Assembly: GCF_039778605.1 (NCBI RefSeq) | Contig: NZ_CP156060.1 | Span: 2,728,001-2,792,000, forward strand | Source of the DNA: Flavobacterium sp. WV_118_3 | GTDB taxonomy: Bacteria; Bacteroidota; Bacteroidia; Flavobacteriales; Flavobacteriaceae | DNA: 64,000 nt | Reading direction: 5' to 3' | Shown here: in pieces, positions 1 to 64,000 of the stretch | Layout: every line of letters begins with the position of its first letter | Numbering within the stretch: the stretch's first letter is position 1 | The notes under the pieces: model-generated | Databases searched by the model: none | Seen by the model: only the letters and a program-made list of their open reading frames with translations | Told to the model about the DNA's origin: nothing | Made by a program: the position numbers and the translations under genes

Positions 1-46
1 AAATCTTCTTTTTTCATAAGACTGTGTAACATTTAAAATTAAACAT

Positions 47-80
47 AAAAATAATGGGGTTTTAAAACCCCATTATTTTT
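47..80. terminator. Perfect 34-base inverted repeat, likely bidirectional terminator
   Basis: Two 17-base arms meet without a mismatch around the centre at 63/64. The core is GGGGTTTTAAAACCCC, flanked by A-rich and T-rich tails on both sides, so either strand gives a GC stem followed by a U run. It probably ends transcription of a gene lying left of the window and backs up the terminator at 119-154. Confidence 0.7.
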
Positions 81-118
81 ATACTTACACAGTTAGTGAG
101 ATACTACCCCATAAAACC

Positions 119-154
119 AAAAAGGGCTGTTTCAAATTGAAAACAGCCCTTTTT
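119..154 (-). terminator. Terminator of the HTH gene
   Basis: The hairpin has a perfect 14-base stem (119-132 with 141-154) and an 8-base loop. It starts four bases after the stop codon of the minus-strand HTH gene, and the A-rich left arm supplies the U run on that strand. Confidence 0.8.
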
Positions 155-157
155 GAT

Positions 158-682
158 TTAGAAATCCAGAATCAAACGATTCTGAACATGCTTCTCCTCG
201 CTTTTTCGGATTTCACTATCCATTTGTATTTCGTACTCTTTTTCTTTTTCCAGCAATTTATACCAATAAAGAGCCGGTAATACATTATTAGAATGAATCT
301 CTAAGCGAATAATGGTCTTTTTACTCGGCGATCTATCATTACTCAATATCGAACTTAACTCCGTTTCAGACAATTGTATGTCTTTCGCAAAGTCTTTATT
401 TATTTTATAGCGCAACCGTATATATTTTCGCAGAAAAAAAGCAAAAGACAGTTCTTTAGTATAAACACCCGATTTCAAATAATCTTCTATTTCAAAACGC
501 AATTGTTGTACACGTGCATACAATAACTGATGCTCCGTTAACGACTCATTAGTGTCTTTTCTTGCCCGATTCAGTTCATCGGCAGCTTCTTTTTTTTGTT
601 TTGAAGTGCTCTTACTACGAAACACAAATGATTCGGCCTGTTCTTCCGCTGTATATTTTTTATTTAATTGATCTCTTTTCAT
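158..682 (-). CDS. HTH (XRE-like) protein, putative antitoxin of a GNAT/HTH pair
   Basis: This 174-residue protein has a basic, charged, helical first half. A helix-turn-helix-like stretch follows at about residues 92-125 (KDFAKDIQLSETELSSILSN, then a second helix starting SPSKKTIIRLE). This is the pattern of XRE/HigA-type DNA-binding proteins. The gene lies directly downstream of a GNAT-like gene and overlaps it by four bases (ATGA), so the two are translationally coupled. A strong terminator follows. A 17-base palindrome in the shared promoter is a plausible target for autoregulation. Seen: fold pattern, overlap, palindrome. Known: GNAT toxins pair with DNA-binding antitoxins, including XRE types. 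Inferred: an antitoxin role. A simple regulator of the GNAT gene is the alternative. Confidence 0.6.
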   Translation of the reverse strand: MKRDQLNKKYTAEEQAESFVFRSKSTSKQKKEAADELNRARKDTNESLTEHQLLYARVQQLRFEIEDYLKSGVYTKELSFAFFLRKYIRLRYKINKDFAKDIQLSETELSSILSNDRSPSKKTIIRLEIHSNNVLPALYWYKLLEKEKEYEIQMDSEIRKSEEKHVQNRLILDF

Positions 683-1146
683 CTGTCGTATTTTTCTACG
701 AGATTAAACAATAATATTCCGTCTAAATACAGGTATTTTCCAGCATTTTTCATTCCATATTTACTAATGTAATGCTGCCTTAGTTCTGTTTTTGGCAATA
801 ACGAAACACATCCTTTTTCTGCATATAACCGTATCGCTTCCCGACAGGCATAGGCTATTAAATTACCCGCAATATCCTCATACTGCTTATTCTTCCCCCT
901 ATTCTCTTTGGAAACTGCCAAAAGATTTATGGTTAACAGACAATCCTCCCGGTAATCTATAAGCGACATTAGTCCTAAAACAATTTCACTTTCTAAAATT
1001 CTTAGTTTGTATACCTTATTTTGTTGTTCCGTTTTCCAATTAAAGAAAAATCGTGTCTTTGTTATCGTTTTGTAATCCTGATCTTCAACCCGTTCAATAC
1101 ATATTTCTTTAAATACTTTCGTATTGACCTCCATAATTCCCCACAT
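679..1146 (-). CDS. GNAT-like acetyltransferase, putative toxin of a GNAT/HTH pair
   Basis: The 155-residue protein resembles the GNAT N-acetyltransferase fold. Strand LTINLLAVSKENRGKNKQ ends in an RGKxK segment like the acetyl-CoA-binding loop. A long helix (about 88-110) follows, and a late YISKYGM segment matches the usual C-terminal FYxxxGF motif. It is the first gene of a two-gene unit and overlaps the HTH gene by four bases. Start choice is open: the first ATG (1146) and an ATG four codons in (1134) are both possible. GNAT toxins of type II toxin-antitoxin systems acetylate charged aminoacyl-tRNA and stop translation. That role here is an inference from gene pairing, and an ordinary acetyltransferase with its own regulator cannot be excluded. 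Confidence 0.6.
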   Translation of the reverse strand: MWGIMEVNTKVFKEICIERVEDQDYKTITKTRFFFNWKTEQQNKVYKLRILESEIVLGLMSLIDYREDCLLTINLLAVSKENRGKNKQYEDIAGNLIAYACREAIRLYAEKGCVSLLPKTELRQHYISKYGMKNAGKYLYLDGILLFNLVEKYDR

Positions 1147-1186
1147 AAACTCTTGTGCTAGTTAAAGTTACAAAAAACGAAAATAA

Positions 1187-1203
1187 TTTACAAATTTTGT
1201 AAA
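1187..1203. promoter_or_regulatory. Palindromic putative operator of the GNAT/HTH operon
   Basis: TTTACAAATTTTGTAAA is two perfect 8-base arms around one central base, 41 bases before the GNAT start. On the minus strand a TTG inside it lies 20 bases before TAACTTTA, one mismatch from the -7 consensus TAnnTTTG. The palindrome would therefore cover the -33 box, the position expected for an autorepressor site. Confidence 0.55.
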
Positions 1204-1285
1204 TTCAACTTACTAAAAAGGGAACAGCATCCGGACAAAACAGAACGCTAAACATAATAAACAATTTTATTTTGAGATCATTAAT

Positions 1286-2392
1286 TTATGTCTTTACATC
1301 AAGCGCATCGCGTAATGCATTTCCGATCATCATAAAGGCCAGAACAAGTAGCAACATGGCCACACCTGGAATAATCGCCAGATAGGGTTTTCCGAGGATG
1401 ATATAATTGTAGTTATCTTTGATCATAGCACCCCAACTCGGTACGGGTAACTGCGCACCTAATCCTAAAAAGCTTAATCCACTTTCGACCAGAATTGCCG
1501 AGGCGAAATTGGCCGCCGAAATTACGATCACCGGTGCCATACTGTTGGGTAATATATGGTGGAATATAATCCGGCTGTTCGTATAGCCTAAAGCACGTGC
1601 CGCGGTTACATATTGCATTTCTTTAATTCCCATAACCTGGCCGCGAACCACACGGGCGACTTCCACCCACATGGTAAGTCCTACGGCTACAAAAACCTGC
1701 CAGAATCCTTTTCCCAGTGCCAATGTAATCGCGATGACCAATAACAAGGTAGGAATGGACCAAATTACATTGATCAACCACATCACCATCGCATCAATCT
1801 TACCGCCATAATAACCTGCTAAAGCGCCAAAGAAAATTCCAACGACCAGTGAAATCAAAACGGCTACAAATCCGATGGCTATCGAAACCCGCGATCCAAT
1901 AATCAACCGACTAAGCAGGTCACGTCCCTGATTATCCGTTCCTAAAAGGAATTTCTTTTCGGTGATATGTTCTTTTTCAATCGTTTTATTACCAACAGCT
2001 TTTCCAAAAGCAGATAAAGGAATTTTATCGGAAATAACAATACTCTTATCGTCCGAATACTCGTCAAAATACAAGCTGTCGTTTGCTATTTTATAAGTAT
2101 TGATCGGTTTTTGCATAACCGTTTCCGGATGACCCGTAAAATAATCATACCAATGACTTTCAGGTTGGTTTTCCAACGGAACCTGTAACATCGTCACTTT
2201 AAAACCGGGTTCTTTCGAACGAATGGCCAGATCACCCCAGTTGGCATATTGGGTAGAATCCGGGGCTAAAAAATAGCCAAAAACGGAAATAAAAACCAGT
2301 ACAGCTATAAACACTAAACTGAAAACGCCCCAAAAATTCCTGCGGAATTTCTGGAGCGCTAAAGCAGTAAGCGATTGATTTGATAAACTCAT
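1286..2392 (-). CDS. ABC transporter permease, OppC/DppC family
   Basis: This 368-residue inner membrane permease has one N-terminal membrane segment (about 20-43), a large periplasmic stretch (about 45-145), then the usual five-helix BPD_transp_1 domain. The ATPase-contact (EAA) loop is visible as AARALGYTNSRIIFHHILPN. FLLGTDNQGRDLLSRLI and LSFLGLGAQLPVPSWGAM are hallmark segments of OppC/DppC subunits of peptide and nickel importers. The periplasmic insert after the first helix is longer than usual for the family. Its start overlaps the stop of the protease gene (TAATG), so the two are co-translated. No partner permease, ATPase or binding protein lies in the window, so substrate is unknown. 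Confidence 0.85.
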   Translation of the reverse strand: MSLSNQSLTALALQKFRRNFWGVFSLVFIAVLVFISVFGYFLAPDSTQYANWGDLAIRSKEPGFKVTMLQVPLENQPESHWYDYFTGHPETVMQKPINTYKIANDSLYFDEYSDDKSIVISDKIPLSAFGKAVGNKTIEKEHITEKKFLLGTDNQGRDLLSRLIIGSRVSIAIGFVAVLISLVVGIFFGALAGYYGGKIDAMVMWLINVIWSIPTLLLVIAITLALGKGFWQVFVAVGLTMWVEVARVVRGQVMGIKEMQYVTAARALGYTNSRIIFHHILPNSMAPVIVISAANFASAILVESGLSFLGLGAQLPVPSWGAMIKDNYNYIILGKPYLAIIPGVAMLLLVLAFMMIGNALRDALDVKT

Positions 2393-4605
2393 TAATTTAC
2401 TTTATCAACAATTTTATTTTTTTTGTCTTTTAATGTGATGGAACCTTTAACATCTTTTCCACTACTTTTCATATCGTTTAGGATATTCAAAGCCTCATCA
2501 ACATATACATCGTTACCAAGGCTTTCATGCCAACGCTCTCTTTTCTGAGCCAGTACGGTGTCATTTTTAAACATTTCTTTTTCATATGGCAAGGATCCGA
2601 ATGACAAATTGTTTTTATAATCGGCCAGTGCTTTGAATTTTTTAGCGGTGTTTTCAACTGCCGTTTCTTCAGCTCGGAACTTATTAAAGTTAAGACTCAA
2701 TGTATTCATATCCTTACGGGAGCTAATCCATTTGGCATTTTCATCGATCAATTTGAATTGCTCGTTTGTCGCCATACGCTCTTTACTTTTTGCTATAGCT
2801 GCTGTAAAATCCAATCCTTTTACCGGTTGGTAATTCGCCGGGTCAATTTTATCCCACGGCATTGCATTGTCGATATCACGCTCACCCATATCGATATACG
2901 AATAACGATCCGGCATTACGATATCACTCAATACACCTTCGCGTTGTGTAGAACCTCCGTTAACACGGTAGAATTTCTGCGTAGTTGTTTTCAACGCACC
3001 TAAGTCACCATAAGGGTTACTTCGGATAAACTGATTCAGGTCGATTACATTTTGTACCGTCCCTTTTCCATAGGTATGTTTGCTTCCAATCACTACACCG
3101 CGCTTATAATCCTGGATGGCTGCTGCAAAAATTTCGGATGCCGAAGCTGAGAAATTATTCACCATCACCACCAACGGTCCGTCCCAGTGTACTTTTGACT
3201 GTTTGTTGTATAATACTTCTTTTTTACCGTTAGCCGATTTCACCTGAACCACCGGCCCCTGATCAATAAATAAACCAACCATATCGACAACGGTTTGTAA
3301 CGATCCACCACCATTGTCTCTAAGATCCATCACAATTCCCTGAACATTTTGTTTTTTAAGGCGTTCGATTTCCTGAGCCACATCTTTAAAAGCGTCTCTT
3401 TTATCTTTATTTTCAAAATCGATATAGAACTTCGGAAGATTGATGATACCATACGTCATATCCCCTTTTTTTACAATCGATGATTTGGCATAAGTTTCCT
3501 CAATTTCAACCACCTCACGGACAATTGGAATCACTTTGATCGTTCCGTCTACTTTTTTAACGGTCAGACGAACCTCGGTTCCTTTTTTACCTTTAATTTT
3601 TTTCACCACATCGTCCAAACGCATTCCAACCACATCTACCGGCTCTGCATTCCCTTGAGCAACTTTCATGATCACATCACCCTGTTCCAATTGTTTTCCT
3701 CTCCATGCCGGTCCACCCGGTATCAGTTCGGTAATTTCAGTATAGTCATTTTTCTTTTGTAAACGCGCTCCGATTCCTTCCAGACTTCCGCTAATACTAA
3801 TGTCGAATTTCTCTTTGTCGTCCGGTGCAAAATAAAAGGTATGCGGATCAAATCGTTCAACAATCGCATTCAGATACACTGAAAACCAATCGTCACGATC
3901 CAATTCCTGAACAAATCCAAAATATTCATCCAACGATTTTAAGGTCGTTTCTCGAGAGCTTTTCTCCAATTCTTCCATTGTTTTTGGTTTGGAATCGGAT
4001 TCTTTTTTGGTGGTTGTCCCTTCTTTTTTGGTTCCTTTATCTTCTTTGTCTTTTTCCTGTAATTTCAGCTTATCGGTTACAGAAGACAATACATTTAATT
4101 TCAGTTGTTTTTCCCAACGGCTTTTTAATTCCAGTTTATTTTTAGAAAACGGCTGTTTGTCATAATCCAGATTGATTTGCTCGTCTGTATTAAAATCAAA
4201 CGGACGTGCCAGAATGTCTTTGTAAATGCCTTTCGCTTCTCCCATTCGTTCCATCAAACGGGTATACGTAAGGTCAAAAAAGGTTAAATCCTTATTACGG
4301 ATCATATCGTCGATCTGTGTCTCGTATTTCGAAAACTCATCGATATCCGACTGGATAAAGAATCGCTTCGACGGATCGAGTGCCGAAATGTATTCTTTAT
4401 AAACACTTTTTGAAAACGCGTCATCCATCTGCACCGGATCATAATGCCCTTTTTCCAACACAAATGTCAGTAATTCCAGTAAAAGACGGTCTTTTTCCGG
4501 ATCTGATTTTTTGCTGGGCATAAAACTCCAAAGTATTGCTGACAAAGCGGTTATCAACAATACAATCTTATAATTTCTCTTCATAAACTGCCAAAAAGTA
4601 TTCAT
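2392..4605 (-). CDS. prc: Carboxy-terminal processing protease (tail-specific protease)
   Basis: This 737-residue S41A serine protease is anchored or exported by an N-terminal hydrophobic segment (about 13-28). An N-terminal Tsp domain follows, then a PDZ domain near 265-345 (SLEGIGARLQKKNDYTEITE...), then the S41 catalytic core. The nucleophile serine sits in NNFSASASEIFAAA and the catalytic lysine in TYGKGTVQ, a Ser-Lys dyad. The C-terminal 130 residues match the Prc-specific helical domain. A low-complexity Lys/Glu/Thr insert lies near residues 175-215. Prc degrades or trims periplasmic proteins from their C-termini. It is transcribed ahead of the permease with a one-base overlap, an unusual partner. 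Confidence 0.92.
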   Translation of the reverse strand: MNTFWQFMKRNYKIVLLITALSAILWSFMPSKKSDPEKDRLLLELLTFVLEKGHYDPVQMDDAFSKSVYKEYISALDPSKRFFIQSDIDEFSKYETQIDDMIRNKDLTFFDLTYTRLMERMGEAKGIYKDILARPFDFNTDEQINLDYDKQPFSKNKLELKSRWEKQLKLNVLSSVTDKLKLQEKDKEDKGTKKEGTTTKKESDSKPKTMEELEKSSRETTLKSLDEYFGFVQELDRDDWFSVYLNAIVERFDPHTFYFAPDDKEKFDISISGSLEGIGARLQKKNDYTEITELIPGGPAWRGKQLEQGDVIMKVAQGNAEPVDVVGMRLDDVVKKIKGKKGTEVRLTVKKVDGTIKVIPIVREVVEIEETYAKSSIVKKGDMTYGIINLPKFYIDFENKDKRDAFKDVAQEIERLKKQNVQGIVMDLRDNGGGSLQTVVDMVGLFIDQGPVVQVKSANGKKEVLYNKQSKVHWDGPLVVMVNNFSASASEIFAAAIQDYKRGVVIGSKHTYGKGTVQNVIDLNQFIRSNPYGDLGALKTTTQKFYRVNGGSTQREGVLSDIVMPDRYSYIDMGERDIDNAMPWDKIDPANYQPVKGLDFTAAIAKSKERMATNEQFKLIDENAKWISSRKDMNTLSLNFNKFRAEETAVENTAKKFKALADYKNNLSFGSLPYEKEMFKNDTVLAQKRERWHESLGNDVYVDEALNILNDMKSSGKDVKGSITLKDKKNKIVDKVN

Positions 4606-4781
4606 TACTATTTTTCAACTAAATTACATAAAAAAGGACGCCACTCTCTTAATATACGGATAATTTTTTGTTAAAGGTTTCTTTTTATTAGTGAATCATC
4701 AGCCCTTTCTTAAAATTTCAAAAAACAAAAATTGTACCAGAACAAATTTAGAAATTGCGTATTTTAGCGAAAGTTAAAAAA

Positions 4782-5567
4782 ATGCCCGAAATGAACAAAA
4801 AACCTTTGATTCTGGTAACCAACGATGATAGTATTGTTGCACCCGGAATACGTGCTTTAATTGCTGTCATGAAAGAGATTGGTGATGTAGTTGTAGTGGC
4901 GCCCGACAGTCCGCAATCGGCTATGGGACACGCCATCACCATTAATAATACGCTACATATCGAAAAAGTCAAAATCGATGCCGATCTGGATATGGAATAC
5001 AGTTGTTCCGGAACTCCGGTTGACTGTGTAAAAATTGCCGTACATGAAATTTTAAAGCGCAAACCGGATCTTTGTGTTTCAGGAATCAACCACGGTTCGA
5101 ATTCATCTATCAATATCATCTATTCCGGAACGATGAGCGCCGCGGTAGAAGCCGGTATCGAAGGAATTCCGGCCATTGGTTTTTCGCTACTCGATTTTAG
5201 CTGGAATGCCGATTTTGAACCGGTAAAGGCTTTTGTAAAGAAGATCACGCTGCAAGTACTGGAAAAAGGATTACCCGACAGTGTTATTCTAAATGTGAAT
5301 TTGCCAAAATTACCGGCAGACGAAATCAAAGGAATCAAAGTATGTCGCCAGGCCAAAGCCATGTGGGAAGAGCGTTTTGATAAAAGAACCAATCCGCAAG
5401 GGAAAGACTATTATTGGTTAACCGGCGAATTTATCAATCAGGATAAAGGTGAAGATACCGACGAATGGGCGTTGGCCAACGGATATATTTCCGTAGTTCC
5501 GGTTCAATTTGATTTAACAGCACACCATGCCATCCAGCAACTGAATACCTGGAATCTTAATCCATAA
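4782..5567 (+). CDS. surE: 5'/3'-nucleotidase SurE
   Basis: SurE is a metal-dependent phosphatase acting on nucleoside monophosphates. The N-terminal metal site is visible as LVTNDDS and the second half of the site as SGINHGSNS, with YSGTMSAAVEAG and GIPAIGFS also typical. The usual signature is NDDG; here the glycine is serine. An in-frame ATG exists at 4755, but a -7-like TATTTTAG at 4758-4765 lies inside that extension and GAAAG sits eight bases before 4782, so 4782 (or 4791) is the better start. Seven bases separate it from the next small membrane gene, and lpxB follows, so the three form one operon. Confidence 0.93.
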   Translation: MPEMNKKPLILVTNDDSIVAPGIRALIAVMKEIGDVVVVAPDSPQSAMGHAITINNTLHIEKVKIDADLDMEYSCSGTPVDCVKIAVHEILKRKPDLCVSGINHGSNSSINIIYSGTMSAAVEAGIEGIPAIGFSLLDFSWNADFEPVKAFVKKITLQVLEKGLPDSVILNVNLPKLPADEIKGIKVCRQAKAMWEERFDKRTNPQGKDYYWLTGEFINQDKGEDTDEWALANGYISVVPVQFDLTAHHAIQQLNTWNLNP

Positions 5568-5574
5568 AAACACT

Positions 5575-5847
5575 ATGACTAAAAAAGATCTTATCATCGG
5601 GTTTCTTATCGGTATTGTGGCCGCCTGTATTGGCGCCGGACTTTTTCTGTTGTTGTTTACCGATATTCGCGGTATTGAAGGCTTGCATTTTATCCGCCAA
5701 CAACATTTATCCGGAAAAGTGATCACGCTCGGTGCTATTGCTAATCTGATTTGTTTTTTTATTTTATTAAAATTCCACAAAGAAGAAATGGCACGTGGTG
5801 TTGTACTGGCAACCCTTTTTTTGGCCATCCTAACCGTTCTATTATAA
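5575..5847 (+). CDS. Small integral membrane protein between surE and lpxB
   Basis: This 90-residue protein is almost entirely membrane. Hydrophobic segments lie near residues 6-28, 47-64 and 73-90, separated by a short polar loop (DIRGIEGLHFIRQQHLSGK) and by KFHKEEMARG. No catalytic motif is visible and I do not recognise a named family. It sits seven bases after surE and ten bases before lpxB on the same strand, so it is surely co-transcribed. A link to envelope biogenesis is suggested only by position. Confidence 0.8.
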   Translation: MTKKDLIIGFLIGIVAACIGAGLFLLLFTDIRGIEGLHFIRQQHLSGKVITLGAIANLICFFILLKFHKEEMARGVVLATLFLAILTVLL

Positions 5848-5857
5848 TCGTACCAAC

Positions 5858-6970
5858 ATGAAATACTATATTATTGCCGGGGAAGCTTCGGGCGATCTGC
5901 ACGGTTCCAATCTGATAAAAGCTCTTTTACAACACGATCCCACAGCCGAAATCCGCTTTTGGGGTGGTGATCTGATGCAACAAGCCGGCGGAACACTGGT
6001 AAAACATTACCGCGATCTGGCTTTTATGGGGTTTGCAGAAGTCGTTATGAATCTGAAAACGATCCTCAATAATATTAAAATCTGTAAAGCCGATATTCTG
6101 GCTTTTCAACCGGATGTGTTGATTTTTATCGATTATCCCGGTTTTAATATGCGTATCGCCAAATGGGCCAAAGCCCTTGGTATGAAAACACATTATTATA
6201 TTTCGCCGCAAATCTGGGCCTGGAAAGAAAACCGTATTCATGCTATTAAGCGCGATGTGGATAAAATGTATGTGATTCTTCCTTTTGAAAAGGATTTTTA
6301 CGAGAAAAAACACCAGTATCCGGTCGATTTTGTTGGCCATCCGTTAATCGATGCGATTCATAACCGGCCAAAAACCGATACCGAAAAATTTAGAAAAGAG
6401 CACGATCTGGACGACAAACCGATCATTGCATTATTACCCGGTAGCCGGAAACAGGAAATTTCCAAAATGTTATCCGAAATGCTATCGGCTGTCGACAGCT
6501 TTCCGGACTATCAGTTTGTGATTGCCGGCGCACCAAGTCAGGATTTTGAGTTTTACCAACAATTCCTGATCAACAAAAGGGTGCATTTTATTTCAAATAA
6601 AACGTACGATTTGCTGAGTGTGGCACATGCGGCACTGGTCACTTCCGGAACCGCCACCCTGGAAACCGCGCTTTTTAAAGTCCCCGAAGTGGTGCTTTAT
6701 AAAGGAAACTGGATCTCGTATCAGATTGCCAAACGCATCATCACCTTAAAATATATTTCACTCGTAAATCTGATCATGGATCAGGAAGTGGTAACCGAAT
6801 TGATCCAGAACGATTGCAATCCTAAAAAAATTAAAGCAGAGCTGCATAAAATATTAGAGCCGAATCATCGTTCCAAAGTATTGGCTGCTTATGATTTGCT
6901 GGAAGAAAAGCTCGGCGGAGAAGGTGCTAGCGATAAAACGGCCCGTTTAATTATGGATAATTTAACATAA
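5858..6970 (+). CDS. lpxB: Lipid-A-disaccharide synthase
   Basis: LpxB joins UDP-2,3-diacylglucosamine to lipid X to form the lipid A disaccharide at the inner face of the inner membrane. The GT19 signatures are clear: IIAGEASGDLHGSNL at the N-terminus, the FIDYPGFNMRIAK segment, YYISPQIWAWKENR, VDFVGHPLID, the LLPGSRKQEI phosphate-binding loop, and the C-terminal TSGTATLETAL donor site. Length (370 residues) is normal. It follows the small membrane gene by ten bases. The next gene has its own -7 box, so lpxB may be the operon's last gene. Confidence 0.96.
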   Translation: MKYYIIAGEASGDLHGSNLIKALLQHDPTAEIRFWGGDLMQQAGGTLVKHYRDLAFMGFAEVVMNLKTILNNIKICKADILAFQPDVLIFIDYPGFNMRIAKWAKALGMKTHYYISPQIWAWKENRIHAIKRDVDKMYVILPFEKDFYEKKHQYPVDFVGHPLIDAIHNRPKTDTEKFRKEHDLDDKPIIALLPGSRKQEISKMLSEMLSAVDSFPDYQFVIAGAPSQDFEFYQQFLINKRVHFISNKTYDLLSVAHAALVTSGTATLETALFKVPEVVLYKGNWISYQIAKRIITLKYISLVNLIMDQEVVTELIQNDCNPKKIKAELHKILEPNHRSKVLAAYDLLEEKLGGEGASDKTARLIMDNLT

Positions 6971-6989
6971 GCCCAAAAAATTATTTCCC

Positions 6990-6997
6990 TAATTTTG
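6990..6997 (+). promoter_or_regulatory. -7 box before the NlpC/P60 gene
   Basis: TAATTTTG matches the Bacteroidota -7 consensus TAnnTTTG exactly and lies 19 bases before the start at 7017, in the 46-base gap after lpxB. A -33 box is not clear. Confidence 0.5.
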
Positions 6998-7016
6998 TTG
7001 AAAAGCGTTTGAAGAT

Positions 7017-7664
7017 ATGAGAAAGGTTATACAAGTATTGGTTTTATTATTTCTGGTGGTTTCCTGTAAAACTGCCGCTCCTACCATTATCACTTCTAAA
7101 AAAGAAGCCGAAAAAAAAGGAGTTTATACCTATTCCGAAAGAACAAAATCTAAAACTGTAGCCGTTTCCGATAAAAACGCCAAACCGTCCGAATCTAAAA
7201 AAACGGATAAGAAAAAAAGAAAAATTGTAGACAGTGATATTCCGGAAAACGATATCATTGTGAGCCATGAAAACGAAAGTTATCTGGCCGAACAATTAAC
7301 CAACAGCGCGATGGATTATCTTGGTGTTCGTTATCGCGGTGGCGGAACAACCCGCGAAGGAATGGATTGCTCCGGACTTGTTACCGCTGTTTTTAGTTCG
7401 TTTGACATGCAACTGCCCCGAAGTTCCAACGACATGGCCAAAGTGGGCGAAAAACTCGAATTTAAAGATATTAAACGCGGGGATCTTGTTTTCTTTAAAA
7501 CCAATGGCAGACGGGTTATCAATCATGTCGGACTGGTTGTAGAAGTAGTCGAAGACGAAATAAAATTCATTCATTCCTCAACGTCCAGCGGTGTGATCAT
7601 TTCGTCAACAAAAGAACCGTATTACGAGCGTTCGTTTGTTCAGGCCAACCGAATGGTGAACTAA
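7017..7664 (+). CDS. NlpC/P60 (C40) peptidoglycan endopeptidase lipoprotein
   Basis: The 215-residue protein starts with a lipoprotein signal (lipobox LVVSC, lipidated Cys17). A basic, low-complexity linker to about residue 75 follows, then a C40 domain. The catalytic triad is visible: Cys118 in GMDCSGLV, His170 in VINHVGLVVEV and His186 in KFIHSS. Such enzymes cut D-glutamyl-diaminopimelate bonds in cell-wall stem peptides, in the periplasm or facing it from a membrane. It lies between lpxB and comEC and may be transcribed together with comEC (45-base gap). Confidence 0.93.
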   Translation: MRKVIQVLVLLFLVVSCKTAAPTIITSKKEAEKKGVYTYSERTKSKTVAVSDKNAKPSESKKTDKKKRKIVDSDIPENDIIVSHENESYLAEQLTNSAMDYLGVRYRGGGTTREGMDCSGLVTAVFSSFDMQLPRSSNDMAKVGEKLEFKDIKRGDLVFFKTNGRRVINHVGLVVEVVEDEIKFIHSSTSSGVIISSTKEPYYERSFVQANRMVN

Positions 7665-7709
7665 TCCCGGTTTTTATTTTTCGCTTTTTTTCAATACCTT
7701 ATTGTTTCC

Positions 7710-9740
7710 ATGAAGGTATTGCGATATCCCATATTCGGAATTACGTGTTGCTTTGTATCCGGAATTGTAGTCGACTTTTATACAAAACCGGACACAACAG
7801 TCCTTTTTATAGCCCTAGCGATTTCATTTGTCCTGTTTTGTGTTTGTTATGGCTATTCCAACCGGCATTTTATCCAACAAAACTATTTCGGACTTAGTGT
7901 TTATTTGCTGTCTTTTCTCTGTGGAAGTTGTACACATCACCTCCATTATGCGCCAAATCAGCAGAAACATTATAGTCATTATTTACCCCATCACGGACAT
8001 TATCCCATCCGGGGAATGCTCTCGGAACGACTAAAAACCCGTACTGCTTTCGAAAAGTATCTTTTTAAGGTGTCGGAGATCGATCAGCAAAAAGCAAACG
8101 GAACACTTTTACTCTATGTTTCGAAATCGATTGTCCTTCCCAAGCCTGTAATTGGCTCCGAAATACTCCTGTACGATGCTGTAGCCGCTTTACCGAAAAA
8201 CAGCAATCCTTTTCAGTTTAATTATGCCGATTATATGGCCAAACGGAATGTGTTCCATCAAATTTATCTGAATCAGGACAATTTTATAGTCACAGGTCAT
8301 TCCAATACCATTACAAGTCGGATTGCCACCTATCGCGATCGCTTACTCAAAGGTTTTGTAAAGCATCATTTTAAACCGGAAACACAACATATTATCAATG
8401 CTTTGGTATTAGGACAACGACAGGACATGGATAGTCAAACTGTCTCCGCTTATGCCGATGCCGGTGCGGCGCATATTCTGGCCATTTCCGGGCTTCATAT
8501 CGCCCTTTTATACGGAATCCTATTTTTTCTAACAAAGCCGCTAAAAAGGATTAAAAACGGCAAAACACTACAGCTCCTGATCCCAATAGTACTTCTTTGG
8601 TTTTACGCGCTATTGACTGGCTTTTCGGCTTCGGTGGTTCGTTCGGTAACGATGTTGAGTTTTTTGAACTTGGGTCTTTTTTTAAACCGTTCGGCGAATA
8701 GTTATCAGGGCATTTTGGTTTCCCTGCTTCTTTTGGTGGTTTTGAAACCCAACTTTGTTTTTGATGTCGGTTTTCAATTGAGTTATATGGCTGTGTTTGC
8801 CATTATTTCGCTGCAAACTGTTTTTCAGAAAATCCGATTACCGAAAAATCCGATCGCCCGTTATTTTATCGGAATCGTGTTTGTTTCGTTTGCCGCCCAG
8901 ATTGGCGTACTTCCGTTATGCCTTTTCTATTTTCATCAGATTCCGTTATTATTTATCGTTTCCAATCTGGTGGTTTTACCCATGACGACCGTTATTCTGA
9001 CATTCGGCATCCTACTGACGATCCTTAATTTTATCCCGGGAAGTCTTGTTTTATTTTTAGGGAAAGTATTGTCGTTTCTGATCGAAACCATGAATTCGTA
9101 TATCGGCTGGATCGCATCGTTCCGTTCGTTAACGCTACGCGATCTTCCCTTTAACCTTGGCCTACTGTTGGCTCTTTATTTACTACTGATCACGTTGCTT
9201 TTTTGGTCTCAAAAACGAAATCCGATCCGATTAATGGGATTGCTTTCGACGCTTATCTTGTTTCAAGTCACGTATTGGCTTACGCTATATCGTACGAGAA
9301 ATACGGACGAATTAGTTGTTTTTCAGCAACAACATACGCTGATCACGATAAAGAACCACAATCATCTTGCAGTCTATTCGAACGACAGTCTTATCGATAC
9401 AAACCGCAATCTAAAATGTTACCGAAGTGGTTTATTTTATCCTAAAATCCAATATCTGCCACTACGCAATACGTTTTTTTATAACGGTCGAAAAATCCTG
9501 ATTGTTGATCGCGATGGAATATACGACGCTATTCAAAAGCCGGACATTGTCATATTGATCAATCATCCAAAAATTAATCTGGATCGACTGATTGGTATCG
9601 TACAACCGAAATTGATCATCGCTGACGGAACCAATTATAAATCCGACATAACGCGGTGGGAAGTGAGTTGCCGGAAAACAAAAATCCCTTTTTACGCTAC
9701 CGGTAAAAAGGGATTTTTTTCAATTGCTAGTATCAATTAA
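7710..9740 (+). CDS. comEC: ComEC/Rec2-family DNA uptake channel protein
   Basis: This 676-residue polytopic membrane protein has an N-terminal domain (about 25-190) between the first helices. The competence domain follows with the diagnostic AHILAISGLHIALLYG segment near 252-267 and about eight further membrane segments to residue 510. After 530 a soluble tail resembles a reduced metallo-beta-lactamase-like domain, but no HxHxDH motif is visible. ComEC carries one DNA strand across the inner membrane during natural transformation. The last 20 codons contain a strong hairpin with a T run (9680-9720). The stop codon overlaps the stop of the convergent thioredoxin gene (TTAA at 9737-9740). Confidence 0.9.
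   Translation: MKVLRYPIFGITCCFVSGIVVDFYTKPDTTVLFIALAISFVLFCVCYGYSNRHFIQQNYFGLSVYLLSFLCGSCTHHLHYAPNQQKHYSHYLPHHGHYPIRGMLSERLKTRTAFEKYLFKVSEIDQQKANGTLLLYVSKSIVLPKPVIGSEILLYDAVAALPKNSNPFQFNYADYMAKRNVFHQIYLNQDNFIVTGHSNTITSRIATYRDRLLKGFVKHHFKPETQHIINALVLGQRQDMDSQTVSAYADAGAAHILAISGLHIALLYGILFFLTKPLKRIKNGKTLQLLIPIVLLWFYALLTGFSASVVRSVTMLSFLNLGLFLNRSANSYQGILVSLLLLVVLKPNFVFDVGFQLSYMAVFAIISLQTVFQKIRLPKNPIARYFIGIVFVSFAAQIGVLPLCLFYFHQIPLLFIVSNLVVLPMTTVILTFGILLTILNFIPGSLVLFLGKVLSFLIETMNSYIGWIASFRSLTLRDLPFNLGLLLALYLLLITLLFWSQKRNPIRLMGLLSTLILFQVTYWLTLYRTRNTDELVVFQQQHTLITIKNHNHLAVYSNDSLIDTNRNLKCYRSGLFYPKIQYLPLRNTFFYNGRKILIVDRDGIYDAIQKPDIVILINHPKINLDRLIGIVQPKLIIADGTNYKSDITRWEVSCRKTKIPFYATGKKGFFSIASIN
9680..9720. 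terminator. Bidirectional terminator inside the 3' end of comEC
   Basis: A perfect 16-base stem (9680-9695 with 9703-9718) with a 7-base loop is followed on the plus strand by seven T (9714-9720). On the minus strand a T-rich stretch also follows. It begins 17 bases past the minus-strand thioredoxin stop and lies wholly within the comEC reading frame, 18 bases before its stop codon. Confidence 0.75.
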
Positions 9741-10195
9741 CCTTTTAAATCTTTTAGCAATTCCTCAGGAGTTCTGTAGCCCACCAATGGTGACTGTACA
9801 TCTCCTTTTTTATCTAAGATAAACATCGACGGATACCCCTGAACCTGTAAAAACATGGTAAACTCATGGATTCCGTTTCTTCCCCTTCTGTTGGCATCGA
9901 AAGTCGGGTTCGTATATTTTTTGCCTTTGTAATTTACTTCCGAGTTTCCTTCGGCATTAAATTTTACGGCATAGTAGTTTTTTGAAATATAATCCGCAAC
10001 CGTTTTGTCGCTAAATGTATTTTTGTCTAATAATTTACATGGTCCGCACCAATCGGTATAGACATCCATAAAAATGGGTTTCGGGTTTTTCTTTTGGGCT
10101 TTAATTGCCTCATCAAACGTCATCCATCTGATTTCCTGCGCCTGGGCAGCAATTGCTCCAACCGTCAGGAACAATAGTACTAGTATTTTTTTCAT
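9737..10195 (-). CDS. Exported thioredoxin-family protein (CGPC)
   Basis: The 152-residue protein has a signal peptide (cleavage likely after AQA near residue 19) and a thioredoxin fold. The redox motif is CGPC at residues 50-53 in DVYTDWCGPCKLL. The cis-proline region is VQGYPSMFIL. Its periplasmic job is probably thiol-disulfide exchange. It is the last gene of the peptide-use operon, 11 bases after a second thioredoxin-like gene. Its stop codon overlaps that of comEC on the other strand. Confidence 0.9.
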   Translation of the reverse strand: MKKILVLLFLTVGAIAAQAQEIRWMTFDEAIKAQKKNPKPIFMDVYTDWCGPCKLLDKNTFSDKTVADYISKNYYAVKFNAEGNSEVNYKGKKYTNPTFDANRRGRNGIHEFTMFLQVQGYPSMFILDKKGDVQSPLVGYRTPEELLKDLKG

Positions 10196-10206
10196 TGCTT
10201 TTTATT

Positions 10207-10671
10207 TTATTTTTTGATTATTTGATTTGCTCCTGTTAACCAGGCTGCCGGTCCGCCAGCGACATATCCGGTACTTCCCAGTTTTTCGAAATTAATTTTC
10301 CCTTCTTTTTCCGTTGCTTTTACAAACCATACCGTCGGATAACCTCTAACGCCAAATAATTGCATCAGTTGATTGTTGGTTTGTTGTATTTCGGGTGCCA
10401 ATGCTTTTCTCCGCGGAAAATCCAATTCTACCAGAATGACATTTTCTTTGGCCCAGGTAACAAACTCCGGCTGAAAAAATACTTCTTTCTGCAATCGGAT
10501 GCACCAGCCGCACCAGTCGCTTCCGGTAAAAAACAGAAACAGCGGTTTGTTTTCTTTTTGCGAAAGCTGTACCGCCTTTTTAACATCCGTATGCCATTCC
10601 AGCGAAGTCTCCTGTGCGTTTGTCAACATCGAAACCAATGCAAATATGCATACAAAAACTAGTTTTTTCAT
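10207..10671 (-). CDS. Exported thioredoxin-family protein (CGWC)
   Basis: The 154-residue protein has an N-terminal signal peptide ending near NAQ20 and a thioredoxin domain. The active-site motif is CGWC at residues 54-57 in TGSDWCGWCIRLQ, of the DUF255/thioredoxin_7 style rather than classical CGPC. The cis-proline loop is VRGYPTVWFV. It lies 12 bases after a POT transporter gene and 11 bases before the CGPC thioredoxin, so the pair may work together on oxidised cysteines in the periplasm. The link to peptide transport is positional only. Confidence 0.88.
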   Translation of the reverse strand: MKKLVFVCIFALVSMLTNAQETSLEWHTDVKKAVQLSQKENKPLFLFFTGSDWCGWCIRLQKEVFFQPEFVTWAKENVILVELDFPRRKALAPEIQQTNNQLMQLFGVRGYPTVWFVKATEKEGKINFEKLGSTGYVAGGPAAWLTGANQIIKK

Positions 10672-10683
10672 GTACTAAAACAT

Positions 10684-12453
10684 TTATTTAACACCATGCA
10701 TTAATTTTTTCAATACCGGATTCAGCAACATGATACAACTACCCGCTACAATCGGCACCAGTGTGAAGATCAGGAAAAAGGTTGTCATATCATAATCGCG
10801 TACCACATCATCAATCATTCCTCCAACACTAGCCGCCAGTTTGTTTCCGATGGCGATACCCAGATACCACATTCCAAACATAAAAGCAATCATTCGCGGC
10901 GGTACCAGTTTACTCACATAGGATAGTCCTACCGGTGCCAGACACAATTCGCCTAAGGTATGAAATAAATAGGCCAGAATAAGCCAGATCATACTAACGC
11001 GTACGGTTCCGGCTACGGCACCCTGCGGAATCACCGACGCACCATAGGCCAATACGGCATAGCCTAATCCCATAATGATTAATCCCAATCCGTATTTAAC
11101 CGCCGCACTTGGGTTGTATTTACTATCCCACCAACGGGTATATAACGAAGCAAAAACAATAATAAAAAAGGAGTTTAGGATACTAAACCAGGAAACCGTC
11201 ACTTCGGATGCTGCACTTGTGAATTCACGGTATAACATCCAGATTACGATGCCCCACATCAATCCGAAACAGATAAACAGAGTAATGTTCGAACGTAAAA
11301 TCTGAGATCGTGTTTGTTTAAACAATAAAACCAAAACCCATGTAATAATCGCCAGTGGAATTACGGTTAGTAAGGTGTTTACAATATTAAAAATCACCAA
11401 TGAATTTCCATCCAGTGCGCGGTCGGTAAAATCACGGGCAAAAATAACCAGTGACGTTGCCGCCTGTTCGAACGATAACCAGAAGAAAACGGTAAAAAAC
11501 GCAAATACGATAAACGCAAACATACGATCGCGTACCACACGTTCGTACCGTAGAATACGACTAATTGCCAAAAACAGGAACAACACCAGGCCGATTATAA
11601 TTACAACCAAAGGTCCGGTTAAGGTATCTTTTGAAACTACAAATTCCTGTGGTAAAATATTGATCTTTCCGATTTTGGATAATGGATCGTTAAAAATATA
11701 CAATACACCAATTAACGATGTGATCACAATCAGGATTTTATCGATTGTGGTGAATGGGTTCCGTTTTTCGGTCGCATCGATTTCGGCATCTTTCTTGGCT
11801 TTATCCGGTACATCACCAATCGTTCCGAATAGCGGTTTGGCCATCCAGAATTGTAATGTTCCTAATAACATAAAGATTCCGGCCAATCCGAATCCCCAAC
11901 TCCATCCGATTTTTTCCGCCAGATAACCACAAAGCATCATTCCGAAAAAAGCACCGGCATTAACTCCCATATAGAAAATGGTGTAGGCACCGTCCTTTTT
12001 TTCCGGCAGGTCTTTGTACATCTGAGAAATAATCGAAGTCATATTCGGCTTAAAGAATCCGGTTCCTATAACGAGTAATCCCAATCCGAGGTAAAGCATA
12101 AACTCGGTTTCTACAGCCATAGCGGCGTGACCGAGGGTCATAATGGCGGCACCAACTACAATCGCCCAACGGTAACCGATATAACGGTCGGCTATCATAC
12201 CGCCCAAAATCGGGGTTAAGTAGAGTAATCCGGCATAGGTTCCGAATAAGGCTCCGGCATTTTCACTACTCCATCCCCAACCCGGCATGTCGACTCCGGC
12301 TACGGCCATTGTAAGGAAATTTACCAATAATACGCGCATTCCGTAGAACGAAAAACGTTCCCACATTTCGGTAAAAAACAATACGAATAATCCTGACGGA
12401 TGTCCTAATACTTTGGTTTTAAAAAAATCGGGGTTTGCTGAAGTTGTTGCCAT
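10684..12453 (-). CDS. Proton-coupled peptide transporter, POT/PTR2 family (copy 4)
   Basis: This 589-residue MFS protein has about 14 membrane helices. The family signature ExxERF appears near the N-terminus as FTEMWERFSFYGMR, the PTR2 motif as GGMIADRYIGYRWAI, and the second signature as IFYMGVNAGAFFG. These transporters import di- and tripeptides with protons. It ends in LKKLMHGVK, a C-terminal motif shared with two of its neighbours. It is the fourth of four tandem paralogues behind a dipeptidyl peptidase gene, which supplies suitable dipeptides. Spacing to the next genes is 12-23 bases. Confidence 0.93.
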   Translation of the reverse strand: MATTSANPDFFKTKVLGHPSGLFVLFFTEMWERFSFYGMRVLLVNFLTMAVAGVDMPGWGWSSENAGALFGTYAGLLYLTPILGGMIADRYIGYRWAIVVGAAIMTLGHAAMAVETEFMLYLGLGLLVIGTGFFKPNMTSIISQMYKDLPEKKDGAYTIFYMGVNAGAFFGMMLCGYLAEKIGWSWGFGLAGIFMLLGTLQFWMAKPLFGTIGDVPDKAKKDAEIDATEKRNPFTTIDKILIVITSLIGVLYIFNDPLSKIGKINILPQEFVVSKDTLTGPLVVIIIGLVLFLFLAISRILRYERVVRDRMFAFIVFAFFTVFFWLSFEQAATSLVIFARDFTDRALDGNSLVIFNIVNTLLTVIPLAIITWVLVLLFKQTRSQILRSNITLFICFGLMWGIVIWMLYREFTSAASEVTVSWFSILNSFFIIVFASLYTRWWDSKYNPSAAVKYGLGLIIMGLGYAVLAYGASVIPQGAVAGTVRVSMIWLILAYLFHTLGELCLAPVGLSYVSKLVPPRMIAFMFGMWYLGIAIGNKLAASVGGMIDDVVRDYDMTTFFLIFTLVPIVAGSCIMLLNPVLKKLMHGVK

Positions 12454-12476
12454 TATGGTATGCTTAATTTAGTATG

Positions 12477-13988
12477 TTATTTAACGCCCTGCATTAATTT
12501 TTTAACGAGTGGTGCAATAACAATCAGTATAATCCCTGCAATCAGGGCGTAAAGTGCCAATTGCTTGTAGCCATCGGCATAAATATTTAATTTTTCAAGG
12601 TTGGTCGCATGTTCGGAAGCTTTGGCGATGTTGGCTCCTAACAATCCTGCGAAATATTGTCCGTAGGCACTCGCCAGGAACCACATTCCCATTAATACCG
12701 CCTGTAATTTTTCCGGTGATAATTTGGTCATTACCGACATTCCGATCGGTGACAAACACAGTTCCCCGAAGGTGATCACAAACCAACCGAATGTAAACAA
12801 GTCTAAACCTGTCATACCGTTGGCATCGGCAAAGAATTTAGTATAGTAAAATACGTAGAAACCACCTGCCAGAAACAGGAATCCCAATCCGAATTTCACA
12901 ATCGTATTGGGTTCGATTTTTTTACGCGCCATCCATAACCACACCATTCCGACCAAAGCCGCGAAAACAATTACGAACAAGGAGTTTGCGGAGTTGTTCA
13001 CACCATTCGGATCAAATTTCATTCCGAACATGGTATTGTTTAGGTTGTTTGCCGCGAAAAGACTTAACGACCCACCACTTTGTTCGAAGAACGCCCAGAA
13101 GAAAATCGAAAAGATGATAAATACCAAGGCCGCTAATAATTTTTTATTTTCGGCTACCGAGTAGTTTTTCATTTCATAAAACAAATACAACAACGAACAC
13201 GGTCCGATAATGTACATAAAGATATCGGTATATTCCGTTTTGGACACCATCGTCATGATGATGGGCAATACGATTAACGATCCGATATAGGTTGCATATT
13301 CGTATAACTTTCTCTTGGATGTTTCCAGATGTGTTAAGGGTGAAAGTCCGATTGGACCAAGACTTTTCTGCGTTTGCGTAAACGTGATTAAACTGATAAA
13401 CATCACCACCGAAGCAAAACCAAAGGCTACATTCCAACGCAGGTGTTCCGGCACCATACTACTTAGCATGCTTCCGTTGGCTACCGCGATACAGATATAT
13501 CCTCCGATTAAAGCACCCAGGTTAACTCCGGCATAAAACAACGAAAATCCCGCATCTCTACGGATATCGTCATCTTTATACAACTTCCCAACCATGGTCG
13601 AGATATTCGGCTTAAAGAATCCGGTTCCTACAATCGTAAAGCTGATTCCGAAAAAGAAAAACTGCTTCGGATCGATTGCCAGAATCACACTTCCCACGAT
13701 CATTAGCAATCCTCCCCAAAACAGGGATTTACGATACCCAAGGATTTTGTCGGCAAACAATCCGCCTATAAAAGTAAAGGCATATACGAATGCCTGAGTA
13801 GCGCCATATTGCAGGTTGGCTACTTCTCCGTTCATCATTAGCTGGCTTACCATAAAGATTACCAGCATCCCTCTCATTCCGTAGAAACTGAAACGTTCCC
13901 ACATTTCACTAAAAAACAAGTACCACAATTGTTTGGGGTACTTGCCTTTAAAATTTTGAATTGTTTCTAAATTATCTGTTTGATACAT
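12477..13988 (-). CDS. Proton-coupled peptide transporter, POT/PTR2 family (copy 3)
   Basis: The 503-residue protein carries FSEMWERFSFYGMRGML, GGLFADKILGYRKSLF and LFYAGVNLGALIG, the three POT hallmarks. It is the shortest of the four copies and close to the 12-helix length of the bacterial family, lacking the long loops of the others. It ends in VKKLMQGVK. It starts three bases after the stop of the preceding copy, so translation is probably coupled. Substrate preference among the four copies cannot be read from sequence. Confidence 0.93.
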   Translation of the reverse strand: MYQTDNLETIQNFKGKYPKQLWYLFFSEMWERFSFYGMRGMLVIFMVSQLMMNGEVANLQYGATQAFVYAFTFIGGLFADKILGYRKSLFWGGLLMIVGSVILAIDPKQFFFFGISFTIVGTGFFKPNISTMVGKLYKDDDIRRDAGFSLFYAGVNLGALIGGYICIAVANGSMLSSMVPEHLRWNVAFGFASVVMFISLITFTQTQKSLGPIGLSPLTHLETSKRKLYEYATYIGSLIVLPIIMTMVSKTEYTDIFMYIIGPCSLLYLFYEMKNYSVAENKKLLAALVFIIFSIFFWAFFEQSGGSLSLFAANNLNNTMFGMKFDPNGVNNSANSLFVIVFAALVGMVWLWMARKKIEPNTIVKFGLGFLFLAGGFYVFYYTKFFADANGMTGLDLFTFGWFVITFGELCLSPIGMSVMTKLSPEKLQAVLMGMWFLASAYGQYFAGLLGANIAKASEHATNLEKLNIYADGYKQLALYALIAGIILIVIAPLVKKLMQGVK

Positions 13989-13991
13989 ATT

Positions 13992-15650
13992 CTAATTTAT
14001 TCCTTTTTCTTTCATAATGGCATTTAACCATTTCAACAACACAAACATCATTAAGGATGCCGTTAGCAATAAGCTAAAATTGACCCAGAAGAAGTCGGTT
14101 TTGTCTTCGTAGGTGTCCCACATACTGGCTAATACGCCACTTAATTTGTTTCCGATTGACGTTGCTAAAAACCATCCTCCCATCATTAACGAGGTGATAT
14201 TGGTTGGGCTTAATTTGGAAACCACCGATAATCCCATCGGGCTTAAAAACAGTTCCCCGATCGTGATCACACCATAATTGGCCACTAACCACCATACGCT
14301 TACTTTTTCGGTTCCGTTTCCTCCCATTTTTACCGCTGCAACCATAACCAATACCGACAAGGCCGAAATCAGTAAACCGAAAGCGATTTTGGTTGGTGTT
14401 GACGGTTCTTTACGACGGTTGCGAAGGAAGGTAAAAAAGGCGACTACCAAAGGCGTCAGGATGATTACCCAACCCGGGTTAATCGACTGACTTAAATTGG
14501 TGGCCCATAAACTTACTTTTGATCCTTCGGCCGGTAGTTTTTCCGGTGCTACGTTTCTAAAATACAACGGGTAGTTGACTTCTTTTTTAACCACACCGTT
14601 TTCTTTTTGCAAACGGAACTGCGCATCGTATAATTCGACCGAGTCTTTTTTATATTCGACTTCCTTGGCCAACTTTAGTCCGTTAAAGACTTTCGAAGTC
14701 GTACCGGTTGTTTGTCGATCGGTATACCGATCGGCCCAGGTTGTCAATGCCGAGCCGTTTAGTTTGAAAACGGCCCAGAATAATATTACAACACCGAAAA
14801 TGGCCAATAAGGCCGCAATCGGTCTTTTGTCTTCTGTTTTGGCTTTAAAATACAAGCTGGAATAAAACAATATTACCGGAATACAGGCAAAGATAAAGGC
14901 ATCGGTACTATCGGATCCGAAGATATAACTGTCCGGATTGGACTCGGAAGCCACTCCTTTTAGCAACCATCCGATTACTCCAAATACCGCTGACGGTACC
15001 AGGATAAATAATACGATTTTCCAGAACGGCATGTCACCATCCTGTACGCCTTTTTTATGATCATAACCTGCATAGTGTTTGGTTCCCATCAGGAATACCA
15101 ATACTCCGATAAACATCCCCACACCGGCAGCCATAAAAGCCCAGTGCCATCCTAACAGGATTTGCAGTGCCGCACCGAAGAAGTTACAGATAAAGGCGCC
15201 TACGTTAATCCCCATATAGAAAATATTGTAGCCTTCGTCTTTTTTGTCTTTATATTCTTCTTTGGAATAGAAGTTTCCTAACAAGGTCGAAATATTCGGT
15301 TTAAAAAATCCGTTCCCAACAATAACCAGCGTCATTGCGATATACAATACGGTAATCGAATGCACGCCCATCAGGAAATATCCGAGTCCCATCAGGATTC
15401 CTCCCAATACAATCGATTTGCGATAGCCTAAATAACGGTCGGCTATTAATCCACCTAAAAACGGTGTTAAGAATACTAATGCAATAAAAGTTCCGTATAA
15501 ATCGGAGGCTTCTTTTTCGGTCATTGCAAAACCGGCTTCCACGTCTTTTAGATAAAGGGTGAAAATACCGATCATCAGATAATAACCGAAACGTTCCCAC
15601 ATTTCGGACAGGAACAAAAATGGCAATGCCTTTGGATGTTTATTCCACAT
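13992..15650 (-). CDS. Proton-coupled peptide transporter, POT/PTR2 family (copy 2, divergent)
   Basis: The 552-residue protein has LSEMWERFGYYLMIGIF, GGLIADRYLGYRKSIV and IFYMGINVGAFIC. It differs from its neighbours at the first motif (ERFGYYLM rather than ERFxFYGM), lacks their shared C-terminal KKxMxGVK, and carries a soluble, charged loop of about 100 residues near 295-395, probably periplasmic, between membrane helices. Such a loop recalls the extracellular domain of animal PepT proteins, although homology is not shown. It may handle a different peptide class. Confidence 0.92.
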   Translation of the reverse strand: MWNKHPKALPFLFLSEMWERFGYYLMIGIFTLYLKDVEAGFAMTEKEASDLYGTFIALVFLTPFLGGLIADRYLGYRKSIVLGGILMGLGYFLMGVHSITVLYIAMTLVIVGNGFFKPNISTLLGNFYSKEEYKDKKDEGYNIFYMGINVGAFICNFFGAALQILLGWHWAFMAAGVGMFIGVLVFLMGTKHYAGYDHKKGVQDGDMPFWKIVLFILVPSAVFGVIGWLLKGVASESNPDSYIFGSDSTDAFIFACIPVILFYSSLYFKAKTEDKRPIAALLAIFGVVILFWAVFKLNGSALTTWADRYTDRQTTGTTSKVFNGLKLAKEVEYKKDSVELYDAQFRLQKENGVVKKEVNYPLYFRNVAPEKLPAEGSKVSLWATNLSQSINPGWVIILTPLVVAFFTFLRNRRKEPSTPTKIAFGLLISALSVLVMVAAVKMGGNGTEKVSVWWLVANYGVITIGELFLSPMGLSVVSKLSPTNITSLMMGGWFLATSIGNKLSGVLASMWDTYEDKTDFFWVNFSLLLTASLMMFVLLKWLNAIMKEKGIN

Positions 15651-15674
15651 AGCTGCTTTTTAAAGGGATTAAAA

Positions 15675-17366
15675 TTATTTTACACCGTGCATCATTTTCT
15701 TAAGAACCGGAGTCAATAAGAATAATACAATTGATGCAATACCACACAATACAACGAACACCATAAAGAATTCATATAAATTGTGAATTTCAAATCCTGC
15801 AAAAACAGGGTTTTGTGCACTGATTTGATTGTCGGCTAATAATTTTAACTGTTCAGCAGTTGGTGTAACAGTTTTGTCTAAAATCGCCTGAAGGTCGATT
15901 CCTAATTCTTTTGCCTTATTGAATTTGTCTCCTGTAGCGGGTAAAATAGATCCTAATGTTCCGGATAATGCATAACCTGCTGCATTTGAAATAAAGAATA
16001 CTCCATATGCCAAAGAAGCAAAACGCTTTGGTGCCAATTTACCAACTAGTGATAATCCGATTGGTGATAAACATAATTCTCCAAAAGTTTGAATAAGATA
16101 TAATAAGATTAACCAATAAATAGCTAATAATCCGTTGTTTCCTAAATCTTTTACACTATGAGCAATAATAAAGTAACTAATTGCGATAAGCATTAATCCT
16201 GTAGCCTGTTTGAATGGTGAAGTAGGCTCTTTTCCTGCATTTCTTAATTTATCCCATAAGATACTGAAAGGAACAGCAAATATTACAACGAATAATCCGT
16301 TAAAGATCTGTACCATTGATGGTGGCATGTTCCATCCGAAAAAGTTACGATCGGTTTGATTATCCGCAATAAATGTCAAGGAAGATCCGGCTTGCTCGAA
16401 AGCAGCCCAGAAGAAAATCACGAAAAACGAAACAATATAAATAACCCAAATTCTTTGTGTTTCTACTTTTGTTAATGTTTTATCCGATAAAATTAAACCC
16501 GCCAATGTTAAACCACTCGCATAGATAATTGGATAAATAATTGTTTTGACCACATTATCACCATCCGTAAAGTAATGAAAGATTGAAAATAATCCTATGA
16601 ATGCTACAACTGCTAGTCCTAAAGAAAGTGGTGAAAAATGAGCTTTTTGAGACTCTCCTTCTTCATAATCTCCCGTATCATGACCGGAAGGTAGTCCTCC
16701 GATAGGTTTTCCTTCCGGGGTAACTACATATTTGTTTTTAAGGATATAGAACAACACAGTTCCTATTAACATCGCTATAGCGGCTGCCAAGAATCCCCAT
16801 TTAAAAGCATGGATATCTCTTATTCCTCCCGAATCCTTAACATCTCCTACAAACGGACATATAAACTGTCCTAAAAATGCACCGATGTTGATTCCCATAT
16901 AGAAAATGGTAAAAGCAGTATCTAATTTTGTTTTTTCCTGTTTTGGGTACAAACTTCCCACCATACTGGAAATATTCGGCTTAAAGAATCCGTTTCCGAA
17001 GATAATAATCCCAAGTGCTGTCCACATTAACGTGGTCGCTAATGGTAAATTTGTTGGAAAAACGGTCGCACTGGTAAACAGTAACAGCTGACCTACAGCC
17101 ATCATAAAACCTCCTAACAAGATACAATTTCTGTTCCCGAAGAAACGATCGGCAATAAACCCGCCTAAAAGAGGTGTTAAATAACAAAGACCTAAGAATC
17201 CTCCATAAATTAAAGAAGCATCAGCCTCTTTCATTAATAATGAATTAACCAGGAATAAAGTTAACAACGCACGCATTCCGTAGAAATTGAAACGTTCCCA
17301 CATCTCGGTTCCGAATAATACCCAAAGTCCCTTTGGATGTCCTTGTTTTACTTTCTGTTCGCTCAT
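15675..17366 (-). CDS. Proton-coupled peptide transporter, POT/PTR2 family (copy 1)
   Basis: The 563-residue protein is the first transporter after the dipeptidyl peptidase (27-base gap). It shows GTEMWERFNFYGMR, GGFIADRFFGNRNCIL and IFYMGINIGAFLG and ends in LKKMMHGVK. A polar loop lies near 215-240, and a second soluble stretch near 500-530. Its codon use is clearly more AT-rich than that of its neighbours: two 60-base samples contained 28% and 27% GC against 47% and 43% in copy 2. In this group that pattern often marks highly expressed genes, so this copy may be the main transporter. Confidence 0.93.
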   Translation of the reverse strand: MSEQKVKQGHPKGLWVLFGTEMWERFNFYGMRALLTLFLVNSLLMKEADASLIYGGFLGLCYLTPLLGGFIADRFFGNRNCILLGGFMMAVGQLLLFTSATVFPTNLPLATTLMWTALGIIIFGNGFFKPNISSMVGSLYPKQEKTKLDTAFTIFYMGINIGAFLGQFICPFVGDVKDSGGIRDIHAFKWGFLAAAIAMLIGTVLFYILKNKYVVTPEGKPIGGLPSGHDTGDYEEGESQKAHFSPLSLGLAVVAFIGLFSIFHYFTDGDNVVKTIIYPIIYASGLTLAGLILSDKTLTKVETQRIWVIYIVSFFVIFFWAAFEQAGSSLTFIADNQTDRNFFGWNMPPSMVQIFNGLFVVIFAVPFSILWDKLRNAGKEPTSPFKQATGLMLIAISYFIIAHSVKDLGNNGLLAIYWLILLYLIQTFGELCLSPIGLSLVGKLAPKRFASLAYGVFFISNAAGYALSGTLGSILPATGDKFNKAKELGIDLQAILDKTVTPTAEQLKLLADNQISAQNPVFAGFEIHNLYEFFMVFVVLCGIASIVLFLLTPVLKKMMHGVK

Positions 17367-17393
17367 TTGCTTCGTTTTTGGTTTTTGGTTTAA

Positions 17394-19565
17394 TTATAGT
17401 TTTTCTTTGATAAAGTTGGTCATTTTAGTATACAATTGCAAACGGGTTTTCCCACCGTAGATACCGTGGTTTTTGTCCGGATAAATCGCCCAGTCAAACT
17501 GTTTGTTTGCCTGTACCAACGCTTCGACCATTTTCATGGTATTCTGCACATGCACATTGTCATCGGCAGTTCCATGGATCAAAAGGAAGTTTCCTTTTAA
17601 TTTCGCCACATGTGTGATTGGTGAATTGTTGTCATATCCGGATGCATTCTCCTGAGGTGTCTGCATGTATCGTTCTGTATAAACGCTGTCATAATATCTC
17701 CAGCTGGTCACCGGAGCCACAGCAATGGCCATTTTAAAGGTGTCATTCCCCTGGAAAATACAGTTTGACGACATGAAACCTCCATAACTCCAACCAAAAA
17801 TTCCAATTCTGGTTTTGTCAACATAAGGGTAGTTCCCAATTACTTTTGCAGCGTCGATCTGGTCTTCTACCTCAAATTTTCCTAATTCTTTATAGGTGCA
17901 TTTTTTAAATTCAGCTCCTTTAAAACCGGTTCCGCGTCCGTCAACACAAGCTACAATATACCCTTGTTGCGTTAACATCGCAAACCAGTAGTCGTCGGTA
18001 TTGTTCCAGTCGTTGTTTACCTGTTGTGATCCCGGTCCGGAATATTGGTACATAAATACCGGGTATTTTTTGTTCGGATCAAAATCTTTCGGTTTCAGGA
18101 TCCACGCGTTCAAACGGTTTCCTTTTTCGGTAGTTAATTCAAAAAACTCTTTTGTTGGTAAATCGTATTTTGCCAGTTTGCTTTCCAAAGCTTCGTTCGA
18201 AACGATGGTTTTTACAAGCTTACCGGTTTTGCTTTCGTTAAGGGTATAGCGCGGTGTGTTTTTAGCACTTGAAAACGAATTGATAAAATACTCAAAATTC
18301 GGACTAAACGTCGCCGCATTGGTACCGGTTTCAGTAGTTAGTCTCTTTTTGTCCTTTCCGTTTAATTTAATACTGTATACATCACGGTTGATGGAACCGT
18401 TTTCTACCGACTGATAGAAAATTGTTCCCGTCTTAGTATCAAATCCATAGTAGTTGGTCACTTCCCATTTCCCTTTGGTAATCTGATTGATTAACTTTCC
18501 GTTTTTGTCGTAATGGTAAATATGGTTAAAACCGTCTTTTTCGCTGGTCCAGATAAAACTATTGTCTTTTAAAAACGTTAGGTTATCCGTCACATCCACA
18601 TAGGCTTTGTCTTTTTCGTTTACAACGATTTTTGTCGCTCCGGAATTTCCGTCTACAAATAAAAGATCCAGATTGTTCTGATGACGGTTTAATACCTGCG
18701 CACTTAACGTATTCGCTTCATTGGTCCATTTGATACGGGCAATGTAGAAATCCTTGTAGGTATCCAGGTTGATTTTTTTTGTTGCTCCGGTCTTTACATC
18801 ATACACGTGCAACGATACAATCGCGTTTTTCTCTCCTGCTTTTGGATATTTGAATACGTATTGTGTCGGGTATAATCCCTGGTTATACATGTCCATAGAA
18901 AATTCCGGTACTTCGGTTTCGTCAAAACGGATAAATCCGATTTTATCACTTCCGGCATTCCAGTCGAAAGCGCGTACAAACGAAAATTCTTCCTCATACA
19001 CCCAATCGGTAATACCGTTGATGATGTGGTTTTTCTTTCCGTCTTTCGTGATTTGAGTGTGTTTTTGTGTGGTCAGGTCGTACACGTATAAGTTGTTGTC
19101 GTGTGCGTATCCTATTTTGGTCCCGTCCGGTGAGAAAGTTGGCTCCTGAACTTTATAGTCGGCCAGTTTGGTCAGGGTCTTTTTGGCAATGTCGTAGATA
19201 AAATAATCGGCTACAAAAGAATGGCGGAAAATCTGATCAGAGTTATTCGCAATTAAAATTTTCTTTTCGTCCGGGCTAAAAGTATAACTGTCTATTCCGT
19301 CCAGTTGTTTGTGATCTTTAGAGTCGATCAGCGTGGTGACTTTGTTTAGTGTGGCGAAATCATACAGATCAATTTGTGACGACCGCGAATTCCGGTCATA
19401 ATTCAGAACCGTATACTGATTCGTGTTCTTCATCGCTTCTAAAGCAGTCATTCCCTGCGTTCTAAAAGCACCGCTCCAAATCTCTTCGAGCGTAATTTTC
19501 TGTTGTGCTACCGCCGACAATGATGTCAGTAACAGTAGAAATAACGATTTTTTAAAGTAATTCAT
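17394..19565 (-). CDS. S9 family dipeptidyl peptidase IV-type enzyme
   Basis: This exported serine peptidase is about 723 residues long. An upstream in-frame ATG (19592) exists, but the start at 19565 gives a clean signal peptide (MNYFKKSLFLLLL...AVAQQ). An N-terminal eight-bladed propeller (DPPIV_N) is followed by an alpha/beta hydrolase domain. The triad is Ser593 in GWSYGGFMS, Asp668 in HGTADDNVH and His700 in PDKNHGIYG. VYEEEFSFVRAFDW holds the Glu-Glu pair that fixes the substrate N-terminus. The family removes N-terminal Xaa-Pro dipeptides. As first gene of the operon it would feed the four transporters with dipeptides. Confidence 0.93.
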   Translation of the reverse strand: MNYFKKSLFLLLLTSLSAVAQQKITLEEIWSGAFRTQGMTALEAMKNTNQYTVLNYDRNSRSSQIDLYDFATLNKVTTLIDSKDHKQLDGIDSYTFSPDEKKILIANNSDQIFRHSFVADYFIYDIAKKTLTKLADYKVQEPTFSPDGTKIGYAHDNNLYVYDLTTQKHTQITKDGKKNHIINGITDWVYEEEFSFVRAFDWNAGSDKIGFIRFDETEVPEFSMDMYNQGLYPTQYVFKYPKAGEKNAIVSLHVYDVKTGATKKINLDTYKDFYIARIKWTNEANTLSAQVLNRHQNNLDLLFVDGNSGATKIVVNEKDKAYVDVTDNLTFLKDNSFIWTSEKDGFNHIYHYDKNGKLINQITKGKWEVTNYYGFDTKTGTIFYQSVENGSINRDVYSIKLNGKDKKRLTTETGTNAATFSPNFEYFINSFSSAKNTPRYTLNESKTGKLVKTIVSNEALESKLAKYDLPTKEFFELTTEKGNRLNAWILKPKDFDPNKKYPVFMYQYSGPGSQQVNNDWNNTDDYWFAMLTQQGYIVACVDGRGTGFKGAEFKKCTYKELGKFEVEDQIDAAKVIGNYPYVDKTRIGIFGWSYGGFMSSNCIFQGNDTFKMAIAVAPVTSWRYYDSVYTERYMQTPQENASGYDNNSPITHVAKLKGNFLLIHGTADDNVHVQNTMKMVEALVQANKQFDWAIYPDKNHGIYGGKTRLQLYTKMTNFIKEKL

Positions 19566-19744
19566 TTTGTCAAATGGTAAAAAAACTTCCAATTTTAGTG
19601 AAAATTTATCAATTAGCCATAACTTTATGTGTTAAATGCAAATTCAATTTTCGAATTTAAAGCCAATTTTATAAGTTTTTACTGTAATTTTTTCCTTAAA
19701 AAAACGTATTTTAAAAATTATCCCCGATTGCATTTTCGAAATCT

Positions 19745-19752
19745 TATCTTTG
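19745..19752 (+). promoter_or_regulatory. -7 box of the HMG-CoA reductase operon
   Basis: TATCTTTG is an exact match to TAnnTTTG, 24 bases before the start codon at 19777. Confidence 0.55.
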
Positions 19753-19776
19753 CAGTAGAATTCAAGATGCCAAAAA

Positions 19777-21093
19777 ATGACGAAAGCTATTGCTGGATTT
19801 TCGAAGTTGTCGAAAGAAGAAAAAATCAACTGGATTGTGAACACCCATTTTAACAATCCGGAAACTGCCAAACAAGTTATCACCCAATATTGGAATTCCG
19901 ACGAAGCCCTTCAAAAGCTTCACGATGAGTTTATTGAAAATACAATTTCCAATTTCTACATGCCTTTGGGTGTGGCACCCAATTTTTTGATCAACGGAAA
20001 AAATGTGACCATTCCAATGGCTATCGAGGAAAGTTCTGTAGTAGCAGCAGCGTCAAAAGCAGCCAAATTCTGGTCCAATCGTGGTGGCTTTAAAACCACG
20101 GTGATCAGTACCGAAAAAATCGGTCAGGTACACTTTATTTACAAAGGTGCTACCGATAAACTGGAAACCTTTTTCCACACCATTAAACCGAAATTCTTTT
20201 CCGAGACCGAAAGCATTACGAAAAACATGCAAAAAAGAGGTGGCGGAATTATCGATATCAACCTGCGCGATAAAACCGGCGAACTGGAGCATTACTACCA
20301 GCTTCATGCTACTTTTAATACCAAAGACAGTATGGGGGCCAATTTTATCAATTCCTGTCTGGAGCAATTTGCCAAGACCTTAAAAGAACAAGCGCTTCAG
20401 TACGATGCTTTTTCGGAAATGGAAAAACAAATCCAGGTGGTGATGAGTATTTTGTCTAATTATGTTCCGAATTGTCTTGTTAGAGCGGAAGTTTCCTGTC
20501 CGGTAGCCGATTTAAAAGAAGACAAACATATTTCGCAGGAAGAGTTCGCCGAAAAGTTTGTTCGTGCTGTTCAGATAGCCGAAATCGAACCGTATCGCGC
20601 CGTAACACACAATAAAGGAATCATGAACGGTATCGATGCCGTGGTGATCGCAACCGGAAATGATTTCCGAGCGGTAGAAGCCGGAGTGCATGCTTTTGCT
20701 TCCCGAAACGGAAAATATTCGAGCCTTTCGCATGCCAAAGTCGAAAACGGTATTTTTACGTTTTGGATGGAAATCCCTCTGGCATTGGGAACAGTAGGTG
20801 GTTTAACCGGCTTACATCCTTTAGTAAAAATAGCACTTGAAATGTTGGAACATCCATCTGCCGAAGAGTTAATGCAAATCGTAGCTGTTGCCGGACTGGC
20901 GCAAAATTTTGCCGCTTTACGTTCCTTAACGACGACCGGAATTCAACAGGGGCATATGAAAATGCATTTGATGAATATCCTGAATCAGTTTCAGGCTACC
21001 GAAACCGAACGTCTACAGGTAACCGCTCATTTCGAGCATCACACGGTGAGTCATTCGGCTGTAGTTGACTATTTGGCATCTTTACGTAAATAA
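19777..21093 (+). CDS. mvaA: Hydroxymethylglutaryl-CoA reductase, class II
   Basis: The 438-residue enzyme interconverts HMG-CoA and mevalonate. Class II features are visible: PLGVAPNFLINGK and the active-site glutamate segment PMAIEESSVVAAASKAAKFW near residue 80, DSMGANFINSCLE for cofactor binding, and HNKGIMNGIDAVVIATGNDFRAVEAG holding the catalytic lysine and aspartate. A histidine-rich C-terminus (HFEHHTVSHSAVVD) supplies the mobile catalytic His. In Bacteroidota this class feeds isoprenoid synthesis even though the family name says degradative. A GYDIA-family GHMP kinase follows six bases later. Confidence 0.95.
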   Translation: MTKAIAGFSKLSKEEKINWIVNTHFNNPETAKQVITQYWNSDEALQKLHDEFIENTISNFYMPLGVAPNFLINGKNVTIPMAIEESSVVAAASKAAKFWSNRGGFKTTVISTEKIGQVHFIYKGATDKLETFFHTIKPKFFSETESITKNMQKRGGGIIDINLRDKTGELEHYYQLHATFNTKDSMGANFINSCLEQFAKTLKEQALQYDAFSEMEKQIQVVMSILSNYVPNCLVRAEVSCPVADLKEDKHISQEEFAEKFVRAVQIAEIEPYRAVTHNKGIMNGIDAVVIATGNDFRAVEAGVHAFASRNGKYSSLSHAKVENGIFTFWMEIPLALGTVGGLTGLHPLVKIALEMLEHPSAEELMQIVAVAGLAQNFAALRSLTTTGIQQGHMKMHLMNILNQFQATETERLQVTAHFEHHTVSHSAVVDYLASLRK

Positions 21094-21099
21094 TTCATT

Positions 21100-22017
21100 T
21101 TGAAAAAGACTTTTTACAGCAACGGAAAACTCCTGCTTACCGGCGAATATGTCGTTCTGGACGGTGCGAAAGCGATTGCACTTCCCACAAAATACGGTCA
21201 GTTTCTCGATATCGAAAAAGGCCCGGAACAAATGATACGTTGGCAAAGTTATGATGCCGATTCGAGCATCTGGTTTGAAGACACTATTTCGTTTGACAGT
21301 ATTCGTAATAAGGAAAATTTCGGATCGCAAGCCGAAATCAAAAACACCTTAATCGAAATTTTGTATGAAGCCGCACAGCTTAATCCTGATTTTCTTGGTT
21401 CCGATACCGGATATAGTGTAACGACGCGTTTAACGTTTCCGCGTTTATGGGGACTTGGTACGTCTTCGACTTTGATTAATAATATCGCACAATGGCTTCA
21501 GATCGACGCCTATCGTTTGCTGGAAACCAGTTTTGGCGGTAGCGGTTATGACATTGCCTGTGCGCAAAACAATACCCCCATCATTTACCAGCTGACGCGT
21601 TTTAAACGACCTACGGTAACCCCTTTGCAGTTGGATTTATCCTTTCAGCAAAATCTGTACTTTGTCTATCTGAATCAGAAGCAAAGCAGCAAATCGGCGA
21701 TTATGAGTTATTACGACAAACAGCAACGTATTGACAAAATGATTCCTAAAATCGATGCGCTAACGGAAGCGATTCTTGTTGCCAATGATTTGTATCAATT
21801 CGGTTCGTTGATCAATCAACACGAAAGTATGCTAAGTGATATATTGGAAATGGAAACCGTTAAGGAACGCTTTTTCAACGATTTTAAAGGCGTCTTAAAG
21901 AGTCTTGGTGCCTGGGGCGGCGATTTTATACTTGCCATAGCGCCAGGTGATCCTACGGCTTATTTTAAAGAAAAAGGCTTTCCGGTTGTTATTCCCTATT
22001 CTGAAATGATTTTATAA
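21100..22017 (+). CDS. GYDIA-family GHMP kinase, TTG start
   Basis: The 305-residue protein begins at TTG; no in-frame ATG exists between the upstream stop and the conserved N-terminus. It has the GHMP features: N-terminal SNGKLLLTGEYVVLDGAKA, ATP loop WGLGTSSTL (117-125) and the family's namesake GGSGYDIACA (146-155). The usual C-terminal motif is weak (SLGAWGGDFILA). GHMP kinases phosphorylate mevalonate, phosphomevalonate and related alcohols. The substrate of this subfamily is not known to me. Its place after HMG-CoA reductase, and the absence of a standard phosphomevalonate kinase beside the other pathway genes, make phosphomevalonate a reasonable guess. Confidence 0.9.
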   Translation: MKKTFYSNGKLLLTGEYVVLDGAKAIALPTKYGQFLDIEKGPEQMIRWQSYDADSSIWFEDTISFDSIRNKENFGSQAEIKNTLIEILYEAAQLNPDFLGSDTGYSVTTRLTFPRLWGLGTSSTLINNIAQWLQIDAYRLLETSFGGSGYDIACAQNNTPIIYQLTRFKRPTVTPLQLDLSFQQNLYFVYLNQKQSSKSAIMSYYDKQQRIDKMIPKIDALTEAILVANDLYQFGSLINQHESMLSDILEMETVKERFFNDFKGVLKSLGAWGGDFILAIAPGDPTAYFKEKGFPVVIPYSEMIL

Positions 22018-22026
22018 AAAAAGCAT

Positions 22027-22070
22027 CATAAAAAAAGGCATCCGATTTTCATCGGATGCCTTTTTTTATG
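22027..22070. terminator. Strong bidirectional terminator
   Basis: A perfect 20-base stem (22027-22046 with 22051-22070) has a TTTC loop and seven-base A and T runs inside the arms. It sits between two convergent operons, GYDIA kinase on the plus strand and the PpiD-like gene on the minus strand, and can stop both. Confidence 0.9.
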
Positions 22071-22086
22071 GACTACAGTCGGTATA

Positions 22087-24186
22087 CTATTGTAACGCAG
22101 CTCTGTTATCTTCAATCTTAGCAGCTGCTTTCAGGGCAGCGATTACGCGGTATGAAGAAGCGCCTTGTGATTGTGTTTTGATTTTTGCAGTGTAAGTCGC
22201 ATAGTTGGGTAAAGCCGGAGCTTTTACTACGTCTTTCGTTCTGATCATGAAAACAGCCATTTGACCTTCAATTAATTTTGAAGTTTTTCCGTTTCCTAAT
22301 CCGAAAGCCGTTCCTACAACTTTAGGCTCTTGCCCGATGTTCGGGATACTTGGGTTATCGATTGTCACATTTGAAGCTACGTTAACAGCAGCACCTGATT
22401 TTTGTGAAACCGCTTCCAAAGTAGCACCTTGCATTTTAGCTTTGATTTTCTCCGCTTTTTTCTGGTTTCTCAGGATTGGCAATACCGTTTGTTTAGCCTC
22501 TTCCAAAGAAATCAATCCGGTTTCGTTTTTCCCTTTTAATTTTGCGATGATATGTCCTTCAAGGTTATCAAATTTCTTAACAGCTCCTTCTTTTGTATCT
22601 TTTCCAAATGCCCAAAGTACAATTTGTCTCTGGTTTTGAAGTCCTGGAAGACTTTCGTCTGTCGCTTTAACGTTCATAGCCGGAACTACCGTTAATCCCA
22701 TTTCTTTTGCTACTTTGTCAAAATCTTTATCTGCAGCTTCCGCTTCTAATTTTGTAGCTTTTACATAAATCGCATCAGCAGTTGCCTCAGATGGCTCAAT
22801 TTTTTGTGCAATAGTAGCCAAACGAACAGCGTCGTATTTATCGTCTACCTTAATTACGTGGAAACCATATTCTGTTTCTACCATTCCGATTTTACCTACC
22901 GGGTTGTTAAATACGAAATCGTTGAAGGTTTTCACCATTTGACCAGGTTGGATGTTATCGTACATACCTCCGGTTTGTTTTGATCCCGGATCGTCTGTAT
23001 TGGTCATCGCCAACATGGCAAAACTTGATGGATTTGCCTGTGCTTGTTTTAACAATTCTTCTGCTTTCGCTTTTGCTTCTTCTTTTGTTCTGGTAATACC
23101 TGGCATTTTCCCGGCATAGCTCAATAGAATGTGACTTGCTTTTGCAGTCGCTCCACCTTTTCTACCCATCATTTTAGACAAACAATAGTAACCGTTGTGG
23201 ATATAAGGACCAAATACTTCTCCTGTAGCAAGGTTAAACAACTGCTCCTGGTTTTCCAATGGCAGGTCTTTTTTCGCTACATACGATGAATCGTATTTGA
23301 TATCGGAATTCGCGTTTACGAACTCTTCTACGTTTTTAGCACCTTTGAAACCTGGTAAGGTATCGTTAGTACTTGTTTTTTCGTTGTAAACCACACGTCC
23401 GGATAACAATCCTGTGATTGTTTTCTTCATTTCATCCTCGTCTTCTTTAGACGGTTTGTTTTCGAAGAATACGTATTCTACTTCACGTGAGTTTTCAGAT
23501 TTGTATTTTTTAGGATTTTTCTTAACGTAATCCAAAATTTCGCTATCGGAAACTTTTACTTCATCATCGTTGATTGTAGTATATGGAACCGCTACATAGT
23601 CGAAATTAACTTTGTCATTTTCTCTTTCGTAAGCAAATTTACCATCACTTTTAGTCGTTACAAGACCTGCTTTGATCATGGTATAATACATTTGCTCGGT
23701 AGCCATTTGCTGCAATTGTTTTTCATACGCCAACCAGTTATTCCACTGATCCGGCTGCGATGATTTGATACTGGCTACAAATTCGTTGAATTTATTTACG
23801 TCAAACTGACCGGCAGCATTTAAAAATCTTGGATCCTGAGCAAAGTTAGGATTCTGTTTGATCACATTAATCATTTGCTCTTTTCCGATTTTTAAACCGA
23901 TTTTTTCAAATTCAGCGTCTAATAGGATTTGTTTTACTTCCTGCTCCCAAACTCCGTTTGAAGCTTGTGTATTACTCATACCCTGGCTGTTTTTTTCTGC
24001 CATAGATACTTTTTGCAAAAAGTCCTGAGCTGAGATATCTACTCCATTTACACTACCTACGTTACGTGTACTTTGTCTAAATCCTCCGCTTTGGATAACA
24101 TCCCCAATTACGAATGCTAGCAAACAAAATCCGATAACTCCAATTAAAAGGATCGAACGCTGTCTAATTTTTGATAAAACTGCCAT
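22087..24186 (-). CDS. PpiD/SurA-like periplasmic peptidyl-prolyl isomerase
   Basis: The 699-residue protein is anchored by one N-terminal helix (about 10-32). A SurA_N-type chaperone domain (about 35-210) follows. A parvulin rotamase domain is clear near 345-450: ATAKASHILLSYAGK, DPGSKQTGGMYDNIQPGQMV and VETEYGFHVIKV. A second, degenerate parvulin-like region follows. Such proteins help fold outer membrane proteins leaving the Sec channel. It is the last gene of the minus-strand group that starts at coaX, with a 114-base AT-rich gap before it that may hold its own promoter. Confidence 0.9.
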   Translation of the reverse strand: MAVLSKIRQRSILLIGVIGFCLLAFVIGDVIQSGGFRQSTRNVGSVNGVDISAQDFLQKVSMAEKNSQGMSNTQASNGVWEQEVKQILLDAEFEKIGLKIGKEQMINVIKQNPNFAQDPRFLNAAGQFDVNKFNEFVASIKSSQPDQWNNWLAYEKQLQQMATEQMYYTMIKAGLVTTKSDGKFAYERENDKVNFDYVAVPYTTINDDEVKVSDSEILDYVKKNPKKYKSENSREVEYVFFENKPSKEDEDEMKKTITGLLSGRVVYNEKTSTNDTLPGFKGAKNVEEFVNANSDIKYDSSYVAKKDLPLENQEQLFNLATGEVFGPYIHNGYYCLSKMMGRKGGATAKASHILLSYAGKMPGITRTKEEAKAKAEELLKQAQANPSSFAMLAMTNTDDPGSKQTGGMYDNIQPGQMVKTFNDFVFNNPVGKIGMVETEYGFHVIKVDDKYDAVRLATIAQKIEPSEATADAIYVKATKLEAEAADKDFDKVAKEMGLTVVPAMNVKATDESLPGLQNQRQIVLWAFGKDTKEGAVKKFDNLEGHIIAKLKGKNETGLISLEEAKQTVLPILRNQKKAEKIKAKMQGATLEAVSQKSGAAVNVASNVTIDNPSIPNIGQEPKVVGTAFGLGNGKTSKLIEGQMAVFMIRTKDVVKAPALPNYATYTAKIKTQSQGASSYRVIAALKAAAKIEDNRAALQ

Positions 24187-24300
24187 CTTTTATGATATTA
24201 TTTTTTTTATTCAGTGGGCGAAAATACAATTATCTATTTAATAATAAAAGATGTCCCACTATATTTTCAAATATTTTTACTTTTTTATTTGGATATTTCT

Positions 24301-25557
24301 TTATTCTTTGATACGAACTTCGATTAATTCAATTCGTTTACCGGAAGCCTCGCGTATTATAATCCGGTAACCGGACAACTCCAATTGCTGTCCCTGTTGC
24401 GGGATTTCCTTGGTCGCATGTACAATGAAGCCTCCTAATGTAACATAGGAATCACTTACCGGAATTTTAAGATTATATTTCTGGTTAACATATTCCACAT
24501 TTAAACGAGCCGAAAACAAAAATGAATGATCATTTCGCTTTTCCTCAATCAGTTCTTCCAAATCGTGTTCATCTTCAATTTCTCCGAATAATTCTTCGAT
24601 AATATCTTCTACCGTAACAATACCGGCAGTTCCTCCATATTCGTCGATAACTACCGCCATACTTTTCCGCTTTTTTGTAAGCAAATCCAACACCTCTTTA
24701 ATCAGCACGGTTTCCGGTACATATTCCACCGGTATCATTACCGACTGAATATCGGTTGGTTTTTTAAACAGTTCGAACGAATGCACATATCCGATGCTAT
24801 TATCAAGCGTCCCTTCGTATATCACTATTTTGGAATAACCGGTTTCTACAAATAATTCCCGCAGTTCTGTAACATTATCACACAATTCCACCGCAGCAAT
24901 TTCCGTTCGCGGCGTCATAATATCGCGCACTTTTACATCGGAAAATTCCAATGCATTCTGAAAAATCTGTATCTCGGTATCTATTTCCTGCTGGTTTTCG
25001 GCCGCATTGACCTGTTCGGTAATATAGGTTCCCAACTCGCCCCTATTAAAATACAGTACCTCTTTATTTCGTTCGAGTTTAAAAACATGAACCAGGACTT
25101 TATCAGCAATCGCTACGACAATCTTGGAAATCCCGGAAAATAGCAGGTAAAAGCAATAGGCCGGCAAGGCCAGTACTTTAATCAGCGTATTCGGATAAAT
25201 CTGAAAAATAACTTTCGGAAGAAAACTGGATGTAAGTAATAACAATGCGGTTGCCATAACCACCTGCATCACAATCATCTGAAACGGACTTAATAAAACA
25301 CTGTGTTCCCGAAGCAATTGCACCACCAATGCACTGGAAAAATAACCGTAAATCGTAAAAACGATACTTTTTCCCAATAGCATAGACGCTATAAAATGAG
25401 CCGGTTTTTCGGTGAGTCGGGTTAGTATTTTTGAAAAAAAAGTGTTTTGTTTTTTTTCGATACTCAGGTAAACTTTATTGGAAGCGATATAGGCTATTTC
25501 CATCCCGGAAAAGAACGCGGACAAAATCAGACACGTTATGATTATCGCTATTTCCAT
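24301..25557 (-). CDS. CNNM/CorC-type membrane protein with CBS pair (hemolysin family)
   Basis: The 418-residue protein has an N-terminal CNNM (DUF21) membrane domain with about four helices, starting AFFSGMEIAYIASNK. Two CBS domains follow (about 205-330; VRDIMTPRTEIAAVELCDN and VVIDEYGGTAGIVTVEDIIEELFGEIEDEHD), then a C-terminal CorC_HlyC domain (GFIVHATKEIPQQGQ). Relatives take part in Mg2+/Co2+ export; GldE of gliding flavobacteria has this architecture, but no gld neighbours are present to support that name. It sits 12 bases after a 58-residue membrane gene. Confidence 0.92.
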   Translation of the reverse strand: MEIAIIITCLILSAFFSGMEIAYIASNKVYLSIEKKQNTFFSKILTRLTEKPAHFIASMLLGKSIVFTIYGYFSSALVVQLLREHSVLLSPFQMIVMQVVMATALLLLTSSFLPKVIFQIYPNTLIKVLALPAYCFYLLFSGISKIVVAIADKVLVHVFKLERNKEVLYFNRGELGTYITEQVNAAENQQEIDTEIQIFQNALEFSDVKVRDIMTPRTEIAAVELCDNVTELRELFVETGYSKIVIYEGTLDNSIGYVHSFELFKKPTDIQSVMIPVEYVPETVLIKEVLDLLTKKRKSMAVVIDEYGGTAGIVTVEDIIEELFGEIEDEHDLEELIEEKRNDHSFLFSARLNVEYVNQKYNLKIPVSDSYVTLGGFIVHATKEIPQQGQQLELSGYRIIIREASGKRIELIEVRIKE

Positions 25558-25569
25558 ATATTGCTTATC

Positions 25570-25746
25570 CTATCGTTTCATCTTGTTTGAAAAATGCCTT
25601 CTGAAGAAAAACATAAAAATGGCTACAGCCGCAAAAAGAAAATTAATCAGGTAGCTTTCTCCGGCCTGTTGTCGCCGTACGCCTTCATAAATAAACAATA
25701 CTGCTAAAACCAAATACAAATAGTGGACGTACTTTAATAATCCCAT
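25570..25746 (-). CDS. 58-residue membrane protein between lptC and the CNNM gene
   Basis: The reading frame runs from ATG at 25746 to TAG at 25570. It begins MGLLKYVHYLYLVLAVLFIY, then a short polar link (EGVRRQQAGESY), a second hydrophobic helix (LINFLFAAVAIFMFFF) and a basic tail RRHFSNKMKR. Two membrane helices with a positive C-terminus predict both ends in the cytoplasm. It starts two bases after the lptC stop and ends 12 bases before the CNNM gene, the packed spacing of a real operon member. I know no function. Confidence 0.75.
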   Translation of the reverse strand: MGLLKYVHYLYLVLAVLFIYEGVRRQQAGESYLINFLFAAVAIFMFFFRRHFSNKMKR

Positions 25747-25748
25747 AA

Positions 25749-26303
25749 TTACTCTATCTTTGAAATCTCGCCCCTGTTTTGCTGGGCATTCATAACTGAA
25801 AAATCTTTGCTAAAATCGATACCTTTTCCTTCCAGGTAACTGTTCGCATCTGTAAATTTAAAATATTTCTCGGTAAAAAACCATTCATTTTTCTGATCGT
25901 AGTACAATTGTTCCGTTTGCAAGACCTTACCATCGCTCGAGGTTATCTTTACATTACCCTGTAAATCGATAATATCGGTTTTAGCGTAGGTAATCGCATA
26001 GTCGGATTCCACGTAGCTTTTATTACCACGTTCGTCAAAAAGGGTCACAAATACGCCTTTCGGAAATTCAGTATACGGATATTTTAAATTGGAAAAATCC
26101 AACAATAACGGGCTCACTAATATCGCTTTGATCTTACCCGAATCGGTGTATTTTAAGTTCACATTTTCGGCTTCACCAATGGGAGAAAACGGTACCGCAT
26201 TGATACGCTGTACGTCTTTAAAATTGCTTTCGCATGAAAAAAACACAGTCACAGCGAGAACTGTGACTAATGTTAGAAAATATTTTCCAAAGTGTACCTT
26301 CAT
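25749..26303 (-). CDS. lptC: LPS export protein LptC (lipoprotein form)
   Basis: The start is set at 26303, since the longer frame from 26345 would overlap the upstream gene and hide the signal. From there MKVHFGKYFLTL...FFSCESN is a lipoprotein signal (lipobox VFFSC). The remainder is a beta-rich LptC/OstA-like domain with typical segments: FPKGVFVTLFDERGNKSYVESDYAITYAKTD and VKITSSDGKVLQTEQLYYDQ. LptC passes lipopolysaccharide from the LptBFG exporter to LptA in the periplasm. A lipid anchor in place of a membrane helix is common in Bacteroidota. It follows an outer membrane protein gene by seven bases. Confidence 0.88.
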   Translation of the reverse strand: MKVHFGKYFLTLVTVLAVTVFFSCESNFKDVQRINAVPFSPIGEAENVNLKYTDSGKIKAILVSPLLLDFSNLKYPYTEFPKGVFVTLFDERGNKSYVESDYAITYAKTDIIDLQGNVKITSSDGKVLQTEQLYYDQKNEWFFTEKYFKFTDANSYLEGKGIDFSKDFSVMNAQQNRGEISKIE

Positions 26304-26310
26304 CAGAATA

Positions 26311-27582
26311 CTATTCGTATTTAGTTCGCTTAAACCACAGGTCATTTACCGACAGTCCGATATAAATTCCAAAGTAGTTTTCCTGAACCAGGTTACTACC
26401 TGTTGTTCCTTTTGTACCGTATTCAAATCCGACGTTCAGATTCGAAAGGCTTCGACCGATTGGCAGTCCAAAACCGGCATTTATACTATAATCTTTAACG
26501 GATTGATTGTTGATCACAAGCCCGGTGTTTTCATATCGGAAACCAGCTCTATACGTTACACGCTCCAAATAGCTTGTAAACGAATTAAACTTTGGTGTAA
26601 TATATCCTCCAATTACATAACGTTGGGATTTCTCGAAACCAACATTTGTAATCTGATCAAAACGATTTACAAATTCGCTTTTATCCTGAAAGGTTACTTC
26701 AGCACCAACAAACCATTGTTTTGCAATTCCAAAACCAGTTCCTAATGCATATTTAGCCGGTAATTTAAACGTAGATTGCGTGGCTTCATAGTTTACCACA
26801 TCCGATTCCAACTCTGCTCCGGTACCGGAATAGGTTATTGCTGCTACCGAACCGCTATTATCGGCTTTTAAATTGCTTTGCGGGGAATAGGTAAAACTAC
26901 TATACCAATCGTATTTTTTGTTAATTTTAGACTGATACATCAAACCGGTATTAAAGGCGACTCCACTATAACGAGCCGTATTGATTTCTCTTTTTCCAAG
27001 ATATACATCGTCCAGAAAAACAACGGATTTGGTTTCCACACGTCCAAAATTATATTGAAAATCAGCTCCGATACTTAATTTCGACGTGATTTTATATCCC
27101 AATCCTAAGAATACATTATTTACACCACCTTCACCAGTAAAACGTTTGTTCGTATTTACAATATCTCCGGTTGACAATTGCGTAGTTGTTGTTTGATCCA
27201 CCTTATATCCAACAGAGGAATATGGCATGATTCCAAACGAAACACCCGCTTTTTTAGTAATCGGAAATCCCAGTGCCAGATAATCGAATGTCGTTCTGCT
27301 TGCTGTTTCTTTTTGCGAATCCGTTTTAAAAGTCGTACTACGGTTTGTCGCTCCCACCGAAAATGTCGTTAGGCGTAAGGCCGCTAGCGATGCCGGATTT
27401 TGAAGATTCAGGTGAATACTGTCCGGAATGATCCCCAACCCTCCCATGGCTTTATTTTCATGGGTTCCGCGGTACTTTACATCTCCGATTCCATAAAATG
27501 AATACGGCGAAGCAGTACCTTCCTGCGCAAAAATTACGGAAGAAAAAAGCAAACTAGTGCCTAGAATTATCTTTTTAATCAT
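26311..27582 (-). CDS. Outer membrane beta-barrel protein upstream of lptC
   Basis: The 423-residue protein has a signal peptide ending FAQ20 and then alternating amphipathic strands ending in an aromatic-rich segment (SVNDLWFKRTKYE). AMGGLGIIPDSIHLNLQNPASLAAL near residue 45 is the N-terminal plug-like pattern seen in FadL/PorV-type barrels of Bacteroidota. No enzyme motif is visible. It overlaps the coaX stop by four bases and precedes lptC, an arrangement that ties it to envelope biogenesis. The substrate or partner is unknown. Confidence 0.85.
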   Translation of the reverse strand: MIKKIILGTSLLFSSVIFAQEGTASPYSFYGIGDVKYRGTHENKAMGGLGIIPDSIHLNLQNPASLAALRLTTFSVGATNRSTTFKTDSQKETASRTTFDYLALGFPITKKAGVSFGIMPYSSVGYKVDQTTTTQLSTGDIVNTNKRFTGEGGVNNVFLGLGYKITSKLSIGADFQYNFGRVETKSVVFLDDVYLGKREINTARYSGVAFNTGLMYQSKINKKYDWYSSFTYSPQSNLKADNSGSVAAITYSGTGAELESDVVNYEATQSTFKLPAKYALGTGFGIAKQWFVGAEVTFQDKSEFVNRFDQITNVGFEKSQRYVIGGYITPKFNSFTSYLERVTYRAGFRYENTGLVINNQSVKDYSINAGFGLPIGRSLSNLNVGFEYGTKGTTGSNLVQENYFGIYIGLSVNDLWFKRTKYE

Positions 27583-28310
27583 TTGTTGATTGTATATTGA
27601 TATAAGTGGTTCAAACTTTCCAATAGAAAATTTGGATTGGCAAATATGGTGTTTTTTACGCTTTTAGCCAAAAAATCCGTATCACCTCCTGTTAAAATTA
27701 CTGTTAAAACTTGATATTGTTGACGATAGCGTTCGATGAGCCCGTCAACTTCGCACAAAAAACCGTTTACTACACCGGAATGAATCGACTGTTTTGTAGA
27801 TCCTCCGATCAAGCCCGACGGGTTTTCAAGGGTTAATAACGGTAATTTTGCCGTATAATTATGTAAGGATTCATACCGCAACCGAAGTCCCGGCGAAATG
27901 GCACCACCGAGATAATTGTCGTCGGCATCAATAAAATCGTACGTGATACAGGTTCCGGAGTCGATGATCAGTCGGTTTTGTTTGGGAAACTGAAATACTG
28001 CGCCCGAAGCCAGTACCATTCGGTCGATACCCAATGTTTTTGGCGTTTCGTACCGATTTTGAAACGGCATTGGACTATCCGAAGTAATAACATGCACTTT
28101 TAGCTGACTTTCCAGCCATTTCAGAACCGTTTCGTCCAAAAATCCGACTCTGGAAAGCACCGCATTTTCTATTTGTGTATATTTTTCAAGGATTTTTGAG
28201 ATCCGATTTACAGCTTCCGTTTTATCAAAAGCATCCTGATCAAGCAAGCTATCTTTTTCAAATACAGCGACTTTAATCCGGGTATTCCCTATATCTATTG
28301 CTAAAAGCAT
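27579..28310 (-). CDS. coaX: Type III pantothenate kinase
   Basis: The 243-residue protein phosphorylates pantothenate, the first step of coenzyme A synthesis. Type III motifs are clear: N-terminal phosphate loop LLAIDIGNTRIKVAVFE, TLGIDRMVLASGA, IDSGTCITYDFID and GGAISPGLRLRYESLHNYTAKLP. An exact -7 box (TATCTTTG on the minus strand) lies 20 bases before the ATG. It heads the minus-strand operon running through lptC and the CNNM gene, and its promoter is divergent from that of the first tRNA-Phe. Confidence 0.95.
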   Translation of the reverse strand: MLLAIDIGNTRIKVAVFEKDSLLDQDAFDKTEAVNRISKILEKYTQIENAVLSRVGFLDETVLKWLESQLKVHVITSDSPMPFQNRYETPKTLGIDRMVLASGAVFQFPKQNRLIIDSGTCITYDFIDADDNYLGGAISPGLRLRYESLHNYTAKLPLLTLENPSGLIGGSTKQSIHSGVVNGFLCEVDGLIERYRQQYQVLTVILTGGDTDFLAKSVKNTIFANPNFLLESLNHLYQYTINK

Positions 28311-28329
28311 TATTTTTCCGATTAAAATT

Positions 28330-28337
28330 CAAAGATA
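28330..28337 (-). promoter_or_regulatory. -7 box of the coaX operon
   Basis: The plus strand reads CAAAGATA, which is TATCTTTG on the minus strand, an exact TAnnTTTG, 19 bases before the coaX start. Confidence 0.6.
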
Positions 28338-28363
28338 CAAATAGATTTTTTTTTCGAATTGTT

Positions 28364-28393
28364 TTGGATAAATAAAAAATGCCCCTATATTTG
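28364..28393 (+). promoter_or_regulatory. Promoter of tRNA-Phe copy 1
   Basis: TTG (28364-28366), 19 bases, then TATATTTG (28386-28393) is a full consensus Bacteroidota promoter. The tRNA begins 17 bases later. Confidence 0.8.
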
Positions 28394-28409
28394 CAGCCGC
28401 AATAAGGAC

Positions 28410-28482
28410 GGTGCCTTAGCTCAGTTGGTAGAGCAATGGACTGAAAATCCATGTGTCCCTGGTTCGATTCCTGGAGGCACCA
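28410..28482 (+). tRNA. tRNA-Phe (GAA), copy 1
   Basis: The 73-base sequence folds as a cloverleaf: acceptor GGTGCCT with AGGCACC, anticodon loop CTGAAAA giving anticodon GAA, T-loop TTCGATT, discriminator A. CCA is not encoded. It has its own promoter and terminator, and an identical copy lies at 31507-31579. Confidence 0.97.
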
Positions 28483-28487
28483 CTTAC

Positions 28488-28523
28488 AAAACCCTTGATA
28501 TCTTATGATTTCAAGGGTTTTTT
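28488..28523 (+). terminator. Terminator of tRNA-Phe copy 1
   Basis: AAAACCCTTGA pairs with TCAAGGGTTTT across a 12-base loop and is followed by T. The same hairpin follows the second copy. Confidence 0.8.
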
Positions 28524-28553
28524 GTTTAGTTTTGTTATTCACTTTACACTGCA

Positions 28554-28970
28554 ATGACTCCTAACAACCAACCCGACGATCCAAAGTTGACCGCTAGTTT
28601 ATTTTCAAAAGAAATGCAGGCATTTGGTTATCAACTTGATTTTAGTCTTCAAAGTTTAGAATCAGAAATCGATCGTATTTTAGAAACTTTCCCTCTCAAC
28701 TCCGAAGACGCAAAATGTGATCTTGAAGCAAAATTAACCGCATATATCGGCGAGGCTATGTGTCAAAACCTAAATGGTTTTTGGAGCGGAGTATTTTACA
28801 GCCATAAAAGTCGGATCGGAAACAACTATTATTTTTGCAAAATAACTATTGGCAAACATGATTTTTACCCGGAGCATTTTATAGGTTATTATATATGCAA
28901 TGGAAAAAATAGTACCGGAACGTTCCAAAACTATTTTACCAAGACGCTTGCCGAATGGCGTCTAACATAA
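28554..28970 (+). CDS. Unknown 138-residue soluble protein
   Basis: I do not recognise this gene. The protein has no signal peptide or membrane helix. The N-terminal half is acidic and helical (QLDFSLQSLESEIDRILETFPLNSED); the C-terminal half is richer in aromatics (FYSHKSRIGNNYYFCKITIG, FIGYYICNGKNSTGTFQNYF). Size and composition resemble small immunity or effector-adapter proteins, but that is only an impression. It lies alone between tRNA-Phe copy 1 and the GH92 gene, 30 bases after the tRNA terminator, with no clear promoter of its own. Confidence 0.65.
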   Translation: MTPNNQPDDPKLTASLFSKEMQAFGYQLDFSLQSLESEIDRILETFPLNSEDAKCDLEAKLTAYIGEAMCQNLNGFWSGVFYSHKSRIGNNYYFCKITIGKHDFYPEHFIGYYICNGKNSTGTFQNYFTKTLAEWRLT

Positions 28971-29053
28971 AACAAATTAAAACCACTCAATTCGAGTGTG
29001 TTCTTTTTATTTTACGGCTATTTATTTTCAACTTTCTGAAAACGAAAATAAAG

Positions 29054-29061
29054 TATCTTTG
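29054..29061 (+). promoter_or_regulatory. -7 box of the GH92 gene
   Basis: TATCTTTG matches TAnnTTTG exactly and lies 28 bases before the ATG at 29090. Confidence 0.5.
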
Positions 29062-29089
29062 AGCTATCATTTTTGTTATTAGATCGCTC

Positions 29090-31381
29090 ATGTCTACAAA
29101 ACTATCCCTTTTCTTTTTGCTGGTTACCGCCGTTTGCTTTAGTCAGAAACGCGTTGCCGGACCAGCCGATATTGTCAACCCGATGATCGGTACTCATAAA
29201 ATGGGGCATACCTTTCCCGGCGCTACTACTCCGTTCGGAATGGTACAATTAAGCCCCGAAACCAATTACACCTCTATGTTTGTCGACGGCAAATACAATC
29301 CGGATGCTTATAAATACTGTGCCGGATACCAATATGACGATAAAACGATTTTCGGATTTAGCCACACCCATTTTAGCGGAACCGGTCATGCCGATTTAGG
29401 CGATTTCCTGATTATGCCTACCACCGGAAAACTCGATTTAAATCCCGGAAAAGCCAGCGAACCCGGAAGCGGTTATTTTTCGAATTTCTCCCATGAAAAC
29501 GAATTTGCCAAACCCGGCTACTATATGGTCAAACTTGATCGTTATAACATCAAAGCCGAATTAACCGCCAGCGATCGCGTCGGATTCCATCAATATACCT
29601 TTCCGAAATCGGAATCCGCACATATTATATTAGACCTCGTTTATAATATTTACAATTACGATGACAAAAATGTCTGGACGTTTATTCGCGTGGAAAACGA
29701 TTCGACCGTAACCGGCTACCGCCAAACCCATGGTTGGGGACGAACCCGAACGGTATACTTCGCCATGCAGTTTTCGAAACCGTTCCTATCTTACGGTCAT
29801 AAAAAATACGACAACAGCCCATACAATGGCTTTTACCGTCGTTTTAATGAAGAAGAAAACTTCCCGGAAATGGCCGGTAAAAACATCCGTGCGTATTTTA
29901 ACTTTAAAACCGAGGAAAACGAAAAGATTCAGGTAAAATTCGCCTTATCACCGGTGAGTACCGAAGGCGCGCTGTTAAATTTAAAAACCGAAATTCCGCA
30001 TTGGGATTTCCAGAGAACCCGACACGAAACACGCGATAAATGGAATAAAGAACTATCCAAAATCACCATCGAAACCCAAAAACCGGAAGACGAAGAAACC
30101 TTCTATACCGCCTTATACCACACCATGCTTGGCCCAATTGTGTATGAAGATGTCGACGGAAAATACAAAGGACTGGATCAGAACGTACACGAATCAGACG
30201 GATTCACCAATTATACCGTTTTCTCGCTTTGGGATACATACCGCGCGTTACATCCGCTGTTTAATCTGATCCAACCCAAACGGAATAACGACATGATCAA
30301 ATCCATGTTGGCACACCACGATCAAAGCGTTCATAAAATGCTACCCGTTTGGAGTCATTACGCCAACGAAAACTGGTGTATGATTGGGTATCATTCGATC
30401 TCCGTAATTGCCGACGCCATTGCCAAAAACACCACCGATGTCGACCTTAACCGCGCACTTACCGCCGGAAAAAATACGTCGACCGTTCCCTATTTCGACG
30501 GATTGGATAGTTATATGCGCCTGGGTTATGTTCCGGAAGATAAAAGTGGTAATTCCGTTTCGAAAACTCTGGAATTTGCCTACGATGACTGGTGTATCGC
30601 ACAGATTGCCAAAAAAGCCAATAATACGACCGTTTATCAGGAATATCTGAAGCGTTCTGAAAATTACCAAAATGTGTACGATCCGTCGACCCGTTATATA
30701 CGTCCGAAGTTAAACAATGGAAAATGGAAAGAACCTTTCGATCCACTAGACACCCACGGACAAGGTTTTATCGAAGGAAATGCGTTAAACTACGGTTTTT
30801 ATGTTCCGCATAATATTGATCACATGATCGAAATGATGGGTGGTAAAAACAAATTTGCCGCACAGCTTGATCAGGTATTTTCGATCAAACTGGATGATAA
30901 ATATATTGAGAAAAACGAAGATATTACCCGCGACGGTATCATCGGCGCCTATGTACACGGTAACGAACCGGGGCATCATATCCCCTATTTATACAATTGG
31001 ACCGGTAAGCCCTGGAAAACACAAGAGCGCGTTCGTATGATTATGGATACGATGTATTCCAATTCGATTGATGGTTTGTGCGGAAACGACGACGCTGGTC
31101 AGATGAGTGCCTGGTATGTCTTTAGCGCGCTTGGTTTTTATCCGGTGCTTCCGGGATCGGATCAATATGCCATCGGAAGTCCGCTGCTTAAAGCCGCTAC
31201 CTTGCATTTTGAAAACGGCAAATCGCTAAAAATAAAAACGGTCAATCAAGGACCAAAAAATGTATATGTACAGAAAATCACCTTAAACAATAAAGAAATC
31301 GATCGCGATTATCTGTTACATGGCGAGCTTTACGACAATGCCGAGTTAACTTTTTATTTAAGTAACAAGCCAAAACGGTAA
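29090..31381 (+). CDS. GH92 family alpha-1,2-mannosidase, exported
   Basis: The 763-residue enzyme has a signal peptide (to about FSQ18) and the two-domain GH92 layout. An N-terminal beta-sandwich starts VNPMIGTHKMGHTFPGATTPFGMVQLSP. A C-terminal alpha/alpha toroid carries FSLWDTYRALHPL, the signature GNEPGHHIPYLYNWTGKPW, and GNDDAGQMSAWYVFSALGFYP. GH92 enzymes are Ca2+-dependent exo-mannosidases that trim alpha-linked mannose from glycans; the linkage named is the commonest activity and is not proven here. It stands without SusC/SusD partners between two tRNA-Phe genes. Confidence 0.95.
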   Translation: MSTKLSLFFLLVTAVCFSQKRVAGPADIVNPMIGTHKMGHTFPGATTPFGMVQLSPETNYTSMFVDGKYNPDAYKYCAGYQYDDKTIFGFSHTHFSGTGHADLGDFLIMPTTGKLDLNPGKASEPGSGYFSNFSHENEFAKPGYYMVKLDRYNIKAELTASDRVGFHQYTFPKSESAHIILDLVYNIYNYDDKNVWTFIRVENDSTVTGYRQTHGWGRTRTVYFAMQFSKPFLSYGHKKYDNSPYNGFYRRFNEEENFPEMAGKNIRAYFNFKTEENEKIQVKFALSPVSTEGALLNLKTEIPHWDFQRTRHETRDKWNKELSKITIETQKPEDEETFYTALYHTMLGPIVYEDVDGKYKGLDQNVHESDGFTNYTVFSLWDTYRALHPLFNLIQPKRNNDMIKSMLAHHDQSVHKMLPVWSHYANENWCMIGYHSISVIADAIAKNTTDVDLNRALTAGKNTSTVPYFDGLDSYMRLGYVPEDKSGNSVSKTLEFAYDDWCIAQIAKKANNTTVYQEYLKRSENYQNVYDPSTRYIRPKLNNGKWKEPFDPLDTHGQGFIEGNALNYGFYVPHNIDHMIEMMGGKNKFAAQLDQVFSIKLDDKYIEKNEDITRDGIIGAYVHGNEPGHHIPYLYNWTGKPWKTQERVRMIMDTMYSNSIDGLCGNDDAGQMSAWYVFSALGFYPVLPGSDQYAIGSPLLKAATLHFENGKSLKIKTVNQGPKNVYVQKITLNNKEIDRDYLLHGELYDNAELTFYLSNKPKR

Positions 31382-31460
31382 TCCAAAAAAACATTTAAGA
31401 AAATAATTCCTTAACATTGAGTCAGTTACAAAAACACCCTCTTTTTTCCATAAAAAAGTG

Positions 31461-31490
31461 TTGGAAAACCGAAAAATGATTCTATATTTG
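31461..31490 (+). promoter_or_regulatory. Promoter of tRNA-Phe copy 2
   Basis: TTG (31461-31463), 19 bases, then TATATTTG (31483-31490), the same geometry as copy 1 although the 19-base spacer differs. Confidence 0.8.
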
Positions 31491-31506
31491 CAACCGCAAT
31501 AAGGAC

Positions 31507-31579
31507 GGTGCCTTAGCTCAGTTGGTAGAGCAATGGACTGAAAATCCATGTGTCCCTGGTTCGATTCCTGGAGGCACCA
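31507..31579 (+). tRNA. tRNA-Phe (GAA), copy 2
   Basis: The 73 bases are identical to the copy at 28410-28482, with anticodon GAA and no encoded CCA. Confidence 0.97.
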
Positions 31580-31582
31580 CAA

Positions 31583-31616
31583 AAAACCCTTGATCTCTTA
31601 CGATTTCAAGGGTTTT
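31583..31616 (+). terminator. Terminator of tRNA-Phe copy 2
   Basis: AAAACCCTTGA (31583-31593) pairs with TCAAGGGTTTT (31606-31616), followed by a T-rich stretch. Confidence 0.75.
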
Positions 31617-31799
31617 CCTTTTTTAGTCCTAATAGGAACTATTCTTTTTTCCATAAATCACTTTTCTACAGCTACAAATCAAGCGTCAATCGTATCGATT
31701 GAAATAAATTCAAAATATTTTTACTTTTTTACTGCAACCCTTATCGTTTTTTCACTCTTATAATAAAATTAAACTATATTAACCTAATTTATTTTTATT

Positions 31800-32807
31800 A
31801 TGAAAAAAATACTACTTGTTCTAACTCTGGCCACCGCGTTATTACAAATTTCCTGTAGTGAAGACCTGATTTCGAATTCCAATGCAACCGCGACAAACTC
31901 GGCCGATGTTTATGTTGCCGGTCAAAAGAATAATCAGGCGTGTTATTGGAAAAACAACCAACCTGTTTTTTTGGATTCCAATGGTTTTACCGCTCCAACC
32001 GCAAGCAAAATAATCGTATCCAATAACGATGTCTATGTTTTAGGAATTGGAATCGGAGCGACAACAACGGCATTGGAAACCGTTCCGATGTTTTGGAAAA
32101 ACGGAGTGCTTACCAATCTAAAAGCTGCTTTAAGCACCGATGAGGAACAAGTAATGACCATTACCGATATGGAAGTCGTTGGAAACGATGTTTACTTGGT
32201 GGGTTATACCAAAAAACCGATTATTACTTTCGATGATTATACACTTGCTTATTGGAAAAACGGTGTTAAAACTACCGTTCGTAACTATGGTCACTATGTT
32301 CAGAATCTTCCACAAATTAAAATACAAAACAACACGGTTTATATCACGGCTTCCGCGAATGGAAACGAAACACTTAACGGCTATTATGCCAACAGTATTT
32401 TTAACGAAATTCCAAATTCGATTCTAAATGGTTTGGCTTCGAATGGCTCCGAAATGTTTGTATACGGAACCTTGAATAATGCCGGTTATTATAAAAATAC
32501 CAACACCAATGCGGAAACATCACTTCCGGCACCGATCAACGGAATTACAAAAATGCAGTTTACCACGGACCTATATCTTACCAATGGTTCGAATACGATT
32601 TACAAAAACGGTGTTTCATTCGATAACAGTCAGCCGGAATTGGGCGGTATTATCGATTTTAAAATTCAAAACAGTGGTGCCTACAAAATAACACAGGTAG
32701 CCGTTGGAGATGGTTATACCAGTCATTTGGTTGTTAATGGTGTTGAAGCCATGCACATCAATGATTCCGATGGTACCTTTATGTCGGTTTTTGTAGTTCA
32801 GAATTAA
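31800..32807 (+). CDS. Lipoprotein with six propeller-like repeats
   Basis: The 335-residue protein has a lipoprotein signal (lipobox LQISC). The rest shows about six repeats of 40-55 residues built on a strand like VYVAGxxxxxxxYWKNGxx: VYVAGQKNNQACYWKNNQ, VYVLG...MFWKNG, VYLVGYTKKP...AYWKNGVK, VYITASANG...YYANS, MFVYGTLNNAGYYKN and LYLTNGSNTIYKNGV. Six such units suggest a six-bladed beta-propeller. It stands three bases before the sigma factor gene and is probably a surface or periplasmic sensor or effector of that unit. No enzymatic motif is seen. Confidence 0.8.
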   Translation: MKKILLVLTLATALLQISCSEDLISNSNATATNSADVYVAGQKNNQACYWKNNQPVFLDSNGFTAPTASKIIVSNNDVYVLGIGIGATTTALETVPMFWKNGVLTNLKAALSTDEEQVMTITDMEVVGNDVYLVGYTKKPIITFDDYTLAYWKNGVKTTVRNYGHYVQNLPQIKIQNNTVYITASANGNETLNGYYANSIFNEIPNSILNGLASNGSEMFVYGTLNNAGYYKNTNTNAETSLPAPINGITKMQFTTDLYLTNGSNTIYKNGVSFDNSQPELGGIIDFKIQNSGAYKITQVAVGDGYTSHLVVNGVEAMHINDSDGTFMSVFVVQN

Positions 32808-32810
32808 ACG

Positions 32811-33911
32811 ATGGCAACCTTTAACTGGAACGAAATTTATAGCAAGACATCCCCAAAATTACTGGGGATTTGTCGCAGGTACATCAAAGATCTGGCCACG
32901 GCCGAAGATATTATTCAGGATTCTTTTATCGTGGCGATCCAAAAGGAAAACACGCTAAAAGACGCCAACGCTATAAATGGCTGGTTAAGCCGAATTGTGA
33001 TCAACATGGCTATCCATCATTTAAAAGAAACCAAAAAGATAAACTTCTCAACCGACCAAAACTGCGAAATTGCTGATACCACTACTCTTATGAACACCGC
33101 AGAAATAGATTCAAAAAGCATACTTCTGAGTTCCGATTTGGAAAAGAACGATATATTGGAAGCAATCGACCAATTGCCGGAACACCACAAATCGGTTTTT
33201 AACCTCTATGTAATCGACCAGTTTTCGCATGTTGAAATCAGTAAAATACTCAACATCTCAACCGGGACTTCAAAATCGCATTTGTTCCGGGCCCGGAAAG
33301 CCATTCAAGCCTTTTTACTTGAAAAAATTCAGGAGAAACCGGTTGATCAAAAGAAAAAACGCCGCATTGCTTTTTTACTTTTCTTAGGGTTCGGAAATCA
33401 AATGTTTGCCAACTATTATCGAAAACCGTTCCAGGATTTTGAAATACAACCACAGAAAAAATTAGAAGTACATTCGGAGAAGTTGCCATTTCCAAAGGAT
33501 TTTATCGGTTTAACCCAAACTACTTTTGCCGTAAAAACGATCGCAGCAAGCTTAGTTTTGATCAGCATACTCAGCGTTTTGATGTATACCTACGTATTTC
33601 ATTATAACGTTATTCCGGAGCAAAAAACACCGGAATTGCATCCAAAACCGATAACAAATATAATTATCAGTCAACCGCTTATAAACACGAACGATTCCGT
33701 AAAAACCAAAACGATTACTCGTCCAAATCCGAATAAAAAAGCAACAGTTACCACACCGGAAAAAGCAACGGTTTTACAAAACAATACCTCAAAAACAACT
33801 GCAAATTCAATTGTTACCACACTAAAAGATTCAATACAGGAAGAACCTCAGAAAGTAGTTGTCATTAAAAAGCAAATTGTAAAAAAAGACACTATTTATG
33901 TTACGCGATAA
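32811..33911 (+). CDS. ECF sigma factor with a C-terminal membrane anchor
   Basis: The 366-residue protein begins as a normal ECF sigma-70 factor. Region 2 lies at about 10-75 (LLGICRRYIKDLATAEDIIQ, DSFIVAIQ) and region 4 at about 115-168 (QLPEHHKSVFNLYVIDQ, HVEISKILNISTGTSKSHLF). About 200 residues follow that such factors lack: a basic linker, a membrane helix at 242-264 (TIAASLVLISILSVLMYTYVF), and a Thr/Lys/Pro-rich tail of about 100 residues predicted to be periplasmic. It lies three bases after the lipoprotein gene and overlaps the barrel gene by 14 bases. The tail may replace a separate anti-sigma factor. A fused sigma/anti-sigma gene is the other reading. Confidence 0.88.
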   Translation: MATFNWNEIYSKTSPKLLGICRRYIKDLATAEDIIQDSFIVAIQKENTLKDANAINGWLSRIVINMAIHHLKETKKINFSTDQNCEIADTTTLMNTAEIDSKSILLSSDLEKNDILEAIDQLPEHHKSVFNLYVIDQFSHVEISKILNISTGTSKSHLFRARKAIQAFLLEKIQEKPVDQKKKRRIAFLLFLGFGNQMFANYYRKPFQDFEIQPQKKLEVHSEKLPFPKDFIGLTQTTFAVKTIAASLVLISILSVLMYTYVFHYNVIPEQKTPELHPKPITNIIISQPLINTNDSVKTKTITRPNPNKKATVTTPEKATVLQNNTSKTTANSIVTTLKDSIQEEPQKVVVIKKQIVKKDTIYVTR

Positions 33912-34803
33912 ACTCCTATTCTTTTTTTTAGCTTTTACCGGTTTTGCTTTTTCCCAGGAAAAAAAGACCGACACGGTTTTTGTGTATGAAGAAGTCATCG
34001 TATACGACACGGTTTTTGTCGAAAAACCTTTTACCAAAATTGACAAGGCAGTTTTTACTTCCGAAACCGATAAAAAAGATAAACTGGAATTAATTCAAAA
34101 CGGAAAAAAATTCGAGGTCGCAATTGACACACTTGTTCTGGTGACCGATAAAAAAAGGATCGAAAAACAGCAAGCTCAAAGTTGGTTTTTTGGCGGAAAA
34201 CTACATTTGGGTATCGCCCGAAATAGTCTTTTTAAAGAAATGAATGCGCCAAACACCGTCGGCCTTGGGCTTGGAATCTGGACCCGGAAAGCACTTTTTA
34301 ATTCCGATTTTTCTGTCGGAATAGGATTTGACGCCTTTTACTGGATAGGTTCGTTTTCGTTTGATGCCACACAAAATGAAAGTGTTCTTAATGGCTATTA
34401 TTTTACAAACAACAAGCAGCCAAAGCTTTTTAAAACGATTGATTGTACAAATTTCAAATTACAACTACCCATCCAATTGTACTACAATATCAACAAATTC
34501 ACACCCTCCGTAGGAGCTTTTGCCAGTACTTCGAACTATAAATCGCAATTTATCGGTTCGTCCGGAAACCTCCCGCTAACCTTTGATGAAATACAGGATT
34601 TTAAAGCCGAAGCACTCCAAATCGGTTACCTTATCGAACTGCATTATTCGCTATCAAAACATATTTCGGTGGCGCTACATTTTAGCTCCGGAAAATCGAA
34701 CAATTTGTTTTTTAGTAAGCGTGACGACAAAAATCAATTCTTTAAAACTAAAAATGCGTTTACCGAAAATAATTTCTTGATACAACTCCTGTACACTTTA
34801 TAA
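33898..34803 (+). CDS. Outer membrane beta-barrel protein of the sigma factor unit
   Basis: The 301-residue protein has a signal peptide ending FSQ20. A short periplasmic region carries repeated DTVFVxE motifs (KKTDTVFVYEEVIVYDTVFVEK region), and a barrel domain of alternating strands runs to a C-terminal aromatic strand (NNFLIQLLYTL). The DTVFV motif resembles the last residues of the sigma factor tail (KKDTIYVTR). That could mean a shared interaction strand or a remnant of the frame overlap region. The gene overlaps the sigma factor gene by 14 bases in another frame. No family name is offered. Confidence 0.8.
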   Translation: MLRDKLLFFFLAFTGFAFSQEKKTDTVFVYEEVIVYDTVFVEKPFTKIDKAVFTSETDKKDKLELIQNGKKFEVAIDTLVLVTDKKRIEKQQAQSWFFGGKLHLGIARNSLFKEMNAPNTVGLGLGIWTRKALFNSDFSVGIGFDAFYWIGSFSFDATQNESVLNGYYFTNNKQPKLFKTIDCTNFKLQLPIQLYYNINKFTPSVGAFASTSNYKSQFIGSSGNLPLTFDEIQDFKAEALQIGYLIELHYSLSKHISVALHFSSGKSNNLFFSKRDDKNQFFKTKNAFTENNFLIQLLYTL

Positions 34804-34940
34804 AACACATTGCCGGATCGCAAAAAACGCCTTTATTTCCGCTTCGGCAAAAAGTAACTAAAACAGGTGTTTCTACTGTAAAATCCTACCTTCATAGCGC
34901 CTAATTTTAACTTCATAACCAAGACAACCTACATCTTATT

Positions 34941-36164
34941 ATGGAGACTACTGCAAATGACGTTTATGACGTAATCGTGATTGGTGGCGGCGCTATGGGC
35001 CTGTCCACTGCCTACTATTCGGGAAAAAGAAAGGCCAAAACACTCGTGCTGGAACAGTTTACTTTTGTAAACCAACAGGGAAGTTCTGCCGGTGTTTCCC
35101 GACAATTCCGTATTCCGTATCCTGAAAAATATATGGTTCAGATGGCACTGGATTCCTTACCGTATTGGAAAGAACTCCAAAGCCATACCGAAACCGAACT
35201 ACTCGACAAAGTCGGCACGCTTTGGTTTGGCGATCCGGAGGTGCACTCTACCGAAGGAAATATCGCAAAAGCTGAAATCGCCTTAAAAGAACTCAACGTT
35301 CCCTATACCAAACTGACCGCCAAGGAAGTCGAAGAACAATATAATTTCCGCAACCTACCGGATAACTATACCGGTTTGTTTCAGGCAGACGGTGCCAGTA
35401 TCAACTTTAAAGCGACTATCGAAACCTTACTGGAGCTTTGCCGGAAAGACGCCAATATCACTTTGATGGAACAATCTCCGGTAACCGATATCGAACGCAA
35501 AGACGATTTGTTTCACCTTACGACTCCCAATGGTTATTATGCCGCTAAAAAAATCGTGATCACTCCCGGTCCGTATATCAATAGTGTGATCAACTTATTG
35601 GATTTTACGATTGAAGCAACCTATTGGAATATGGCTTCCGCCTATTTTAAAAAGACCAACGAAAAAGTACAATATCCAACCTGGTTTGTCTTTCAGAATG
35701 CCGAAGGCGACAATGGCAATCAGTTTTATGGCTTCCCGGAAGTCGACTGGGATCATCCGGACTATATCCGTGTCGCACCCGATTTTGTAATCGAACCATT
35801 GGACGAACCGTACGACCGTTCCTTTATTCCGAACGAAAAAGAATTGCACTACACCTCCGAATGGGTTAAAAATCATATGACCGGGTTGGATACCGAGGCT
35901 TGCTTTACGTCGACCTGTCTGATCGCACTGAGTAAAATCCCGAATAAAGAATTGATCATCGATTTCGCACCAAGCTACGTTCCCAACCATGAGGATATCG
36001 TGGTCTATGCGACCGGATGGGCGGCCAAATTTACGCCGCTATTGGGTAAGATCTTATCCGATATGGCTTTGGATGGTAAATCCGATTACGATATTTCCAA
36101 TTTCCAATTGGGTTATAAATTCTTTAGAGCGCTTCAACCCATTAACCAAAACCTACCATTATGA
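34941..36164 (+). CDS. FAD-dependent amine oxidase, SolA/sarcosine oxidase type
   Basis: The 407-residue flavoprotein opens with the FAD-binding motif DVIVIGGGAMGLSTAYYSG and continues with QGSSAGVSRQFRIPY, a segment typical of monomeric sarcosine oxidase and N-methyltryptophan oxidase, where an arginine binds the substrate carboxylate. The C-terminal VVYATGWAAKFTPLLGKIL corresponds to the second FAD segment. In MSOX the flavin is bound to a cysteine in a CxY motif; CFTSTCLIALS here may hold it (inference). Its stop overlaps the next amine oxidase start (ATGA), so the two probably act on the same amine or amino acid. Confidence 0.85.
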   Translation: METTANDVYDVIVIGGGAMGLSTAYYSGKRKAKTLVLEQFTFVNQQGSSAGVSRQFRIPYPEKYMVQMALDSLPYWKELQSHTETELLDKVGTLWFGDPEVHSTEGNIAKAEIALKELNVPYTKLTAKEVEEQYNFRNLPDNYTGLFQADGASINFKATIETLLELCRKDANITLMEQSPVTDIERKDDLFHLTTPNGYYAAKKIVITPGPYINSVINLLDFTIEATYWNMASAYFKKTNEKVQYPTWFVFQNAEGDNGNQFYGFPEVDWDHPDYIRVAPDFVIEPLDEPYDRSFIPNEKELHYTSEWVKNHMTGLDTEACFTSTCLIALSKIPNKELIIDFAPSYVPNHEDIVVYATGWAAKFTPLLGKILSDMALDGKSDYDISNFQLGYKFFRALQPINQNLPL

Positions 36165-37921
36165 ATAAAAACACACCTTTAAATCCGGGGATGGAACCCG
36201 GTTTAAAAATTGAAGTAGCCATTGTTGGCGCCGGTACTTCCGGATTATATACAGCTTACCGACTGGTAGCCGATAAAAAATTCACCGCCGATCAGGTTCA
36301 GATTTTTGATCTGAATGACCGTTTAGGCGGCCGACTGGAATCGGTGATTATGCCCGGAATGGATTTCTGGGGCGAATTAGGTGGAATGCGCTACCTGACA
36401 TCTCAGGAAATCGTAACCACACTTATTGAAGGTTATCCGTTAACCGAACCCGATCTAAACAAACGCAAACAGGTACTGGTTGACAAAATGAACCCGGTGC
36501 CGTTTCCAATGGGCGACACTTCAAAATTACTGATGTATTTGCGAAAAGAGCGCTGTAAACAGGATGCCTGGAATGTGGCTCAGGATGCCGGTGAAAAGTT
36601 CATCACCCGTTATTATCTGAATGACGACACTATCGGTTTTAGTTCCGATCAGTTGTTCAATAAGATCATTTATGACGTGCTAATGGCCGATCCATGGTTC
36701 CGGGAGCATTATTCGGCTTTCGTCAAAAAAACATCCGAATACGACTATACTTTCGAAATAACGAGTCGCCAATGGGACGATATCAAACCGAAATTGCGCT
36801 ATAATTTTAAAGGATCGCCTTACGAAGGCCGAAAAGTAAACGACATCGGTTTTTGGAATTTGATCAAAGATCAGGTATCACAGGAAGGTTATACTTTTTT
36901 AGCCAATGCCGGCGGTTATTATTCCAATACAATCAACTGGAATTCAGCTGAAGCCTTCCCATATATGGTGGGCGACTTTTCCGAAGGGACCGTTTATAAA
37001 ACCATTGAAGAAGGTTTTGACAGTATTGCCTACGCCATTGCCAACACCTATATGGACAATCCGGGCGCCTGTATCTGGTCAGAAAACAAATTAATTACCT
37101 TTACAAAAGAGCACGCTTTTACGCATTCGCACAAATACCAGCTGACGTTCCTAAATATTAAAACCAATGAGGAATGGCATGTTTATGCCAATAATATCGT
37201 ATTGGCGATGCCGCGTAGATCGCTGGAATTACTGGATCAGGAAAACTTCTTTTTTAATGTGAATGAAGACAGTACGCTAAACAATAATATCCGTTCGGTG
37301 ATTATGGAACCGGCTTTTAAAATCCTGATGGGATTCCCGCATCCGTGGTGGAAAAAACTAGGCATCGATTCCGGGCATTCCATAACCGATTTACCAATGC
37401 GCCAGTGCTATTATTTTGGCACCGATACGCATACCGATAATTCAATGTTATTGGGTAGTTACGGAGACATGGAAACCGAAACGTTCTGGAAAGCACTATC
37501 GGACGATAAGATTCTTTTTAAAGTAAAAGCGTCCAAATCGGCTTCGTTAAAAGAACTACACGAACTGGATAGCGTTCAGGCTTCCCAAATGATGGTAAAC
37601 GAAGTGATGAACCAGTTACGCGAACTACATGGTCCGGATGTGGAAATCCCGGATCCGTATGTGACCTATTTCAGAGACTGGTCCGATGATCCGTTTGGTG
37701 CCGGATATCACGCCTGGAAAGCCGGATATGAGGTTAAAAATGTCATGCCATACATGCGACAACCAAAACCAACAGAACAAATCCATATTTGCGGGGAAGC
37801 CTATTCCGATCAGCAAGGATGGGTTGAAGGCGCACTATGTGAAGCCGAAAAAATGCTGGAAACTCATTTTGGACTAGAGCGTCCGGAATGGCTGGATCCG
37901 GCGTATTATTTAGGCTGGTAA
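36161..37921 (+). CDS. Flavin monoamine oxidase / L-amino acid oxidase family
   Basis: The 586-residue protein has the dinucleotide-binding motif VAIVGAGTSGLYTAYRL, followed by LNDRLGGRLESV, the GG-doublet of the amine oxidase family. The C-terminal ICGEAYSDQQGWVEGALCEAEKML closes the FAD site. A large central domain (about 110-460) carries the substrate pocket. It is longer than typical monoamine oxidases and nearer in size to bacterial L-amino acid oxidases. Overlap of four bases with the SolA-like gene shows translational coupling. Substrate is unknown; an oxidative amino acid breakdown or a small secondary-metabolite step are both possible. Confidence 0.87.
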   Translation: MNKNTPLNPGMEPGLKIEVAIVGAGTSGLYTAYRLVADKKFTADQVQIFDLNDRLGGRLESVIMPGMDFWGELGGMRYLTSQEIVTTLIEGYPLTEPDLNKRKQVLVDKMNPVPFPMGDTSKLLMYLRKERCKQDAWNVAQDAGEKFITRYYLNDDTIGFSSDQLFNKIIYDVLMADPWFREHYSAFVKKTSEYDYTFEITSRQWDDIKPKLRYNFKGSPYEGRKVNDIGFWNLIKDQVSQEGYTFLANAGGYYSNTINWNSAEAFPYMVGDFSEGTVYKTIEEGFDSIAYAIANTYMDNPGACIWSENKLITFTKEHAFTHSHKYQLTFLNIKTNEEWHVYANNIVLAMPRRSLELLDQENFFFNVNEDSTLNNNIRSVIMEPAFKILMGFPHPWWKKLGIDSGHSITDLPMRQCYYFGTDTHTDNSMLLGSYGDMETETFWKALSDDKILFKVKASKSASLKELHELDSVQASQMMVNEVMNQLRELHGPDVEIPDPYVTYFRDWSDDPFGAGYHAWKAGYEVKNVMPYMRQPKPTEQIHICGEAYSDQQGWVEGALCEAEKMLETHFGLERPEWLDPAYYLGW

Positions 37922-37928
37922 TACAACT

Positions 37929-37962
37929 TATCTTCCGGACAAACAACATTGCCCGGAAGATA
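37929..37962. terminator. Hairpin between convergent genes
   Basis: TATCTTCCGG pairs perfectly with CCGGAAGATA across a 14-base loop, seven bases after the amine oxidase stop and seven before the stop of the convergent lipoprotein gene. The T run is weak on both strands. Confidence 0.45.
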
Positions 37963-37968
37963 TTCTAC

Positions 37969-38955
37969 TTATATTTTCAGGTTTTCCAGTTCCATCGACA
38001 GCGCTTTTAAATCCTGTTTCATCAGGTTGATCTGCGATTCCAACTGGTCGTACATATTGGCCCGGTTATCCAATTCCTGTGCCGAATATTTACCGCCATT
38101 TCCAAAATACAATTCCAGTAATTGGGTTTTCTTTTTGGATTTTTCATCCGCAATCTGACCAAAATTCATCCATTTTTCAATAATCTCCCGACGGAAAGAG
38201 ACTTTTCCCGGTTCGTTTGGATTGCTATAATTCAGATAATACCAAACCGTTGGCGGAAAAATAGAAGAAGTCGGCCGACCTTCCCATATATCACGCAACG
38301 CATTCCGGTTATGATAAAACTCAATACTGCGTTTGTTCCGAAGAATCAGCATCCCTAAGGTGGCTTCAGTAATCCCGGTTCCCAGTCCAATATAATCGCC
38401 GGTATTTCCTTTGTCGATTAACAATCCGGAAGCAATCGCTCCCGCAGCGCCGATTACGATCGCTCCAACGGTTAATTTACTCTCCGTTTCGTCCTCTTTC
38501 CCTTTTAAAAAATCGGCGATCTGACTGGTTCGTTCTTCTTCGCAATCCATTTCCGAGGAAACCGCCGATACTTCCAATGACGCGATATTGATGCGTTGGT
38601 TTAACTTTTGAACCAACTCCAATTGCGTTAGTCGGTTTTCAATAGTTGGATCCTGTTTATATTTTTTGCGTATCGTCACATAATCCCCTACCAAATCCAA
38701 AACACCAATCGCATTGGCCGCATTCAGACTTTTAAAACTAAATCGCGAGGCCAGAGCCGTGTCGACCGGAATGGTGTGCATGGGTTGGGGCATTTCGGCT
38801 ACCGTATAATTGTAGACATTCTGCTGATTGCAATTACTCGTATACAATTGTGATTTCATCCGATTGGGCTGAAATCCGGAACAGGACGTTATAACAAACG
38901 CGCTGATCAATACTACTTGGGGAATGTATTTTTTGAGTACAGTTGTGTTTTCCAT
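37969..38955 (-). CDS. Unknown lipoprotein with membrane hairpin and coiled coil
   Basis: The 328-residue protein has a lipoprotein signal (lipobox VITSC). A charged helical region follows, then a glycine/alanine-rich double hydrophobic stretch near 160-205 (VGAIVIGAAGAIASGLL, GTGITEATLGMLIL). The C-terminal end is a coiled coil (YDQLESQINLMKQDLKALSM). I do not recognise the family. It stands alone on the minus strand, with an AT-rich 263-base gap upstream that separates it from the unknown two-gene cassette. Confidence 0.75.
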   Translation of the reverse strand: MENTTVLKKYIPQVVLISAFVITSCSGFQPNRMKSQLYTSNCNQQNVYNYTVAEMPQPMHTIPVDTALASRFSFKSLNAANAIGVLDLVGDYVTIRKKYKQDPTIENRLTQLELVQKLNQRINIASLEVSAVSSEMDCEEERTSQIADFLKGKEDETESKLTVGAIVIGAAGAIASGLLIDKGNTGDYIGLGTGITEATLGMLILRNKRSIEFYHNRNALRDIWEGRPTSSIFPPTVWYYLNYSNPNEPGKVSFRREIIEKWMNFGQIADEKSKKKTQLLELYFGNGGKYSAQELDNRANMYDQLESQINLMKQDLKALSMELENLKI

Positions 38956-39070
38956 CGTTATGATTTTAGAATCGATGAATACTAAATAACCCGAAATCTG
39001 TTTTCTTTTAGGAATTTTTAAATACAGGAATTAAGTTACCATTTTTTCCTGATAATTTATCAAATGACTC

Positions 39071-39085
39071 AAAAAAACACTCCTA
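39071..39085 (+). repeat. 15-base direct repeat, left of the two-gene cassette
   Basis: AAAAAAACACTCCTA recurs exactly at 40822-40836, where it forms the left half of a terminator hairpin. Here the matching right half is absent. The two copies bracket the unknown cassette. Confidence 0.5.
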
Positions 39086-39133
39086 ATTCACTGATAAACA
39101 AAATACATTTTTTCTTTAGCAGAATAAAAAACT

Positions 39134-39141
39134 TATATTTG
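39134..39141 (+). promoter_or_regulatory. -7 box of the unknown two-gene cassette
   Basis: TATATTTG matches TAnnTTTG exactly, 77 bases before the start codon at 39219, implying a 5' leader of about 70 bases, long for this genome. Confidence 0.5.
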
Positions 39142-39218
39142 TATAAATAGCTCTAACAATATCATGAATTTCTTTCCTTTATAACATTATTTCGATTTAT
39201 TATTGTTACTATATATTT

Positions 39219-40361
39219 ATGTCAACAGAGAAGATTTTTATCAAACCTAAATTAGAAGGACAACGTTTTGATGACCACACGCTTCCTGTCAATATTTTAG
39301 AAGACTTCTCCGCTTTTGAAGAGTTAATTTTTGAACTGGCAAAAAAAATATATCTTGATCTCAATCCGCAGCGAAAAAGAGTCCCCAAAGGGTTTACAGA
39401 AAATATTTATCTGAAACTTTCAACTATAGAAGAAGGTAGTACCATTCCACAAATAGTAATCGCTACTACTATTAGTGTTTTTGCTACTCCTAACATCAGT
39501 GTTCCTAACGACGAGTATTTTAGCTATTTTGAAAAAGCCCGGGATAAAGTATTTGAATTAATTGAAAATGCAAATTCTGATAAATCTGTTGAAACAGAGA
39601 GCAAGTTTCTAAACTATTTTAACCGAATTGGAAAAAACTTAAAAGAAGGCGAAACGATCGACTTTCTAAATTCCGATTCTTCTACAAGAAATGTAACGTT
39701 CAGCAAAAATACGCGAAGAAAAATACTGCTTTCTCGAAATGAAAAACTTGAATATTCGGAATTGATCCACGAAAACGTTCGTATATCTGCTATAGATAAA
39801 AAAAAACAAGTCTTTTATATTGAACTAAAAGACGCTACCTACGAATGTCCTATCGTAACTGATTTTCACGACACCATTATCACAGCTTTTCAAGAATATG
39901 AAAACAAAACATTAATTTCGGTAAAAGCGACAGGTTTGTTTAATAATCAGAACAAACTAATTCACATCGAAAAAATTGAATCAATGGACATATTGGATCC
40001 ATTTGACGTAAGTGTTCGATTAAACGATCTTTTAGAGTTGAAAGACAAATGGTATGACGGTGTAGATGGCAAGATGTTAAACCAAAAGAATACCTTACTT
40101 TTTAAAGATTACTTTAATGCCTATTTTAATTCTGACTTACAACTACCTGCTATTTTCCCAACATTAAATGGAAATATTGTTCTTGAATGGAAAAAAGGCA
40201 CCATTGAAATCTCAATAGAAATAGATCTAAGCCATTTAAAGGCAGATATTTTCTATTTCGACATGGAAAACGATAATAATGATTTTCAGGAAAATATTGA
40301 CTTAAAAATTCCTTCCGACTGGATTAAAATCAACACTCTTATTTCTCAAAACATCACGTAA
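39219..40361 (+). CDS. Unknown 380-residue protein, first gene of a two-gene cassette
   Basis: I do not recognise a named domain. The N-terminus reads as a compact module (FIKPKLEGQRFDDHTLPVNI, then a helix FSAFEELIFELAKKIYLDLNP and KRVPKGFTENIYLKLSTIEEGSTIP). A beta-rich middle part (about 170-260) follows, with an acidic C-terminus. No signal peptide or membrane helix is visible, so it is probably cytoplasmic. Codon use is AT-rich: 60-base samples gave 27% and 37% GC. It ends three bases before its partner gene. Position in an accessory-looking island and tight pairing suggest a toxin-antitoxin or defence function, which is unproven. Confidence 0.75.
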   Translation: MSTEKIFIKPKLEGQRFDDHTLPVNILEDFSAFEELIFELAKKIYLDLNPQRKRVPKGFTENIYLKLSTIEEGSTIPQIVIATTISVFATPNISVPNDEYFSYFEKARDKVFELIENANSDKSVETESKFLNYFNRIGKNLKEGETIDFLNSDSSTRNVTFSKNTRRKILLSRNEKLEYSELIHENVRISAIDKKKQVFYIELKDATYECPIVTDFHDTIITAFQEYENKTLISVKATGLFNNQNKLIHIEKIESMDILDPFDVSVRLNDLLELKDKWYDGVDGKMLNQKNTLLFKDYFNAYFNSDLQLPAIFPTLNGNIVLEWKKGTIEISIEIDLSHLKADIFYFDMENDNNDFQENIDLKIPSDWIKINTLISQNIT

Positions 40362-40364
40362 TTA

Positions 40365-40766
40365 ATGACCAACGCAACTTTACTTCATCGGCAAATACAT
40401 CCTAGCTGGATTCAAAATAATTTTATTTCCGAACAGGCTTTCTTAGCTGAAAACAACATTGCCTCTTTAGCATTTACGCCTTCAGAAAAAGATAATAAAA
40501 AACTCTCTGTTTATAATGGTGAAAAATTTTCAGCCCTAGACTCTTTTAACCACTTTACTCAAAATTATGTTTCTGCGGGCGTTTTATCGGTAACATTTGC
40601 AGAAGTAATTGCCATTCAAAATTTAAATGCCTACGAAGACAATACCCCATTTGCCGGACATGCTGTCATTGACTACACCAATATCGCAACAACCAATCAA
40701 ATGAAGAAAAGTGCCAAAAAACTCAAAAACAAAGCCATTGAGAGAGGTTGGACTCATAAAATATAA
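40365..40766 (+). CDS. Unknown 133-residue protein, second gene of the cassette
   Basis: The soluble protein begins LLHRQIHPSWIQNNFISEQAF. Other notable parts are the PSEKDNKKLSVYNGEKFSAL segment, YVSAGVLSVTFAEV, and a C-terminal basic helix (NQMKKSAKKLKNKAIERGW). I recall no characterised family. The start codon lies three bases after the previous stop, so the two genes are translated as a unit. A strong terminator follows at 40821-40853. The small size beside a larger partner fits an antitoxin, immunity or adapter role, but no motif confirms any of these. Confidence 0.72.
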   Translation: MTNATLLHRQIHPSWIQNNFISEQAFLAENNIASLAFTPSEKDNKKLSVYNGEKFSALDSFNHFTQNYVSAGVLSVTFAEVIAIQNLNAYEDNTPFAGHAVIDYTNIATTNQMKKSAKKLKNKAIERGWTHKI

Positions 40767-40820
40767 AAATTATACTTCAATTTTATTTTTGCATTACAAT
40801 TTTACAATCGTTAAAGTACA

Positions 40821-40853
40821 TAAAAAAACACTCCTAGAACGAGTGTTTTTTTA
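40821..40853. terminator. Bidirectional terminator after the cassette
   Basis: A perfect 13-base stem (40821-40833 with 40841-40853) with a 7-base loop and seven-base A and T runs serves both the plus-strand cassette and the convergent AsmA-like gene, whose stop is at 40856. Its left half carries the 15-base repeat seen at 39071. Confidence 0.88.
40822..40836 (+). repeat. 15-base direct repeat, right of the two-gene cassette
   Basis: AAAAAAACACTCCTA matches 39071-39085 exactly and here is the left arm and loop start of the terminator at 40821-40853. Confidence 0.5.
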
Positions 40854-40855
40854 TG

Positions 40856-43693
40856 CTATTCCTTTTCTTTTGGTTTTTCCGGTGCGGGTGTTACCGACGG
40901 TTCCGGTTTTGGTTCCGAAGGAGGTGGCGTAGCCGGTGCCGGTGTTCCTTTGTATTCGGTTTCGGGAACTTCTTCGCCCGTTTTGCTAAATACTTTTATT
41001 TTAGGATTGTCTTTGTTTCCTGTAATCACAACCGGAATTCCGATTAATCCGAATGGCGGTAATCCCAAACGCATTCGCAGATTCATCTGACCGGCAAAGT
41101 TGGTTTGCCCTTTGAATTTCAAACGGAATAAAGCTACTTTGATCAACGTTTCATCAATAGTGATCACATTATTTTTAATGTTCGAATTGATTTCCACTTC
41201 ACTTAAATCCGGATCATTGATACCATCGGATCCTGTTTTTTTACTGATCGCCGAAAACAATTTCAGCCCTTTTATTTTTACTTTTTTAACCGTTACCACA
41301 CCATCTCCTTTTAACGATGGCATGATCGGTTGCATGTTCTGATCGAGTACGCCGCGTAAACGGTAATCGACACCTATGATTCCTTCGGCTTTTTCGGCCG
41401 ATGTCATTAAATCGCGGAATAATTTCACTTCACGGTACGCACGGTTCACATCGAAATCTTTCGCGCGGTAACGCAGACTAAAGTTCGCTTTATCGGCACT
41501 TACATCGTCGTAAACACCATCCAATGTCATCCGGCTTCCGATAATGCCAATACCCGCATTGCGCAACATGATTTTTCCTTTTTTGACCATTGCTTTTCCA
41601 GACATGTCATTCAGTACCAAACCATCGTAGTCAATTTTTTTAGCATTGGCCACAACCGAAACATTCAGATTTGTAGGTACCACAACAACACCCGTTGGTT
41701 CTTTCGGTTTTGTTTTTTTCGCATTGACCTTGGAATTATTTGTTTTGACACCATCCGGATTGTAGGCCATAAATTCGTTAACATTTAGAAAATCGGACTG
41801 CAACGCGAAGTTTCCGGAAAGAACACTTTTATCGTTCAATACATAATTGATTACATTTTGTAACTGACCATTCAAATTAAAATCCGACTGCCCATAGCCC
41901 GCTTTAAAAGCGTTAAAAAACATTTTGTCGCGATCAAATCGGAACAAACCTTCTTTGATCAGGAATGGTTTTGGAAAAAACTGCGATTTTGCCGTAATAT
42001 CCCGTAATACCAGGGTCCCTTTGTTATTCATTTTACCATATTGTCCCGTAGTAGCATAGCTCTGTTTTCCTTGTAAAAATAAATCGGCTTTGATATACCC
42101 TTTTACGTCAAGTCCTTCCTGACGGAATACTTGATAGACTTTTGCGACGTCAATTTCGCCCTTAGCTTTGACTTTATAAGACAGATCTTCAAAATTCGAT
42201 AAATCGGCTGCGACAAACACCGGATTGCCTTCAAAATGAAAGGAAGCCGGCGTTACTTTTACCATAAGATCTTTATAATTACCCGTTGTATTTTTGATAC
42301 GCGCATTGATTCGGATGGAATCGATCGGGTTTGGATAATACGGTGTCTTTAATCGTCCACCTTGTAGGGCTAAAAATCCATCGGTAATCGGGAATAGCTT
42401 CTGAGTCGCATCATAATCGCCTTTGGCTTTGATACTCGTGGTTAACAATCCTTTGACTTCTATCTTTTCCAATCCCAAAGCACGGTTTAATTTTTCCAGA
42501 TCCAGTTTGGCCTTCATATCGGTATTTACATTGATATGTTTGGTTCCTTTGGAATAGAGTTTCCCAGCCAAAAAGTCTTTCCCAACATTAAAGTGGATCG
42601 AATCCATATCGATTTCCAATAAATCCGGATTTAACGATGGCATTCGGGTATTGAATTTTAAAAAGATATTCGAAGTCGGAAACGGTGTATCTTTATAAGC
42701 GATATAACCGTCGCGGATATTAACTGCCAAGCCTAAATCGGGTTTTTTATTTTGAGAAGCGTTGTAGATTCCTTTGAACGTAAATAACACATCCGTTTGT
42801 CCCTGTACCTTTGTTTTCTCCAACCAGGTCACATAGGCCGGTGGCATCGCGGTGAACAAATCGTTTAGGTTACTATTCTGGGTTTCTACGTGAATATCGA
42901 TATCATATCCGTCTTTCAGGAAGTTCAGTTTTCCGATAAATTTCACCGGAAGTTTATTAATTTTCAGGTTATTTTGTCTAAAAACAAACGACAGGGAATT
43001 GGTATTGATTCGCGTTAGTAAATCGGCGTTAACCACTTTGTTTTTCAGGTAGGTTTCTCCGTCAAAAGCAAAATCCAACGATCCGATTCGCGCCTTTGTT
43101 GTCAGATCAAAAATAGACTTATCCAAGTCGCCTTTTCCGATATAATTAAAATCTTTGGCATCGATCGCCAGTTTAGCTGAAAGGTCGTTGTATTTTAAAT
43201 GAACGTTTTTAATTTCGATCCGATCCAGTCGTATCGAAGCCGATTCTGTAGTGTCGGCTGTTTTGGGTGCATTCGAAATATAGACATTATAATTCGCATG
43301 TCCGTGTTCGTCCACTTTGATATTCGCCTGTCCATCGGACAAATAAATCTCGTCAATACTCACCTGATTGTCAAAAATAAGGCGTTTCAGGTTGATTCCG
43401 AAAGCCACTTCTTTTGCCGCTACCAAAGTATCGTTTCGATAGGGTGCCGATCCTTTTAACGAAAATTCATCCAACGAAACCGTTAACGACGGAAAATGCT
43501 TATAAAACGACAAATGCGTTTCTTTAAAATTCAGTTCGCCATCCAGTTTTTGATTCGCGGCTTTTTTTACCTGTTCGGCAATGGTTCCCGGAAACAGCAA
43601 CGGAATCAGGAATAATAACAGCAATATGCTACCGATTGTGATTCCAGTGATCTTAAGGGTCTTGAGGATTATATTTTTAGGGGAGCGCTTCAT
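40856..43693 (-). CDS. AsmA-family envelope protein
   Basis: The 945-residue protein has an N-terminal membrane helix (about 12-33) and a very long beta-rich periplasmic region ending in an AsmA-like C-terminal domain (about 770-890; LSGNFALQSDFLNVNEFM earlier, VKIKGLKLFSAISKKTGSD and FKGQTNFAGQMNLRMRLGLPPFGLIGIPVVI at the end). The last 40 residues are rich in Pro, Glu and Lys. AsmA-like proteins form bridge-like grooves thought to move phospholipid between the two membranes. A -7 box only four bases before the ATG points to a leaderless or nearly leaderless message. Confidence 0.87.
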   Translation of the reverse strand: MKRSPKNIILKTLKITGITIGSILLLLFLIPLLFPGTIAEQVKKAANQKLDGELNFKETHLSFYKHFPSLTVSLDEFSLKGSAPYRNDTLVAAKEVAFGINLKRLIFDNQVSIDEIYLSDGQANIKVDEHGHANYNVYISNAPKTADTTESASIRLDRIEIKNVHLKYNDLSAKLAIDAKDFNYIGKGDLDKSIFDLTTKARIGSLDFAFDGETYLKNKVVNADLLTRINTNSLSFVFRQNNLKINKLPVKFIGKLNFLKDGYDIDIHVETQNSNLNDLFTAMPPAYVTWLEKTKVQGQTDVLFTFKGIYNASQNKKPDLGLAVNIRDGYIAYKDTPFPTSNIFLKFNTRMPSLNPDLLEIDMDSIHFNVGKDFLAGKLYSKGTKHINVNTDMKAKLDLEKLNRALGLEKIEVKGLLTTSIKAKGDYDATQKLFPITDGFLALQGGRLKTPYYPNPIDSIRINARIKNTTGNYKDLMVKVTPASFHFEGNPVFVAADLSNFEDLSYKVKAKGEIDVAKVYQVFRQEGLDVKGYIKADLFLQGKQSYATTGQYGKMNNKGTLVLRDITAKSQFFPKPFLIKEGLFRFDRDKMFFNAFKAGYGQSDFNLNGQLQNVINYVLNDKSVLSGNFALQSDFLNVNEFMAYNPDGVKTNNSKVNAKKTKPKEPTGVVVVPTNLNVSVVANAKKIDYDGLVLNDMSGKAMVKKGKIMLRNAGIGIIGSRMTLDGVYDDVSADKANFSLRYRAKDFDVNRAYREVKLFRDLMTSAEKAEGIIGVDYRLRGVLDQNMQPIMPSLKGDGVVTVKKVKIKGLKLFSAISKKTGSDGINDPDLSEVEINSNIKNNVITIDETLIKVALFRLKFKGQTNFAGQMNLRMRLGLPPFGLIGIPVVITGNKDNPKIKVFSKTGEEVPETEYKGTPAPATPPPSEPKPEPSVTPAPEKPKEKE

Positions 43694-43697
43694 ACTA

Positions 43698-43705
43698 CAA
43701 AAGTA
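43698..43705 (-). promoter_or_regulatory. -7 box of the AsmA gene
   Basis: The minus strand reads TACTTTTG, an exact TAnnTTTG, four bases from the start codon. Transcription would start at or within a few bases of the ATG. Confidence 0.5.
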
Positions 43706-43837
43706 CTATCTAATTTTCAAATTTTAACAGAATATTCCGTATTCGGCTCATAAAAATTCGTTAACAAAATGTGCTATAACCGACGGTAATCACTTTTTCT
43801 GTTATTTTTACATAACTAAATTAATCAAAATAACATC

Positions 43838-45982
43838 ATGATTACAAAAACTGTTCTGATTCTTACAACTGTGGGAATGTCTTTACTTTCGGGAAACGAG
43901 GACAAATCCAAGCGAAACGGCGATCCAACCAATCCGCTTCTGGCCGCGTACAATACTCCTTATGAAGTTCCTCCTTTCCATTTGATTAAAAACGAACATT
44001 TTAAACCGGCTTTACTGGAAGGTATTAAAATTCACCAACAGGAAATCGATGCCATTACGAATAATCCGGCCAAACCAACTTTCGATAATACCATTCTGGC
44101 ACTCGAAAATTCGGGACAGCTTTTAAATCGGGTTGCGACTGTTTTTAGCAATCTGAGTTCAGCCAACACAAACGACCAACTACAGGCGATCGCTCAGGAA
44201 ATGGCACCAATATCCTCTAAGCACAATGATAATATCAATCTGAATGAGAAATTATTCGCCCGGGTAAAAGCGGTTTGGGAGGCCCGTAAAACCTTAAAAC
44301 TAACTCCGGAACAATCCCGTTTACTGGAGAAAAAATACAAAGCTTTTGTGCGCAGTGGTGCGAATCTTTCGGAAACCGATAAAGAAAAACTGCGCAAAAT
44401 CAATGGAGAGTTATCCTTGTTATCACTAAAATTTGGCAACAACATTCTTAAAGAAAACAATGCCTACGAATTAGTGATCGATAAAAAAGCGGATTTAGCC
44501 GGTTTACCGGACGAACTGATCCTTGCCGCAGCGGCCAAAGCCAAAGCTTCCGGAAAGGATGGAAAATGGGTGTTTACACTGAGTAATTCGAGTGTGATGC
44601 CATTCCTGCAATATGCATCTAATCGCGAACTGCGCAAGCAAATCTGGACAGCTTATCAGAACCGTGGCAACAACAATAACGAATTCGACAACAAACAAAA
44701 TCTAATCCAGATGGCCAACCTACGCGGTGAAAAAGCACGTTTGTTAGGTTATAAAAACCACGCTGCCTATGTATTGGAAGAAAGTATGGCCAAAACACCG
44801 GAAAAAGCGACGGAGTTGTTAACCAAACTTTGGAAACCGGCACTTGAAAAAGCAAAACTGGAAACGGCCGATATCAAAAAAATGATGGTGGCCGATGGTA
44901 TTTCCGATGCCGTACAACCGTATGACTGGCGTTATTATGCCGAAAAAATCCGTAAGGAACGTTATAATCTGGATGAACAGGAAGTAAAACCATATTTCAG
45001 TATTCAGAATGTACAACAGGGGATTTTTAAAGTAACCGAAAATCTTTATGGGTTGAAATTCGAAGAACTAAAAGATGTTCCAAAATACCATGAAGATGTT
45101 ACCGTTTGGAAAGTTATGGAAAAGGACGGAACTCCCGTAGGTACTTTATATATGGATTTCTATTCGCGTGCTTCCAAAAACGGTGGTGCCTGGATGACCT
45201 CCTACCGTGCGCAGCAAATGGAAAACGGGAAACGTATTCCTCCGGTGATTTCAATCGTTTGTAATTACTCCAAACCAATTGGCGACGCACCCACTTTATT
45301 AACATTTGACGAAACGACAACATTTTTTCATGAATTTGGTCATGCTCTACACGGTTTATTATCGAATGTGAATTACCAAAGTATGGCTGGAACTGCGGTT
45401 CCAAGAGACTTCGTAGAATTACCGTCTCAGGTTATGGAAAACTGGGCTGCCGAGCCAGAAGTTTTAAAAATGTATGCCAAGCATTACCAAACCGGAGCTG
45501 TAATTCCCGATGCGTTAATTGAAAAATTACAAAAATCCGGCACTTTCGACCAAGGATTTGCTACTGTAGAATATCTAGCTGCTTCGTTACTGGATATGGA
45601 ATACCATACACAAACCGGAGCCATCACACAGGATGCGACTGCATTTGAGGCTAGTTCCATGAAAAAAATCGGATTGATCAATTCAATCATTCCGCGTTAT
45701 AGAAGTACGTATTTTAGCCATGTTTTCGCCGGGGGTTATTCGGCTGGTTATTATAGCTATATCTGGTCCGGAGTTTTGGATACCGATGCGTTTGAAGCGT
45801 TTAAAAGCACTTCGTTATTCAACCCGGAAAAAGCCAAAGCTTTCCGTAAATATATCCTTGAAAAAGGAGGAACAGAAGATCCTATGGTACTTTATAAAAA
45901 ATTCCGTGGTGAGGAACCGAACATCACACCGCTACTCAACAAACGCGGTTTGAACAATGGTGCCAAACCATTAAAAAACTAA
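43838..45982 (+). CDS. M3 family metallopeptidase (peptidyl-dipeptidase/oligopeptidase)
   Basis: The 714-residue zinc peptidase carries the HEXXH motif in FFHEFGHALHGLLSNV, with the third ligand glutamate in LPSQVMENWAAEPEVL. HVFAGGYSAGYYSYIWSGVLDTDAFEAF is the substrate-closing loop found in Dcp-type enzymes. A short hydrophobic N-terminus (MITKTVLILTTVGMSLLSG) may export it. Dcp enzymes release C-terminal dipeptides from peptides, which would suit the POT transporters elsewhere in the window. The alternative oligopeptidase A activity cannot be excluded. A terminator follows three bases after the stop. Confidence 0.93.
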   Translation: MITKTVLILTTVGMSLLSGNEDKSKRNGDPTNPLLAAYNTPYEVPPFHLIKNEHFKPALLEGIKIHQQEIDAITNNPAKPTFDNTILALENSGQLLNRVATVFSNLSSANTNDQLQAIAQEMAPISSKHNDNINLNEKLFARVKAVWEARKTLKLTPEQSRLLEKKYKAFVRSGANLSETDKEKLRKINGELSLLSLKFGNNILKENNAYELVIDKKADLAGLPDELILAAAAKAKASGKDGKWVFTLSNSSVMPFLQYASNRELRKQIWTAYQNRGNNNNEFDNKQNLIQMANLRGEKARLLGYKNHAAYVLEESMAKTPEKATELLTKLWKPALEKAKLETADIKKMMVADGISDAVQPYDWRYYAEKIRKERYNLDEQEVKPYFSIQNVQQGIFKVTENLYGLKFEELKDVPKYHEDVTVWKVMEKDGTPVGTLYMDFYSRASKNGGAWMTSYRAQQMENGKRIPPVISIVCNYSKPIGDAPTLLTFDETTTFFHEFGHALHGLLSNVNYQSMAGTAVPRDFVELPSQVMENWAAEPEVLKMYAKHYQTGAVIPDALIEKLQKSGTFDQGFATVEYLAASLLDMEYHTQTGAITQDATAFEASSMKKIGLINSIIPRYRSTYFSHVFAGGYSAGYYSYIWSGVLDTDAFEAFKSTSLFNPEKAKAFRKYILEKGGTEDPMVLYKKFRGEEPNITPLLNKRGLNNGAKPLKN

Positions 45983-45984
45983 AC

Positions 45985-46016
45985 TAAAAGGCTGTCGTAA
46001 TAGACAGCCTTTTTTT
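45985..46016. terminator. Terminator between convergent genes
   Basis: AAAAGGCTGTC pairs with GACAGCCTTTT across a 6-base loop and is followed by T. The T run reaches the stop codon of the convergent SnoaL-like gene, so one hairpin serves both genes. Confidence 0.85.
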
Positions 46017-46377
46017 ATCCGTGATATACACGTGATGCTATTATTTTTCCATTTTTTACATCGAGTACTTCGGCAACCAGCATATCCTCTTCCCCATCTA
46101 CCTGACGGATATACTCCATAAAAATACGATCGGAGTTTGCCGTTAACGACGTCACTTTATAATGCAAGCTTGGCAAACGGTTAAATGCATCCTGCCACCA
46201 GGCACGCATAGCATCTTTCCCAACAACCAATCCTTTGGTTTCCGGTTGGTGCATTTTTAATTTCGGACTAAAATGCTGTGCTTCCTCATCATAAAGTGAT
46301 AGTAATTTGTCAAGTTGCTTGGTATTGAACGCTTCAAACCAACGAAAGGCAATCGATTGTAATGTTTCTGGTGTCAT
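46015..46377 (-). CDS. SnoaL-like / NTF2-fold protein
   Basis: The start is placed at 46377 (MTPETLQSIAFRWFEAFNTK). The longer frame to 46404 would run into the terminator hairpin of the upstream gene. The remaining 120 residues have the cone-shaped NTF2 fold pattern: a helix AFRWFEAFNTKQLDKLLSLY, then YDEEAQHFSP, KGLVVGKDAMRAWWQDAF, LHYKVTSLTANSDRIFMEYIRQV and a last strand of KNGKIIASRVYHG. Such proteins are small isomerases or ligand binders; this one has no assigned substrate. Confidence 0.82.
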   Translation of the reverse strand: MTPETLQSIAFRWFEAFNTKQLDKLLSLYDEEAQHFSPKLKMHQPETKGLVVGKDAMRAWWQDAFNRLPSLHYKVTSLTANSDRIFMEYIRQVDGEEDMLVAEVLDVKNGKIIASRVYHG

Positions 46378-46386
46378 TAGTATGGT

Positions 46387-46414
46387 AAAAAAATCCCGAA
46401 GCAAGCTTCAGGAT
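46387..46414 (-). terminator. Terminator of the pseudouridine synthase operon
   Basis: On the minus strand ATCCTGAAGC pairs with GCTTCGGGAT (one G-U pair) over a two-base loop, followed by seven T. It starts eight bases after the stop at 46422. Confidence 0.8.
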
Positions 46415-46421
46415 TGTGGAT

Positions 46422-47309
46422 TTATATATTTTTAAGGTTTATAATTTCCTGATCGGTCAGAAAACGCCAGTTTCCACGTGGTAAATTTTTCTTGGTCAGT
46501 CCCGCAAAAACAACGCGGTCTACTTTAATCACATCATATTCCAGATGTTCGAAAATAGAACGCACAACTTTTACATTGGACGTTTTCATCTTTAAACCGA
46601 TTTCACTTTTCGGTTCGTTTTCGATATACGAAATCTCCTCTACATATACTCTAAAATTATCGATCGTAAGTCCTTTTTGGATTTTTTCCAGATCTTCAAA
46701 TTTCAGGTTACGGTCCAGTGTTACCTGGTATACTTTTGACGAACGTTGGTTTGGGGCCGTAAATTTACGAACCATATCCGAATCGTTTGTAAACAACAAC
46801 AATCCCGTTGTACTTTTATCCATACGTCCAACCGATTGTAGTTTTGCTTTGGTTGCATTTCGTACCAAATCCAACACATTTGCCGTATTTCCGTCTCCAT
46901 CGCCGGCCGTAGTAAATCCTTTTGGCTTATTTAGCAGGATGTATTCTTTTTTCTCCGGTGTAATCACCGTTCCGTCAAAGTTAACAACATCACCTGGTTT
47001 CACTTTATAACCCATTTCGGTAATCGCCTCTCCATTCACTTTTACATTCCCCGATTGGATATAAATATCAGCATCTCTACGAGAGCAAACGCCAGAATTA
47101 GAAATATATTTATTCAGACGGATATCATCCGAAGCAGGTCCTTTAGGCGCTTTCGGCTTTTTTTCAAAGTCCGGTTTCGGTTTTGAGAAATTACTTTTTC
47201 TATCGTCTTTTTTAAAATTCGGTTTCCCAGCCGCATTTGATTTCTTTGGTCCAAAACCCGGTTTGCCGTTGGAAGAACCTCTTTTATTATTTCCTTTTCC
47301 GTTATTCAT
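46422..47309 (-). CDS. RsuA/RluB/RluF-type pseudouridine synthase with basic N-terminal tail
   Basis: The enzyme converts a specific rRNA uridine to pseudouridine. After a basic, Gly/Asn/Lys/Pro-rich tail of about 65 residues, an S4 RNA-binding domain (RLNKYISNSGVCSRRDAD) is followed by the catalytic domain with the aspartate in SVGRMDKSTTGLLLFTND. The frame opens at 47330, but a -7 box at 47328-47335 lies across that ATG, so the ATG at 47309 is the real start. The low-complexity tail is common in this phylum and may hold the enzyme on the ribosome. The exact rRNA site is not readable from sequence. Confidence 0.92.
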   Translation of the reverse strand: MNNGKGNNKRGSSNGKPGFGPKKSNAAGKPNFKKDDRKSNFSKPKPDFEKKPKAPKGPASDDIRLNKYISNSGVCSRRDADIYIQSGNVKVNGEAITEMGYKVKPGDVVNFDGTVITPEKKEYILLNKPKGFTTAGDGDGNTANVLDLVRNATKAKLQSVGRMDKSTTGLLLFTNDSDMVRKFTAPNQRSSKVYQVTLDRNLKFEDLEKIQKGLTIDNFRVYVEEISYIENEPKSEIGLKMKTSNVKVVRSIFEHLEYDVIKVDRVVFAGLTKKNLPRGNWRFLTDQEIINLKNI

Positions 47310-47327
47310 TTCGCTAAAAAATTTTTG

Positions 47328-47335
47328 CAAAGATA
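47328..47335 (-). promoter_or_regulatory. -7 box of the pseudouridine synthase gene
   Basis: The minus strand reads TATCTTTG, an exact TAnnTTTG, 18 bases before the ATG at 47309, and overlaps the upstream ATG at 47330, deciding the start. Confidence 0.6.
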
Positions 47336-47378
47336 CTATTTATCTCTTTGTGTGTTAAAAAAGTATTTTGAAAGATTG

Positions 47379-48299
47379 TTATAGTCCGGCCAATAGTTTT
47401 TTGCCGTTGACCAAAACCGTAGGATCAATGAGTACAATACAGAAAACTCCGGCTACAATAAGGGTTTTCAATATCATATGCAATTGAACATATTCTTCGC
47501 GGGTTTCCGATTTCCACAATAACCGGATAAAGTACATCAAGATAATCAATGCTATATAAAAGTAAATATCCATATAACCTACATCGTATTTTTCGACCAG
47601 GATAAATACCGGAATAACCGTAGCGATCGTTAAAGCCGTTATCATTTTTTTGGATACATTAGTTCCGAAACGAACCGGAATGGTCTGATAATCGGATACC
47701 AAATCCCCCTTGATATTTTCCAGATCTTTGATCATTTCACGAATCAGGATCAATAGAAAAAGGAATCCCGCATGGGCAAAAATTACGTGGTAAAAGTTTT
47801 TGAAATACAATAATATTCCGAAAAATGGCATTACCGCAAGGACAGAAGCCGTCAGATTTCCAACAATCGGGTATTTTTTAAGCTTGTGCGAATAAAACCA
47901 GATCAGAAAAATATAGGCTGCAAAAAAGAAAGCCGCCCGCCAGGATATGATATAGGCCAGACCCGTTGCCAGGAAATTCAATCCAAAGTAAACTTTTAAT
48001 TTGGTTTGCTGACTCACCAATCGATCCAGCATTGATTTGTTCGGTCGATTAATCAGATCTTTCTGCGCATCGTAAAAATTATTGATAATATATCCGGAAG
48101 CTATTGTTAGCGTAGATACAAACACCAGAATAAACAAACGCCAGTCCAGAATCACATCCAATGCGCGTTCGTCTTTGGCCAGAATAAAGATCGATGACAG
48201 GTATTGCGCCAGTACAATAATCGGAATATTATAACCCCGTACCACAGAAAACAAACTGAGGATCTTCATCAAAGTCAATTTGGATTTACGGGTAAGCAT
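47379..48299 (-). CDS. UbiA-family prenyltransferase (geranylgeranylglycerol-phosphate type)
   Basis: The 306-residue protein has about eight membrane helices and both Asp-rich motifs of the UbiA family: NNFYDAQKDLINRPNK near residue 68 and DLENIKGDLVSDYQT near 190. In flavobacteria such proteins are often annotated as geranylgeranylglycerol-phosphate transferases by likeness to archaeal lipid enzymes; the substrate in bacteria is not settled. A start ten codons in (48269) is an alternative. It lies 54 bases after mevalonate kinase, as part of the mevalonate operon. Confidence 0.88.
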   Translation of the reverse strand: MLTRKSKLTLMKILSLFSVVRGYNIPIIVLAQYLSSIFILAKDERALDVILDWRLFILVFVSTLTIASGYIINNFYDAQKDLINRPNKSMLDRLVSQQTKLKVYFGLNFLATGLAYIISWRAAFFFAAYIFLIWFYSHKLKKYPIVGNLTASVLAVMPFFGILLYFKNFYHVIFAHAGFLFLLILIREMIKDLENIKGDLVSDYQTIPVRFGTNVSKKMITALTIATVIPVFILVEKYDVGYMDIYFYIALIILMYFIRLLWKSETREEYVQLHMILKTLIVAGVFCIVLIDPTVLVNGKKLLAGL

Positions 48300-48353
48300 G
48301 GTTTTGGCTATTAATTTATCATCCGCGGAATTTTCCGACCGAAAAGTTATAAA

Positions 48354-49292
48354 TTAGAATTGATAAACGACCTCTAACTTATAATCTTTTAAGGATTCTT
48401 TAGCTTTTTCCAGATTTTGCGTAAATCCGAGTATGTAACCACCGCCACCGGAGCCACATAATTTCAAGTAGTAATCGTTCGTATCGATCCCTTTTTGCCA
48501 TACCTGATGGAATTGTTCCGGAATCATCGGTTTAAAGTTGTTCAAGACTACTTTCGACAATTTTTTGGTATTGGAAAATAAGGATTTTACATCGCCGTGC
48601 AGGAAGTTTTCCACACAGGCATCGGTATATTTTACGAATTGTGTTTTTAGCATTTTTCGGAAACCCTGATCTTTTAGGTTTTCCATAAAGATATTCACCA
48701 TCGGTGCCGTTTCACCTACAATTCCGGAGTCGATAAGGAATACAGCTCCTTTCCCTTCGGTACTTTGCGACGGAATGCCGGTTGGCTCAATATGATCCTT
48801 GGAATTGATCAATATTGGTAAACTCAGATAGCTGTTTAGCGGATCCAATCCGGAACTTTTCCCGTGGAAAAAGGATTCCATCTGGGCAAAGATATTTTTT
48901 AACTGTAGTAATTTTTCGCGTGTCAGGTTTTCCAGTACGGTAATTTTATTGTTGGCATATTTATCATAAATAGCCGCCACCAAAGCACCGCTACTTCCCA
49001 CTCCGTATCCTTGCGGAATACTGGAATCGAAATACATTCCCTGAGCCACATCGGCATTTAAGGCTTCCATATTAAAGGTTACCAATTCCGGGTTTTCTTC
49101 CTGAATATCTTCCAGATAGGCTGTAAAACGTTGTAAAGCCGCATTTGATTTTATCGATTCCGAAGTTGGGTTTTCGGCTATTTTCAATGCCCCGTTATAA
49201 AAATTATACGGGATGGATAACCCTTTGGAATCTTTGATAATACCATACTCTCCGAAGAGTAAAATTTTCGAGTAAAAAAGTGGTCCTTTCAT
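48354..49292 (-). CDS. Mevalonate kinase-like GHMP kinase
   Basis: The 312-residue protein has N-terminal SKILLFGEYGIIKDSKGLSI, where the GEY segment is typical of mevalonate kinase. The ATP loop is GYGVGSSGALVAAIYDKY, and the C-terminal GHMP motif is LKLCGSGGGGYILGF. It would phosphorylate mevalonate to mevalonate 5-phosphate. It lies between the decarboxylase and the UbiA-like gene, all on the minus strand with gaps of 50-70 bases. Confidence 0.92.
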   Translation of the reverse strand: MKGPLFYSKILLFGEYGIIKDSKGLSIPYNFYNGALKIAENPTSESIKSNAALQRFTAYLEDIQEENPELVTFNMEALNADVAQGMYFDSSIPQGYGVGSSGALVAAIYDKYANNKITVLENLTREKLLQLKNIFAQMESFFHGKSSGLDPLNSYLSLPILINSKDHIEPTGIPSQSTEGKGAVFLIDSGIVGETAPMVNIFMENLKDQGFRKMLKTQFVKYTDACVENFLHGDVKSLFSNTKKLSKVVLNNFKPMIPEQFHQVWQKGIDTNDYYLKLCGSGGGGYILGFTQNLEKAKESLKDYKLEVVYQF

Positions 49293-49358
49293 ATACGTAT
49301 TTCCTGCTTTAGAAACGGTTTACCGCTAAATCTAGTATAAAGGTAGTGAAAAAAAGTT

Positions 49359-50444
49359 TTAATTGCTCTTTTCGCTTCCTTTTCCGATTTCGTCACAAAT
49401 GTACTGACTGTTTTGACAATAGCCAACTAATTCCTGCTGAATAAATGCCAATACTTTTTCTTTTACCGATTCCGGATATAAGACGTGTACGTTTGCTCCG
49501 GCATCGAGTGTAAAACACACCGGCGTTCCGGTTTCACTTCTGTATTTCCAAATGCGGTTGATAATTTCAAGTGTATTAGGTTTCATCAGGATATAATACG
49601 GCATAGAAGTAAGCATCATGGCATGTAACGTAAGCGCTTCACTTTCGACGATTTTGATAAAATTTTCCACATCGCCTGTTTCCAGAATGTTTTTGATCTG
49701 AGACAAGTTAACATGCGCCTGTTCAAAGCGTTTTTCGGCATACGGATGATTGTGCATCAAATCGTGACCTATCGTGCTCGACACCTGTTTTTCACCTTTG
49801 TCAACCAACAAAATCGTGTCCTGATAGTTCTTAAAATTTTCGTGAATCTGTCCCGGAAACTCCACTCCAAACAGATCAGAACTACCTTCAATTTCTTTAT
49901 GCGTTCCCCAAACCACAACATTTCCTTTTATGCTTCGGCAGGCACTTCCGGAGCCCAAACGCGCCAAAAAGGAGGCTTTGCTATAAAAATAAGCTTGGTC
50001 CATTTGTGGGTTTAAAGCTTTTTCCAAATCCATAATATTCATCGCCAATGCCGCCATTCCTGAGGCCGAGGAGGCAATTCCGGAACTGTGCGGAAAGGTG
50101 TTTAAGGTATCGATAACAAAATGATAGTTTTTCAGATACGGGCAATACGTTTCGATTCGCTCGAAAAACTTCTGGATTTTTGGTCTGAAAGACTCTTTTT
50201 CTTTTCCTTCGAATAAAAGGTCAAACGAAAAATCGGCAGCGGATTCTTTTTTCGAAAAAGACAGTTTGGTAATGGTTTTACAATTATTCAGCGTAAAACT
50301 CACCGACGGATTCGCCGGAATCTGGTGTTCTTTTTTCCCCCAGTATTTTACCAGCGCAATATTGCTGGGCGCGCTCCATTCGGAATTTCCGTTTTCCACA
50401 CCATCCAACGTTCCGTTGTAAACAAAATCTTTTTCTAAAAACAT
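49359..50444 (-). CDS. mvaD: Diphosphomevalonate decarboxylase
   Basis: The 361-residue enzyme makes isopentenyl diphosphate from mevalonate 5-diphosphate with ATP. The signature SNIALVKYWGKKE, the ATP-binding loop TFPHSSGIASSASGMAALA, the conserved SGSACRSIKGNVVVW and the catalytic Asp region FTLDAGANVHVLYP are all present. It heads the operon with mevalonate kinase and the UbiA-like gene. A -7 box (TATCTTTG, minus strand) lies 17 bases before its ATG, divergent from tspO. Confidence 0.95.
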   Translation of the reverse strand: MFLEKDFVYNGTLDGVENGNSEWSAPSNIALVKYWGKKEHQIPANPSVSFTLNNCKTITKLSFSKKESAADFSFDLLFEGKEKESFRPKIQKFFERIETYCPYLKNYHFVIDTLNTFPHSSGIASSASGMAALAMNIMDLEKALNPQMDQAYFYSKASFLARLGSGSACRSIKGNVVVWGTHKEIEGSSDLFGVEFPGQIHENFKNYQDTILLVDKGEKQVSSTIGHDLMHNHPYAEKRFEQAHVNLSQIKNILETGDVENFIKIVESEALTLHAMMLTSMPYYILMKPNTLEIINRIWKYRSETGTPVCFTLDAGANVHVLYPESVKEKVLAFIQQELVGYCQNSQYICDEIGKGSEKSN

Positions 50445-50461
50445 ATCCTTAAAAATTTACG

Positions 50462-50469
50462 CAAAGATA
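50462..50469 (-). promoter_or_regulatory. -7 box of the mvaD operon
   Basis: The plus strand CAAAGATA reads TATCTTTG on the minus strand, an exact consensus, 17 bases before the mvaD start. Confidence 0.6.
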
Positions 50470-50516
50470 CTTTTTTTGAAATAGCGATCCATTGGAAAAA
50501 ATTGCCGGAATTCGTG

Positions 50517-50524
50517 TATTTTTG
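50517..50524 (+). promoter_or_regulatory. -7 box of tspO, leaderless geometry
   Basis: TATTTTTG is an exact TAnnTTTG only four bases before the ATG at 50529. A TTG 22 bases upstream (50492-50494) may be the -33 box. Confidence 0.6.
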
Positions 50525-50528
50525 AAGT

Positions 50529-51008
50529 ATGAAAAACATCACCCGTATAGTAATGATCGTGGTAACCTGTCTGGTGGTAGGTTATTTTTCCGGAATTGTA
50601 ACCCGTGGCAGTATTGAAACCTGGTATCCTACTTTGGTAAAACCGTCGTTTAATCCGCCCAACTGGTTGTTTGCTCCGGTATGGAGTACGTTATACATTA
50701 TGATGGGAATTGCAGCCGGACTGGTTTGGAATCGGATTGATTTTGAACGCGATGCCGTAAAAAGAGCCTTGCTTTTCTTTACTATTCAGCTGGGATTGAA
50801 TGCGTTATGGTCGTTTTTATTTTTCGGACTTCACAATGTTTTATTGGCTTTAATCGAGCTGGTTATACTTTGGCTAATGATTTACGAAACTTACCAATCG
50901 TTTCGAAAGATTCACAAAATTGCCGGTTATCTGTTGCTACCCTATCTTGCCTGGGTTACTTTCGCAGGGGTATTAAATGCAAGCATATGGCAACTTAATC
51001 AATATTAA
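50529..51008 (+). CDS. tspO: TspO/MBR family protein
   Basis: The 159-residue protein has five membrane helices and the family signature WYPTLVKPSFNPPNWLFAPVW near residues 30-52, followed by LYIMMGIAAGLVW. TspO relatives bind porphyrins and cholesterol-like ligands and influence stress responses. The promoter lies so close that the message should be leaderless. It is divergent from the mevalonate operon; a functional link is possible but not shown. Confidence 0.95.
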   Translation: MKNITRIVMIVVTCLVVGYFSGIVTRGSIETWYPTLVKPSFNPPNWLFAPVWSTLYIMMGIAAGLVWNRIDFERDAVKRALLFFTIQLGLNALWSFLFFGLHNVLLALIELVILWLMIYETYQSFRKIHKIAGYLLLPYLAWVTFAGVLNASIWQLNQY

Positions 51009-51054
51009 TATATACTTTTTAACCAAAAACAAAGAAATAAAAAGCATTTTTAGT

Positions 51055-51079
51055 TAAATTTGAGAATAAATCAAATTTA
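51055..51079. promoter_or_regulatory. Promoter with overlapping inverted repeat before the OmpA-like gene
   Basis: TAAATTTGA (51055-51063) and TCAAATTTA (51071-51079) form a perfect 9-base inverted repeat with a 7-base spacer. The left arm contains TAAATTTG, an exact -7 box, so a dimeric regulator bound here would block or shape initiation. The ATG at 51086 follows six bases later. Confidence 0.5.
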
Positions 51080-51085
51080 CCGATT

Positions 51086-52000
51086 ATGCCAAAAAAAGCG
51101 ACTTACCTTCTTGGTATACTAGCAACCCTAATTATCGGTTGTTTTTTGTACCATCAATTTTGTTGTGTCCATTGTGGCAATACCTGTTCTGAAAAGGACA
51201 ACACAGCTATTGGTAGCACAGACAATACCACGCTTCATCCGGCCTATCCGTTTGCCTTGAAAGGCAACGGCATTCGTTTTAACGCACAGGATAATTTTAA
51301 TTTTTTAAAAAATGATTTTAAAAAACTACTTCCTGTCGACGATTCGATAGCAATCGGGGCGGCTTCACTAAAATCATTTCTTGAAAACAGTCCGGCATTA
51401 TTAAAAATCAACGGGTTTGCGCTACAAGACGAAGTCAATTCTTCCATTTTTCCAAATCTGGGCTATGCGCGGGCCAACGAGATCAAAAATTATTTTGTTT
51501 CCCAGGGAATCCCTTCCGCTAAAATTGAAATTAATGGCAAAATTAGTGATGACTTGATTGTTCAGAACGGAACACTGCTCGGACCGATCACCTTTGACCT
51601 TGTCGAACCCGCTACCGAAGCCAAGCCGGAAACCGACTGGCAAGCTGTAAAAACACAATTGAACACCAATCCACTGACACTCTATTTTAACTCTGGACAA
51701 ACTGAGATTCTCCTATCCGAAACCGACCGTCAGAAAATAGCTGATATGATACGCTATATCGATCATGTGGAAAATGCCAAACTGGATATCATAGGTTATA
51801 CCGACAATGTCGGCAACCGCGAAACCAATATCCATATCGGGCAGCAACGTGCCGATTTTGCCAAAAATTACTTTATTCAAAATGGCATCCCACCAGATAA
51901 GATCAACAGCAGCTCCAAAGGTCCGGACGATCCGTTGCAAAGCAACACTACCAAAGAAGGACAAGCTAAAAACAGACGTACCGTAATCACGATCCATTAA
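51086..52000 (+). CDS. OmpA-family peptidoglycan-associated protein
   Basis: The 304-residue protein has a short N-terminal membrane or signal segment (LLGILATLIIGCFLYHQF), two Cys-containing turns, then two OmpA-like alpha/beta regions. The clearer one is C-terminal (about 205-304): LDIIGYTDNVGNRETNIHIG and QQRADFAKNYFIQNGIPPDK, with NRRTVITI at the end, the peptidoglycan-binding form. The first region (ALQDEVNSSIFPNLGYARANEIKNYF) looks like a degenerate copy. It would tether the envelope to the cell wall. It is followed 16 bases later by a helix-hairpin-helix gene. Confidence 0.9.
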   Translation: MPKKATYLLGILATLIIGCFLYHQFCCVHCGNTCSEKDNTAIGSTDNTTLHPAYPFALKGNGIRFNAQDNFNFLKNDFKKLLPVDDSIAIGAASLKSFLENSPALLKINGFALQDEVNSSIFPNLGYARANEIKNYFVSQGIPSAKIEINGKISDDLIVQNGTLLGPITFDLVEPATEAKPETDWQAVKTQLNTNPLTLYFNSGQTEILLSETDRQKIADMIRYIDHVENAKLDIIGYTDNVGNRETNIHIGQQRADFAKNYFIQNGIPPDKINSSSKGPDDPLQSNTTKEGQAKNRRTVITIH

Positions 52001-52016
52001 TCTAACACCATTACAT

Positions 52017-52538
52017 ATGAATGCACCATGTATACTCATCCCGGTTATTACAGGTTTAATCTGTGCATTATTAGGCTATTTACTTGGTAAATCAGCTACA
52101 TCGGGTAACCATAATTCCAAGCAATTACAAATTGATCTGGACAATTGCCGGTCTAAATCCGCAACACTTACAGCCGAACTGGACGCTCTGAAACGTCAGG
52201 GTTCTTCATTAGGATTTGCCGCTACCTCAATAATTGAACCTTTTAATGCCAAACTGGCCGCTTCGGTACTGGGTAGAAAAATTACCGAAAACGATCTGAA
52301 AATTATCGAAGGTATTGGTCCTAAAATTGAAGAATTATTCAACACTTCGGGGATATTTTCCTGGAAAGCATTGTCGGAAACTTCGGTAGACCGTTGCAAT
52401 GAGATCCTCCATAAAGCCGGTGAACGTTTTGCCATGCATAATCCTACAACATGGCCGCGACAAGCCCGAATGGCGTACGAAGGAAAATGGTCGGAACTAA
52501 AAGAATGGCAGGACAAACTCGACGGCGGACGGGAATAA
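52017..52538 (+). CDS. Membrane-anchored helix-hairpin-helix protein
   Basis: The 173-residue protein has an N-terminal membrane segment (IPVITGLICALLGYLLGK), a coiled region (QIDLDNCRSKSATLTAELD) and a C-terminal domain with a helix-hairpin-helix core (LKIIEGIGPKIEELFNTSGI). The ending WPRQARMAYEGKWSELKEWQDKL matches proteins often labelled FEN1-like 5' nuclease domain, though no nuclease residues are visible here. Probably structural or DNA/protein-binding in function. It is co-transcribed with the OmpA-like gene. Confidence 0.82.
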   Translation: MNAPCILIPVITGLICALLGYLLGKSATSGNHNSKQLQIDLDNCRSKSATLTAELDALKRQGSSLGFAATSIIEPFNAKLAASVLGRKITENDLKIIEGIGPKIEELFNTSGIFSWKALSETSVDRCNEILHKAGERFAMHNPTTWPRQARMAYEGKWSELKEWQDKLDGGRE

Positions 52539-52559
52539 TCACAAATCTGTAAAAAAACA

Positions 52560-52593
52560 AAGCCTGTCAGGCACATTACATCCTGACAGGCTT
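52560..52593 (-). terminator. Terminator of the first T9SS cargo gene
   Basis: AAGCCTGTCAGG pairs perfectly with CCTGACAGGCTT across a 10-base loop. On the minus strand a T-rich tail (TTTGTTTTTTTAC) follows, which suits the gene ending at 52634. Confidence 0.75.
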
Positions 52594-52633
52594 CGGATAA
52601 AAACGGCAAGCTCAAAACCGTTTTTAATGTTAT

Positions 52634-53773
52634 TTAGTTTTTCACTACTTTTTCTACAAACACCCCTTCGTTGGTTTCGATTTCTACAAAATAGATTCCC
52701 GGCTTTAAATGACTCATATTGATGGATTGCTTTCCTTTTCCGTTACGAAACGCTTTGGTTTCGTATACAAAACCGCTTGGATCGATCACTTTAGCACTAC
52801 GAATCTCTTTCCCTTCGGCTGGTGCTATATTCAAATCGCTGTTGGTTGGGTTTGGATATACGTTGTATTTTTTAACATCTGCAAGCTCAGCCGTCATGTC
52901 TTCAGCTACGTTACGTCCAAATACCGGATCTCCAGGTACAGGTTCAAGTTTGTTTAGACATGATCGAAATGTTTTCGCCCAACTGTAATCCGTCCAACCA
53001 ATTTCACCACTATTCACAACATAGCTAATTGCCGTTCCCGACATACTTGTTGTTTTATATACCAGCTTAATTGTATAGGTTGTACCAGCGGCACAATCGT
53101 AAAAACTAGCTGTAGGATTAATAGTAGCCGTAGCTGCTCCGGAAGCATTCAACAAGGTCACTTTATAATCGGCAGTAGGACAAGTCCCCAAAGCATTTGT
53201 TACTCTTAAATATAATTTACCGGCATTTGCATAATTTCCTGTTACATTAAATCCGATATAACCATTATACAGTGGCGGATTACTATTAGGCGTAAGCTTA
53301 CAATATGGCGCAAAACTTAAGCTAACAGACGGTGCTGTTTCTCGCGTCACTATAATTTTGATATTAAATGTTGTTATTACCGGATCCGGCAAACTCGACC
53401 CATCTTCACAGTACCCGGTTACCGTATAACTATTTACTCCAACTCCCAATGTCCCCGGAATTGTTATTATATTGCTTCCAGATGATGAGTTTACTGCACC
53501 TAATGCATTGCTTAAAAATAACTTTTTTGTATAATTTGTCGGACAAGAATACGGAACGGTTATATTAAACGTCCCCGTTAATTGGTTGGCAAAATACGGT
53601 ATGGTTACATTATACATATACGTCACCGGACTTCCAGAAGTTGTTGGAGCCGGCATACTTAATGCATTTGTAGTCCCTAAAGTCAAAGTTTGCCCATTTA
53701 CCGACAAGGTTGTTAGTAAAAACAATCCGCACACAATCGCAGCTCTTTTTACCTCGAAAATAATTTTTTTCAT
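52634..53773 (-). CDS. Type IX secretion cargo protein with type A sorting domain (copy A)
   Basis: The 379-residue protein has a signal peptide (to about NGQ28), a beta-rich Thr/Ser/Asn body without known motifs, and a C-terminal type A sorting domain. The sorting domain starts VYPNPTNSDLNIAPAEGKE near residue 305 and ends with GIYFVEIETNEGVFVEKVVKN. The domain directs export through the type IX system and attachment at the surface. Its upstream region is duplicated before copy B, with the same -7 box and repeats, so both are probably controlled together. Confidence 0.9.
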   Translation of the reverse strand: MKKIIFEVKRAAIVCGLFLLTTLSVNGQTLTLGTTNALSMPAPTTSGSPVTYMYNVTIPYFANQLTGTFNITVPYSCPTNYTKKLFLSNALGAVNSSSGSNIITIPGTLGVGVNSYTVTGYCEDGSSLPDPVITTFNIKIIVTRETAPSVSLSFAPYCKLTPNSNPPLYNGYIGFNVTGNYANAGKLYLRVTNALGTCPTADYKVTLLNASGAATATINPTASFYDCAAGTTYTIKLVYKTTSMSGTAISYVVNSGEIGWTDYSWAKTFRSCLNKLEPVPGDPVFGRNVAEDMTAELADVKKYNVYPNPTNSDLNIAPAEGKEIRSAKVIDPSGFVYETKAFRNGKGKQSINMSHLKPGIYFVEIETNEGVFVEKVVKN

Positions 53774-53798
53774 GTTTTTAGTTTTAAAAGTTGATGGT

Positions 53799-53937
53799 AC
53801 AAAACTATTCGCATCATGTACTAAAACACCCGTAAAATAGCAGTTTGTGACGAATACTATACTAAATAGTGACGAAATTATCTTTCGATATTTATCTATT
53901 TTACAAACACCTTTTATTTTGGGACGATCTTTTTTAC
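53799..53937 (-). promoter_or_regulatory. Regulated promoter of cargo gene A
   Basis: On the minus strand TAGTTTTG (53800-53807) is an exact -7 box without a recognisable -33 box, as expected for an activated promoter. Upstream lie the direct repeats 53847-53854 and 53869-53876. The whole region can be aligned by eye with 55283-55419 before cargo gene B. Confidence 0.65.
53847..53876. promoter_or_regulatory. Direct repeat pair, candidate LytTR site (cargo gene A)
   Basis: GTGACGAA occurs at 53847-53854 and 53869-53876, exactly 22 bases apart, two turns of the helix. A weaker third copy (GGGACGAT) lies at 53921-53928, 52 bases further on. LytTR regulators bind pairs of short direct repeats about 21-22 bases apart. 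The near repeat starts 47 bases from the -7 box. Confidence 0.6.
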
Positions 53938-54010
53938 TCTCTTTTAGTTTGAAAAATAGCTTGATCGCATTCGATCCTAAATCACTCCAAACGCAACCTC
54001 CAAAAACAAC

Positions 54011-54046
54011 AAAACCCGTCAGATTTGATTAAATCCGACAGGTTTT
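54011..54046 (-). terminator. Terminator of the second T9SS cargo gene
   Basis: On the minus strand a 16-base stem forms (54011-54026 with 54031-54046) with two G-U pairs and a 4-base loop, 18 bases after the stop at 54065. The two mismatches of the plus strand are pairs only on the minus strand, which shows its direction. Confidence 0.75.
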
Positions 54047-54064
54047 ATTTGAGTTACTAATTTA

Positions 54065-55258
54065 TTATTCTTTTATGATTTTATGTCTTTCCACTCCTTT
54101 TTCGGTAGTGATTTCAATAACATATAACCCTTGTTTAAGACCGGTAAGGTCTACTTGCTGAAGATCGCCTTTTTTGTTTTGTTCTGTTTTTACGATCGTA
54201 TTGCTTAAATTATAAACCGTATATCCGGATACTTTTTCTTTGGTGTTGATACTAACAACATCTTTCACCGGATTAGGGAATAACTTCACACCAGATGTAT
54301 TTTCTTCCGTTAAAAATTCTCCTATTTCTTTTGAATCAGATACATCTACAACCGAAGCGGTTCTACAACCCATATCGAAACGAACTAAAACCATTTTACA
54401 GGTCCATTCCGGTTCGCCCACACAGATCTGGAGACGATAATAACGGTCTTGCCCGGCTAAAGATGGTGGGCTTTGAAGCAATCCTCCTTTTAAAACCGCT
54501 AACGATGGGCTCGCCGTAACCTGAGCTGGTGTTGGTGCTGTAAAATAATGCTTATTATTAAGCATTTTGTCCTGAACCACGATATTATCCGGAGCCTGAC
54601 CAGCAAACCATCCGCCCCATTCTAAATTTCCGGTACTTTCCCACCAACGATTGGATTCGGCTACCGCCATAAAATAGTCGGATTCATTACTAGTTAGATC
54701 GGCATCCATAACTAATGCTTGTGAATAACATGGAGATAACGGGGATGCATCCGCCGGAATAGTCATCCCATTTACGGTAAAGTTCGGCACTGCTTTTGGT
54801 TTTACCTGAACCGTTCCGATATTGGTATATTTTTCTTCGTTTGCCATAGTAGCACAAGTTGTACCAGATGAACCCGTAGGATTGAAAACAATTTTTACTC
54901 TGTATTCGTATTTAGTCGCATGAGCTTGATAAATCATACATGTCCCGGAATACGACTCGACAGTTCCAAGGTTTGGAAACGGAGTATTGGGCGTTACACT
55001 TCCCCAGGTTCCCGATGTGCCGTTTGTAATATTTCTGCGCTCTAATGAAAGAGAATAGCTTCCCGCACAAAATGTATTGGAATAAGACGAAACCGAAATT
55101 CGTACTTCATAGCTAGCCGGATAAAGCGTACTATTCGGATAAACCGTTATGTTCGCACCCAACGCCGGAGAAAATTGCAGGTTTCCTGTTAACGCCGCAA
55201 AGAGATTTGTACTCATAAAGAGTAGAAATGCACAAAAAAGTAATGCTGTTTTTTTCAT
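54065..55258 (-). CDS. Type IX secretion cargo protein with type A sorting domain (copy B)
   Basis: The 397-residue protein has a signal peptide (to about LFAAL), a Thr/Ser-rich body with paired Cys residues, and a type A sorting domain starting LFPNPVKDVVSINTKEK near residue 328 and ending GLYVIEITTEKGVERHKIIKE. The body differs from copy A (little sequence likeness by eye), so the two share control and export but perhaps not function. It lies just upstream of copy A and downstream of the LytTR regulator gene. Confidence 0.9.
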   Translation of the reverse strand: MKKTALLFCAFLLFMSTNLFAALTGNLQFSPALGANITVYPNSTLYPASYEVRISVSSYSNTFCAGSYSLSLERRNITNGTSGTWGSVTPNTPFPNLGTVESYSGTCMIYQAHATKYEYRVKIVFNPTGSSGTTCATMANEEKYTNIGTVQVKPKAVPNFTVNGMTIPADASPLSPCYSQALVMDADLTSNESDYFMAVAESNRWWESTGNLEWGGWFAGQAPDNIVVQDKMLNNKHYFTAPTPAQVTASPSLAVLKGGLLQSPPSLAGQDRYYRLQICVGEPEWTCKMVLVRFDMGCRTASVVDVSDSKEIGEFLTEENTSGVKLFPNPVKDVVSINTKEKVSGYTVYNLSNTIVKTEQNKKGDLQQVDLTGLKQGLYVIEITTEKGVERHKIIKE

Positions 55259-55282
55259 AAAAAAGTTTTAGAGGTTATTACC

Positions 55283-55419
55283 ACAAAACTATTCGCAACA
55301 ACAGCAAAAACAGTTGAAAAATCGCAATTTGTGATGAACAGTGTTTCAAATAGTGACAAAACAACCTTTTGATATTAACCCGTTTTACCAACACCTTTTA
55401 TTTTGTGATGGCTTTTTTA
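55283..55419 (-). promoter_or_regulatory. Regulated promoter of cargo gene B
   Basis: The minus strand carries the same -7 box TAGTTTTG (55284-55291), at 25 bases from the start codon against 26 in copy A, followed upstream by the same direct repeat layout. Confidence 0.65.
55331..55360. promoter_or_regulatory. Direct repeat pair, candidate LytTR site (cargo gene B)
   Basis: GTGATGAA (55331-55338) and GTGACAAA (55353-55360) lie 22 bases apart, with a third variant (GTGATGGC) at 55405, again 52 bases further. Distance from the -7 box to the near repeat is 47 bases, as in copy A. Confidence 0.6.
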
Positions 55420-55440
55420 CCCTATATTAAATCCTTTGTC

Positions 55441-58005
55441 TTAAAAGACGATTTTATCCAGTTCTTCGACATAGGTTTCGCCTACCGGTATCTCCTGTTT
55501 TTTGATCAATACCATTTTTTTGGTTTTCTGTTCCACTTTGTCAATGCGTATGATATACGAACGATGTACCCGTAAAAATTCTAACGGATCAGGTACCTTA
55601 CTGATAAAATCGCCTATTTTACATCGCATGACGTATACTTTTTCTTCGGTCACAATATCCATGTAGTTTCCGGAGGATTTGACATACAGAATGGTGTTGG
55701 TCGGAATCCGTATTTCCTTACCTTGTTCTTTAAATACAAAATACTTTTCTTTCTTTTTGATTTTCCGCACCCATAATCGCAGTAATTCCCGGATAATATC
55801 TTTATTGTACGTTAGTACCCGAATTCTGAAAAAGAGATAAATTAAGGCTCCCAATGCAGCTATTACGATAATAATAAACCACCAGGTTGTCCAAAATGGG
55901 TTGCGAATTGTGATGGGAAGACGGATCTTTTCATCTGAAAAAAGACGGTTGTCTTCCAAAACCTGTACTTGTAATTCATAATGTCCCGGCGGGATAAATT
56001 CGTAGGCAATTTTGCGATCGCTGGTGTAATTCCAATTCTCGTGTAGTCCTTTTAATTTATAGCGATAGACCTGTTCTTTTCGACCATAGGCAACCGATTC
56101 AACCCAAAAATCGAGCTGGTTTTTATCATACGACAGGGACAATTGTTTTGCCGGTTTATCCAGAATCGTACTATTAACCGCTATTGCATTTAATCGCAGA
56201 AAGTATTTCCGCTTATTAAAAATTGCTTCAAAATTGTTTTTCGCGATACTACACAAACCATTGGCCGTAGCTACATATATGGTATCGTTTACAATTTCTA
56301 CATCCCGAATCTGATTTTCTGACAAACCATCGGATGTTGTAATATAACGTACCTTAAACGTACCGTCTTTGTCAAATGTAATTCTGTTGAGTCCATAGTT
56401 TGTACAAGCCCAAATGGTATTTTTATCTTCTACATATACTTCTGTCACCAAATCGTCCGACAATCCCTTTGATTTGTCAATATTCATGGTCGCACCCGTA
56501 TGCGGATTGTAAACCACCACTCCGACACCTAAGCTGGCGAGATAAAAAACTTTTCGTTCCGGTTCATAATCCATATCATCAAATCGGTAATTGAGCAAAC
56601 GCTTTTTTATCGTAACATACTTTTCACCTCCATTACTCACTTTGATGCCTTTCATCGAAGCGCAATAATAGTTACCGTCATGCTCCGAAACATCGTGTAT
56701 ACGGAACATTAGGGTGTCTATTTTCCGAACCTTTGCTTCCTCAATTACATTGAGAATACCAAAACGCGAGATAATCGGTACCGGAGTATCGTCCGATGCT
56801 TTTAAAACGCCTCCAAGACAAATCATTTGTTTTCCGGTATCGGTATAAAGCATCCCATCAACCATATAATAGGTGCATTTTTCTGCTTTATAATATTGTA
56901 CAATTGCCGGTTTGTTTGTCAATCCGCGATACAACAATACTAATGCACCTTTTTGGGTTCTTTTATAAACATCGCCATTATAGCACCCTAAAAACAACTC
57001 CCCTTCCGCATTACGGGTTAACGAGTAAATGTAGGTTCCTTTTAGTATATTTTTAGCTATTTTTTCTTCCTGTTCGTAAAAAACGCCTCCATTAACCGTT
57101 GAAAACCATCGCGAATTGAAATTATCTTTAAAAATCCGGGAAACAGAATGTCCATTGAGACTTCTTTTTACGACTTTTCCGTTTGTATCGTATACAAATA
57201 TCCCTTTCCCTCTATAACTAATCCAAAAATGATCCGCATCGTATTCGCCACTTTCCAATGGCTCGGAATTTTTACCTGAAATGAGAAGCGGATTTCCTTT
57301 TTTTCGAAAAATCCATACCTTTCCTTCCGTATAAACTACCTTAATGTCCTTAAAGCTAAAAAATCTTTTTATGGATTCATTTATTCTGGCATAGGGCGTA
57401 AACTCCGATTTTCGCTCTGAAAAATATTCGATTCCTTGTTTTTTATTAATCTTTTTATAGTGAAAATACCGCGGCTCTTCTGTTGGTAATTTTATTTCAG
57501 AAATACACGTAAGCGTTCCTTTTGCATCGATTTTAAGATAAAAACCGGAAGTCGTAAAAAAATGTAAGGCATTTTGAGCATCAACTGCTAATGAAATGAT
57601 TAAAAATCCGGACAGATTTCTTTCTTTAAAAAAATTTTCGATAACGTTATTATACCGATAGGGTATAAATTTTTCGGATCCGTTTTCAAAATAGAATAGT
57701 TTACCGTTAAAGGTAGTACACCATATCTGATCGTTTTCCTGAGGAAAGAAATCGAAAACGGTAATATCGGTTAGTCCGTCTTTGGGTTCGAATTTTTTAA
57801 ATTTTGATCCATTGTAATTTGCCAATCCCCGATCGGTAGCAAACCACATCACTCCGTTTTTGTCCTGAAAAATATCGTAGACCTCATTACTGGGCAGTCC
57901 ATTTTTCTGTTTAAAGTTTTTTAAAGTGACATTTTGTGCCATTACATTCATGTAAGGCAATAGAAATACTAACAGGATTAACCTGCAAACGGGTTTTAGG
58001 GGCAT
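55441..58005 (-). CDS. Membrane-bound propeller sensor with LytTR DNA-binding domain
   Basis: The 854-residue protein joins sensing and DNA binding in one chain. After a signal peptide, a large periplasmic region has propeller repeats with the two-component regulator pattern (MWFATDRGLANYNG, IWCTTFNGKLFYFENG, RWFSTVNGGVFYEQE, IWACTNYGLNRITF). A Y_Y_Y-type domain follows (LHENWNYTSDRKIAYEFIPPGHYELQV), then a membrane helix near 715-737. The cytoplasmic LytTR domain covers about the last 100 residues (KEIRIPTNTILYVKSSGNYM, VHRSYIIRIDKVE). No kinase domain is present, so it acts as a one-component sensor. The two cargo genes beside it are its likely targets. Confidence 0.88.
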   Translation of the reverse strand: MPLKPVCRLILLVFLLPYMNVMAQNVTLKNFKQKNGLPSNEVYDIFQDKNGVMWFATDRGLANYNGSKFKKFEPKDGLTDITVFDFFPQENDQIWCTTFNGKLFYFENGSEKFIPYRYNNVIENFFKERNLSGFLIISLAVDAQNALHFFTTSGFYLKIDAKGTLTCISEIKLPTEEPRYFHYKKINKKQGIEYFSERKSEFTPYARINESIKRFFSFKDIKVVYTEGKVWIFRKKGNPLLISGKNSEPLESGEYDADHFWISYRGKGIFVYDTNGKVVKRSLNGHSVSRIFKDNFNSRWFSTVNGGVFYEQEEKIAKNILKGTYIYSLTRNAEGELFLGCYNGDVYKRTQKGALVLLYRGLTNKPAIVQYYKAEKCTYYMVDGMLYTDTGKQMICLGGVLKASDDTPVPIISRFGILNVIEEAKVRKIDTLMFRIHDVSEHDGNYYCASMKGIKVSNGGEKYVTIKKRLLNYRFDDMDYEPERKVFYLASLGVGVVVYNPHTGATMNIDKSKGLSDDLVTEVYVEDKNTIWACTNYGLNRITFDKDGTFKVRYITTSDGLSENQIRDVEIVNDTIYVATANGLCSIAKNNFEAIFNKRKYFLRLNAIAVNSTILDKPAKQLSLSYDKNQLDFWVESVAYGRKEQVYRYKLKGLHENWNYTSDRKIAYEFIPPGHYELQVQVLEDNRLFSDEKIRLPITIRNPFWTTWWFIIIVIAALGALIYLFFRIRVLTYNKDIIRELLRLWVRKIKKKEKYFVFKEQGKEIRIPTNTILYVKSSGNYMDIVTEEKVYVMRCKIGDFISKVPDPLEFLRVHRSYIIRIDKVEQKTKKMVLIKKQEIPVGETYVEELDKIVF

Positions 58006-58017
58006 AAACTTTTATTC

Positions 58018-58036
58018 TAACACATCTTGTGTGTTA
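58018..58036. promoter_or_regulatory. Inverted repeat before the LytTR sensor gene
   Basis: TAACACA (58018-58024) and TGTGTTA (58030-58036) form a perfect 7-base inverted repeat with a 5-base spacer, 13 bases before the start of the sensor gene. It may be an operator or a small terminator for the upstream flavoprotein gene; no U run supports the latter. Confidence 0.4.
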
Positions 58037-58075
58037 AAAATAAAAATAATTCTCACAATTTTGATTATTAAAATG

Positions 58076-59290
58076 TCAATTTGAGAAGTTTTTAGCCACA
58101 AGAAATCCTCCAGTCCATGCATTTTGAAAATTAAAGCCACCTGTAATCGCATCAATGTCCAGAATTTCTCCCGCAAAATACAAATCCGGTACGATTTTAC
58201 TTTCCATCGTTTTAAAATTGATCTCTTTTAAATCGATTCCTCCGGCGGTCACAAACTCTTCTTTAAAGGTGCTCTTTCCGTTTACCGGATACGAGCCGTT
58301 TACCAATTGTGTGGCGAGATCATCCAATTGTTTACGGGACAAATCGGCCCATTTGGTTTCCGCCGAAATCCCGGAAGCCAGTACCAAACTTTCCCATAAT
58401 CGGTTCGGGAAATCAAATGGTGATTTTTTTACGATTCCTTTTTTGGCGTGTTCCTTTTTAAGTTCGCGAAGTAATTCGGCCGTTTCCTCAAAATCGAGGT
58501 CATTTAACCAATTTACCTGTAGTACAAACTGGTAATTTTTAGCAAACAATTCCCGAGCACCCCAAGCGGAAAGCCTTAAAATTCCAGGGCCACTCATTCC
58601 CCAATGGGTGATCAATAACGGACCGGAAGCCTGTAGTCGACTGTCTTTTACTTTTACGGTAGCCTGAGCCGAAACGCCCATTAAATCCTTAATTCTAGGA
58701 TCTTTAATATTAAAGGTAAAAAGAGATGGTACCGGTGGTACAATGGAATGCCCTAAGGTTTGCATCATTTCCCACATTTTCGGATTGCTACCCGTAGCCA
58801 TCACTATTTTTGAAGTTTTAAAGGTCTCCTGTGTCGTCTCTACTTTCCAATAGTCTTCACCCCGAAAAAGCGATTGTACACTTTGTCCGGTTAGCACATC
58901 AATTCCCAGTTTTTTAACCGCCAGTTGAAAACAATCGATTATGGTTTGCGAACTATCGGTGACCGGAAACATTCTTCCATCGTCTTCAATTTTTAATTCT
59001 ACTCCATGGCGTTCAAACCATTCGATCGTATCACCCGAGCAAAACTGGTGAAAAGGGCCTTTTAGTTCTTTTTCGCCTCTTGGATAAAATTTAACCAGTT
59101 CATTCGGAATAAAACAGGCGTGCGTTACATTACATCGTCCCCCCCCGGAAACACGCACTTTGGAAAGCACTTCTTTACCACGCTCGAGAATGGCTATTTT
59201 TAGTTTCGAATTGCTTTCGGCAATGTTGATAGCCGTAAAAAAACCGGCCGCTCCACCACCTATAATGATAACATCGTAGTTTGCATTCAT
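58076..59290 (-). CDS. BaiN/HI0933-type FAD-dependent oxidoreductase
   Basis: The 404-residue flavoprotein starts YDVIIIGGGAAGFFTAINIAE and contains the family's VRVSGGGRCNVTHAC near residue 50, plus GGFNFQNAWTGGFLVAKN at the C-terminus, closing the FAD site. Relatives reduce double bonds in steroid-like compounds or tRNA-related substrates; the substrate here is unknown. A run of eight C (59139-59146) lies in the GGG codons of the conserved motif. Its stop is followed by the LytTR gene promoter, and its start overlaps the GDPD gene by four bases. Confidence 0.9.
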   Translation of the reverse strand: MNANYDVIIIGGGAAGFFTAINIAESNSKLKIAILERGKEVLSKVRVSGGGRCNVTHACFIPNELVKFYPRGEKELKGPFHQFCSGDTIEWFERHGVELKIEDDGRMFPVTDSSQTIIDCFQLAVKKLGIDVLTGQSVQSLFRGEDYWKVETTQETFKTSKIVMATGSNPKMWEMMQTLGHSIVPPVPSLFTFNIKDPRIKDLMGVSAQATVKVKDSRLQASGPLLITHWGMSGPGILRLSAWGARELFAKNYQFVLQVNWLNDLDFEETAELLRELKKEHAKKGIVKKSPFDFPNRLWESLVLASGISAETKWADLSRKQLDDLATQLVNGSYPVNGKSTFKEEFVTAGGIDLKEINFKTMESKIVPDLYFAGEILDIDAITGGFNFQNAWTGGFLVAKNFSN

Positions 59291-59967
59291 AATCTGTTCG
59301 GATAATCGGAAATGATACCGGTAATACCCAATGCTTTTACACGGCGGATATCATCTTCTTCATTAACAGTCCAGGTAAAAATTGCATATCCTTTTGCTTG
59401 CGCTTCTTTGCAATTATCTTCGGTTAGCAATGAAAAATGCGGGTGAATCGCCTGGGCCGATAATTGATCAGCCCAATGGATCGCTTGTTCTACACTGGCC
59501 TGAGTGAGTACTCCGATTGGAATTTCAGGGTTTATTTTTTTAATTCTTTTTAATTCTTCTTTCTGGAAACTGGAAACTACAAAATCGGCATACTCCCAGC
59601 CTTTTTCATTAACATATCGCTCAATTAGTCCAGCGACAGGTTCTGCTGTTCCGTGTCCTTTTAATTCCACATTAATCCAACATTTTCCAGCTATTAAATC
59701 CAATACTTCTTCTAATAAAGGAATCGTGTACAATGCTTCAATCTTGAACTTTTTTAATTCTGAAAGGGATAACTGATGTACTTCTCCGAAACCATCGGTC
59801 GTACGGTCTACCGTAAAATCATGGATTACCACAATTTCTCCGGTAGCACAAACATGCACATCCAATTCGATCGCATTGGCACCCAAATCCAGTGCTTTAC
59901 TAAAGGATTCCAACGTGTTTTCCGCCAGAAAACCTTTAGCGCCTCTATGCCCAATTTTATGAATCAT
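59287..59967 (-). CDS. Glycerophosphodiester phosphodiesterase
   Basis: The 226-residue enzyme hydrolyses glycerophosphodiesters to glycerol-3-phosphate and an alcohol. The TIM-barrel family's catalytic residues are visible: GHRGAKGFLAENTLESF (His-Arg and Glu-Asn), ELDVHVCATGEIVVIHDFTVDRTTDG (Glu, Asp, His) and the late WTVNEEDDIRR. No signal peptide, so it is cytoplasmic. A -7 box lies 27 bases before the ATG. It is followed by a four-base overlap with the BaiN-type gene. Confidence 0.94.
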   Translation of the reverse strand: MIHKIGHRGAKGFLAENTLESFSKALDLGANAIELDVHVCATGEIVVIHDFTVDRTTDGFGEVHQLSLSELKKFKIEALYTIPLLEEVLDLIAGKCWINVELKGHGTAEPVAGLIERYVNEKGWEYADFVVSSFQKEELKRIKKINPEIPIGVLTQASVEQAIHWADQLSAQAIHPHFSLLTEDNCKEAQAKGYAIFTWTVNEEDDIRRVKALGITGIISDYPNRL

Positions 59968-59994
59968 TTCCGGTTCCGATTAGATTTAATCCTG

Positions 59995-60002
59995 CAAAGA
60001 TA
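59995..60002 (-). promoter_or_regulatory. -7 box of the GDPD operon
   Basis: CAAAGATA on the plus strand reads TATCTTTG on the minus strand, an exact TAnnTTTG, 27 bases before the GDPD start at 59967. Confidence 0.55.
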
Positions 60003-60060
60003 TAATAGAATTGCCTTTTAACCCGTTACTTTTATAGTATGAACCTTTGATTTTGATTTT

Positions 60061-60498
60061 ATGAGAACGATAGCCCTATTTCTTTTTGCTTTATTATTTA
60101 CAATGTGCAGTACTTCCAATGTGCAGTATCGCGACGATTTCCGCTCGGTTTCCGAGAGTCAGAAAAAGCAATTTCTGTCTGATATGAATGCCAATGGTGA
60201 AAACTTTTCGGTTCTTATTCTTACCAAAGGCTTTAAAGGTGAACTGGTTACTATCTCGAACGAGAAAAAGACGCTATATAAAGGAACCACCATCACCAAT
60301 CTGGGAAATGGAATCGCACATTCGTTGCGAATCGACAATACACTTCCAACAACAATTACCGATAAAATAAGCAATAAAGAAGTGATAATTGAACCAAAAA
60401 AAGCACAACAGTACAAATTTATTTATGTGATGAAGGACAATGCGGAAACCAAAAATCCGTATAAAATTACCTATAGTAATACGTTACGACCGATGTAA
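60061..60498 (+). CDS. Small unknown lipoprotein
   Basis: The 145-residue protein starts with a lipoprotein signal (MRTIALFLFALLFTMC, lipobox FTMC at 16). The rest is a single small beta-rich domain with recognisable segments KGELVTISNEKKTLYKGTTITN and NKEVIIEPKKAQQYKFIYVMK. No enzyme residues stand out. It is alone on the plus strand between GDPD and tRNA-Leu; a homologous family probably exists in flavobacteria, but I cannot name it. Confidence 0.78.
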   Translation: MRTIALFLFALLFTMCSTSNVQYRDDFRSVSESQKKQFLSDMNANGENFSVLILTKGFKGELVTISNEKKTLYKGTTITNLGNGIAHSLRIDNTLPTTITDKISNKEVIIEPKKAQQYKFIYVMKDNAETKNPYKITYSNTLRPM

Positions 60499-60615
60499 AG
60501 GATTACAGCTATTTATCACAACTCGAAACGGAACCAAATAAAAGCAAGGCAAAAAAAAACCTAAAACACACATTTTCAACAGACATCACCTGTCAAGTCG
60601 TTAGTTTTTTTGCAT

Positions 60616-60646
60616 AAAAAAAGCCTCTGATAAATCAGAGGCTTTT
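60616..60646 (-). terminator. Terminator of tRNA-Leu
   Basis: AAAAGCCTCTGA pairs perfectly with TCAGAGGCTTTT across a TAAA loop. On the minus strand a seven-base T run follows, immediately after the tRNA. Confidence 0.85.
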
Positions 60647-60647
60647 G

Positions 60648-60728
60648 TGCGGGTGATAGGACTCGAACCTACACACCGAAGGCACCAGATCCTAAGTCTG
60701 GCGTGTCTACCAATTTCACCACACCCGC
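60648..60728 (-). tRNA. tRNA-Leu (TAG)
   Basis: On the minus strand the acceptor GCGGGTG pairs with CACCCGC and the anticodon stem CCAGA/TCTGG encloses CTTAGGA, giving anticodon TAG. The long variable arm (TGCCTTCGGTGTG) is the class II feature of leucine tRNA. The discriminator is A; CCA is not encoded. Confidence 0.95.
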
Positions 60729-60770
60729 AGGACAACTTCGTAAAGCGCAATTGCTTTGTTATTGTGGGTG

Positions 60771-60778
60771 CAAATATA
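60771..60778 (-). promoter_or_regulatory. -7 box of tRNA-Leu
   Basis: CAAATATA on the plus strand reads TATATTTG on the minus strand, the same -7 box as the tRNA-Phe promoters, 42 bases before the tRNA. Confidence 0.55.
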
Positions 60779-60835
60779 CGCATTACTTCTTACCATCCAA
60801 GAAAAAAATGAAAAAATTTTTGATAGTTTTTTTTG

Positions 60836-60843
60836 TACATTTG
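60836..60843 (+). promoter_or_regulatory. -7 box of the dipeptidase gene
   Basis: TACATTTG is an exact TAnnTTTG, 24 bases before the ATG at 60868. Confidence 0.55.
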
Positions 60844-60867
60844 GCTTTCATCATATTAGCATTATAA

Positions 60868-62256
60868 ATGGATACTATTAAACAATACGTTCAGGAAAAT
60901 AAAGAACGTTTTATAAACGAATTAGTTGATTTATTAAAAATTCCCTCTGTAAGTGCCGACAGTGCTTACTCCCAAGATGTTATCGATACCGCCAATGCCG
61001 TTAAAGCCAGTCTGGAAAAAGCCGGATGCGATTTTGTAGAGCTTTGCGAGACACCAGGCTACCCTATTGTATACGGTGAAAAAATCATCGATCCGAAATT
61101 ACCTACGGTTTTAGTATACGGTCATTATGACGTACAACCGGCCGATCCGATCGAATTATGGACCTCTCCGCCGTTCGAACCGGTAATCAAAACAACCGAA
61201 TTACACCCTGACGGTGCTATTTTTGCGCGTGGCGCCTGCGACGACAAAGGTCAGATGTACATGCACGTAAAAGCATTGGAGTATATGGTCCAAACCAACA
61301 CACTTCCGTGTAACGTTAAATTCATGATCGAAGGTGAAGAAGAAGTGGGTTCTGCCAGCTTAGGATGGTTTGTTGAACGCAACCAGGAAAAACTGGCTAA
61401 CGACGTAATTCTGATTTCCGATACGGGAATGATTTCCAATACGCAGCCTTCCATCACAACCGGCCTTAGAGGTCTGAGTTATGTGGAAGTGGAAGTAACC
61501 GGACCAAATCGCGATTTACATTCCGGATTATACGGTGGAGCCGTAGCCAATCCGATTAATATACTGGCCAAAATGATTGCGTCACTTCACGATGAAAACA
61601 ATCATATTACCATTCCGGGATTCTATGATAAAGTACAGGAACTTTCAACAGAAGAAAGAGCCGAAATGGCAAAAGCACCTTTCTCTTTGGAGAATTATAA
61701 AAAAGCCCTAAATATTGACGATGTATACGGAGAAACCGGTTATGTAACCAACGAACGAAATTCCATCCGTCCAACATTGGATGTAAACGGAATCTGGGGC
61801 GGTTATACCGGTGAAGGCGCTAAAACCGTTATCGCCAGCAAGGCACATGCCAAAATATCGATGCGTTTGGTACCGAATCAGGATTGGAAAGAAATTACCG
61901 AATTATTCCAGAAACATTTCGAAAGCATCGCTCCTAAAGCCGTTAAAGTGGTTGTAAAACCACACCACGGCGGACAAGGTTATGTAACTCCGATCGACAG
62001 TATTGGCTATCAGGCGGCTGCCAAAGCGTATAACGATACCTTTGGTGTACAACCGATTCCGGTACGTTCCGGCGGAAGTATTCCAATCGTAGCTTTATTC
62101 GAAAAAGAATTGAAAAGCAAAACCATTTTAATGGGATTCGGATTGGATAGCGATGCCATCCATTCGCCAAACGAGCATTTCGGTGTATTTAATTACCTGA
62201 AAGGAATCGAAACCATTCCATTGTTCTACAAATATTTTACCGAACTGAGTAAATAG
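60868..62256 (+). CDS. M20 family dipeptidase
   Basis: The 462-residue di-zinc peptidase shows the M20 metal ligands: VLVYGHYDVQPADP (His, Asp), GACDDKGQMYMHVKALEYM (the bridging Asp), MIEGEEEVGS (the catalytic Glu pair) and DSDAIHSPNEHF (the last His). A lid/dimerisation domain with LHSGLYGGAVANP lies in the middle. No signal peptide, so it works in the cytoplasm on imported dipeptides, a natural end point for the POT transporters. A methyltransferase gene follows 20 bases later. Confidence 0.95.
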   Translation: MDTIKQYVQENKERFINELVDLLKIPSVSADSAYSQDVIDTANAVKASLEKAGCDFVELCETPGYPIVYGEKIIDPKLPTVLVYGHYDVQPADPIELWTSPPFEPVIKTTELHPDGAIFARGACDDKGQMYMHVKALEYMVQTNTLPCNVKFMIEGEEEVGSASLGWFVERNQEKLANDVILISDTGMISNTQPSITTGLRGLSYVEVEVTGPNRDLHSGLYGGAVANPINILAKMIASLHDENNHITIPGFYDKVQELSTEERAEMAKAPFSLENYKKALNIDDVYGETGYVTNERNSIRPTLDVNGIWGGYTGEGAKTVIASKAHAKISMRLVPNQDWKEITELFQKHFESIAPKAVKVVVKPHHGGQGYVTPIDSIGYQAAAKAYNDTFGVQPIPVRSGGSIPIVALFEKELKSKTILMGFGLDSDAIHSPNEHFGVFNYLKGIETIPLFYKYFTELSK

Positions 62257-62276
62257 AGTATTTACAACATATTACT

Positions 62277-62825
62277 TTGGACAAAAAATTTATATCCGAA
62301 GTCCTGAAATCAGGAGGAACTATTGGTGCTTTGTCACCGAGTTCCTCCTTTTTGGCTAAAAAAATGCTACGGCCAATCCGATTTAAAACCGCGCGTTGTA
62401 TCGTAGAGTATGGTCCGGGCACAGGAATTTTCACTTTAAAACTGCTGGAAAGACTACATCCCGAAGGAAAATTACTCATTTTTGAAGTCAACAAAGAGTT
62501 TTACGAAGCTTTAAAACAAATCAACGATCCCCGTCTGATTGTAATCAACGACAGTGCTGAAAAAATCGAATCGTATTTGCGTCACTACCATTGTTCGCAT
62601 GCCGATTTTATCGTATCGTCGCTCCCGCTTACCGTATTACCGGAAAATATGGTTCATAATATATTGATCAACTCAAAATATTGCCTTTCGGAATCCGGTG
62701 CTTTTATACAGTTTCAATATTCGCTAAAATTGCGTTCGAAGCTAAAATCTGTTTTCTCAAAAGTAAAAATCCGCTTTACTTTTTTCAACATTCCACCTGC
62801 TTTTGTTTTTATCTGCCGTAAATAA
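62277..62825 (+). CDS. Class I SAM-dependent methyltransferase, TTG start
   Basis: The 182-residue protein starts at TTG (MDKKFISEVLKSGGTIGAL); no earlier ATG exists in frame and the next is 29 codons in. The SAM motif is CIVEYGPGTGIFTLKLLERL, and the following acid is in LLIFEVNKEFYEAL. The overall pattern is close to phospholipid N-methyltransferase and KsgA-like enzymes. It stands 20 bases after the dipeptidase, with an unknown functional link. Substrate not assignable. Confidence 0.83.
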   Translation: MDKKFISEVLKSGGTIGALSPSSSFLAKKMLRPIRFKTARCIVEYGPGTGIFTLKLLERLHPEGKLLIFEVNKEFYEALKQINDPRLIVINDSAEKIESYLRHYHCSHADFIVSSLPLTVLPENMVHNILINSKYCLSESGAFIQFQYSLKLRSKLKSVFSKVKIRFTFFNIPPAFVFICRK

Positions 62826-62914
62826 TCGGTGGTCTTTCGGACTCTTTACAGTGTCACTTTCGCCTTTAATCCAAAATATATCAAGCTTTTACAACATTAT
62901 ATCTTTTTTGGCGT

Positions 62915-62922
62915 TACATTTG
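62915..62922 (+). promoter_or_regulatory. -7 box of the DUF4407 gene
   Basis: TACATTTG is an exact TAnnTTTG, 27 bases before the start at 62950. A clear -33 box was not found. Confidence 0.5.
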
Positions 62923-62949
62923 CATCATCATCAATCAAAATCATCAATC

Positions 62950-64000
62950 ATGTTAAAACGTTTTTTTATGCTGTGCTCCGGCGCAGACAAAAACCTCATC
63001 GATTCCTGTAGTAACGGGGAACAAAACAAATACGCCGGGATCGGAGCAACCGTATTTTTCACTGCCGTTATGGCTTTTATCGCAAGTGCCTACGCCTTGT
63101 ATACCGTTTTCGACAATGCGTATACGGCCGTTTTCTTTGGGATCGTCTGGGGATTGCTTATTTTTAATCTGGATCGTTTTATCGTTTCAACCATTCGGAA
63201 ACGCGACCGCTTCTGGAGCGAATTCCTACAAGCAACGCCACGGATTATTCTGGCAATGATCATCGCTATTGTTATCTCCAAACCATTGGAGATTAAAATA
63301 TTCGAAAAGGAAATCAATACCGTATTACTTAAAGAAAAAAATGCCATGGCTTTGGCAAATAAAAAGGAAGTCTCCAATTATTTCCAAACGGATCTGTCCA
63401 AAAATAAAGCCGAAATTGACGGTCTGAAAGCGGATATTCTTAAAAAAGAAAAAGAGGTTAACGATCTTTATACAACCTATATCACCGAAGCCGAAGGAAC
63501 CAAAGGAACCCTAAAACTAGGCAAAGGTCCGGTTTATAAAGAAAAACGCGATAAACACGATGCGGCTTTAAAAGAATTGGATACGTTGCGGAAAGTAAAT
63601 CTGGCCAGGATCATCGAAAAAGAGGCCAAAGCAAAGACTTTACAGGCCGAACTGGATAAAAAAGTGAGCGATACCCAACCGGTAATCGACGGTTTCGACG
63701 GTTTGATGGCGCGTATCAATGCGCTAAACAAACTACCAAGTCTGCCTTCGATTTTTATTATGCTTTTGTTTTTAGCGATCGAAACCTCACCCATTATTGC
63801 GAAGTTATTAGCCGCCAAAAGCGAATACGATTTTAAACTGGAAGATTCCGAAATGGCGCTTAAAACGCTGTTGGAACAAAACAACTACCAACGGGAATTG
63901 CAACGCACTACCGATGCCGGTATTTATGACGATGTGTATGCCGAAATACGACAGGATCGTGGATTGTACGACTATAAAAAGAAAAAAGCAATCGAATTAC
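62950..64000 (+). CDS. DUF4407 membrane protein, cut by the window end
   Basis: The open frame starts MLKRFFMLCSGADKNLIDSC and runs off the window after 350 codons without a stop. Two membrane helix pairs are visible, one near 32-70 (YAGIGATVFFTAVMAFIASAY, VFFGIVWGLLIFNLDRFIVS, the family's hallmark) and another near 95-110 with a last helix near 265-285 (SIFIMLLFLAIETSPIIAKLL). A Lys/Glu-rich coiled coil occupies about 130-250 between them, and another starts after 300. The DUF4407 family has no assigned function. The remainder lies outside the window. Confidence 0.88.
   Translation, partial: MLKRFFMLCSGADKNLIDSCSNGEQNKYAGIGATVFFTAVMAFIASAYALYTVFDNAYTAVFFGIVWGLLIFNLDRFIVSTIRKRDRFWSEFLQATPRIILAMIIAIVISKPLEIKIFEKEINTVLLKEKNAMALANKKEVSNYFQTDLSKNKAEIDGLKADILKKEKEVNDLYTTYITEAEGTKGTLKLGKGPVYKEKRDKHDAALKELDTLRKVNLARIIEKEAKAKTLQAELDKKVSDTQPVIDGFDGLMARINALNKLPSLPSIFIMLLFLAIETSPIIAKLLAAKSEYDFKLEDSEMALKTLLEQNNYQRELQRTTDAGIYDDVYAEIRQDRGLYDYKKKKAIEL

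Follow-up and report, generated by a model that had tools for sequence, protein, structure and literature searches.

A stretch of DNA of 64,000 nucleotides from Flavobacterium sp. WV_118_3, hereafter referred to as the window, carries a regulator gene and two genes for putative surface proteins, designated cargo 1 and cargo 2. We propose that the regulator is probably a one-component membrane LytTR activator, which works through a dedicated operator and is carried as a removable cassette. Judged from the sequences, a package of sensor, candidate operator and cargo recurs with changing surface proteins in several related bacteria. The parts of the package, the predicted operator, its spacing, its position at the promoter, its co-occurrence with the regulator and the existence of the locus without the module in other Flavobacterium can each be read from the DNA. 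Comparison supports well the regulatory inference drawn in a preliminary description of the window.

Results

The regulator combines a predicted periplasmic propeller sensor with a LytTR domain

The host genome is a 3.85-Mb single contig, in which the regulator, cargo 1 and cargo 2 are encoded on the minus strand of the window:

55441..58005, minus strand: regulator, 854 aa (Pfam Reg_prop, Y_Y_Y and LytTR; structure model; profile matches)
55450..55713, minus strand: LytTR DNA-binding domain of the regulator, residues 765-852 (PF04397, E 1.2e-14)
54065..55258, minus strand: cargo 1, 397 aa, T9SS type A sorting domain (PF18962, E 1e-10; TIGR04183)
52634..53773, minus strand: cargo 2, 379 aa, T9SS type A sorting domain (PF18962, E 4.3e-13)

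The regulator is flanked by the cargo genes and by a gene for an HI0933-like protein, which precedes it with a gap of 70 bp. At this locus the nearest named relative is Flavobacterium supellecticarium, whose regulator is 90% identical. The gene adjoining the cargo genes had been described as encoding a propeller sensor with a LytTR domain, and indeed Reg_prop, Y_Y_Y and LytTR domains were found. The PF04397 match scores 54.7 bits with a cut-off of 22.6, which identifies a LytTR domain, and among 14 LytTR matches in the genome it is the only one residing in an open frame of more than 290 aa. In the structure model (mean pLDDT 73.8, pTM 0.46), a signal helix is followed by the propeller sensor (residues 42-588, with propeller strands up to 588), a beta domain (602-700) comprising the Y_Y_Y domain assigned by Pfam (643-700), a helix that reads as transmembrane (708-727), a further, linking helix (731-749) and the LytTR fold. 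Profile comparison retrieved the sensor structures 3v9f, 4a2l and 3ott of hybrid two-component systems and also the response-regulator domain 3d6w (E 0.0034). Kinase, receiver and AraC domains were not detected in the regulator by Pfam at E 1e-3. The NF052228 model of the T9SS component PorZ scores 53.1 bits, below its cut-off of 260.

Both cargo proteins are predicted T9SS cargo by virtue of their type A sorting domain, which is the only family above its cut-off in either protein and also the only long similarity between the two. The structure model of cargo 2 is of low confidence (mean pLDDT 55.6).

Direct repeats precede both cargo genes of the window

Upstream of both cargo genes we observed the pattern TTYRTCAC-N14-TTYRTCAC, which has a period of 22 bp; 39 nt separate its end from a downstream -7 box that is identical at both genes. 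The promoter elements are as follows:

55384..55412, minus strand: decayed distal 21-bp pair of cargo 1 (half-site 55405-55412, partner 55384-55391)
55331..55360, minus strand: cargo 1 operator TTTGTCAC-N14-TTCATCAC, perfect match, one of two in the genome
55284..55291, minus strand: cargo 1 -7 box TAGTTTTG, 39 nt from the operator and 25 nt from the ATG
53900..53928, minus strand: decayed distal 21-bp pair of cargo 2 (half-site 53921-53928, partner 53900-53907)
53847..53876, minus strand: cargo 2 operator TTCGTCAC-N14-TTCGTCAC, perfect match, one of two in the genome
53800..53807, minus strand: cargo 2 -7 box TAGTTTTG, 39 nt from the operator and 26 nt from the ATG

The preliminary description had reported a -7 box 25 to 26 bases before the ATG, GTGAYRAA copies 22 bases apart whose near copy starts 47 bases from this box, and the lack of a -33 box. 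All of these hold at both promoters, the 47 bases being counted from the far edge of the box. Alignment of the two upstream regions, as had been suggested, yielded 111 identities in 157 columns and a score of 172, compared to 68 for the best of 500 shuffles. The two window promoters are thus probably duplicates of each other and do not represent two independent observations.

The likewise suggested genome search for GTGAYRAA-N14-GTGAYRAA retrieved the perfect pattern twice, namely before the two cargo genes. When up to two mismatches were allowed, the whole genome gave 38 matches in total versus 32 for the reversed control, which is near background, and with up to three mismatches the window contained 13 matches versus a shuffled mean of 8.05, a number that 7 of 100 shuffles reached. 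Therefore, only the perfect pairs stand out. Since the genome contains 74 matches to the sorting domain Por_Secre_tail, 73 of which are over the cut-off, and the perfect site occurs only here, the window site looks like that of a local regulon of two genes and not like an element of general T9SS control.

The candidate operator accompanies the regulator in relatives

When 150 genomes of the genus were searched for the regulator (threshold E up to 1e-60), three had it, including the window's own, and a perfect site adjoins it in the other two. One of these has the site between the regulator and a cargo-2-like gene (G098), while the arrangement in the other is divergent and the site precedes a protein that by eye resembles a BspA-type repeat protein (G149). 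In a draw of 397 genomes from the family, the regulator was present in 16, own included, and in these genomes 11 of 14 perfect matches are located within 1 kb of it. Orphan sites in two genomes in which the regulator was not found (G239, G441) were rejected, because they lie inside a reading frame conserved between both.

Finally, one genome per species was scanned for 84,980 species, and the best 80 of 157 confirmed relatives were used. Here, at 42 of the 80 homologue loci a site was found no more than 700 b away when a single mismatch was tolerated. Among these best 80 of 157, the frequency falls with regulator identity, from 5/6 loci at 45% or more and 25/32 at 35-44% to 8/13 at 32-34%, 3/17 at 28-31% and 1/12 below 28%. 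The remaining 38 of the 80 loci (best 80 of 157) have no site at this stringency, and six of them are cut by a contig end at less than 400 b. Most of the site-less loci in the 35-44% band nevertheless have full flanks (6 of 7 among 32 loci, with at least 400 b on both sides; best 80 of 157), and therefore the operator is non-universal or has diverged.

When gaps of 10 to 18 nt were allowed between the repeats, 67 pairs were obtained near the regulator (best 80 of 157), 38 with a 13-nt gap, 28 with a 14-nt gap and one with another gap. Hence 66 of 67 have a period of 21 or 22 bp, compared to one pair in the reversed control. On this comparison chance repeats were rejected, and by the sequence evidence the repeat pairs of the window are not fortuitous. 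Pair density differs as well, with 67 pairs in 0.116 Mb near the regulator versus 11 in 1.04 Mb far from it. On a tree of 71 regulators (10 of 81 with a broken or partial frame were left out), the site label requires 10 changes versus a mean of 24.1 for shuffled labels, and a Flavobacterium clade of six, the window included, has the site in 6/6. The combination of sensor, site and exported product is kept in five other named Flavobacterium (regulator identity 90% in one, 45-49% in four), and further out the linkage extends to the 35-44% band given above. Applied across genomes in this way, the preliminary description's own refuting condition, loss of the repeats in relatives, spoke for the linkage.

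The proposed cassette is found with changing cargo and at different loci

Relatives of cargo 1 adjoin the regulator in F. amniphilum (35% identical) and F. humi (34%), whereas relatives of cargo 2 do so in F. terrae (39%), Flavobacterium sp. H122 (41%) and F. supellecticarium (99%). The same promoter precedes cargo 1 in the former two species, cargo 2 in the latter three and both genes in the window. Regulator and cargo are located between the HI0933 gene and the TspO/mvaD genes in F. terrae, H122 and F. supellecticarium, and lie elsewhere than the HI0933 locus in F. humi and F. amniphilum. A search of 31 genomes returned 30 HI0933 loci; with the own locus left out, the regulator was absent from all 29 Flavobacterium loci examined, 17 of which have TspO or mvaD homologues within 1.5 kb of the HI0933-like gene and 12 neither.

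To describe the targets, we considered 37 of 43 reading frames, leaving out L105, which is the regulator itself, and five frames behind regulator-side sites (L089:1260, L095:8706, L114:8546, L118:8714, L132:8715). The 37 targets fall into overlapping families, with Por_Secre_tail in 24, BspA-type LRR_5 in nine and cadherin in three. Nine more are lipoprotein-like, six by a simple lipobox pattern and three by eye, and the last four are a frame-broken piece (L131), a frame cut by the contig end (L146) and two Kordia peptides (L077, L085). Seven Kordia loci have small GG-leader peptides after the regulator, and six of them carry a site at this position, the exception being L087. Of five such peptides compared with models, two had no match at all, and the other three gave matches to lanthipeptide or rSAM leader models that stayed below cut-off. 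Thus, the earlier picture of a sensor, its site and secreted products stands as far as the linkage is concerned, which holds in relatives, but the predicted regulon is not only type IX, as lipoprotein-like proteins and Kordia GG-leader peptides replace the cargo. The sites accompany the regulator whatever the cargo and regardless of whether it is divergent or downstream.

Promoter geometry is shared across the family

The 30 cargo-side 22-bp sites have the consensus TTcgTCACTaTTTtatanggtnTTCGTCACAAA. For promoter analysis, 38 site rows were condensed to 35 distinct promoters, as L136 and L137 recur with overlapping pairs; L105, where the site lies before the regulator itself, was dropped, as were the 21-bp sites on the regulator side and sites with the next start codon less than 55 or more than 180 nt away, and L118:9676 was kept although its reading frame is absent from the target list. 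Among exact TAnnTTTG boxes within 62 nt, 21 of 22 start 38, 39 or 40 nt past the cargo-side site. A -7 box with at least 5/6 letters is present at 38-40 nt in 33 of the 35 distinct cargo-side promoters, the other 59 offsets combined giving 34 such matches; at L077 and L100 there is no -7 box at the expected place. TTTG at -33 spacing occurs in only 1 of 33 family promoters. The repeats are thus direct, about two helical turns apart and just upstream of a promoter, as expected for a LytTR target. Because the -7 box of F. psychrophilum spans -12 to -5 (PMC9723704), this geometry would place the end of the proximal half-site near -52 and the centre of the pair near -66.

A weak third copy had been noted 52 bases further upstream. 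It exists at 53921-53928 and 55405-55412, but it is probably not a solitary element, rather one half of a second, distal 21-bp pair that is optional and decayed in the window, where the partner at -31 is degenerate. A half-site profile trained with the window and L072-L076 left out scored the copy at -52 in both window promoters; 2 of 300 shuffles did as well as the distal pair of cargo 1, and 0 of 300 as well as that of cargo 2. A clear distal 21-bp pair (-63/-42) is present in F. amniphilum and in both F. humi promoters, and none was found in the promoters of H122 and F. terrae.

A second type of site precedes the regulator in relatives

In 20 relatives an inverted 21-bp pair is located before the regulator itself. 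In 19 of these it is followed by TAnnTTTG, at 37/38 nt in 14 cases and at 47/48 nt in five, two spacings that differ by about one helical turn; the regulator promoter of L100 has no such box. The inverted site stays at the regulator when the target lies on the other side (L089, L095, L112, L114, L132) and therefore belongs to the regulator's promoter. The 70 bp before the window regulator gene contain no visible inverted 21-bp site. The natural reading of the regulator-side site is feedback. One regulator may even read two operator versions, with spacing and orientation forming a code that separates feedback from output, a suggestion we make tentatively and rate at somewhat below even chance. 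According to this code, a forward pair, mostly of 22 bp and 38-40 nt from the -7 box, would mean 'cargo', and an inverted 21-bp pair at 37/38 or 47/48 nt would mean 'own gene'. If so, a membrane-tethered dimer would run its own gene and its output separately, and the promoter would be kept while the exported product is swapped among T9SS proteins, lipoproteins and GG-leader peptides.

Discussion

From these arrangements we infer topology, binding, activation and feedback. The regulator would sit in the inner membrane as a one-component transcription factor, in which the periplasmic propeller/Y_Y_Y sensor is connected through one transmembrane helix and the linking helix to the cytoplasmic LytTR domain. 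Upon occupation of the sensor, two LytTR domains would bind the TTCGTCAC half-sites two helical turns apart, with the proximal one ending about 52 bp before the start point of a promoter whose -7 box is good and which lacks a -33 box. Once bound, the regulator would recruit RNA polymerase. The cargo product is predicted to be exported to the surface by the T9SS. In relatives, the regulator may also occupy the inverted 21-bp copy that precedes its own gene, probably as positive feedback, and regulator, site and cargo would travel together as a cassette.

Alternatively, the regulator could be a repressor whose operator blocks the cargo promoter, as reported for CoxC, a membrane LytTR regulator that represses from repeats overlapping the -35 box (PMC11347149). 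We regard this as unlikely, since 38-40 nt lie between the end of the site and the -7 box, leaving no overlap, 32 of 33 family promoters lack a -33 box, and the distances cluster within 3 nt or shift by about one helical turn, as expected for polymerase contact. It appears a little less plausible still that the repeats are the target of a different DNA-binding protein, e.g. of one of the other 13 LytTR proteins encoded in the genome, and that the propeller protein simply happens to be encoded next to them. Any of these 13 could bind, and in G236 a perfect pair directly follows a gene that by eye resembles a response regulator. Against this, the perfect matches of the 16 regulator-bearing genomes are mostly found next to the regulator, irrespective of cargo and layout, while the remaining 62 perfect matches of the draw are spread over 381 genomes in which the regulator was not found; of six inspected, four lie inside reading frames and two do not.

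The extensive identity of the two upstream regions, together with the fact that F. supellecticarium lacks cargo 1 between regulator and cargo 2, suggests that one window promoter was probably copied from the other. That the repeats are nothing but a leftover of this duplication is highly improbable and already contradicted by the comparative data, as the pair, at an almost unchanged distance, also stands in front of cargo genes of five other Flavobacterium species and of unrelated genes in other genera, and its spacers and flanks have diverged. We give practically no credence to a role of the repeats in RNA, through leader structure or attenuation, because they are upstream of the -7 box, hence outside the predicted transcript, and the copy on the regulator side runs in the opposite orientation to its gene. 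Activation by the membrane-bound propeller protein thus remains the preferred reading.

The class of propeller/Y_Y_Y regulators has already been counted, since 7.7% of transmembrane transcription regulators are reported to contain a Y_Y_Y domain (PMC10269533). A target site of a propeller-LytTR protein was not found described in the open-access full-text literature, to which subscription papers are largely external. Here, an operator and a promoter geometry are assigned to a membrane regulator class from sequence alone, and periplasmic sensing would be linked directly to the choice of surface proteins in T9SS bacteria. Because this genome has the perfect 22-bp pair nowhere but at the two target genes, the pair could serve to search for similar regulons in further Flavobacteriales.

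A point against the proposal is that the half-site agrees poorly with the 9-bp consensus for LytTR proteins of Gram-positive systems. LytTR repeats are described as usually separated by 12 bp, occasionally by 11 or 13 bp, and as lying just upstream of the promoter (PMC6193735). The nearest precedent are the LRS-like operons of Bacteroides (B. thetaiotaomicron, B. ovatus), which likewise encode a membrane-embedded LytTR regulator and have direct repeats with a 22-bp period just upstream of a Bacteroidetes promoter; in a membrane LytTR operon of B. thetaiotaomicron, the repeats are 11 bp long, lie 11 bp from each other and precede a TATCTTTG box, and the distance from repeat end to TATCTTTG sums to 34 nt from Table 3 of that report (PMC6193735). 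Unlike the window regulator, the LRS-like regulators have several transmembrane segments and a partner NfeD/DUF2154 membrane protein, their half-site sequence differs, and the accessible portions of the report mention neither a propeller sensor nor surface cargo (PMC6193735). The LytTR Regulatory System employs a separate membrane inhibitor, whereas here sensor and LytTR domain form one protein; as to repeats before the regulator's own promoter, none were seen in the 70-bp gap of the window, and 20 relatives have a pair before the regulator. With the hybrid two-component systems of Bacteroides (3v9f, 4a2l, 3ott) the regulator shares the propeller and Y_Y_Y sensor, but it has a LytTR output instead of kinase, receiver and AraC domains. 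LytTR response regulators of the AgrA type are soluble, are phosphorylated via a separate kinase and have another consensus. They bind as a dimer to two direct repeats, as proposed here, and the promoter-proximal repeats of AgrA are reported to be centred near -60 (PMC4227749). CoxC differs by its MHYT gas sensor, its function as a repressor and its three repeats, but it is reported to be, like the regulator proposed here, a one-component membrane LytTR regulator, and it binds direct repeats (PMC11347149).

Gene content and predicted targets of the regulator in related genomes

The gene neighborhood of the LytTR regulator was compared between the window and F. supellecticarium (L076), in which cargo 1, a T9SS sorting-domain gene, and its promoter (window 54065-55440) are absent between the regulator and cargo 2. 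Since the genes around this locus are 93-100% identical in both genomes, a single cargo gene, i.e. cargo 1, appears to have been gained or lost recently. In the regulator promoters of five further loci (L089, L095, L112, L118, L132), the inverted site is located 47-48 nt rather than 37-38 nt from the -7 box, corresponding to an outward shift by approximately one helical turn.

A perfect 22-bp site in locus L130 (14440-14469), 1.9 kb off the regulator, lies ahead of another protein whose C-terminus is T9SS-like, and F. humi (L075:6510) carries a second site 3.5 kb away, ahead of a lipoprotein-like gene. As judged from these distant predicted sites, the regulons of both genomes would extend beyond the adjacent gene. 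A perfect pair was also observed in locus L185 (6063-6091), immediately after a gene resembling by eye a response regulator. The propeller regulator was not found in this genome, and the pair may reflect chance or a different LytTR system with a similar site.

In seven Kordia loci (L077, L079, L084, L085, L087, L094, L113), small GG-leader-like peptides are encoded 3' of the regulator. These peptides are RiPP-like, featuring MKK..LKSL..GG in most cases, and half-site pairs of 21-bp period precede them in six of the seven loci. If the peptide genes are indeed under LytTR control, this would parallel the control of bacteriocins in Gram-positive bacteria.
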